DNA of 29,482 nucleotides from a virus, in IMG/VR virus record IMGVR_UViG_3300044998_000850, positions 1-29,482 of that record; one strand, given 5' to 3'. Below are positions 1 through 29,482 of this stretch, piece after piece. The notes under the pieces were generated by a model that saw only the letters and a list, made by a program, of their open reading frames with translations, was not told where the DNA came from and made no database searches. The position numbers and the translations under genes were made by a program. Position 1 is the first letter of the stretch. Every line of letters begins with the position of its first letter.

Positions 1-127
1 TCCACAAATCGTTCATATTGACGGCGTGGCATAAGTTGCCAGCTCGCTTTGACTTCGGCAGGGATATAGGGATTATCTGCCGAGTTTGCGGGGTAATACA
101 GCACATTTTCGGGCAATGTGTTCTCTT
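1..127. repeat. Left copy of terminal 127-bp direct repeat (circular join)
   Basis: Bases 1-127 are identical to 29356-29482. The repeat lies inside the terminase large subunit gene, and joining the two copies restores one continuous reading frame. A length of exactly 127 equals a common maximum k-mer of assemblers, so I read this as the overlap of a circular assembly and not as a physical terminal repeat of the virion DNA. Confidence 0.95.
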
Positions 128-671
128 TGTATTTTTCATAAAAACGTTTTTTCACCCAATTGTCAGTAGGGTTGCAGGTTGCGATAATCAAAGGCGGAGG
201 CATATTTTGCAAAAAGTGCGTGCCAGCTCTCTCAATGCACTTATCAAAAGTTTTTTCTTGAAGTTCGTTAAACTCTTCTAATAAAAATCCGTTCACTTCT
301 AAACCTTTAAACCTATCCAAATCCTTGTCCTTGTCGTAATTTTCAGGGAAAAACAAGATTTGCGAACCATTTTTGAAAGTCCATACATAGAAAGTTCCGT
401 CAAAATGTTGCAAGAAACTTTTAGGAACAATCTTTTGGAAAGAAACGTAAGTCGTGCGTCGCATTGTAACTAAATCCGTACGAACGATTGCCCAACGGCT
501 ATTTTTAAAGAACTTGCAAAGCATAATTAGAATAGCAAGTCCTACGAACGTCTTGCCACCTCGTATTGCTCCGCCGTACACGCAAACGTTGTATTGCCCT
601 GTGAAAACAAGACGTATGAACTCTTCTTGTTTGAAAAAAGGTTTAAATAATATGTTTTCTTCAAAATTCAA
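1..671 (-). CDS. terL: Terminase large subunit, N-terminal part (gene continues across the circle join)
   Basis: This is the ATPase half of the DNA-packaging motor. The frame starts at a TTG (671-669), with an AGGAAA stretch about 5 bases upstream and a 3-codon overlap with the small subunit gene; no ATG occurs in frame before about codon 50. Walker A is GGAIRGGKT at residues 33-41, Walker B is about residues 126-133 (ending LLEE), and the coupling motif IIATCNPT is at 162-169. The frame runs off base 1 and resumes at 29355; 671 plus 706 bases give 459 codons including stop, so the whole protein is 458 residues, normal for the family. The TTG start is inferred; a shorter start would remove Walker A. 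Confidence 0.93.
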   Translation of the reverse strand, partial: MNFEENILFKPFFKQEEFIRLVFTGQYNVCVYGGAIRGGKTFVGLAILIMLCKFFKNSRWAIVRTDLVTMRRTTYVSFQKIVPKSFLQHFDGTFYVWTFKNGSQILFFPENYDKDKDLDRFKGLEVNGFLLEEFNELQEKTFDKCIERAGTHFLQNMPPPLIIATCNPTDNWVKKRFYEKYKENTLPENVLYYPANSADNPYIPAEVKASWQLMPRRQYERFV

Positions 672-1044
672 TTTTCTTTCCTAAGATTTCGAATGTTTCT
701 TTGCTTACGTTATGTGTGTTTTCAGTTTTTACTGTATCACTCCAACCGAAACGATTTTTCATATTCATATACCAACCTACGAAGCTAAAGTTCTTGTTGC
801 CCAAGTTTTTACGCCCTAATTCTGTCCAATAAGCCTCCGACAAAATTTTCCCTTTTTTTATAGTTCTCGAAAATTCTTCATAATCTTTTATCCACCTGTA
901 CCACAAATCATCAGAGCAACTGCCTCTTTGCTTAATAATCCAAGCTCTTATTTCAACATCAGACGCTCCTTCTGCATACATCGACAAAATAGTTTCTTCC
1001 CAGCCGTCAGGCAAAGAACTTAAATCTGCTTTCGGTCTGCTCAT
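661..1044 (-). CDS. terS: Terminase small subunit (probable)
   Basis: This 127-residue protein lies immediately upstream of the large terminase and overlaps its start, the usual place for the DNA-recognition subunit. Residues 15-50 (EETILSMYAEGASDVEIRAW) look like a helix-turn-helix, and the tail around FSFVGWYMNMKNRFGW is a pattern often seen near the C-terminus of small terminases. It is the first gene of the late operon: a hairpin terminator (1128-1158) and a promoter-like pair (1066-1096) lie just upstream. Assignment rests on position, size and these patterns; sequence identity in this family is low. Confidence 0.8.
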   Translation of the reverse strand: MSRPKADLSSLPDGWEETILSMYAEGASDVEIRAWIIKQRGSCSDDLWYRWIKDYEEFSRTIKKGKILSEAYWTELGRKNLGNKNFSFVGWYMNMKNRFGWSDTVKTENTHNVSKETFEILGKKIEF

Positions 1045-1065
1045 AACACAAATATTTCATTTTTG

Positions 1066-1096
1066 CAATAATATGAAAAATATCTAAAAAATCAAA
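1066..1096 (-). promoter_or_regulatory. Candidate Bacteroidota-type promoter for the late (terminase) operon
   Basis: On the minus strand a TTTG (1096-1093) is followed after 19 bases by TATTATTG (1073-1066), one mismatch from the TAnnTTTG -7 element used by Bacteroidota sigma-ABfr. It lies 22 bases upstream of the small terminase ATG and just downstream of a terminator, the expected place for a new transcription unit. Confidence 0.55.
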
Positions 1097-1126
1097 CTAT
1101 TTTTTTGTGTTGTGCTAAAACTGCTA

Positions 1127-1158
1127 AATAAAAAAGGCACTCGTAGTGTCCGAGTGCC
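1127..1158 (-). terminator. Rho-independent terminator ending the early minus-strand operon
   Basis: GGCACTCG and CGAGTGCC (1136-1143 and 1151-1158) form a perfect 8-bp stem with a 7-base loop. Read on the minus strand it is followed by TTTTTTATT. It separates the HTH gene from the terminase operon. Confidence 0.88.
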
Positions 1159-1175
1159 TCAATTTGCTTCGTAAG

Positions 1176-1451
1176 TTAGCTATTACGTTCTTTTAGCTTT
1201 CTGTAATCGTGTATGCAACGACAAAGAAACAGTTCTTCACCGCTCAAATATTCAGCTCCAATCGCTTTTTCAAGGATTATAGCGGTTTTAGCGGTTACAT
1301 TACTGCGTCCGTGAAACAGGCTGCTAACATTTTGTAAATGCCAGCCTGCGGTTACGCTTATTTCCGTTAGCGTTTTACCGCTTTTTTTAATCGCATCACG
1401 CAACATTGCTTGAGGAGTTGTAGATGCGATTTCTTCTATTGTTTTTTTCAT
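1176..1451 (-). CDS. Small HTH (XRE/HigA-like) DNA-binding protein
   Basis: This 91-residue protein carries one helix-turn-helix at about residues 13-65: MLRDAIKKSGKTLTEIS, then TAGWHLQNVSSLFHGR as turn and recognition helix, then TAKTAIILEKAIG. It resembles XRE-type regulators and HigA antitoxins, but no toxin gene is adjacent. It is the last gene of the early minus-strand operon before a strong terminator. It could be a repressor target of, or partner to, the antirepressor at 6580, or a late-gene switch; the sequence does not decide. Confidence 0.75.
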   Translation of the reverse strand: MKKTIEEIASTTPQAMLRDAIKKSGKTLTEISVTAGWHLQNVSSLFHGRSNVTAKTAIILEKAIGAEYLSGEELFLCRCIHDYRKLKERNS

Positions 1452-1482
1452 ATTAGTTTTTTTTAAAGTGAAAAGATAGCGA

Positions 1483-1806
1483 TTAGACCGCTAAATTGTC
1501 TAAGTCCCATTCTGTAAGGTATTTGGTAATATCGGTATCTGCTAACCACCAGCGGTCTAAATCTTTTTCTAAGGTTAGCTCTACCTCTACCTCTATTTCA
1601 ATGTACCCGTCGTCGTCTCTTGCCTCTGATACTTCTTTAAGAATTGTATCATTCTTTAAGAAAATATCAGTAGCATTTATATCGTTCCAGAGGATTTGGT
1701 AGATAGTTTCTGTAGCCTCAAGGTACCCAGGATAATCCCACGTGGGATTATCTATTTCTACTTCTCTTTTAGCCTTTACAGTTACTATCGTCTTTAAAGT
1801 TTTCAT
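1483..1806 (-). CDS. Hypothetical protein, 107 residues
   Basis: I do not recognise a family. The protein is acidic, with alternating charged and hydrophobic residues (YIEIEVEVELTLEKDLD near residues 68-84), suggesting a small beta-rich fold. Its ATG overlaps the stop of the upstream gene by four bases (ATGA), so the two are translationally coupled. A 22-bp perfect palindrome (1731-1752) lies inside its 5' third, encoding about DNPTWDY, so the coding sequence may also be a protein-binding or structured-RNA site. Confidence 0.7.
   Translation of the reverse strand: MKTLKTIVTVKAKREVEIDNPTWDYPGYLEATETIYQILWNDINATDIFLKNDTILKEVSEARDDDGYIEIEVEVELTLEKDLDRWWLADTDITKYLTEWDLDNLAV
1731..1752. repeat. 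22-bp perfect palindrome inside a coding sequence
   Basis: The half-site GATAATCCCAC is followed directly by its reverse complement, with CACGTG at the centre. It lies within the gene at 1483-1806 and is not followed by a T-run, so it is not a terminator. Confidence 0.85.
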
Positions 1807-2099
1807 TGCTCTTGTTCTTTTGATTGTTCTTCTAATTGCTTCAGCTTTTCTACTGCTGATGTGATACGAAGTATATCTAAAGCATCATCAGCTTCTTTTA
1901 TGCTATCGTATTTTTCTATAAGAGCTTTTTCTAACGCTTTAGCAATAAAGTACGCAAAATCTGAACTTTCTGTAATAGCATCGTACAATGCTTCTACAAA
2001 CTCTTTTTTATCAAACTTGTACTTCTTTGCATCTTGAGATGCAAAAATAAGCAAGTCTTTTAAATCGTCTTTTGAAAGACTTAGTGTTACTGAAAACAT
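1803..2099 (-). CDS. Hypothetical protein, about 98 residues
   Basis: I do not recognise a family. I chose the ATG at 2099 (MFSVTLSLSKDD), because the longer frame upstream overlaps the preceding gene and starts in less plausible sequence. The protein is mostly helical and charged, ending in a Q/E/K-rich tail (LEEQSKEQEQ). It sits in a tightly packed run with the genes at 2123-2455 and 1483-1806 and overlaps the latter by four bases, so the three probably form one operon. Confidence 0.65.
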   Translation of the reverse strand: MFSVTLSLSKDDLKDLLIFASQDAKKYKFDKKEFVEALYDAITESSDFAYFIAKALEKALIEKYDSIKEADDALDILRITSAVEKLKQLEEQSKEQEQ

Positions 2100-2122
2100 A
2101 AAACTTAGTAGTTTAGAAAGTA

Positions 2123-2455
2123 TTAACAAATTCTTTCAAGAGTCGATTTATCAAATAATCGACTCTCATTTTCGAGAGAAGAAAATAAAGTGTCACTGTC
2201 TAATTCCCCCATTGCTACATCTTCTGGCGATGTAGCTTTTAGTATTTCAAGTATTTCCCTTGCATTTTCTCTTGCAGAGAAAATTGAGAAATATTTCTTG
2301 AACATTCCGTACTGATACTCTACTTCGTAGAGTTTTAGTACGTTCCTACATTCTTGGTATATCAGCAGACTTTGGTATGGGCTTAATCCCCAAGAGTCTG
2401 ATAAGTACCACTTACCAGCTCTTTTTACTTTTATTCTTTTTCTGATTTTTCCCAT
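2123..2455 (-). CDS. Hypothetical protein, about 110 residues, basic N-terminus
   Basis: I do not recognise a family. I place the start at the ATG at 2455 (MGKIRKRIKVKRAGKWY); the frame stays open further upstream but overlaps the duplicated gene at 2505-2891. The N-terminus is strongly basic and the C-terminal half is acidic (EDVAMGELDSD). This charge split could suit nucleic-acid binding, but that is a guess. Confidence 0.62.
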   Translation of the reverse strand: MGKIRKRIKVKRAGKWYLSDSWGLSPYQSLLIYQECRNVLKLYEVEYQYGMFKKYFSIFSARENAREILEILKATSPEDVAMGELDSDTLFSSLENESRLFDKSTLERIC

Positions 2456-2504
2456 AAGTTTTTTTAAGTTAAGTGGATAATTAAAACAGAAAACTAACGG
2501 GAAA

Positions 2505-2891
2505 CTATAATAGCTCCCCGTCTCTGAAGACAAGACAACGTTGGTTATACTTGTCGTCGTAAACAGAGATGGGTTCGAAATACCCATCCGAAAAGTACCG
2601 AGACCACTCCTGAATGTCGGTCTCCAACGGAGTTTTGCACTCCGTAATGTCTTTTAAGGAGTAAGAGAGGATTAGTTCCTTTAACTCTTTTTTTGTGACT
2701 TTAGTGAAGTCACAAAGAACTGAAATTGTCATGAACTTTGTGACTTTTTCTTCTGGGAACAATTTGTCCCCTTTCTGAATGTACTCTTTTACCTTTACGA
2801 TGCACTCGTAAAGGTAACAATCTACTTTTATCCCACTTGTGCTGTATGGAGTAGCTATTACCCTTGCCACTTTTTTTAGTTTCACTTCCAT
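2505..2891 (-). CDS. Hypothetical protein, paralogue A of a tandem duplication
   Basis: This 128-residue protein is clearly homologous along its whole length to the one at 3115-3513: both start MEVKLKKVA and share blocks such as KELKEL, LETDIQ and GYF..ISVYD.KYN. Identity is roughly half to 60 percent by eye. The function is unknown. It may adopt a small alpha/beta fold; a cysteine-containing stretch (YLYEC) is shared in part. Its 75-base leader is almost identical to that of paralogue B, and both genes end in nearly the same 25 bases. Confidence 0.72.
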   Translation of the reverse strand: MEVKLKKVARVIATPYSTSGIKVDCYLYECIVKVKEYIQKGDKLFPEEKVTKFMTISVLCDFTKVTKKELKELILSYSLKDITECKTPLETDIQEWSRYFSDGYFEPISVYDDKYNQRCLVFRDGELL

Positions 2892-2966
2892 ATTTTTATC
2901 TTTTTTAGTTAATGGTAAAATTGTAAATGAATAAGTGAATAAAGTCTAATTCAGATTCAAAAAATA
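2892..2966 (-). repeat. Leader repeat, copy A (upstream of paralogue A)
   Basis: These 75 noncoding bases match 3514-3588 with one mismatch, a period of 622 bases. They contain CTAATTCAGATT (2946-2957), and a variant, CTAATTTAGATT, follows at 2974-2985; these could be operator half-sites. No consensus Bacteroidota promoter was found in it. Confidence 0.9.
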
Positions 2967-3010
2967 GATTAACCTAATTTAGATTAGCCTATCTTACTTA
3001 GTTTGTTTTA

Positions 3011-3058
3011 ACTTTAAGACTACTTGTAATTGTAATTAGCTACAAATAGTCTTAAAGT
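3011..3058. repeat. Long inverted repeat between the two paralogues
   Basis: ACTTTAAGACTA (3011-3022) and TAGTCTTAAAGT (3047-3058) are perfect 12-bp arms. Inside them TTGTA and TACAA pair again after one mismatch. There is no T-run on either side, so a simple terminator is unlikely; it may be a processing hairpin, a protein-binding site or a remnant of the duplication. Confidence 0.75.
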
Positions 3059-3114
3059 ATTATTAAAAAATTTTAAATACTGCTTTTACTAATACTGCAA
3101 GTTAAAACGGGAAA

Positions 3115-3513
3115 CTATAATAGCTTCCCGTCCTTGAAAACTAAATGACGTTTATTATACTTGTTATCGTAAACAGAAATGGTCTGAAAGTACCCATTGT
3201 TGAAGAACTTAGAAAACCTTTGGATATCGGTCTCCAAAAGGGTCTTACTGTTTTTTATATCTTCAAGAGAGTAAAATTCTATCAATTCCTTTAGTTCTTC
3301 TTCCTCGACTTTGCTGAAGTTGTGAAGAACTGAAAACAAAATGAACTTTATCTTTTTTTCTTTTAAGAACAACTTGTTCCCTGAACCTTTTTTCTGAACG
3401 TACTCTCTAAACTTTAGAGTGCATTTGTAAAGGCTGCCTTCTACTTTTGCAGTCTCATCTTGATTGTAAGGAATGGCAATTACCTCTGCCACTTTTTTTA
3501 GTTTCACTTCCAT
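3115..3513 (-). CDS. Hypothetical protein, paralogue B of a tandem duplication
   Basis: This 132-residue protein of unknown function is a tandem paralogue of the one at 2505-2891. It differs by small insertions near residues 17-20 and 40-43 (KKGSGNK) and is more basic. The shared C-terminal block (TISVYDNKYNKRHLVF) is the best-conserved part and may form the functional core. Both copies keep intact reading frames despite substantial divergence, so both are probably under selection. Confidence 0.72.
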   Translation of the reverse strand: MEVKLKKVAEVIAIPYNQDETAKVEGSLYKCTLKFREYVQKKGSGNKLFLKEKKIKFILFSVLHNFSKVEEEELKELIEFYSLEDIKNSKTLLETDIQRFSKFFNNGYFQTISVYDNKYNKRHLVFKDGKLL

Positions 3514-3588
3514 ATTTTTATCTTTTTTAGTTAATGGTAAAATTGTGAATGAATAAGTGAATAAAGTCTAATTCAGATTCAAAAAATA
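3514..3588 (-). repeat. Leader repeat, copy B (upstream of paralogue B)
   Basis: This is 74/75 identical to 2892-2966 by eye. It lies between the ATG of paralogue B and the stop of the gene at 3606-3905 and contains the third CTAATTCAGATT (3568-3579). Confidence 0.9.
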
Positions 3589-3605
3589 AAAAGAATGGAG
3601 AGTGA

Positions 3606-3905
3606 TTACCCCCCATTCAATATCCATAAGCTGTTAAAAATTTTCTTAACAGCTTCAAGTTCCTCCTTGCTTGGACACAGCACTCTTACAAGTATGTCCC
3701 CTAAACTCTCGAATGTTTCAAGCTCAACATTGAGCTTAGAAATCTCTTCTTCAATATGTAAATCGTAGTAGAGGTTTTCATTTATTTCTACTTCATAAAC
3801 GAATGAACCCTCTCTTCTATGCTCAAGCTCTCTCTCTAAAAGTAGTTTGAGTTCCTTCATCTCTTTGAATGAAAGAGATGAAAGAATATCTTTTAAGTTT
3901 TCCAT
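3606..3905 (-). CDS. Hypothetical protein, 99 residues, acidic
   Basis: I do not recognise a family. Residues 1-33 look like a charged amphipathic helix (FKEMKELKLLLERELEHRR); the rest is acidic with beta-like stretches. It follows a strong terminator (3956-3982), so it probably has its own promoter in 3906-3955, where I see no consensus element. It lies in the same direction as the duplicated genes downstream and is likely read with them. Confidence 0.65.
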   Translation of the reverse strand: MENLKDILSSLSFKEMKELKLLLERELEHRREGSFVYEVEINENLYYDLHIEEEISKLNVELETFESLGDILVRVLCPSKEELEAVKKIFNSLWILNGG

Positions 3906-3954
3906 ATTTTTTTTGGTTAAGTTAAATAGGTTAAAAAAATTCCAAAGGTACGAT

Positions 3955-3982
3955 TAAAAAACAGGGGGTGGTTAGCCCCCTG
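3955..3982 (-). terminator. Rho-independent terminator after the acidic protein gene
   Basis: CAGGGGG (3962-3968) and CCCCCTG (3976-3982) form a 7-bp GC-rich stem with a 7-base loop. On the minus strand it is followed by TTTTTT. Confidence 0.88.
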
Positions 3983-3992
3983 CGGGCTTAGG

Positions 3993-4610
3993 TTAGGAAA
4001 TAAATTTTTTAAATATTCTGTAGTTTTCCCATCTTCCCTGCCAAGAAGATTCTACTACTTCATATACGCTATCGTCTTTTATCACAGTGTAAATTCTCTC
4101 CCCGAAACCTTCTTCGTAATCACCTTTCAATGCTTCTTGAAGGATTTCGTTCAAAAAAGAAATTGTTTCTTCATCATCAACAATTTCGTGAGAAATATGA
4201 CCTTCATCAAAATCATTGCTCACAATAATGCTTCCATAGTTATGCCCGTTCCAATAGTTAAATCCTTTGCAAGTTATTTTATGGTTTGTAAAGTCTTCCC
4301 CTTCCTGCAAGTCGCTATTTACAATAGCTATATAAAGAAGGTATGCCTCATAAGCACTTACTACATCACCAACACTCAATATTTCATCTTCATCGTTGTT
4401 TTTTAAGAACTCATTTGCAAACTCAACGGCTTTTTGGCCGTTAAGCGTTAGCGAGTCGCCTGCATCGTCAGCACCTACGCTTTGACCGTGCTCTGCGTAA
4501 GTGTCAGACATATAAAGGGTCTCTATTCTATCTGCATTTACAACATAGTAAACGTTGATGTTGTTGTTTTCTTCTTCGTGTTTGCTTGTTAAAAATAGGT
4601 AATTTGTCAT
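3993..4610 (-). CDS. Strongly acidic hypothetical protein (possible DNA mimic)
   Basis: This 205-residue protein has no family I can name. By my count it has about 41 D/E and about 13 K/R, with acidic runs such as NNDEDE, VDDEE and GDYEEG. Such a charge excess spread over the whole chain is typical of phage DNA-mimic proteins, including antirestriction proteins, but also of some unrelated small proteins. The gene stands alone between two terminators (4851-4879 upstream, 3955-3982 downstream), so it is a separate transcription unit. The mimic role is an inference from composition and from the restriction-related signals elsewhere (methylase gene, scarce GATC). Confidence 0.7.
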   Translation of the reverse strand: MTNYLFLTSKHEEENNNINVYYVVNADRIETLYMSDTYAEHGQSVGADDAGDSLTLNGQKAVEFANEFLKNNDEDEILSVGDVVSAYEAYLLYIAIVNSDLQEGEDFTNHKITCKGFNYWNGHNYGSIIVSNDFDEGHISHEIVDDEETISFLNEILQEALKGDYEEGFGERIYTVIKDDSVYEVVESSWQGRWENYRIFKKFIS

Positions 4611-4850
4611 TTTAGTAACCCGTCTGGGCGGTTAAGGTTAGTGATTGATTTGATTGAATTATCTGTTACAAATATAATAGGTTTTTTATTACTGTGCAAA
4701 TATTTTTTACTTTTTTTTTTATTTTTTTTTTCAAAAGTCAGTTTGCGTGCAGGAAACGTGGTTTTTTTTAAAAAAAATCTTTTGAAAAGTTTAGAGTGTT
4801 TTAGAATTTTCTTAACTTAGAACGGTTTTTTAGATTTAGTGATGTATGCA

Positions 4851-4879
4851 AAAAGCACTGATTTTTAGTCAGTGCTTTT
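4851..4879 (-). terminator. Rho-independent terminator after the exonuclease gene
   Basis: AAAAGCACTGA (4851-4861) and TCAGTGCTTTT (4869-4879) form an 11-bp stem with a 7-base loop; on the minus strand the descending arm ends in a T-run. The remaining 4611-4850 interval has long A/T homopolymers, presumably with the promoter of the acidic protein gene, but I see no consensus element in it. Confidence 0.85.
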
Positions 4880-4891
4880 GCGTTTTTACTT

Positions 4892-5506
4892 CTATAAAAT
4901 CTCAAAATACATTTCTTTAAGTATTTCGTAAGCCTCGCACGCTCGTTCTTCTATCAATTTCATCGCTTCTGTGTCTTGCTCTATTTCTACAATGTGCAAA
5001 GCTATTTCTTTTTGCAGTCGAGGATCGAATGAAGCAAAAACGCCTTTTCCCTTCTTTGCAATAAGCATATTGCACTGAAGTTGATAATAATAGTCGCTAT
5101 TTACTTTTTTAAGTGTTTCGTTGTCTTTGATATTAAGTTTGTATTTTAAGTGTTCGAGTGAGTTAAAAGGACATTTGATTTCTAAAACAGCGTCTTTGCT
5201 CAGCCCATCGGGGCTCCCACCCAAAAAACCGTAATTTTCGTGTTTTAGAAAGCCTACCTTTTGAAAAGGCATCGTAAAATATGCTTTATTTACCCACTTA
5301 AAAGCCCATTCCTCGTACTTTGTGCCCCATTCCATTGCTTGCGTAACAGATGAAGGCAATTCTATATTTAGCACTTCTGCTAATTTTTCTGTTATGTACG
5401 ATTGTGCTTCTTTCGTTTCTAAACTTTTGCCAAGTATCCTGCTTATCTGCGATGCAGTAAAGCACCCTTTACGTGCATCAAACCAATCTTTTGTCCTTTG
5501 TTCCAT
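4892..5506 (-). CDS. YqaJ/lambda-type exonuclease (RecB-like nuclease fold)
   Basis: This protein of about 204 residues should degrade one strand of double-stranded ends to expose single strands for annealing. The start at 5506 (MEQRTKDWFDARKG) puts the Q..dWf.aRkg...tAS pattern of YqaJ nucleases at the N-terminus; a start at 5548 would add 14 atypical residues. The catalytic signature is visible: E in MEWGTKYEEW (about residues 59-66), D100 in GSPDG, and E109-x-K111 in VLEIKC. It overlaps the end of the annealing protein gene by 29 bases, the classic exonuclease and annealase pairing used for phage recombination. Confidence 0.88.
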   Translation of the reverse strand: MEQRTKDWFDARKGCFTASQISRILGKSLETKEAQSYITEKLAEVLNIELPSSVTQAMEWGTKYEEWAFKWVNKAYFTMPFQKVGFLKHENYGFLGGSPDGLSKDAVLEIKCPFNSLEHLKYKLNIKDNETLKKVNSDYYYQLQCNMLIAKKGKGVFASFDPRLQKEIALHIVEIEQDTEAMKLIEERACEAYEILKEMYFEIL

Positions 5507-6068
5507 CTTGCAAATCTGGGTTGTTTTCAGGGTTGATATTTGTTTCATAGACGCTTACATAATCGTAGTCGTCTCTATTTACATCTCTGCCAAAAAGTTT
5601 GCCTAAGTGCATCGCTGCGTTCTTTATAGCATACGATTTTGCAGCAGGCAAGCCTTTCTGCACGGCTGCGGGCACTATTTGTGCTAAATCGGAAGCTGCT
5701 GCGTTTGCTTTTGTTTGCAAATCAACAGCCCCCACGCCGTCTTGAAAACGCCATTCCTTCCTGATAGGGTGAAAATAATGCAACCTGACGACGCAAAAGA
5801 TGCTTTGTGCTAATTGCCCACAGTTCAAAATTTCAACATACCAATCCTGGAATATTTGCGTGAGCATGTGCTCCACTCGCTCAATCGGCAAGTATTTTGC
5901 GGGCACGTATTGCCCGTTTTTTTTAATTTTTATGTGTTCGTGTGCTTTTAGCAGCTCTGTCTTCGGGCGGGCGTTCAAGAAACGATTAAAAAGTTCTAAA
6001 TTAGCAGTTTCTACACTTTGCTTTAAAACTTCTTTTGCTTTTATTCTTGTTTTTTCTTCTTGTTGCAT
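5478..6068 (-). CDS. Single-strand annealing protein, Rad52/Sak-like
   Basis: This 196-residue protein shows the pattern of Rad52-family annealing proteins: a central beta-rich part (VVRLHYFHPIRKEWRFQDG, residues about 92-110), a stretch AANAAASDLAQ-like region, and a helix SYAIKNAAMHLGKLFG (about 145-160), comparable to the A.KrA...fG...G segment of Rad52/Rad22. It lies directly upstream of, and overlapping, a YqaJ exonuclease, its usual partner. Together they should repair or circularise phage DNA by annealing. The family choice among annealases (Rad52, RecT, Erf) is by motif impression only. Confidence 0.78.
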   Translation of the reverse strand: MQQEEKTRIKAKEVLKQSVETANLELFNRFLNARPKTELLKAHEHIKIKKNGQYVPAKYLPIERVEHMLTQIFQDWYVEILNCGQLAQSIFCVVRLHYFHPIRKEWRFQDGVGAVDLQTKANAAASDLAQIVPAAVQKGLPAAKSYAIKNAAMHLGKLFGRDVNRDDYDYVSVYETNINPENNPDLQDGTKDKRLV

Positions 6069-6070
6069 AA

Positions 6071-6283
6071 CTATAAATGTTTAGCGTAATAAATTAGTGT
6101 TTCTGTTTTTAGATATTGTGCATCTACGAGCTTTGCAGTTACGCATTGCGTAAGCAAACTACTAAGTATCTTTTTATCCACGTTCGGGAAGCTGTCCACA
6201 AGATCCAAATAGCTAATTATGTCCTTTTTTTCAAGTAACTTATTAGCTACTTCTGCGACCTCGTCAATCAAAATTTTTTTCAT
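6071..6283 (-). CDS. Hypothetical protein, about 70 residues
   Basis: I do not recognise a family. The likely start is MKKILIDEV at 6283 (an ATG at 6289 adds two residues); longer forms overlap the upstream gene heavily. The sequence predicts helices with a possible winged-helix feel (DLVDSFPNVDKKILSSLLTQ). It ends two bases before the annealase start, so the two are cotranscribed. Confidence 0.6.
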   Translation of the reverse strand: MKKILIDEVAEVANKLLEKKDIISYLDLVDSFPNVDKKILSSLLTQCVTAKLVDAQYLKTETLIYYAKHL

Positions 6284-6467
6284 AAGCATTTTTAAAAAGT
6301 TGGTAATAAATTTCTGCGTGTGTCCGTTCTGGGTCTTTGAGGCTTTCAATTTCCTCCCACTGCCCCTTTGTCAAAAATAGCGTGCGGGGCTCTTTTCTGA
6401 GGTTTTCGGGTATTTTTTTACGCCCGCTCCCTTTTTTTCTGATTTTTTTTTCATTCATATCATTCAT
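6264..6467 (-). CDS. Small basic hypothetical protein
   Basis: This 67-residue protein is very basic at the N-terminus (KKIRKKGSGRKKIPENLRK) and has one predicted helix pair after it (TKGQWEEIESL, HAEIYYQLFKNAYEK). This is compatible with a small DNA-binding protein but I cannot assign a family. It is the first gene of the early minus-strand operon, divergent from the antirepressor. Two nearby ATGs (6467 and 6458) are possible starts. Confidence 0.6.
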   Translation of the reverse strand: MNDMNEKKIRKKGSGRKKIPENLRKEPRTLFLTKGQWEEIESLKDPERTHAEIYYQLFKNAYEKNFD

Positions 6468-6579
6468 AATGGTATTGTTTTAAGTTTTTATAAAATTACA
6501 AAAAATATTTTTTTTAAGCAAAAAAATTGCTATTTTTAAATAAAATTTTAAAAAATGGTTTAACTAAATAACTTCACTT
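6468..6579. promoter_or_regulatory. Divergent promoter region with possible operator
   Basis: This AT-rich gap separates the minus-strand recombination operon from the plus-strand antirepressor, so both promoters should lie here. A small inverted repeat, AGCAA-AAAAA-TTGCT (6517-6531), could be an operator. I found no full TTTG/TAnnTTTG pair on either strand. Confidence 0.45.
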
Positions 6580-7275
6580 ATGCAAGAGTTAGTAAAAATT
6601 CAAAGAACAACAAAAGGGGAAAATGTAGTTTCTGCAAGAGAGCTTCACAGCTTTTTAGAAGTAAAAACAGAATTTTATCATTGGTGTAACAGAATGCTTG
6701 GATATGGTTTTGAGGAAGGAGTAGATTTCAACTTCGTCGAATTTGACGAAGTTCGTTTGGAGGGGAAAAGACAAGTAAAAAGACAAATTACGGACTATGC
6801 TCTAACATTAGACACTGCTAAACAAATCTGTATGCTACAAAAAACAGAAAAAGGCAGACAAGCAAGACTATACTTTATTGAATGTGAGAAGAGATTGTAT
6901 CAGACAAGAGAACTATCCAGAAAAGAACTTGCAATGATGGTTATCCAAATAGAAGAAGAAAAAGAAAAACTTCTATTAGAAAAGCAAGAATTAGAACATA
7001 CTGTAAGTATCCTTACTCACGTCAATAAAACTTATACTACTACCGAAATAGCCAAAGAGCTTGGTTTAAAGTCTGCTAATGTCCTTAATGCTATCTTAGA
7101 AGAAAAGAAAATACAATACAAGCAAAACAGCACGTGGGTATTGTATTCTAAGTATGCTGACAAAGGATATACAGATATAAAGCAAGAAGTATTGGACAAT
7201 GGTAAAGTAGTCTATTATCGTAAATGGACTCAAAAAGGTAGAGAGTTCTTAATGAATATAATGCAGAATAAATAA
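6580..7275 (+). CDS. Phage antirepressor, AntA/AntB N-domain with KilAC C-domain
   Basis: This 231-residue protein has the two parts of P1-Ant-like antirepressors. Residues 13-100 match the AntA/AntB type (VSARELHSFLEVKTEFYHW, then GVDF, ALTLDTAKQICM, ARLYFIECEK). A coiled linker (EEEKEKLLLEKQELE) follows. Residues about 130-228 match the KilAC domain (TTTEIAKELGLKSANVLN, then WVLYSKYADKGY and WTQKGREFL). Such proteins inactivate phage repressors and are usual in temperate phages. It starts the plus-strand operon opposite the recombination genes. Confidence 0.9.
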   Translation: MQELVKIQRTTKGENVVSARELHSFLEVKTEFYHWCNRMLGYGFEEGVDFNFVEFDEVRLEGKRQVKRQITDYALTLDTAKQICMLQKTEKGRQARLYFIECEKRLYQTRELSRKELAMMVIQIEEEKEKLLLEKQELEHTVSILTHVNKTYTTTEIAKELGLKSANVLNAILEEKKIQYKQNSTWVLYSKYADKGYTDIKQEVLDNGKVVYYRKWTQKGREFLMNIMQNK

Positions 7276-7293
7276 ACATAAATCTTTAATCTT

Positions 7294-7341
7294 ATGAAAA
7301 ATCAAAGCAAGTCTAACTTTAAGCGAAATGTAAAACTCTAA
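7294..7341 (+). pseudogene. 15-codon remnant resembling the start of the gene at 7716
   Basis: The frame from ATG 7294 reads MKNQSKSNFKRNVKL and stops. The gene at 7716 begins MKNQSKRNFKRSIER. About 40 bases are shared almost exactly, so this is probably a truncated duplicate, or a leader peptide; it lies between the antirepressor and the gene at 7346 with a gap of only four bases to the latter. Confidence 0.6.
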
Positions 7342-7345
7342 AATT

Positions 7346-7744
7346 ATGGGAAAATTCACACTAAGAGAGCTTTTAGCATTGGAGCAAGTACGCATACATT
7401 ACTTGCAAGCTACAAGAGAGTACAAAAAATCTTTACGTAGTAATGATATAGGTACACAAATTCAAATAGCAAGAAGTTTGAATATAAACTATGGCTTATG
7501 TCATTTTGCCTACAGCATGAATTCAATAAAGCCAAGAATTGTGAAGAACTACGAAGATTTGATTAGAAAAGTCTTAAAATGTATGAATTATGACCCATTC
7601 GCATACGTCTATTACAAGATAGAAAACTGTGAAACAAAAATTTTAGCAGAAATGGCAATAGAATATAGAAAGAAGCTACTGAAAAAGATGATAAAATTCG
7701 TAACTAAAAAGATATATGAAAAATCAAAGCAAAAGAAACTTTAA
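7346..7744 (+). CDS. Hypothetical protein, 132 residues, basic
   Basis: I do not recognise a family. The protein is mostly helical and basic, with a Lys-rich C-terminus (KKLLKKMIKFVTKKIYEKSKQKKL), broken here only by its own stop, suggesting nucleic-acid or membrane-surface contact. It lies downstream of the antirepressor in the same direction and overlaps the next gene by 29 bases, so the three are probably one operon. Confidence 0.65.
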   Translation: MGKFTLRELLALEQVRIHYLQATREYKKSLRSNDIGTQIQIARSLNINYGLCHFAYSMNSIKPRIVKNYEDLIRKVLKCMNYDPFAYVYYKIENCETKILAEMAIEYRKKLLKKMIKFVTKKIYEKSKQKKL

Positions 7745-7907
7745 AAGAAGTATAGAGCGTTATCTATGCTTTTTGTGCGAAAACAGCGAATTAGTGTATG
7801 CTGAATACGCTTACGAAAATATACTTGCAGACTTAAAAGCTAAAAAAAGACTTATCAATTTTGCAGAGCGTATGCAGAAAAAGTATCCTTTCCCGTGCTT
7901 ACTGTAA
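7716..7907 (+). CDS. Small hypothetical protein, 63 residues
   Basis: I do not recognise a family. It is basic and helical, with one Cys pair (CFLCENSE) near residue 20. The gene overlaps its upstream neighbour by 29 bases. The N-terminal 12 codons are duplicated at 7294. After its stop a one-kilobase gene-free regulatory region begins. Confidence 0.55.
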   Translation: MKNQSKRNFKRSIERYLCFLCENSELVYAEYAYENILADLKAKKRLINFAERMQKKYPFPCLL

Positions 7908-7930
7908 AAAAAATCAAAAAAACATTTTTT

Positions 7931-7955
7931 ATTACTAAAATTATTTGTATATTTG
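7931..7955 (+). promoter_or_regulatory. Bacteroidota-type promoter for a short transcript (RNA A)
   Basis: TATATTTG (7948-7955) is a full match to TAnnTTTG. The expected upstream TTTG is replaced by a T-rich stretch (7925-7930). Transcription would begin near 7960-7962, and a strong terminator follows within about 95 bases. Confidence 0.6.
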
Positions 7956-7960
7956 TATTG

Positions 7961-8056
7961 CCCTTAGATGACTAAAAAGGCATTTTCATTTTTTCTTAAA
8001 CACTCTTTAGTGTTCTAAGTCAAGTCCAAAGTGGTAGCAACACTTTGGACTTTTTT
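7961..8056 (+). ncRNA. Candidate small RNA A
   Basis: This stretch lies between a consensus -7 element and a strong terminator and has no meaningful reading frame. It starts in CCCTTAGATGAC, has a U-rich single-stranded middle, a small hairpin AACACT-CTTT-AGTGTT (7999-8014), and ends in a 12-bp terminator hairpin. The predicted length is about 90-95 nt. Target and function are unknown. The alternative is a plain terminator for the upstream operon that happens to follow a promoter-like string. Confidence 0.55.
8022..8056 (+). terminator. Rho-independent terminator
   Basis: AAGTCCAAAGTG (8022-8033) and CACTTTGGACTT (8041-8052) form a perfect 12-bp stem with the loop GTAGCAA, followed by a T-run. 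It ends RNA A and the antirepressor operon. Confidence 0.92.
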
Positions 8057-8121
8057 ATTATTGTTTTTATTTTCTTTCTAATTTAAGAAGAGAATTTTTT
8101 ACCTTATTTTTTGTCAATAAA

Positions 8122-8153
8122 TTTGCATTTGTGCTTGAAATTGCGTACTTTTG
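8122..8153 (+). promoter_or_regulatory. Bacteroidota-type promoter for a second short transcript (RNA B)
   Basis: TTTG (8122-8125), 20 bases, then TACTTTTG (8146-8153): both elements match the sigma-ABfr consensus exactly with ideal spacing. Transcription should begin near 8158-8160. Confidence 0.72.
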
Positions 8154-8158
8154 CCCTG

Positions 8159-8213
8159 TCCTTTATGTTTAGGGCTGTTCAATTGGTTATTTCCCATTGT
8201 TCAGCCCTTTTTT
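8159..8213 (+). ncRNA. Candidate small RNA B
   Basis: A very short transcript of about 55 nt is predicted between the consensus promoter above and a hairpin terminator. Almost the whole RNA is the hairpin. There is no start codon or usable frame in it except a short one that reads through the terminator. Such a minimal promoter-terminator unit next to an origin recalls copy-control or decoy RNAs, but nothing in the sequence proves a role. Confidence 0.5.
8171..8213 (+). terminator. Rho-independent terminator of RNA B
   Basis: GGGCTG pairs with CAGCCC, then after a TT/TT internal loop CAAT pairs with ATTG, making an imperfect hairpin at 8171-8207. Six T follow (8208-8213). Confidence 0.75.
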
Positions 8214-8516
8214 GTTCAACAAATACGCTTCGGCTGCGGGCTTGGCACCTATATTAACTTTAATTTTCAAAGCGGAGGAAAATCTATTTTTGGATTTGCC
8301 TATTTTTTTGCCCTCCATTCAATTATTTTTCTTCTGACGATAAATTATACCTTTTTTCAAAAATCTTTGCTTGTAGGGTACTTAAAATGCGAAATTCAGG
8401 CTTTCGTTTTTTAGTTGATGCCACGCAAACTGAAACTTACTTTTTTTTGAAAAAAATAAGTACCTAAAAGCTCCTAAAATTATCTATGAAAATTTTTTAA
8501 AAAAATCACCCCGAAA

Positions 8517-8597
8517 ACTATTTTTAATAGTTTTTAAATATTTATAATAGTTTATATTATTTATTATATTAATATATTAATAATATTATTAATAAGG
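8517..8597. other. AT-rich block, probable DNA unwinding element
   Basis: About 80 bases are almost purely A and T, with repeated TAATAGTTT and TTATTATA-type motifs. The block lies 30 bases from the iteron array and upstream of the replication genes, the usual arrangement of a DNA unwinding element. The interval 8214-8516 before it holds no gene or clear signal that I can see. Confidence 0.65.
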
Positions 8598-8628
8598 AGT
8601 GATTTGCGATTTTTTTGATTTTTTGGGC

Positions 8629-8700
8629 TTGCTTTGGGTTTGCTTTGGGTTTGCTTTGGTATGTGCTTTGTACTTGCTTTGGTAAATTTTACCAAAGCAA
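8629..8700. other. Iteron array: probable replication origin
   Basis: TTGCTTTGG occurs exactly at 8629, 8640, 8651 and 8674, with a degenerate copy at 8663 (GTGCTTTGT), and inverted at 8692-8700. Spacing is 11 or 12 bases, about one helical turn, so all sites face the same side. The last direct copy and the inverted copy form a perfect palindrome with 13-bp arms around one base (8674-8700). Together with the AT-rich block and the initiator-like gene at 8944 this fits an iteron-type origin. Confidence 0.78.
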
Positions 8701-8779
8701 AATTATTTCATTTGATTATTTTTTGATGCTTTTTGGCAGTAATAAAAAATGTATTATTTTTAAAATAAAGCAGATTTTT

Positions 8780-8811
8780 TTTGGTTTTTCAAAAATATTT
8801 TTATTCCTTTG
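8780..8811 (+). promoter_or_regulatory. Candidate promoter of the replication operon leader
   Basis: TTTG (8780-8783), 20 bases, then TTCCTTTG (8804-8811), one mismatch from TAnnTTTG. Transcription would start near 8817 and produce the structured leader described next. Confidence 0.55.
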
Positions 8812-8817
8812 TGTTGT

Positions 8818-8920
8818 AGCAGAAAGTATCTTTTAAATCCGTGGAAAGATACCTTCTTGATAAGGAGTTGCTTGTTCAACTTTTTGCCCCAAAGACCACG
8901 GAACTTTGGGGCTTTTTTTT
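8818..8920 (+). ncRNA. Structured leader RNA C with possible loop-loop kissing, ending in a terminator
   Basis: Three hairpins lie in a row: GTATCTTT/AAAGATAC (8826-8852), AGTTG/CAACT (8866-8881) and GCCCCAAAG/CTTTGGGGC (8886-8912). The first loop ends in CCGTGG (8839-8844) and the terminator loop contains CCACGG (8896-8901), a perfect 6-base complement, so the loops can kiss. The RNA ends 23 bases before the start of the replication protein gene. It could be an attenuator of the replication operon, an antisense-controlled leader or a free small RNA. Confidence 0.62.
8886..8920 (+). terminator. Rho-independent terminator or attenuator before the replication operon
   Basis: GCCCCAAAG and CTTTGGGGC form a perfect 9-bp stem with a 9-base loop, followed by eight T (8913-8920). 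No promoter is evident between it and the ATG at 8944, so read-through seems needed for expression of the operon. Confidence 0.9.
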
Positions 8921-8943
8921 TATTAACCAAAAATTTTAAACCT

Positions 8944-9756
8944 ATGAACGGTTATTCACTTAGTAAAAAATGGTTTTCTTGGGCTTTTGAAAACCCTCAC
9001 CTCAACACCCCGACCATCACAGCACTATATTTTTTCATATTAGAAAAATGGAATAGATGCGGGCAAAAAGGCAAAATTATGCTTCATAGTTCGGAGGCAA
9101 TGCAAGCAATAGGCGTAAAAAATTACAAGACATACAAAAAATCTTTGATGGCTCTTATAGAGTTTGGGTTTTTAGAACTCTTGCAAGAAAGCAAAAATCA
9201 ATACACTTGCAATATAGTTTCGCTTGTAAATTCTACACAAGAACAAGAAACTGTGTTTGATGAAGCACAAGAACCAACCCCGCAACAGCCGGCTCAACAA
9301 AAAATAAATGAAAATACAAGTGAACAAACAGTCATAATTGAGCCTATTGAAACTTTAAAGCAAGAACAAGCGAAAAATGCCCCTCAGAACGAAAATAAAA
9401 AGAAAAACGAAAAGAAGAAAGGCAAAGACCCTGCCCCACAAGACCCGCCTTTTACAAGTGTTCGTTTTGAGCTTGCTTGGCAGGAATTTGTAGAATACCG
9501 CAAATCAAAAAATAAAAAAATTAGCATATATGCTCAAAATCGGATTTTCAAAGAGCTCGCAAAAGAAAGCGAGGACATCGCAATAGCGATGATTGAAAAA
9601 TCCATCAAAAATGATTGGCAAGGCATTTTCCCGCTCAGCGACACTGAAAAACAAAAGATAAAAACATCATCTATGATTGCCCAAACCGAAACCGTAGGCG
9701 AAAAACTGCCAAAAGGAGCGGTAATCTATAGAAGCAAGGCAGGGACTATAAAGTGA
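8944..9756 (+). CDS. Phage replication initiator-like protein (N-terminal winged helix)
   Basis: This 270-residue protein starts at ATG 8944; longer frames would run through the terminator. Residues about 15-90 look like a winged helix (TPTITALYFFILEKWNR, HSSEAMQAIGVKNYKTYKKSLMAL, FGFLELL), the pattern seen in replisome organiser and DnaD-like proteins of phages. A low-complexity charged linker rich in K, E, Q and P follows (about 100-185), then a helical C-terminal domain (FELAWQEFVEYRKSKNKK, about 188-270) that resembles the end of many Bacteroidota phage replication proteins. It lies next to the iterons and upstream of DnaB, so it probably binds the origin and loads the helicase. Confidence 0.75.
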   Translation: MNGYSLSKKWFSWAFENPHLNTPTITALYFFILEKWNRCGQKGKIMLHSSEAMQAIGVKNYKTYKKSLMALIEFGFLELLQESKNQYTCNIVSLVNSTQEQETVFDEAQEPTPQQPAQQKINENTSEQTVIIEPIETLKQEQAKNAPQNENKKKNEKKKGKDPAPQDPPFTSVRFELAWQEFVEYRKSKNKKISIYAQNRIFKELAKESEDIAIAMIEKSIKNDWQGIFPLSDTEKQKIKTSSMIAQTETVGEKLPKGAVIYRSKAGTIK

Positions 9757-9763
9757 AATAATA

Positions 9764-9955
9764 ATGACATTTGAAGAAAAACTTTTTTGGGAACTGTATA
9801 AAGACACAGAAGAGCATCTCGCTAATCTTAAAGAACATAGCGAAATCGCTAAAAAATACTACCTGCACGATATGAAAGAATTTTTTTTTAATCTTTTTGA
9901 CCAAAAACAAGCAAAACAATGCAACAAAATAAAAAGAACTCCGAGAAACAACTAA
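9764..9955 (+). CDS. Small hypothetical protein, 63 residues, between initiator and helicase
   Basis: I do not recognise a family. It is helical and charged (KLFWELYKDTEEHLANLKEH) with a basic tail. It starts eight bases after the initiator stop and overlaps the helicase start by 37 bases, so it is translated from the same message. Position suggests a helper of helicase loading, but nothing in the sequence shows it. Confidence 0.55.
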   Translation: MTFEEKLFWELYKDTEEHLANLKEHSEIAKKYYLHDMKEFFFNLFDQKQAKQCNKIKRTPRNN

Positions 9956-11346
9956 TTGCCCCAAAAATCGATGCTAAACAGCCATCAGCTTTAGATATTG
10001 AAGAGCAAATTCTGGGTGCTATCATCTTAGAACCGCAAAGCTCGTTTATGCTATTGCCCGCCCTGCCAAAACCTTCCGATTTTTACAACCAAGCCTATCA
10101 AGAAATTATGCAAATAATTCTTGATATGAAAGAAAAGAATATGGTGATAGATATTAGCACAGTTTCGCACTATGCAAAAAAAATGCTTAACAAGAACATT
10201 GCATACGAAATTGTTCATATCACAACGAAGGTAAACAGCTCGCAAAACATCGCTTCGCACTACTTTATACTTAAAGAGTATGCTTTAAAGCGAAAAATGA
10301 TTGAAAGTTGTATAAAAACAGCTCAAAGTGCGTATCAAGACGATACAGACGCTTTAGAAATTTTAAATGTGATACAAAAAGATTTGCAAGATATTACTTC
10401 TGATACATTTGAAAGCTCGCAAAAACGGATTTTTGATGGCGTAGAACTATACGAACAAACTCTTGCAAAAATTAAAGAAAATATACAAAAAAGAGGGCTC
10501 GGAGAAGCTGCGGGCATAAGCACAGGTCTAAAACAGTTAGATGAAATACTCGGAGGCTGGAAGAAAGGCAAACTGTACTTTATTGCAGCACGCCCCTCAA
10601 TGGGCAAGACCGCAACTGCACTAAATTTTGCTTACAACGCCATAAAACAGAACAAAAAAGTTTTATACTTTAGCCTCGAAATGACAAAAGACGATATATT
10701 TTTGAGGCTTTTGGTGCTGGAGGCTAATTTTTTGATAGATGAATATAACAAGAAAGGTTACTATGTTGAAATGCTCAGCAATCTTGAGGCTGAAAACGGC
10801 AATGTAACAGAAGAACAATTATTTTTCTTAGAAAAAGCAGGCGAAACACTTAATCTTGAAAATCTTTTCATTACAGATGCCTCAAAAGTAACAAATCAGG
10901 AATTTAACAGCATTTGTTACTCGCAAAAGATGAAAACAGGTTTAGATTTAGTTATTTCAGACTACATACAGCTAAAAAAAGGCGACAAGGCTGAAAGAAA
11001 AGATTTAGAACTCGGTTCAATCTCAGCAAACAGCAAACAAATTGCAAAAACACTTGATATTCCTGTCATAGAACTTGCTCAGCTTAATAGAGAAGTTGAG
11101 AAAAGAGAAAATAAAACCCCGCAAATGTCTGACCTTAAAAACACAGGCAATTTTGAAGAAGATGCAGATGTGGTGATTATGCTTTACCGACCAACCTACT
11201 ATGGTATTGAAACATTTGAGGACGGCACGTCTGCACACGAAAAGATAGGTTTTTACATTCGCAAGAACCGTTCTGGTGCCGTTACGCCCGATGCCATCAT
11301 CGCAAAATACATACCTCCTACCAATCAAATAACAGATTTAACTTAA
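9919..11346 (+). CDS. dnaB: Replicative DNA helicase, DnaB family
   Basis: This 475-residue hexameric helicase is full length. The N-terminal helical domain spans about residues 20-125 (LDIEEQILGAIILEP at the start). The RecA-like ATPase domain begins near 195 with GISTGLKQLDEILGG. Walker A is ARPSMGKT at 224-231, Walker B LDLVISDYIQL at 342-352, and the arginine-finger segment FYIRKNRSG is at 445-453; motif SLEM is also present. It unwinds DNA at the fork and should be loaded by the upstream protein. Its last 70 bases appear to be tandemly duplicated just after the stop. Confidence 0.96.
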   Translation: MQQNKKNSEKQLIAPKIDAKQPSALDIEEQILGAIILEPQSSFMLLPALPKPSDFYNQAYQEIMQIILDMKEKNMVIDISTVSHYAKKMLNKNIAYEIVHITTKVNSSQNIASHYFILKEYALKRKMIESCIKTAQSAYQDDTDALEILNVIQKDLQDITSDTFESSQKRIFDGVELYEQTLAKIKENIQKRGLGEAAGISTGLKQLDEILGGWKKGKLYFIAARPSMGKTATALNFAYNAIKQNKKVLYFSLEMTKDDIFLRLLVLEANFLIDEYNKKGYYVEMLSNLEAENGNVTEEQLFFLEKAGETLNLENLFITDASKVTNQEFNSICYSQKMKTGLDLVISDYIQLKKGDKAERKDLELGSISANSKQIAKTLDIPVIELAQLNREVEKRENKTPQMSDLKNTGNFEEDADVVIMLYRPTYYGIETFEDGTSAHEKIGFYIRKNRSGAVTPDAIIAKYIPPTNQITDLT

Positions 11347-11349
11347 ACG

Positions 11350-11420
11350 GTTGCCCCCGATGCCATCGATGAGTGGTACCTAAAAATCGATGGCATCGAT
11401 TCAAACAGATTTAACTTAAA
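11350..11420. repeat. Partial tandem duplication of the dnaB 3' end, with a 13-bp inverted repeat
   Basis: Both the beginning (CCCGATGCCATC) and the end (AACAGATTTAACTTAAA at 11331-11347 and 11404-11420) of the dnaB tail recur after its stop. The middle of the second copy differs and carries CGATGCCATCGAT and its inverse ATCGATGGCATCG (11359-11371 and 11387-11399). No T-run follows, so it is not an ordinary terminator. ATCGAT occurs three times. Confidence 0.75.
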
Positions 11421-11425
11421 AAGAT

Positions 11426-11872
11426 ATGGCACAAACAACAGTACAAAAAACATTCATACTTCTTAATCTAATCGCACAAGTAGAAGTCTGGATAGATAGT
11501 CTTGTAGAAGAACTCAAAGAAAAAAAACAGCATATTAAAAATGCTGGTGGTAAACTTGAAGGAGTACACAGCGTTTTAGGCAATAATAACGTCGCTTTTA
11601 GGCTTAATAGCATTAAAAACAACATAAGAGGGCTAAAAGATGCACTAAAAGCAATTGGTTTTGATAACGAGCTAAATACATATCTTTCAGCTGGCATTTA
11701 CAAGTTGTTGGATTTAGTTGCAAATCAAGACACAGAAAACCTCAATGCTATCAATCATATTGCGATGATGATGCTGGACGAAGGTATCACACACGAGAAT
11801 ATATTCATATTTACTAATCCAACAACTATTGAATATGCAAAAAAATTGGTTGAACAACAAACAAGAATGTGA
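11426..11872 (+). CDS. Hypothetical protein, 148 residues
   Basis: I do not recognise a family. The protein is helical, with a first helix pair at residues 1-40 (LLNLIAQVEVWIDSLVEELKEKKQ) and a C-terminal helical segment ending TIEYAKKLVEQQTRM. Its stop TGA shares its A with the ATG of the methyltransferase (TGATG), so the two are coupled and may act together; a methylase-associated role is only an inference from this. Confidence 0.68.
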   Translation: MAQTTVQKTFILLNLIAQVEVWIDSLVEELKEKKQHIKNAGGKLEGVHSVLGNNNVAFRLNSIKNNIRGLKDALKAIGFDNELNTYLSAGIYKLLDLVANQDTENLNAINHIAMMMLDEGITHENIFIFTNPTTIEYAKKLVEQQTRM

Positions 11873-12648
11873 TGATTTTGAATAGAATGGGCAATAAAAG
11901 AAGGATTGCAAAACAAATACAAAAGTTTTTCCCAAAGCACGACATTTATATCGAGCCTTTTTTTGGTGCAGGGGGTATGTTTTTTAATAAGCCAAAAGCT
12001 AAATACAACTTTTTAAATGACTTAGATGATGATGTTTACAACTTATACAGACAGCTTATTGACAATAAAGAAGAATTAGTAAAATTGATTGAAATTACAC
12101 CTATCTCGGAGGTTCAGTTTAAAGAATGGGCTAAAGGGAAACGAGAGGCAAGCCCAATTTTGAACGCAGTACGATTCATTTTTTTGTCAAATTTTGGGCT
12201 TTACGGCGACCCATCTACACTTAGAATAGGGGTTTCTAATGCAAAAAATATCATACTTGAACGCATAGAAAAAACATTTAAATATTTAAGTGATGTTTAC
12301 TTCTTAAATACTGATTTCAGGGATTTATTTGTTAAAATATGTATAAGAAGAGAGACAGATTTAAAAAGAGCTTTTTGTTATTGCGACCCGCCATACTTAG
12401 GAACTAATAATAATTATTCAACAAAAATTTTTACAGAAGAAGACAGTTTTGATTTGTTTGAAACACTACAAGCAAGTAAAATGCGATGGGCAATGAGTGA
12501 GTTTAATCACGATTTTATTATTTCTGAAGCAAAAAGAAGAGGGTTAATCGTGAACTACATAGGCGAACGTCAAAACTTAAAAAACAGACGTATTGAGGTA
12601 TTAGTAACGAACTACGAAATACCTCAACTACAGTTATTCACAGAATAA
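11872..12648 (+). CDS. DNA adenine N6-methyltransferase, Dam-type (D12 class)
   Basis: This 258-residue enzyme transfers a methyl group from S-adenosylmethionine to adenine in DNA. Motif X-like NRMGNKRRIAKQI is at residues 4-16, the cofactor-binding FFGAGG at 30-35, the catalytic DPPY at 172-175 (CDPPYLGT), and the C-terminal EVLVTNY is usual in this class. I start at the ATG at 11872; a GTG at 11869 is possible. No restriction enzyme is adjacent, so it is an orphan methylase, perhaps protecting the phage from host restriction or marking its origin. Target specificity cannot be read from the sequence; GATC is one option of this class. Confidence 0.92.
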   Translation: MILNRMGNKRRIAKQIQKFFPKHDIYIEPFFGAGGMFFNKPKAKYNFLNDLDDDVYNLYRQLIDNKEELVKLIEITPISEVQFKEWAKGKREASPILNAVRFIFLSNFGLYGDPSTLRIGVSNAKNIILERIEKTFKYLSDVYFLNTDFRDLFVKICIRRETDLKRAFCYCDPPYLGTNNNYSTKIFTEEDSFDLFETLQASKMRWAMSEFNHDFIISEAKRRGLIVNYIGERQNLKNRRIEVLVTNYEIPQLQLFTE

Positions 12649-12888
12649 CTAATGCTCTTGTTTTGTTTGGTCAATCGTCAATTTGCTTAATATCGTAGCT
12701 GTTACGCTAATTGTTAAAGTGTACTTTAGCACTTCAATCAAAGTCGGGTGCACATAGTCTAAAACTGTTTGGCTTTCTAAAAAAGGCAAAACAACTAAAT
12801 GTAAGCCCGATAAACTTAGCGTAACATAATGCACCTTTGCCCAAAATTTTGGCATTTTGCTTTTCCATCTGTTAATCAATTCTTTCAT
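12649..12888 (-). CDS. Probable holin, two membrane segments
   Basis: This 79-residue protein has two hydrophobic stretches, about residues 21-39 (VTLSLSGLHLVVLPFL) and 52-68 (VLKYTLTISVTATIL), with a basic N-terminus and charged C-terminus. This fits a small phage holin that permeabilises the inner membrane so the endolysin can act. It is the last gene of the late operon, just downstream of another membrane protein and the endolysin. Its stop codon is directly adjacent to the stop of the convergent methylase gene. Confidence 0.7.
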   Translation of the reverse strand: MKELINRWKSKMPKFWAKVHYVTLSLSGLHLVVLPFLESQTVLDYVHPTLIEVLKYTLTISVTATILSKLTIDQTKQEH

Positions 12889-12889
12889 A

Positions 12890-13165
12890 TCATCTTACGT
12901 TGTTTCGTTCTAATTTTAGCTTTATATCCATCAACATTTTTTCAATATTGTCAAAACGCTCCCAAATACGAGTTTCTAAATCCTCGTAATCACTTCTCAT
13001 TTCTTCAATACGTTTTTGTATCTCTTTTTTATTCATATCAATATCTTTTTGCATTTGTTCGTTTTTTAATTCTAATTTCAGAACACGCTCCCGCATAACG
13101 CCCCACGCAATAAAGATAGATACCAAAACCGTGATTACTTTTTCAACCCATTGAATATTTTCCAT
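12890..13165 (-). CDS. Membrane-anchored coiled-coil protein of the lysis group
   Basis: The start ATG 13165 gives about 91 residues (MENIQWVEKV). One N-terminal membrane segment (VITVLVSIFIAWGVM, about 10-25) is followed by a long charged coiled coil (LELKNEQMQKDIDMNKKEIQ...). Such single-pass coiled-coil proteins next to endolysins occur as XhlA-like lysis proteins, or as i-spanin-like proteins. It lies between endolysin and holin. Which of these roles it has is unclear. Confidence 0.62.
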   Translation of the reverse strand: MENIQWVEKVITVLVSIFIAWGVMRERVLKLELKNEQMQKDIDMNKKEIQKRIEEMRSDYEDLETRIWERFDNIEKMLMDIKLKLERNNVR

Positions 13166-13170
13166 ATTTA

Positions 13171-13710
13171 TCAAATTTCTTTTGGGAAACTATTTAGTCT
13201 ATTGAGCCAACCTTGTAAAAAAATTTTCATTTGAGGACGAGCTAACACAAGATTTCTATAAAAACGCTCCCTTTCCTGCCAAATTTTCTTGTAAAGCTCC
13301 GATTGATTTGCCTTGTTGATAGCCGTAATAGTTTTTATGCCCGCAATTCCATCTGTTACCAAGTTATTGCCCATTGAGTTTAGAATACGTTGCACTCTTA
13401 CAATCGCTATACCAGCACCGCTATTTACAACCCAATCGATGATGATTTCTGCAACTTTTTGATTGTGTATCAAATGCCCGCCGTTCGCCTCCCAGAACCA
13501 TTTTTTGTAAATAGCTTTTGCGTCTGCCTCTGTAATTAGTGCAACATCTTCGCACGTAATTACACCATCGCCTGTTTTATCGTAGCCAAAACGCCTCCAC
13601 GTGTCAATTGTAATTCCTCTGTTTGTACAGCCCCCTGGATCCTCTTTGTAGTCGCCATATCCGCCCTCCCATTTGAGCACGTGCGGAATAAATTTCTCAA
13701 AATCTGCCAT
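13171..13710 (-). CDS. Endolysin, glycoside hydrolase family 108 (N-acetylmuramidase-like)
   Basis: This 179-residue lysozyme-like enzyme should cut peptidoglycan at the end of infection. The signature VLKWEGGYGDYKEDPGG (residues 11-27) followed by TNRGIT (29-34) is characteristic of GH108, the glutamate of EGGY (E15) being the catalytic acid. The C-terminal part (VQRILNSMG to DGIAGIKTITAIN) matches the peptidoglycan-binding segment (PG_binding_3 type) that usually follows. No signal peptide is seen, so export needs the holin. It is the first of the three lysis-group genes. Confidence 0.92.
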   Translation of the reverse strand: MADFEKFIPHVLKWEGGYGDYKEDPGGCTNRGITIDTWRRFGYDKTGDGVITCEDVALITEADAKAIYKKWFWEANGGHLIHNQKVAEIIIDWVVNSGAGIAIVRVQRILNSMGNNLVTDGIAGIKTITAINKANQSELYKKIWQERERFYRNLVLARPQMKIFLQGWLNRLNSFPKEI

Positions 13711-13716
13711 ATTACA

Positions 13717-14007
13717 TTATTTTTTATTAAAAATTTTTCCTAAAAAACCTTTGCGTTTTGTCTCGCTTTTTGTACTGTCTGTAAGCTGTAAATTCTCTTT
13801 GCTTTCTACTTGTAACAAACTTTTTAAATCTATTGTGCCGTTTCCCTTCGCTTTTATTTTCTCGTTGTTGATATACAAAACTGTTTGCGGAGGACATTCG
13901 GGGCACTGAGGGCATTTTTCTGTAAAAAACTGCTCCTTTACGATGTAGCCCGCCGAAAAACCCAACGAGGCAAAGCACAATGCAAAAATTATATCTTTAC
14001 TAAACAT
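13717..14007 (-). CDS. Small membrane protein with Cys-Pro motif (spanin-like candidate)
   Basis: This 96-residue protein has one N-terminal membrane or signal segment (IIFALCFASLGFSAGYIV, residues 6-23), then CPQCPECPP, then a polar, basic tail ending FLGKIFNKK. Similar short proteins with a Cys-Pro cluster often lie beside the lysozyme in Bacteroidota phages. It could be a spanin component or a lipoprotein; LCFAS lacks a convincing lipobox. It lies just upstream of the endolysin in the late operon. Confidence 0.55.
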   Translation of the reverse strand: MFSKDIIFALCFASLGFSAGYIVKEQFFTEKCPQCPECPPQTVLYINNEKIKAKGNGTIDLKSLLQVESKENLQLTDSTKSETKRKGFLGKIFNKK

Positions 14008-14010
14008 ATT

Positions 14011-14268
14011 TTATGAATTATTGCTAAATATTTCAAAAAAATCTGTATGCGGAGGCAATAAATCTGTAATATCCTCTCTTATTTCTTTGTAATGCAAATC
14101 TAATTTATATTTTGCAGGTTGTACTAAGAAAAACCACAAATTTTTTTTGTGTGCTTTCCGTATCACTGCCCACGTTTCTGTGCCTTTTTTGTCAGGAAAG
14201 CCCATCTTTGCGTTGATTGCTTGCAACGCTTCTTCTGCTTTTTTTTTCGTGTTAAATACGTAATACAT
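14011..14268 (-). CDS. Small hypothetical protein, 85 residues, after the fibre genes
   Basis: The sequence begins MYYVFNTKKKAEEALQAIN and continues GFPDKKGTETWAVI, a pattern I have an impression of from small proteins that follow tail-fibre genes in Bacteroidota prophages. No enzyme motif is visible. It lies between a fibre protein and the lysis group in the late operon, with only four bases to the fibre gene, so a fibre-associated or chaperone role is conceivable but unproven. Confidence 0.6.
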   Translation of the reverse strand: MYYVFNTKKKAEEALQAINAKMGFPDKKGTETWAVIRKAHKKNLWFFLVQPAKYKLDLHYKEIREDITDLLPPHTDFFEIFSNNS

Positions 14269-14272
14269 AGCC

Positions 14273-14941
14273 CTAAGGTATAAAATTATGATACGCTTGT
14301 AAATATGATTGTAATCTGTTGCGTTGGTCTGTGGTGAGTATTGCAGAAAACAGTATTACACGAGAAATGTTGCCATTCCAATTCAACGCACCAGCGGGGT
14401 CTTGCCCTATCGCCAAATCTTTGTATGAACTTGTAGCTGTTACATAAACACTTTTAAATTCGTTCATAGGTAGAAATGATGCTGTATTTATGTTATTTAT
14501 AGCTACGTAATTGGTAACCTCAGGAACGCTATTAAAAATATTTGTAGTATTAAGCAACCCAAAAATACCTAAATGAAAAATATCCCCAACTGTTCTTGTT
14601 GAAACCAAACAATTGAAAAACCCAAAATTTGAATTATTAAAATTTGCTACCGCTACCGCTGAAAGCACAGCGTCTTCTGTAAGTACATCTACCGCAAAAA
14701 TCCCTTTAGTCCCATCAAAAACGCACGTATCTGCAAGTTTTACAGGTTGTTGGCTTGCAACACCTTGCGAAACCGTAATGCCTCTATCTATGTAATCTAC
14801 AACATAATTCACCCCGCCGTCATTTCGCAACGTGAAAGCACTATTGTTTTTTGCATTAAAATCAAAAATAATAAGTGCCTCAATATCAGCGTCTAAGGTC
14901 GGTGTGCCCGACATCATACTTGCAAAGAAAAAATTGCTCAT
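14273..14941 (-). CDS. Probable tail fibre or receptor-binding protein, lectin-like
   Basis: This 222-residue protein is rich in N, S, T and beta-type sequence. Its end (WNGNISRVILFSAILTTDQR, then LQSYLQAYH) resembles the last strands and helix of concanavalin/LamG-like domains in phage fibres (G.I..vilf...Lt..qr..l..yL). It is at the distal end of the tail genes, before the lysis group, where receptor-binding proteins usually lie. It is the gene I would expect to vary most between related phages. Confidence 0.65.
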   Translation of the reverse strand: MSNFFFASMMSGTPTLDADIEALIIFDFNAKNNSAFTLRNDGGVNYVVDYIDRGITVSQGVASQQPVKLADTCVFDGTKGIFAVDVLTEDAVLSAVAVANFNNSNFGFFNCLVSTRTVGDIFHLGIFGLLNTTNIFNSVPEVTNYVAINNINTASFLPMNEFKSVYVTATSSYKDLAIGQDPAGALNWNGNISRVILFSAILTTDQRNRLQSYLQAYHNFIP

Positions 14942-14947
14942 ATTTAT

Positions 14948-15730
14948 TTATATTGTTACAATTGGAACGTTGTAATAACTGCCGTTTACTAAAATAAATT
15001 CACTAAACGAAAACGCAAAAACAGCAACTTGCCCAGCAGGCACACGAACCGTAAAACTGTTAGAAGTAACTGCACTCACAGGAATTGAAAAGTTTTGCGA
15101 AAGCCTAAAAAAATATTGGTTATGAACAAAAGTTAAATCGTAGCCCGCACTATCTTGCAAAAGCACTTGCACGTAAGAACCTTCTTGTGATAAAGCAGGC
15201 AACATATTTAAAGTTGAGTTCCCTAATAAAAGGTCAATATTTGCGTGCAAATTTCTTGGAGAATTTAGTAAATCGTAAGTACCATTCAAATCGTCTAATT
15301 GTTGATATAAAGTATCAACATATTTTTTAGGCACAAAACCTTTTTCATCTATGCTGTTGTATGAAGGCAAGTTAAAATAACGTGCTTTATTGTTTACAAC
15401 AAGACCATCATTTGCAGAAAGCGTCATAAAACTTTCTGCATTATTTACCCCATCATCATATATGACGTTCCATTCAATTGAACTTGAATAAAAACTCTCT
15501 CTTGCATTGCTATCGTTGTTTGCATCGTTTAACTGCAAAAAGAACCCTGAGTTTACAAGTGAACCGTTTTTAGAAACAAAATTCGCAATTAAAGCAGTAA
15601 GACCTTGAAGAGTATCATTAAAACCATCACTTTCAGTCTGCAATTCTTCAATCAAAGCATTGTATTTTGCTACAAAATTGCACATTGTTTCTGTGTTTGC
15701 ATCTACTTGATTATCTAAAAAATTTGCCAT
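14948..15730 (-). CDS. Tail fibre or tail-tip structural protein
   Basis: The start ATG 15730 (MANFLDNQVD) gives 260 residues; a GTG three codons upstream overlaps the previous gene. The first 60 residues are helical (YNALIEELQTESDGFNDTL), likely a trimeric coiled-coil stem, and the remainder is beta-rich and N/S/T-rich (VPIVTI at the end). This layout, stem then beta domain, is usual in short fibres. It follows the tail-tip protein genes and precedes the lectin-like protein, with which it may assemble. Confidence 0.62.
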   Translation of the reverse strand: MANFLDNQVDANTETMCNFVAKYNALIEELQTESDGFNDTLQGLTALIANFVSKNGSLVNSGFFLQLNDANNDSNARESFYSSSIEWNVIYDDGVNNAESFMTLSANDGLVVNNKARYFNLPSYNSIDEKGFVPKKYVDTLYQQLDDLNGTYDLLNSPRNLHANIDLLLGNSTLNMLPALSQEGSYVQVLLQDSAGYDLTFVHNQYFFRLSQNFSIPVSAVTSNSFTVRVPAGQVAVFAFSFSEFILVNGSYYNVPIVTI

Positions 15731-15731
15731 A

Positions 15732-16472
15732 TTATTCACAATTTAATTTTAAACCATTTTTTTCAACTATTTTGCACGTTGCCATTCGCACGCAGAAATC
15801 GTCTTGCTCTGTTTTTATATCATAATCACCTCCAAAATCATAAGATTTTCCGTTTATTTTTATGTTCCTGCCTTGCAGAAAAATCTTATGAAGCATTTTA
15901 TGAAATTCATCTGTAACTAAATCTACTTTTAGCGTGTATTCGTAGTAAGTTTGAAGCCTGCCAACCCGCCTCGCTATCCCAGATGTGCTTTGATAGATTT
16001 TTACGTTGTTTGTCTTTGCTTGCATATTCGTATAGTAAATAGGCAAACGCTGTTTTAATGCTTGCCAGCCCCAAGAAAATTTTAATTCATATTCTAAAAA
16101 CATTGAATAACAATCTGTATTCAGATGAAAACAAGTTATTCCAGACTCGTAGAGAGGCAAACAATATTCAGAAATAGCGACAGTACAATAATCTTCAATA
16201 ACCGTCCCGCATAGCAAATTGATAGGTCTTTCTACTAAACCAAAAAAAATACTCCCTTCTTGCACGTTTGCAAGAGGTGTAAACCTGATTACTTCATAAT
16301 CATCGTGCGTTGCAAGAACGCTAAAAGAAAAACCCTCCAAAACTGCATCATATTCTCTATTTTTCACAACAATATCAAAGCTCTCACCAGCTCTAAAAGG
16401 CAAGCTATAGCGATGACAAGAGCAAGCAGTGTTCGGAATAATACCGTTTAAAAAGCCTCCAACTATTTCCAT
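15732..16472 (-). CDS. Minor tail protein (distal tail)
   Basis: This 246-residue protein is beta-rich, with several cysteines (NTACSCHRYS, LLCGTVIEDYC). The C-terminal third (YYEYTLKVDLVTDEFHKML, then DFCVRMATCKI) resembles small tail proteins located between the tail-tip hub and the fibres in Bacteroidota siphophages. Its ATG overlaps the stop of the upstream gene (TAATG), showing coupling. I cannot name a Pfam family with certainty. Confidence 0.6.
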   Translation of the reverse strand: MEIVGGFLNGIIPNTACSCHRYSLPFRAGESFDIVVKNREYDAVLEGFSFSVLATHDDYEVIRFTPLANVQEGSIFFGLVERPINLLCGTVIEDYCTVAISEYCLPLYESGITCFHLNTDCYSMFLEYELKFSWGWQALKQRLPIYYTNMQAKTNNVKIYQSTSGIARRVGRLQTYYEYTLKVDLVTDEFHKMLHKIFLQGRNIKINGKSYDFGGDYDIKTEQDDFCVRMATCKIVEKNGLKLNCE

Positions 16473-18541
16473 TATATCAAAACCAATTTAATAGTTGCTA
16501 TCTGTTCAAATAATTTATATCTTAAATCTTCAATATATCCACTCCTAACAACCCCATCACAAGTTGAAAAGTCTATTTTTTTCCTTGTGTTTGCTTTTAT
16601 CAAATCAAATTGACTTTTAGTCATATTGCACTCAAATTCAACAAAAATACATTTGAACAAAGGATTGTTTAACGCAAACAATGTCCCATCGAGCACCGCA
16701 CTGTAGCCATTTTGACACGAAACTGCAATCGTATTGTTATCTACCACAAACCCTCCCGTTCTTGCTGTTTGTCTCAAAAACCCTCCTACACCTTTCACTG
16801 TCCCATTACTAAATTCTCGTATGTAATTTAATAAATTTCTGTTTGGATTTATGCGTGTATTGTAATATTTTCTTACAGTCGTTTGCTCGCAAGTAAAAGG
16901 TGAATTTCCAGCTTGCACACACAATATAAACCAACTGTTATCGTATTGCGTGTCAGTTGTCTCTAAAAATCTTGTTCTTCTTGTCTTTTCAATCAAATAA
17001 GAGCCCGCAATTAGCGTAGAAATTGCGTTTTTAGTTTGTTTAAATTGTGTTATGTTCGTCGCTTCATATTGTCTTGTTGAATTAAACTCTAAAAGCCCTT
17101 CTGTATATTCAGTTTCCCATTTTTGATAGCCAATATCAATCAATTTGAATATCTTATTTGTTGCAAGACTTGTTTTAATATCTACCCCTTCTGCATTAAA
17201 AAAACTTGAAGTATTATCAAAAAATGTGTCTTTTGGCTCAATTCTGATGTATTCTACGTTATTGATAACTTCGTAGGCAAGTGCTAAATTATCAATAGCT
17301 CTTAATCCATCAAAAATTTCTTTAAATGAAGCAACCGCAATATTTTTGTCTCTTATATGAAAACCTGTTGTAAGAACTCGCCAAGCACCGCAACCGTTTG
17401 CACCGTAATCCCTTTGCCCAGCCCTGCCATAATACTTTGAATATAGCTGTAATTGATTATTAGACGCTTTTTTGATTAAATCGTCTAATAATTCGTGTAC
17501 TAAATAAGATTTTACTCTGCTTGTAGGGAAAGGGTCAGAGTTGAAAAATATTTTAACTGTATTGTCAACCGCATCGTAGGGAGGAGAATTGATAAATGCC
17601 TCACCCCAGCGAAATTTCGCTCCCCCGCTGTACGGAATTAACGTATCACACCCCGTAGGGTTTGGGTTTCTATAAAAAGTATATCTTATATTTAAAATAT
17701 CTCCTACATTGCAAACTCGTGTGTACGTCCCACCTTCAAATATTGCTTCATAATCATAGCCTCCGAGCGGGGTGTAAAGCTCTTGCCCCTGAGGGTCTAA
17801 ATCGTAAGGTCTGAGCGTAACAGTTTGCCCAAAAACCGTGAAACTCGCACTGTGAGCGGGTGAAAAATTGTCCTGTCCACCTCGTATGCAATTATCAAAA
17901 CCTGTTCCTAATTGCACCACAGGAATAGTGAAATTGATTGAAACAGGCTTAATACAACGCAACCAAGTATCCGTCCCGTCTTGCTCCCAAATGAAATAAT
18001 TTTCAAAATCGGGTTCTTGCGTGCGGACTGAAAAAACCGCTTTACGCTGGATTGGCGTAGGTGTGTAAGGGTCGGGACTTGTGCTTTGCGTAGGTTCGCT
18101 GTTTAACCACGACAAAGCTACAAACAATTGAAATATTACGCCGTGCATATCCACTTGCACGTTTGGAGCGTTTACAACGCTTTCTTTGCGTTCTACATTG
18201 TTAGCAAATACAACTAATTTGTCAATGCTTTCAATGTTACAAGTAAAAACACCGTCTTCATCTGTATAAGATGTCAAATTAAGCCTGCCACGATACAAAA
18301 AACTACTATCGCAATCGTCTATTACTTCTAAAATTATTTCATTTTCAAAATGTCCGTTTTCTAATGCTTGTAATATGATATTTCTTGCATCTCCATCAAA
18401 CCCTAATTGCCCGCCTCTTTCAAAAAATATTCCTTCATAATTGCTATCTTTACGCAAAATAAGCTCCAAATCCGTAAAACCGACAGGTTCTTGGATTGGA
18501 TAAGTTGTAAGATTGTGTATGAGATTAAATGAATAAGCCAT
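16472..18541 (-). CDS. Large tail-tip protein (tail-associated, 689 residues)
   Basis: It follows the tape measure gene, where distal tail and hub proteins are found. The first 120 residues (MAYSFNLIHNLTTYPIQEPVGF, a short DLELILRKD strand and FLYRGRLNLTSY) look like the N-terminal domain of baseplate hub or Dit-like proteins; the rest is a long beta-rich protein. I see no enzyme motif. The protein probably closes the tube and connects fibres; which part is hub and which is fibre-binding cannot be told by eye. Confidence 0.66.
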   Translation of the reverse strand: MAYSFNLIHNLTTYPIQEPVGFTDLELILRKDSNYEGIFFERGGQLGFDGDARNIILQALENGHFENEIILEVIDDCDSSFLYRGRLNLTSYTDEDGVFTCNIESIDKLVVFANNVERKESVVNAPNVQVDMHGVIFQLFVALSWLNSEPTQSTSPDPYTPTPIQRKAVFSVRTQEPDFENYFIWEQDGTDTWLRCIKPVSINFTIPVVQLGTGFDNCIRGGQDNFSPAHSASFTVFGQTVTLRPYDLDPQGQELYTPLGGYDYEAIFEGGTYTRVCNVGDILNIRYTFYRNPNPTGCDTLIPYSGGAKFRWGEAFINSPPYDAVDNTVKIFFNSDPFPTSRVKSYLVHELLDDLIKKASNNQLQLYSKYYGRAGQRDYGANGCGAWRVLTTGFHIRDKNIAVASFKEIFDGLRAIDNLALAYEVINNVEYIRIEPKDTFFDNTSSFFNAEGVDIKTSLATNKIFKLIDIGYQKWETEYTEGLLEFNSTRQYEATNITQFKQTKNAISTLIAGSYLIEKTRRTRFLETTDTQYDNSWFILCVQAGNSPFTCEQTTVRKYYNTRINPNRNLLNYIREFSNGTVKGVGGFLRQTARTGGFVVDNNTIAVSCQNGYSAVLDGTLFALNNPLFKCIFVEFECNMTKSQFDLIKANTRKKIDFSTCDGVVRSGYIEDLRYKLFEQIATIKLVLI

Positions 18542-18542
18542 A

Positions 18543-21314
18543 CTATAAAGAATATCTCTTGTTTAAAAATTGCTCTGTTTGATTTCTTGAAGAAATATAA
18601 TGATTTATGCCGTTTTCGTCAATATTGATATAATGCGTGCTTTGATTTTCTAATGCAGAAGCTAATTTATCAACTTTGCTTAAAAGTGCTTTTATTTCGT
18701 TTTTAAGCATAGTTTCGCTTTGATTAGTGTTAAAGTCTTTTACGAACGAGTTAATCGCCTCAGGGGGCACTAAACCGTTGTGTATCGCCGATAAGGCAGG
18801 GAAATATGCCTTGTTCGTTTTGGCTGACACAACCCTTTCGCCGACTGAAAGCCTCGCAAGAATAGAGTCGCTTGTTTCTGTGCCAGCACCTTTCAGCATT
18901 TCAACCCCTTCTTTGAATTTTGGGATAGGTCGTGAAGCAACTAATGCAGCTTGAATTGCCCCTTGTGCAATTGCAAACGCAGAAAAAGGCAAACCGAAGG
19001 TTTGCGGGCTTATAGCAAGAGATTTTGCAACTGCTAATGCTGTGTTGATAGCAATATCAAACAGAGCTTTGTTTTTTTCTGCCCTTGCTTGTCCTTCTTT
19101 TATCTTTTTTTCTTCATTTGCAAATTTAGTCATAATAAACTGCTTGTTTTGCTCGTTATTGCCTGCCAGACGCAATTCTTCTTCTTGCTGAGCTCTTAAA
19201 TTTTGCAGTTTTGCTTCGCTGTTTATCTTATCAAACTCAAATGCAGCTTGCCCAAGCGACTGCCCAAAATCAAACGCTGCTTCTATCACTCGCTTCTCCC
19301 ATTCTTTGCCCTCTGCTATTATTCGTTGCTTTTCTTCTTCAGCACGCTTTGTCGCTTCAACTTCTTTTTCTATTGCATCTAATTTCGCTTTATTCGCTTC
19401 ATCTAAAGCCTTTTTTTGCTCTTCTAACGATTTCTTGAAAATTTCTTGTTTTTGCTTTTCTTTATCTGAAAAAATTTTCCTGCTTTCTTCTTCGGTTTGT
19501 CTTTCAATAAGCAAAATTTCATTGTTTGTTAGCTTTTTAGTTTTTATTGCGTTGTTTTTATCTATTTCGTATTTTATTTTTGCTTGCTTGTTTTTTTCTT
19601 CTATTACAGCAAGCTCCGCACGTGCAAGACTTTCTTGCAAGCTAATTCTCTCAGCAACGCTTAAATTTTCTGCTTGTAAAGCCTCTTTGTACCTTGCGAC
19701 ACGAAATTCTGCTTCTTGCAACGCTAATGCTTGCTCTGCTTGCAGTTCTCTAAGCCTAAATTCTGCTGCTTGTCTTGCTTTTTCTTCTAAAAGACGTTTT
19801 TGTTCTTCTAATGCTCTTTTTCTTGCTTCTTCTGCTAATCTTGCATCTCTTTTGCGTTCTTCATCTGCTTCTTTCTCTTTGTCTTGTCCATATTTGCGAG
19901 AAGCTGCAAATACTTCTTCTTCTTCTTTTTTAATAAAATTTAATCTATCTCTTTCAAGTTTTAATGTTTTTGTAGAAACCCCAAATTTGTCCAGAGCCTC
20001 ATTATTTAACGCTTTTTGATATTCTAATTGCTCTTGTTGTAGTTCTGAAATTCTTTCATTTATCGAATTTAACCTATAAGAAATTTCTAATTTTTCTTTA
20101 ATTTCTTGAAGCTCTTGCCCACTCACTCCCGCATCTCTGAAAGATTGAAGTGATTTTTGAACGTTTACGATTGCTTCTGCTTGCTTTGCGTACAATTCGT
20201 TAAGTTCTTCTGCAAGTTTTTTATCACCTTGCTCAGCAAGCCCCAAAATCCTTTTTTTCTCAAAAACTATGTTTACATTTTTTAGCGTTTTTTCCAAATC
20301 TTCATAACTCGATTTCTCAAGATTGATGTTACCTATGTATTCTCCATACTTTGATTGTAATTCATTTATAATGCGAGTCCTCGCTTCACCTTGCACGTTT
20401 GTATCTTGCAAAGCCTTCACAAGACCTGTAAACTCCGATTTTTCACTTTCAATTTTTTCTTCAAATGGAATTTCTATCAAGTCTTTGATAGTATTTAGAA
20501 AAGAAGACGCAACCCCTAAAACGCCTGAAAACGCATCTTTAAGCCGCTCGCCGACCGCTAATTTCAGTTGGTCGAACGTATCACCTAAATTTGATAGTTG
20601 TCCTTCTAAAGTTTTAGAAATAGCCTCCATACCCCCGCTAACGCCCTTCAAATCCCCCAAACTTAAAATATACGCTCTTACAGCATCGTTTGTCTTTGCT
20701 ACTTCTGTAGTAACACCTTTAAAGCTGAACGCAATTTTATCGCCGTTCTGGCTTGCTTTTATGCCAAATTCTTTTAGACGCTCAAATTCAAAGCTCTGTG
20801 CATCTAAAATTGCTTCTGTAAGTTGGTCAAATTTTTTACCCGTCGCACTTGCAAGATCGCCGAGTTTTCGCATCTCTTCGGTAGTGGGTTTAAAGCCCGC
20901 ATTTGCAAGTTTTACAAAACTTTCTGTTAGTTCTTCAACCGAGAACGGCGTAGATGAAGCAAAATCGTTTATTTGCTTCATTGCCTTTTGTGCTTCCGAC
21001 CTGCTCCCAAGCGTATTTGTCAAAACAGCCTCAAACTTTTGAAATGTCGCAGTAGTTTTGAATACTTCTTGTGTAAAATCTTTGATTTTATCTACCGCAA
21101 AAAGCCCTGCAAGAGCCACACCCGCCATTTTTGCAATACCTGAAAGTTTCGATATATGACCTTGAGTAGATTGCAAACCTTGATTGGCACTCTTATTCGC
21201 TTCCTCAAACGCTTTTTTGCGTTTTTTTTCTGCTTCTGTAATGCTATCTAAGCCCTGCCGAGCCTCCTGGTCGCCTCTTATTTTTACTTCAATATCGTAT
21301 ATCTTATTTGCCAT
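18543..21314 (-). CDS. Tail tape measure protein
   Basis: At 923 residues this is the largest protein and sets tail length. The first part has typical tape-measure sequence (GLDSITEAEKKRKKAFEEANK, FQKFEAVLTNTLGS, FSVEELTESFVKLANAGFKPT) with a membrane-like stretch near residue 65. Residues about 470-700 form an exceptionally charged coiled coil rich in A, E, K and R. Hydrophobic segments near 770-815 (FDIAINTALAVAKSLAIS and following) and a late conserved-looking ISVGERVVSA-type region follow. By the rough rule of 1.5 angstrom per residue it implies a tail of about 140 nm. Its ATG overlaps the end of the chaperone -1 frame by 11 bases. Confidence 0.93.
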   Translation of the reverse strand: MANKIYDIEVKIRGDQEARQGLDSITEAEKKRKKAFEEANKSANQGLQSTQGHISKLSGIAKMAGVALAGLFAVDKIKDFTQEVFKTTATFQKFEAVLTNTLGSRSEAQKAMKQINDFASSTPFSVEELTESFVKLANAGFKPTTEEMRKLGDLASATGKKFDQLTEAILDAQSFEFERLKEFGIKASQNGDKIAFSFKGVTTEVAKTNDAVRAYILSLGDLKGVSGGMEAISKTLEGQLSNLGDTFDQLKLAVGERLKDAFSGVLGVASSFLNTIKDLIEIPFEEKIESEKSEFTGLVKALQDTNVQGEARTRIINELQSKYGEYIGNINLEKSSYEDLEKTLKNVNIVFEKKRILGLAEQGDKKLAEELNELYAKQAEAIVNVQKSLQSFRDAGVSGQELQEIKEKLEISYRLNSINERISELQQEQLEYQKALNNEALDKFGVSTKTLKLERDRLNFIKKEEEEVFAASRKYGQDKEKEADEERKRDARLAEEARKRALEEQKRLLEEKARQAAEFRLRELQAEQALALQEAEFRVARYKEALQAENLSVAERISLQESLARAELAVIEEKNKQAKIKYEIDKNNAIKTKKLTNNEILLIERQTEEESRKIFSDKEKQKQEIFKKSLEEQKKALDEANKAKLDAIEKEVEATKRAEEEKQRIIAEGKEWEKRVIEAAFDFGQSLGQAAFEFDKINSEAKLQNLRAQQEEELRLAGNNEQNKQFIMTKFANEEKKIKEGQARAEKNKALFDIAINTALAVAKSLAISPQTFGLPFSAFAIAQGAIQAALVASRPIPKFKEGVEMLKGAGTETSDSILARLSVGERVVSAKTNKAYFPALSAIHNGLVPPEAINSFVKDFNTNQSETMLKNEIKALLSKVDKLASALENQSTHYINIDENGINHYISSRNQTEQFLNKRYSL

Positions 21315-21567
21315 CTAACGCTTCTATGTGTTTGTAATATTCTTCTATTGTCATACGTTTGACGCTATCGATCGTCTGATGCGTTCTTTGTGCGAACGCA
21401 ATGTATCCATCAAGCCTGCTCTTACGACTTCTTCTGACAAAGAATTCATAAGGAGTTCCAAATGTCTTAAAATTTCTTCGTTTTGAGCTTTGTAGTATTG
21501 ACTTATACTCAATGCTGAGCTGTCTAAAAAGGGAATGAATGTTTTGATAGGCTTTTTCAAAAAAAAA
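21304..21567 (-). CDS. Tail chaperone -1 frame extension (T part of a G/GT pair)
   Basis: This frame is open for 87 codons with no start codon near its beginning. A TAG in the same frame (21570-21568) lies directly before a run of nine T (21567-21559), and the frame ends by overlapping the tape measure start. The translation is protein-like (SLFRQLSIEYKSIL, then PYEFFVRRSRKSRLDGYIAF, then MTIEEYYKHIEALDGK), unlike chance antisense or out-of-frame sequence. It is therefore the extension made by -1 slippage on T_TTT_TTT from the gene at 21351-22007, giving a fusion of about 234 residues. Confidence 0.82.
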   Translation of the reverse strand, partial: FFFEKAYQNIHSLFRQLSIEYKSILQSSKRRNFKTFGTPYEFFVRRSRKSRLDGYIAFAQRTHQTIDSVKRMTIEEYYKHIEALDGK

Positions 21568-22007
21568 CTATCAACATCTTCATTTTGCTTCCAAAACGCA
21601 ATTTTCTTCTCTGCAAACGCTAAATCGTAGCTGTAAGGGTCTTCGTTTTCTTCAACGTAAATTATAGAAGCTAATTTGTAAAGCAAATCTATGTTTGTAA
21701 TATGAGTCAATCTTGATTTTAATAATTCTGTATGAATAGCAACTTGACTTAATTTGCCTTTGTCGCAAAGTTCTAAAATAGCATCACAAAACATTTTCAG
21801 ATATTCAAAATCTACCTTGCAGTCCAACTCTGTATAAACGTCCTGAGCGGATAAAGCCCGCTCGACAGGCATCAACATTTCATCAGAAAACTGATAAAAA
21901 CACTTTCCACCGCTCACAAACGCAAATTGCATCTGCTTGGCAGGAGGGTTTTTTTTCTTGAAAAACCTTGCATATAAATTTTTTATCCTTTTTAAACGCT
22001 TTAGCAT
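21351..22007 (-). CDS. Tail assembly chaperone (G part of a G/GT pair)
   Basis: This 218-residue protein lies between the tail tube genes and the tape measure gene, the place of tail assembly chaperones. It has no name-giving motif; the sequence is mostly helical and acidic-to-neutral (FEYLKMFCDAILELCDKG, LLKSRLTHITNIDLLYKLAS), as expected. A nine-T run near codons 147-150 lets a fraction of ribosomes (or the RNA polymerase) shift into the -1 frame, so two products of about 218 and about 234 residues share 149 residues. It overlaps the upstream gene by 7 bases. Confidence 0.8.
   Translation of the reverse strand: MLKRLKRIKNLYARFFKKKNPPAKQMQFAFVSGGKCFYQFSDEMLMPVERALSAQDVYTELDCKVDFEYLKMFCDAILELCDKGKLSQVAIHTELLKSRLTHITNIDLLYKLASIIYVEENEDPYSYDLAFAEKKIAFWKQNEDVDSFFLKKPIKTFIPFLDSSALSISQYYKAQNEEILRHLELLMNSLSEEVVRAGLMDTLRSHKERIRRSIASNV
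21559..21567 (-). promoter_or_regulatory. Slippery T9 run for -1 frameshift in the tail chaperone gene
   Basis: In the chaperone frame the codons read agT TTT TTT TTg, containing the canonical T_TTT_TTT heptamer. The -1 frame has a TAG immediately before it and opens here. A run of nine T could also cause slippage by RNA polymerase. I see only weak hairpins downstream (AGTAT/ATACT, CTCA/TGAG). Confidence 0.78.
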
Positions 22008-22417
22008 ATCTTTACTGCATAATTAAATTCAAACTCTAAAACGTATGTATAGACGTTTGTTTGATTGTCTTCTAAATATTCACTTGCTAAAAACTTTTCA
22101 GCAACAAAATTCATATTTAAAACAGTAGCTTTGACAAGTTCTACTAAGTCAAAAATCCTCAAACCTTGCATAAACTGCGGGCTTTGGATATTTGTGTCAG
22201 CAAAGTTTTCTTGAATTACTCTAATTGTTACACGAGACTTTGCTCTTTGTATTCTACTGCTTTCTTGCTTTTCAAAAGATGTTTGAATTTTGATAGTTGC
22301 TTTAGGCAAAATAGCCTCTGAGCCCACATCTGAATAATCAGAGCGGTGCAAATCAATGATTTTTAATTCATCAATTTGTGCTAATTCATTTGCAATATCA
22401 AAATACAACTCTTTCAT
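22001..22417 (-). CDS. Tail completion or terminator protein (probable)
   Basis: This 138-residue protein has beta strands in the middle (KATIKIQTSFEKQ, SRVTIRVIQENF) and a C-terminal segment (FDLVELVKATVLNMNF, then YVLEFEFNYAV) similar in layout to tail terminator proteins of siphophages, which cap the tube and join head and tail. It comes between major tail protein and chaperone. A terminator-like hairpin lies upstream (22434-22467), so its expression should be lower than that of the tube protein. The assignment is mainly by position and fold impression. Confidence 0.6.
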   Translation of the reverse strand: MKELYFDIANELAQIDELKIIDLHRSDYSDVGSEAILPKATIKIQTSFEKQESSRIQRAKSRVTIRVIQENFADTNIQSPQFMQGLRIFDLVELVKATVLNMNFVAEKFLASEYLEDNQTNVYTYVLEFEFNYAVKIC

Positions 22418-22433
22418 ACAACTATCACTTATT

Positions 22434-22467
22434 AAAAAAGGGTGCTAAAAATCAACACCCTTTTTTT
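22434..22467 (-). terminator. Internal terminator between major tail protein and downstream tail genes
   Basis: GGGTG (22440-22444) and CACCC (22456-22460), extended by A/T pairs to an 11-bp stem with an 11-base loop, lie between runs of A and T, so the hairpin can act on both strands. Placed after capsid and tube genes, it should lower the output of the less abundant downstream tail proteins. Confidence 0.8.
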
Positions 22468-22501
22468 AAACCAACTAACTTCCCAAAACAAATACATATT
22501 A

Positions 22502-23047
22502 CTATCTAAACAAGTCTAATTGTGCTTGTGCAATGCCAGATACGGGTTTTGCTAAGTCTATATTAGACCACGTCATCGTGAAGCTGAAACTCCTAACCTC
22601 TTCTAAATTTTGCGTGAGTGGCATTGTAGGCACAATCGTAACGTCTCTGTTGCCTGAGTAAAGCATCTCTTGAAAATTTCCTGTTATGAGAACGACACCA
22701 AAGTTTTTCGCTTTACAAAGAGAGTTCATGAGTGCCCAATTTTTTGGGTTATACTCCACTTTCCCTGTAACTGTGTGCTTTCTGCCTGCGACTTGCTCCA
22801 CTTTTGCACCGTAAGCCTCTTGTATGATGTTCGGAACGCCCCCATCGTACTCTGCTGTAACGTCGTCTAAAACAACGACATCGTCTAACAAATCAGGCAA
22901 ATCGGCATAATTCCACGATGCTGCAAGCCCAAAATCTGTGCCACCGACTTTAATAATGCCAATCGCAACAATTTTGGAATAAAAAAACGGGTCCGTATTA
23001 CAATCTAAAGGGAGATACGTCCCTAAATTTCCACAACCGTAAGGCAT
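22502..23047 (-). CDS. Major tail (tube) protein, probable
   Basis: This 181-residue protein comes directly after the major capsid gene and before an internal terminator, in the highly expressed part of the late operon. It is beta-rich with features of tube proteins: an early strand FYSKIVAIGIIKVGGTDFG, a central acidic loop (LLDDVVVLDDVT), KHTVTGKVEYNP, and a final SFTMTWSNID strand. Size fits a siphovirus tube subunit. The N-terminal cysteines (YGCGNLG, LDCN) are unusual. Alternative: a head-tail joining protein. Confidence 0.66.
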   Translation of the reverse strand: MPYGCGNLGTYLPLDCNTDPFFYSKIVAIGIIKVGGTDFGLAASWNYADLPDLLDDVVVLDDVTAEYDGGVPNIIQEAYGAKVEQVAGRKHTVTGKVEYNPKNWALMNSLCKAKNFGVVLITGNFQEMLYSGNRDVTIVPTMPLTQNLEEVRSFSFTMTWSNIDLAKPVSGIAQAQLDLFR

Positions 23048-23077
23048 ATTTACCTCCTTTTTTTAATATGATTTTTT

Positions 23078-24019
23078 TTAGATACCTTCTGCAATAATCG
23101 CAATGCCTCTTCCGTCTGAGTAGAACCTGCTACCTCCTGCAAGCATCGTTGCAGAAAACTCCGTACCTCCGTGTTCTTGCTTAATTACAACAAGACTTTC
23201 CTGTGCAATAGCACGAGAAACGAATTGTGGGTGCCAAGCAATTGCTACATTACAACTGTCCGAAGTCGTTGCGGTAGGTGTCAACGTATCAGCAGCTTTT
23301 GGTATGACCATTGCGTCATCTGAATGGTCAAAAAATGGCAATTGTGAACGCATAAATACGTTAAATCCATAAATTTTCACAATAGCTCCATTCACCAACC
23401 CGTTCGTGGTGCCAATGATTGTGCTATCTAAAAGATTTTGGATTTCCAACAAGTCCATTTCCATTTCGGGTGGCACCACCAAAAGACGCTGTCCGTCGTC
23501 AGGGACATTTTCTTTATTAAAAGCCCTTCTTGCGGCTAATATATCAGCAAGCGTTAATTTTTTCCTTGTGCCTGTGCCGTTTTCAATGCGTAAGCTCGCA
23601 GCTACATCTGCTCCTGTTGTGCGAATTTTCGTCTTTGCCCCAGATGCCCAATTGTAGAGTATTCTCATAGCAATATCGTCCAAAAGACCCGATAGGTGGT
23701 CTTGGATTACATCTTGCCTCTTAGAATAATTGATAATCATTTCTTCTGTCCAATCAATCTTGACAGGAATTGACTGAAACTCGTGTAGCGTGTAGCTTCG
23801 TAGCGTGTCGGCTCTTGTACCAACGGTCAATGAAACTGTGTCCCTGTCGATTACAACATTTGCTTTTACGCCAGATTGGCTCCAATTCACTGTTTTGCCC
23901 TTTGCAGAAGCGTTCCAATTTCTTGAATATTGCAAACATTGATTAGATGCAAATAAATTTCTTGCTAAATCTGCAAGAAACAATTGTGTTGCGGTTGAAT
24001 ATGTGCTCGGTGCTGCCAT
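23078..24019 (-). CDS. Major capsid protein, HK97-fold
   Basis: This 313-residue protein follows the protease and precedes the tail tube gene. Segments fit an HK97-type coat: a helical N-arm (YSTATQLFLADLARNLF), a beta E-loop with TVSLTVGTRADTL, the central helix region (QDVIQDHLSGLLDDIAMRILYNWA), LADILAARRAFNKENVPDDGQRLLVVPPEM, which is the usual P-domain pattern, and A-domain strands near the end (GTEFSATMLAGGSRFYSDGRGIAII). It forms the shell and probably loses few residues since the protease also carries the scaffold. Confidence 0.88.
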   Translation of the reverse strand: MAAPSTYSTATQLFLADLARNLFASNQCLQYSRNWNASAKGKTVNWSQSGVKANVVIDRDTVSLTVGTRADTLRSYTLHEFQSIPVKIDWTEEMIINYSKRQDVIQDHLSGLLDDIAMRILYNWASGAKTKIRTTGADVAASLRIENGTGTRKKLTLADILAARRAFNKENVPDDGQRLLVVPPEMEMDLLEIQNLLDSTIIGTTNGLVNGAIVKIYGFNVFMRSQLPFFDHSDDAMVIPKAADTLTPTATTSDSCNVAIAWHPQFVSRAIAQESLVVIKQEHGGTEFSATMLAGGSRFYSDGRGIAIIAEGI

Positions 24020-24023
24020 TTTT

Positions 24024-24869
24024 TTATATCTTAAATGCTTCTTCTAAATATTTTGCTACTAATTGTGCTGATTGTTCGCCGTTTTCTTCATAAATAGACA
24101 AAAGTTTTTCAGGGTCTTCTTTTTCAAGTTTTTGCCAAGAAAGTGCCTTCAACTCTTTGTCCTTGTTTGTTTGCTCAAACTCGCTCATTTTTTTCTGACT
24201 TTCTATGAGCTTTTGCTCAATTGATAATTTTTCAGCTTTTAGCCTGTCAGCTTCAGCCTCCGCTTCCGCTAACCTTTTTTGCAATTCTTCTTCCATTTTT
24301 TTGTCTATTTCGTTTTGAATACTAAGTTGCACTGCTACTGTTTTTTGTGTTTGCTCTTGTGTTTCAGAAGCGTTTTGAACATCTAATTTGTATTTTGCTT
24401 GTGCTTCTGCCATTGAGAGCTTTTTATACCCGCCATCGTCTTTTTCTTCATATATCGCCAGCCCAATTGCCTCGCCGTTTGCGGGAATTGTCGCAAGAGA
24501 CACTTCAATTAATTTTGATTTGGTTACAGTAGGTAATGTTTGCCCTGCAAGCATCAACGCAGGGTCCTTGCTTGTCTCTTTTATCAAAATTCCTACACTT
24601 GTTGCATTGATAATGCCGTCCTGAACGTCGTTCTTCCACTCTTGCCCCTTTGCGTTCCGTGAAAATTGAGGGTTAGAAACGTATAATTTGCCGTCTTTTT
24701 TCTCAACAGAAGTCCATTTGCCAATCCTTTCCCAATGGTCTCCGAGCATCACGGGGTTGTTTCTAAAATCCTCAGTATCAATGCCCTCTGTCAATACACG
24801 AAACCCATACGCATTGATAGTTTCCGTACTTGCTATGAAAGTTTTTTCTATGATTTCACTTGCAACCAT
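24024..24869 (-). CDS. Prohead protease fused to a scaffold domain
   Basis: This 281-residue protein has an HK97-type (U35) serine protease in residues 1-145: H45 in LGDHW, S91 in INATSVGI, and IEVSLATIPANGEA (121-134), the most typical string of the family. Residues about 165-250 form a long charged coiled coil (EEELQKRLAEAEAEADRLKAEK), the scaffold that organises the prohead and is digested later. It lies four bases before the capsid gene. It starts the second part of the late operon, after the plus-strand cassette, and needs its own promoter in 24870-24952; I see no consensus element there on this strand. Confidence 0.92.
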   Translation of the reverse strand: MVASEIIEKTFIASTETINAYGFRVLTEGIDTEDFRNNPVMLGDHWERIGKWTSVEKKDGKLYVSNPQFSRNAKGQEWKNDVQDGIINATSVGILIKETSKDPALMLAGQTLPTVTKSKLIEVSLATIPANGEAIGLAIYEEKDDGGYKKLSMAEAQAKYKLDVQNASETQEQTQKTVAVQLSIQNEIDKKMEEELQKRLAEAEAEADRLKAEKLSIEQKLIESQKKMSEFEQTNKDKELKALSWQKLEKEDPEKLLSIYEENGEQSAQLVAKYLEEAFKI

Positions 24870-24886
24870 CTACAAAATCAATTTTT

Positions 24887-24919
24887 TTTGCTAAATTAAA
24901 TGAAATTTTATTAAATTTG
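24887..24919 (+). promoter_or_regulatory. Bacteroidota-type promoter of the plus-strand cassette
   Basis: TTTG (24887-24890), 21 bases, then TAAATTTG (24912-24919): both match the sigma-ABfr consensus. Transcription would begin near 24925, 28 bases before the ATG at 24953. The same gap must hold the divergent protease promoter. Confidence 0.7.
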
Positions 24920-24952
24920 TGAATGTGTGCCCACAAAACCTTGAAAGCAATT

Positions 24953-25120
24953 ATGAATAAAAACAATAAATATAGTAACTTTATCAAGACAAGAGTTACA
25001 ACTAATAAAAAAGAAGCGTTTAGAGTTCACGCAGAAAAAAAAGGTTTTGCGATGAGTACACTTCTAAAAAAATTGATGGATAAAGATATGAAAGAAAATA
25101 TTATACCACCGAATTTTTAA
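24953..25120 (+). CDS. Small ribbon-helix-helix-like DNA-binding protein
   Basis: This 55-residue protein (start ATG 24953) has the pattern of Arc/MetJ-type proteins: a short strand (FIKTRVTTN) that enters the DNA groove, then helix 1 (KKEAFRVHAEKKG) and helix 2 (AMSTLLKKLMDKDM). It is the first gene of a plus-strand cassette within the minus-strand late operon and follows a consensus promoter. A role in regulating its own or the divergent protease promoter is plausible from position. Confidence 0.72.
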   Translation: MNKNNKYSNFIKTRVTTNKKEAFRVHAEKKGFAMSTLLKKLMDKDMKENIIPPNF

Positions 25121-25158
25121 CGTTTAACACTTTGTTTAACACTTTAAATTTTACAAAT

Positions 25159-25374
25159 ATGGCAAAATTAACAAACGCAAAAATCGAGAGAAACAAAGAT
25201 GATAATTTCAAAGACACCATCTACATTCAGTACAACGAAAGCACAAATACAGATGAAGTGCAATCCCTACAATCGCTGAAAACAAAGCTACAAGACCCCG
25301 CAAATCAGCCAAAAATCACCATTTACGACGTCTCGGACACGATTACATTTGAAATAACGTGGCAGACCCCTTAA
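25159..25374 (+). CDS. Hypothetical protein, 71 residues
   Basis: I do not recognise a family. I start at ATG 25159 (MAKLTNAKIERNK); the frame is open upstream only from a TTG. The protein is polar with beta-like strands (DTIYIQYNES, KITIYDVSDTITFEITW). It lies between the RHH protein and the virion morphogenesis gene in the same direction, so it could be a minor structural or regulatory partner. Confidence 0.58.
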   Translation: MAKLTNAKIERNKDDNFKDTIYIQYNESTNTDEVQSLQSLKTKLQDPANQPKITIYDVSDTITFEITWQTP

Positions 25375-25391
25375 TAAAAATATGAAAAATA

Positions 25392-25745
25392 ATGAAACTT
25401 GTAAGGCAAATCACAGAAACAATAGCCGTCTTGGTTGAAAATGATATATTGAATAACTTTGATGAAGAAGCGTTCAACAATCAGTCTTGGAAACCTCGCA
25501 AACGCAAGGACAGGCAACAGGGACGGCGTGCTTTACTTGTAAAAACAGGGCAGATGAAGCGTGGAATTAGTGTAAGAGCGGAAGGGAAACTAATTTCTGT
25601 GTATTCAGATATGAATTATGCAATATATCACAATGAAGGCACAGATAAAATCCCGCAAAGGCAGTTTGTTGGCTTTACAGATGAATTAGAAAAGCAAATA
25701 GACAAAGAAGTAGATGCTATTTTAGAAAAATTTTTCTCTGAATAG
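25392..25745 (+). CDS. Virion morphogenesis / tail completion protein, Mu gpG-like
   Basis: This 117-residue protein carries the signature of the phage virion morphogenesis family: ALLVKTGQMKRGI (about residues 47-59), a YAIYHNEGTDKIPQRQF block (about 77-93), and a charged C-terminal helix. In Mu-like and many siphophages it is a head-tail or tail completion protein. Here it is read on the plus strand, opposite all other structural genes, from its own promoter. Confidence 0.82.
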   Translation: MKLVRQITETIAVLVENDILNNFDEEAFNNQSWKPRKRKDRQQGRRALLVKTGQMKRGISVRAEGKLISVYSDMNYAIYHNEGTDKIPQRQFVGFTDELEKQIDKEVDAILEKFFSE

Positions 25746-25767
25746 TTTGATGTGAAAAGATGATACA

Positions 25768-25797
25768 AAGAAACCCCTCATTGAGGGGCTTTTTTGT
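25768..25797. terminator. Bidirectional terminator between convergent genes
   Basis: CCCCTC and GAGGGG form a 6-bp GC stem with a 3-base loop, flanked by AAAGAAA on one side and CTTTTTT on the other, so it can stop transcripts from the plus-strand cassette and, less strongly, from the minus-strand MuF region. Confidence 0.82.
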
Positions 25798-25805
25798 ATT
25801 TATAT

Positions 25806-26273
25806 TTATGAAAAAATCGTTTTATGTTCTTGCTCTGTTATTAGCCCTTTTTTGAGCAACTCATCTGCATCTTTTTTTAGTTCTAAGTCTAAAACTTCTC
25901 TTTTCCGTGCAAAATCCTCACTTATTGCCCCCAAATCTAATTCTTTATGATAGCGAGCTAAATAAATATGTTTTTCTTTTGTTTTTTCGTAGAAAAATGA
26001 AGGGTGATTGATAACTACATCAACAAAATCAGCATTTTTATACACAATTCTTGTGATTTTTTGGGCTTTTACGTGCTCTTTTACAGTTTTTATCGTGCTA
26101 TGAGGCTCGTTTTGGGTTTTTAGAAAATCAATGAAATTTTTTAAAGATAACCAAACGTCGCAGTAGTCATTTTCAGAAATTTTCATAACTAAATCAAAGT
26201 TTGGGAGGCTATTTACTTGCTTTGTGTATTCAACAAGGTGTCCATTGTGCAAGCATTTTACAGAGTATTTCAT
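25806..26273 (-). CDS. Hypothetical protein of the head gene region, 155 residues
   Basis: I do not recognise a family. The N-terminal 110 residues are mixed alpha/beta (KYSVKCLHNGHLVEYTKQV), and the C-terminal part is a charged helix (FARKREVLDLELKKDADELLKKG). It starts three bases after the MuF gene and ends at a terminator, so it closes the first part of the late operon. Genes in this place in Mu-like phages often encode small head or scaffold-related proteins, but no motif supports that here. Confidence 0.62.
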   Translation of the reverse strand: MKYSVKCLHNGHLVEYTKQVNSLPNFDLVMKISENDYCDVWLSLKNFIDFLKTQNEPHSTIKTVKEHVKAQKITRIVYKNADFVDVVINHPSFFYEKTKEKHIYLARYHKELDLGAISEDFARKREVLDLELKKDADELLKKGLITEQEHKTIFS

Positions 26274-26276
26274 ATT

Positions 26277-27098
26277 TTATTTATTAAGAATTTCGTTGAT
26301 TTTTGATTTTTCTTCATCTGAAACGTTAAAATAAGGGTGTTTTTCAGGGAAAACAACGCCTTTTTTTGCAGTATTTGCCCAAAACATTGACGGCATATCA
26401 TTTTTAACTTTATTCATTTCTTCGCTGCTTACTTCTTTGCCCGATGTGCCTTTTTTTACTCTTTTGACCGTACAACGACAATTCCAGCCGTTTGGAGGGT
26501 AAAAAGTGTCCCAGAAAGCTGAGTCGACAGGTTCTACGATGCCGTTTAGTTTACTGTGGTCGGCTCTTGTTCTGTCATCTTTTACAGCTACGTATTGCAA
26601 ATCAAACAAATCTTTTGTTTCATCAAAAATTTGCCATTTTTTAGCCATCTGCGAACTTGCGACAGCGTGGTTATATTCAGCTTTTAGATAGTTTAGATTG
26701 TAATTGTTGTTAAGATAAATGACATCTTTTTGAAATGTATCAAAAGACTTTAAAGCACCGTTCTTATCCACAAGCAAATTTGTAACTTCTTTTAGTTCTC
26801 TGTAAGACTTAAAACCTGAAAAATATTGAATATCTGACAGAAGTTTATCTACGAGCTCTTTTTCACTGCTTGAAATAACATTGTCAAAAACCTCTCTGAC
26901 AGCTTTTGAAATCTCTTTCTTTGTTAAATTCGTCAAACTTCTTATTACTTGTTCAAAAGAAAATATGTCTATTTTTTCTTTTTTCTTGAAAAACTCATAA
27001 GCCTCGTATGCGAATTTTTGAAGTAGGGCAAGAAAATCATCTAAGATGTTGAGCTTAACAAATTGCCCTTCATTTGTTAAGCTCTGGCGAAAGGGTAG
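26277..27098 (-). CDS. MuF-like minor head protein, apparently reached by -1 frameshift from the portal gene
   Basis: The MuF domain is clear: YNHAVASSQMAKKW, then VKDDRTRADHSKLNG, VDSAFWDTFYPPNGWNCRC, the standard D.RTR..H..l.G...PPNGW.CRC signature. MuF proteins are minor head proteins near the portal. The frame is open from 27098, just after a TAG, with no ATG; the only near-usual start is a TTG at 26936, which would drop 54 protein-like codons (LDDFLALLQKFAYEAYEFF). The opening coincides with the slippery C_CCU_UUC at the end of the portal gene, so the main product may be a portal-MuF fusion of about 657 residues. A separate MuF from the TTG remains possible. Confidence 0.85.
   Translation of the reverse strand, partial: LPFRQSLTNEGQFVKLNILDDFLALLQKFAYEAYEFFKKKEKIDIFSFEQVIRSLTNLTKKEISKAVREVFDNVISSSEKELVDKLLSDIQYFSGFKSYRELKEVTNLLVDKNGALKSFDTFQKDVIYLNNNYNLNYLKAEYNHAVASSQMAKKWQIFDETKDLFDLQYVAVKDDRTRADHSKLNGIVEPVDSAFWDTFYPPNGWNCRCTVKRVKKGTSGKEVSSEEMNKVKNDMPSMFWANTAKKGVVFPEKHPYFNVSDEEKSKINEILNK
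27051..27095 (-). promoter_or_regulatory. Candidate -1 frameshift signal at the portal/MuF junction
   Basis: Read on the minus strand: slippery C_CCU_UUC (27095-27089, in the portal frame), a 4-base spacer GCCA, then a stem-loop with perfect 13-bp arms (GAGCTTAACAAAT at 27084-27072 and ATTTGTTAAGCTC at 27063-27051) and the 8-base loop GAAGGGCA. The portal stop TAA (27079-27077) lies in the stem. AAGGG of the loop is complementary to CCCTT of the slippery site, so a pseudoknot is also conceivable. No T-run follows, so it is not a terminator. Confidence 0.72.
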
Positions 27099-28249
27099 CT
27101 ATCATCGTCATCACAGCATTTTAAATTCAAATTATTTTCATTTGCGGTTGGTTGAGGCGTGGTTTCTTTCAAATTTCGGCGTTCGTGAAAAAACTCAAAT
27201 TCAAACTTAAATTCATCAATCCCTTTGTACGCCCGTCCTTGTTTTGCTAAGAATTTAAGCACCTTGCTATTTATTTCATATTCAATATACTTCATATCGG
27301 ACTCCACCCACCAATCCAATTTTCGTTCTTGCACTTCTGCCGAACCTACATAAGATTTTTGCTCCATTGTCGCTGTTTGCCCTACAAGCGACTTTGCTAC
27401 TTGCGTATCGTTAAAATCAATGAACATTTTAAACGTATCAATATTTGTGCTTGCTGTTGCGTTTAATGCTCCAATCTCGTCGCTATCATCAAAAACGCTA
27501 AATCCGTTCCTGCCAAAATTGTCCAATAATTCATAATACGCTTGCTTGTCTTTTGCACTTGTTTTTACGTACCTGTGAGGCATACCGAACTTTTCATTAT
27601 ACTTTGCCCAATCGGAAACCGTAAAATTTTTATACATTACACGCTTTGCAGGTCTTACAAGCAAACCTAAACTTTGATAATTGCCGTCAGCCTTGCCAAA
27701 TTCGAGCACTAAGCTGAATTTATCTAAACTTTCGCCTTCAAGCTCGCCGTACGGGTCTTTTAGATAAACTCTGCGACGTGGATTGATGTTTTGGCGAGGG
27801 ATTTTTGTAAACGTTGTAAATTCATTATTTGCAAAAAAATCTGCATAATCAAATTGTATTGTTGTATAACCCCAAGCCTTTGTTTCTACAATAGCGTAAA
27901 GCAAATCTAAAAACCAGCTTTTTTGAATAATTTGCGTTGCTTCTTCGTTCTTATTGCCGTTTTTATCATATAAAGCAAAATTCTCAGCAACCGAACCGCT
28001 GAACCTTGTTTCAAGTGAACTGAAAACAACGTCATCTAAAATGGCGTTGTCGTATAAGTCGTAAAGAGGCACAAAATTGTAGTAAGGAGGGGCAAAACAG
28101 CTTTCAATCGCATTTTTCCAATCCGATAGCCCCACATCTGTACGATAGATTTTCTGCATCGTCCAGACGTTATTCTCAAACATTTTCATTTGTTGCTCTG
28201 TTTGTTTGAGCTCTTTTCTACTGCCAAAAAGTCTTTGAAAAATATTCAT
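27077..28249 (-). CDS. Portal protein, Mu gp29-like (DUF935 type)
   Basis: This 390-residue protein forms the portal ring at the unique capsid vertex, through which DNA passes. A DUF935-like pattern is visible: WKNAIESCFAPPYYNFVPLYDLYD near residue 45, AWGYTTIQFDY near 125, and SDWAKYNEKFGMPHRYVKT near 210-228, followed by GFSVFDDSDEI. It lies between the gp36-like connector and MuF, the order of Mu and its relatives. The protein ends in an acidic tail (CCDDDDSYPFARA), where the slippery site allows fusion to MuF. It overlaps the connector stop by four bases. Confidence 0.85.
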   Translation of the reverse strand: MNIFQRLFGSRKELKQTEQQMKMFENNVWTMQKIYRTDVGLSDWKNAIESCFAPPYYNFVPLYDLYDNAILDDVVFSSLETRFSGSVAENFALYDKNGNKNEEATQIIQKSWFLDLLYAIVETKAWGYTTIQFDYADFFANNEFTTFTKIPRQNINPRRRVYLKDPYGELEGESLDKFSLVLEFGKADGNYQSLGLLVRPAKRVMYKNFTVSDWAKYNEKFGMPHRYVKTSAKDKQAYYELLDNFGRNGFSVFDDSDEIGALNATASTNIDTFKMFIDFNDTQVAKSLVGQTATMEQKSYVGSAEVQERKLDWWVESDMKYIEYEINSKVLKFLAKQGRAYKGIDEFKFEFEFFHERRNLKETTPQPTANENNLNLKCCDDDDSYPFARA

Positions 28250-28650
28250 ACGTTTCTTTGTTCTACTTTGTTGAATAAAATTGCTTTTGCTTCGCTGTTA
28301 TCTGCTAATACACGTTTTTTGCTTTCGATCGGCTGTTTGCCGTCAGAAATCCGCTCCAATAACGCAATAGTTTCCGTGTAATCCATTAAATCGTCAGGCT
28401 TTTTGCGGTTTGGCAAGCGTTTCCAAACATTTCTTAAAGCAATAGAGATACAGCAATGCACGACTACTAAATCTCTATCATCGCCTCGCTTTGAAAAAAT
28501 GTCATCTACATCATATAAAGTGCCCAAATAGCTTCTAATAAGAGCTATTGCAGAAGTTATTGCAGTTTGCAAGTCTATTGCACTGATGATGTCGTCTAAG
28601 TGCTCATCTTTTACGAATACTAACAAATCGTCTCTTGTAACAAATGACAT
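28246..28650 (-). CDS. Head-tail connector protein, Mu gp36-like (DUF1320 type)
   Basis: This 134-residue helical protein begins MSFVTRDDLLVFVKDEHL and continues with AITSAIALIRSYLG and DLVVVHCCISIALRNVWKRLP, the typical build of gp36/gp6-like connectors: short helices followed by a long buried helix. Such proteins bind beneath the portal. In most phages this gene lies after the capsid gene; here it lies between terminase and portal. It is coupled to both neighbours by one-base and four-base overlaps. Confidence 0.75.
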   Translation of the reverse strand: MSFVTRDDLLVFVKDEHLDDIISAIDLQTAITSAIALIRSYLGTLYDVDDIFSKRGDDRDLVVVHCCISIALRNVWKRLPNRKKPDDLMDYTETIALLERISDGKQPIESKKRVLADNSEAKAILFNKVEQRNV

Positions 28651-29482
28651 TATCTTGATTTTTTAAATTGAAAATAATTACTTCCTGTATCAATATTTTT
28701 TTCATATCCGAACATAAGTGTCCTGTATTCTTCTTTGAAATACTCGCAAATAAAGTAGTCCATAGTGTCCGAAATATGCCCCCAGCGTTGAAAAGAACGC
28801 CCATTTTCAGTTACAATTTTCTTCATTTTACCACCCTCTCTGTCCTGCTTTACGTTTGCCATCTCGCTTACAACTTCCTGCAAATTTTTGTTTATTCGGA
28901 TTTTGACAGGGTCGTCGTTTAAGAAACATCTATTCATAAAAATTCCTCTCAGGCTCACAGGCGGATTAGCTTTTGGGACTCGCTTTTCAACAAAAAAATC
29001 TTTCAAGTCTGCTAAAATCAACGTGAAAAAGTTTTCAGACTTGTTTAATTTAGCATCGGTTTTTTGGCTTGTAGCATCGCCATAGATGAACATTTTTTCT
29101 TTATGTCCTGCGAACCGTACTTTTATTTGATTACAAGCATCTGAAACGGATTTTGCAGGTATAAAATCAATCAAATGTACTTCATTTTTATTATGAACTT
29201 GATAGCAAGTAACCGCAAGATAAGGCAGGACGTTCTCATCAAAACTTAAATGAAGCGGTTTTTCTATATCGTAATAAACATTTGAAAGATGCTTGTCAAA
29301 ATCAAAACAATCGTAAAATTCATCGCCTTCCTTTACTGAAACGTCCCAATTACCCTCCACAAATCGTTCATATTGACGGCGTGGCATAAGTTGCCAGCTC
29401 GCTTTGACTTCGGCAGGGATATAGGGATTATCTGCCGAGTTTGCGGGGTAATACAGCACATTTTCGGGCAATGTGTTCTCTT
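28650..29482 (-). CDS. terL: Terminase large subunit, C-terminal part (same gene as 1-671)
   Basis: This piece holds the end of the ATPase and the RNase H-like nuclease that cuts concatemeric DNA. Acidic residues expected for the metal site are the D of HLSFDEN (about residue 263 of the joined protein), the D of YGDAT (about 317) and the D residues in HISDTMD (about 420-423). YGDAT-type motifs are usual in terminases of Bacteroidota phages. The bases from 29356 on repeat the left end of the window. The TAA stop at 28652-28650 overlaps the ATG of the next gene, so packaging and connector genes are cotranscribed. Confidence 0.93.
   Translation of the reverse strand, partial: ENTLPENVLYYPANSADNPYIPAEVKASWQLMPRRQYERFVEGNWDVSVKEGDEFYDCFDFDKHLSNVYYDIEKPLHLSFDENVLPYLAVTCYQVHNKNEVHLIDFIPAKSVSDACNQIKVRFAGHKEKMFIYGDATSQKTDAKLNKSENFFTLILADLKDFFVEKRVPKANPPVSLRGIFMNRCFLNDDPVKIRINKNLQEVVSEMANVKQDREGGKMKKIVTENGRSFQRWGHISDTMDYFICEYFKEEYRTLMFGYEKNIDTGSNYFQFKKSR
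29356..29482. repeat. Right copy of terminal 127-bp direct repeat (circular join)
   Basis: This is an exact copy of bases 1-127. With one copy removed the circle is 29,355 bp. Features that touch either end, here only the terminase large subunit, should be read across the join. Confidence 0.95.

Follow-up and report, generated by a model that had tools for sequence, protein, structure and literature searches.

In lambda and many other dsDNA phages, the tail chaperones gpG and gpGT arise from a -1 slip near the end of a morphogenesis gene, which gives a major short protein and a minor extended one and is conserved over long distances. Recoding also extends the C terminus of a virion protein in the case of the major head proteins of Lactobacillus phage A2, T3/T7 (gp10), and Listeria phage PSA. 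In dnaX, the 0 frame encodes the long product (tau), and a -1 slip with a stem leads to an early stop and a short product (gamma). Portal and MuF proteins are partners in SPP1 (gp6/gp7) and Mu (gp29/gp30), where they are encoded by separate genes with their own starts; SPP1 gp7 is a studied MuF protein that binds the portal and is present at 1 to 2 copies per capsid (PMC5576092). The two proteins are joined in a single gene in Microbacterium cluster EA/EB phages (PMC7302621) and in Porphyromonas gingivalis phages, where they are reported or annotated as plain fusions.

Here, we analyze a portal/MuF junction in a viral DNA of 29,482 nucleotides (IMG/VR record IMGVR_UViG_3300044998_000850; this whole stretch is called the window) at which the two proteins appear to be joined by recoding. 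Unlike gpG/gpGT, portal and MuF are head proteins, and the pair does not occupy the lambda-type tail assembly chaperone position between the major tail protein and the tape measure; it adjoins the terminase and head-tail adaptor genes, and the tape measure lies at 18543-21314. The recoded major head proteins are capsid rather than portal proteins, and their extensions, unlike MuF, do not constitute a known morphogenesis domain in its own right. In contrast to dnaX, portal-MuF is a viral structural gene, and the direction in which its site is used seems to be reversed between close relatives. We found no earlier report of portal-MuF recoding in a literature search that covered mainly open-access papers, portals go unmentioned in the accessible portions of a recoding review and a survey (PMC5009743, PMC3711429), and hankyphage p00 and Peternella carry portal and MuF as two genes in their public records. 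As far as can be told, the class of mechanism is known, while the gene pair, the breadth, and the frame-swapped use are new. Portal-MuF would thus be added to the few phage structural genes for which recoding is known.

Anatomy of the portal/MuF junction

The portal is of the Mu type (profile match to Portal_Mu PF06074, E 1e-46, 160 bits versus a cut-off of 23.9), and the frame that follows it matches Phage_Mu_F (PF04233, E 6e-15, 56.5 bits versus a cut-off of 29.6). When solved structures were compared, the portal gave weak matches only and MuF no credible one. The 3′ end of the portal gene reads TAC CCT TTC GCC AGA GCT TAA. The original prediction described an exact in-phase X_XXY_YYZ heptamer at this end, a perfect 13-bp stem with an 8-base loop that starts 4 nt later and contains the portal stop, and a -1 frame that opens at the heptamer and runs into a MuF domain without an ATG near the junction; the coordinates bear out each of these points (Table 1). 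The earliest ATG, GTG, or TTG codon of the MuF frame is a TTG, and its earliest ATG lies 431 nt past the portal stop.

Table 1. Coordinates of the portal/MuF junction features in the window
Feature	Position	Strand	Remarks
Portal gene, 0 frame, 390 aa	27077..28249	-	Portal_Mu domain about 27191-28063
Putative slippery heptamer CCCTTTC	27089..27095	-	Phase C_CCT_TTC; -1 frame CCC TTT
Spacer GCCA, 4 nt	27085..27088	-	
Presumed stimulatory stem-loop	27051..27084	-	13 perfect pairs, 8-nt loop
5′ arm of stem, GAGCTTAACAAAT	27072-27084	-	
3′ arm of stem, ATTTGTTAAGCTC	27051-27063	-	
Hairpin loop, GAAGGGCA	27064-27071	-	
Portal stop codon TAA	27077..27079	-	Within 5′ arm of stem
Last -1 frame stop (TAG) 5′ of heptamer	27099..27101	-	One codon (CTA) between stop and heptamer
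MuF frame, -1 relative to portal, 272 aa counted from heptamer	26277..27098	-	PF04233 about 26466-26702
TTG, sole candidate internal start ahead of conserved region	26934..26936	-	Preceded by 53 -1 frame codons from heptamer

We are highly confident that the best explanation of this arrangement is a portal-MuF fusion produced by a -1 slip at C_CCT_TTC together with an unfused portal. The junction observation is real, and -1 recoding there is very likely. Some ribosomes translating the portal would step back one base at the heptamer, with tRNA-Pro re-pairing from CCU to CCC and tRNA-Phe from UUC to UUU, assisted by the downstream stem-loop. In the -1 frame these ribosomes would bypass the portal stop and make a predicted portal-MuF protein of 657 aa, and the remaining ribosomes would make the 390-aa portal. 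Rings would then be mixtures of portal and portal-MuF, which would tether a defined number of MuF copies to the portal vertex; if SPP1 gp7 is a guide, these probably lie on the ring's DNA side. If about one ribosome in ten slipped, each 12-mer would contain one or two tailed subunits. Slippage itself, its ribosomal nature, and the mixed rings are our inference; what is seen directly is the anatomy, its conservation in more than 170 divergent relatives together with compensatory stem changes among relatives, coding selection ahead of the candidate start, and single-ORF fusions bearing the site.

Such a junction would provide a built-in means to fix the copy number of MuF at the portal vertex, and it opens to experiment the question of how one or two copies of an internal protein come to be associated with a ring of 12-fold symmetry. 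In Bacteroidales, toxin domains are also found at the C terminus of MuF domains (PMC11699363); should the slip site be shared by these toxin-bearing MuF genes, their toxins would be produced and transported as portal fusions.

Junctions and start codons in related phages

The search for relatives used MuF motifs that are conserved (types PPNGWNCRC and FSGFK) rather than the heptamer, so the sample is not biased toward the feature. In 203 of 229 distinct junctions, MuF lies in the -1 frame and overlaps the end of the portal, and an in-phase X_XXY_YYZ heptamer is present, which is T_TTT_TTC in 187 of the 203. Clustering to <80% identity left 174 divergent junctions; T_TTT_TTC falls within the last 60 portal codons in 160 of these, against 8.9 expected when synonymous codons are redrawn from each gene's own usage, and it occurs in slip phase elsewhere in the same portal ORFs just once in 199,890 nt. 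Its position is mostly one codon before the portal stop (117/174) or, in the hankyphage type, 40 to 58 nt before it. The frame relation is present in more than 170 divergent genomes, isolate records among them. In two loci, L041 and L090, the frames overlap at -1 but no canonical heptamer is present; the latter has C_CTT_TTT and still a GCCCGA/TCGGGC stem.

The conserved group includes gut Bacteroidales prophages and hankyphages, and the feature is confined to Bacteroidota phages in a sample that was itself seeded from Bacteroidota phages. Within that group, recoding would account for MuF genes without starts and for misleading two-gene annotations. Flavobacterium phages (e.g., L008 and L011) have a separate MuF and no heptamer, as does a small clade (L123, L128, L135, and L141) with an ATG at the portal stop. 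MuF is also annotated separately, slightly overlapping or abutting the portal and with its own start, in Mu, Pseudomonas JBD26, Mushu, and a Vibrio phage. Fusion to the portal is therefore no general requirement for MuF function.

An alternative is that the window encodes MuF separately, with translation beginning at TTG 26936 or at some other weak start by coupling to portal termination. The TTG is in frame, and some relatives, among them hankyphages (L015), have an ATG overlapping the portal stop that is annotated as the MuF start. We nevertheless consider this reading quite improbable, because the codons ahead of the TTG evolve as MuF-frame protein. Between the window and its nearest relative, L002 (a separate contig, 97% identical), four of five changed codons from the heptamer to the TTG are synonymous in the MuF frame, versus five of six and six of six non-synonymous in the other two frames; selection therefore seems to act on the protein encoded in the MuF frame before the TTG, although this pair offers few changes to count, and the earlier impression that these codons read like protein is supported. 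Across 24 independent pairs of relatives, substitutions between the portal stop and the first ATG number 48, 31, and 152 at MuF-frame codon positions 1, 2, and 3. Moreover, starts are not conserved (an ATG lies near the portal stop in only 15 of 174 divergent junctions), whereas the heptamer and stem are, and MuF is in the -1 frame in nearly all non-fused members. In L015 and other hankyphage-like loci, where a MuF-frame ATG or GTG overlaps the portal stop, a free MuF might accompany the fusion.

Single-ORF fusions

The first junction set included 10 fused single-ORF junctions. These are interspersed among frameshift lineages on the portal tree, a quick tree on which about 10 changes serve the 10 fused rows, and three of them retain T_TTT_TTC and a stem at the boundary. 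A wider search enlarged the fused set to 42. In-phase T_TTT_TTC is found in 27 of these ORFs, a GC-rich stem then follows in nearly all, and the -1 frame hits a stop after about 18 to 32 codons. Among 32 divergent fused junctions, T_TTT_TTC occurs in 18, against 2.6 expected under synonymous redraw. The P. gingivalis-type fused genes also still have the heptamer and stem.

The simplest reading is that in fused genes the 0 frame would give the fusion and a slip would give a MuF-less portal, as in dnaX. Because slippage in these genes would yield a bare portal, both portal and portal-MuF are predicted in most lineages, and the pair of products would be what is conserved. Fused relatives that keep the site suggest selection on the ratio of the two forms and not just on the fusion. 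We would put at even odds the wider proposal that a recoding switch operates throughout this group of Bacteroidota phages, supplying bare and MuF-tailed portals in a set ratio per ring whichever is the 0-frame product, with lineages swapping repeatedly. That a few subunits in each ring would carry MuF, as the original prediction has it, presupposes infrequent shifting; fused lineages that seem to make a MuF-less form at the same site suggest that the rate could be substantial. Repeated swaps between slips that make the fusion and slips that make the bare portal would be easier with a higher slip rate, and easiest with slippage near one half.

Several of the other boundaries in the fused set, outside the 27 with T_TTT_TTC, carry homopolymers, A10 in seven loci (L010, L143, L156, L363, L365, L370, and L371) and T10 in one (L243), and shorter A runs lie at the boundary in overlapping L005 and L131. 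The A10 and A-run loci are candidates for transcriptional rather than ribosomal slippage. As an account of the second product in general, transcriptional slippage draws on these A10/T10 tracts, at which a polymerase could slip, but it is very improbable: in the window's CCCTTTC the longest run is three bases, and in most relatives the run reaches only T6 and sits in a phased heptamer followed, after a spacer of fixed length, by a conserved stem. Transcriptional slippage is likely for the A10/T10 subset only.

Two further cases vary in run length or frame. L243, a single ORF with T10, is the sister of L246, which has T7, MuF in the +1/-2 frame, and a CCCCGA/TCGGGG stem; the difference may reflect either T-tract slippage or an indel. 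L099 (1-340) is the nearest MuF relative after L002 (50% identical). Here portal and MuF are read in a single frame, the boundary has a T7 run, and a GCCCTACTA/TAGTAGGGC stem is present; the locus represents either a fused variant of the junction site or a homopolymer length error.

The stem-loop and the nearest relative

The AT-rich window genome has many in-phase X_XXY_YYZ motifs (89 in 5641 codons). Because the heptamer taken by itself thus says little, we place weight on the hairpin, the homologues, and covariation. The junction hairpin is the sole perfect hairpin of at least 13 bp in the window (loop 3 to 12; 29.5 kb scanned), has a folding z of -4.7, and was equaled in stability by 0 of 200 shuffles. 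C_CCT_TTC occurs among the junctions only in the window and L002, and support for this exact heptamer is homology of position rather than many sequences; our search found no demonstration of C_CCU_UUC slippage in a Bacteroidota host. The window's 4-nt spacer compares with about 6 nt in relatives, where a GC-rich stem 3′ of the heptamer shows strong compensatory change.

We measured covariation in 60 junctions of a single geometry (TTTTTTC GACTGA GCCCC...GGGGC). Stem cells were paired in 98.4% of cases, a percentage inflated by choosing junctions for this geometry (at least 6 of 8 pairs), and sliding the partner arm cut pairing to 29 to 56%. Double-change stem cells numbered 45, versus 11.9 in shuffles, and the choice by geometry does not by itself create the U-A/A-U/G-C exchange at the inner pair. 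Across the 174 divergent junctions, the 60 nt 3′ of the site have a mean folding z of -2.05; control windows placed 5′ of it or further 3′ give -0.07 to -0.37. The check set by the original prediction, that relatives should keep the heptamer, a stem with compensatory changes, and the frame relation, was thus passed by a wide margin.

Given how common the motif is in the window, the heptamer could in principle have arisen by chance beside a hairpin that serves as a terminator, a recombination site, or something else. This is highly implausible: no U-tract follows the stem, relatives keep the spacing and phase of stem and heptamer fixed, and the stem covaries while coding. That the true gene is one ORF, broken here by an assembly or sequencing indel or by decay, is scarcely credible even though genuine single-ORF fusions exist, because the separate contig L002 retains the heptamer, stem, and frame relation yet has its own substitutions (one stem pair is changed from U-A to U-G), and the divergent genomes share that frame relation.

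The loop GAAGGGCA could base-pair with most of the heptamer CCCTTTC in a pseudoknot-like manner, and the complementarity is retained in L002. The window carries a 127-bp direct terminal repeat (1-127 and 29356-29482), from which the contig is probably complete, circularly closed or permuted. A tail-completion/Neck1 gene (phrog_26; 25392-25745, plus strand) lies on the strand opposite to the terminase, portal, MuF, capsid, and tail genes, and two neighboring paralogous ORFs (MEVKLKKVA...) without assigned function occupy 2505-2891 and 3115-3513 on the minus strand.
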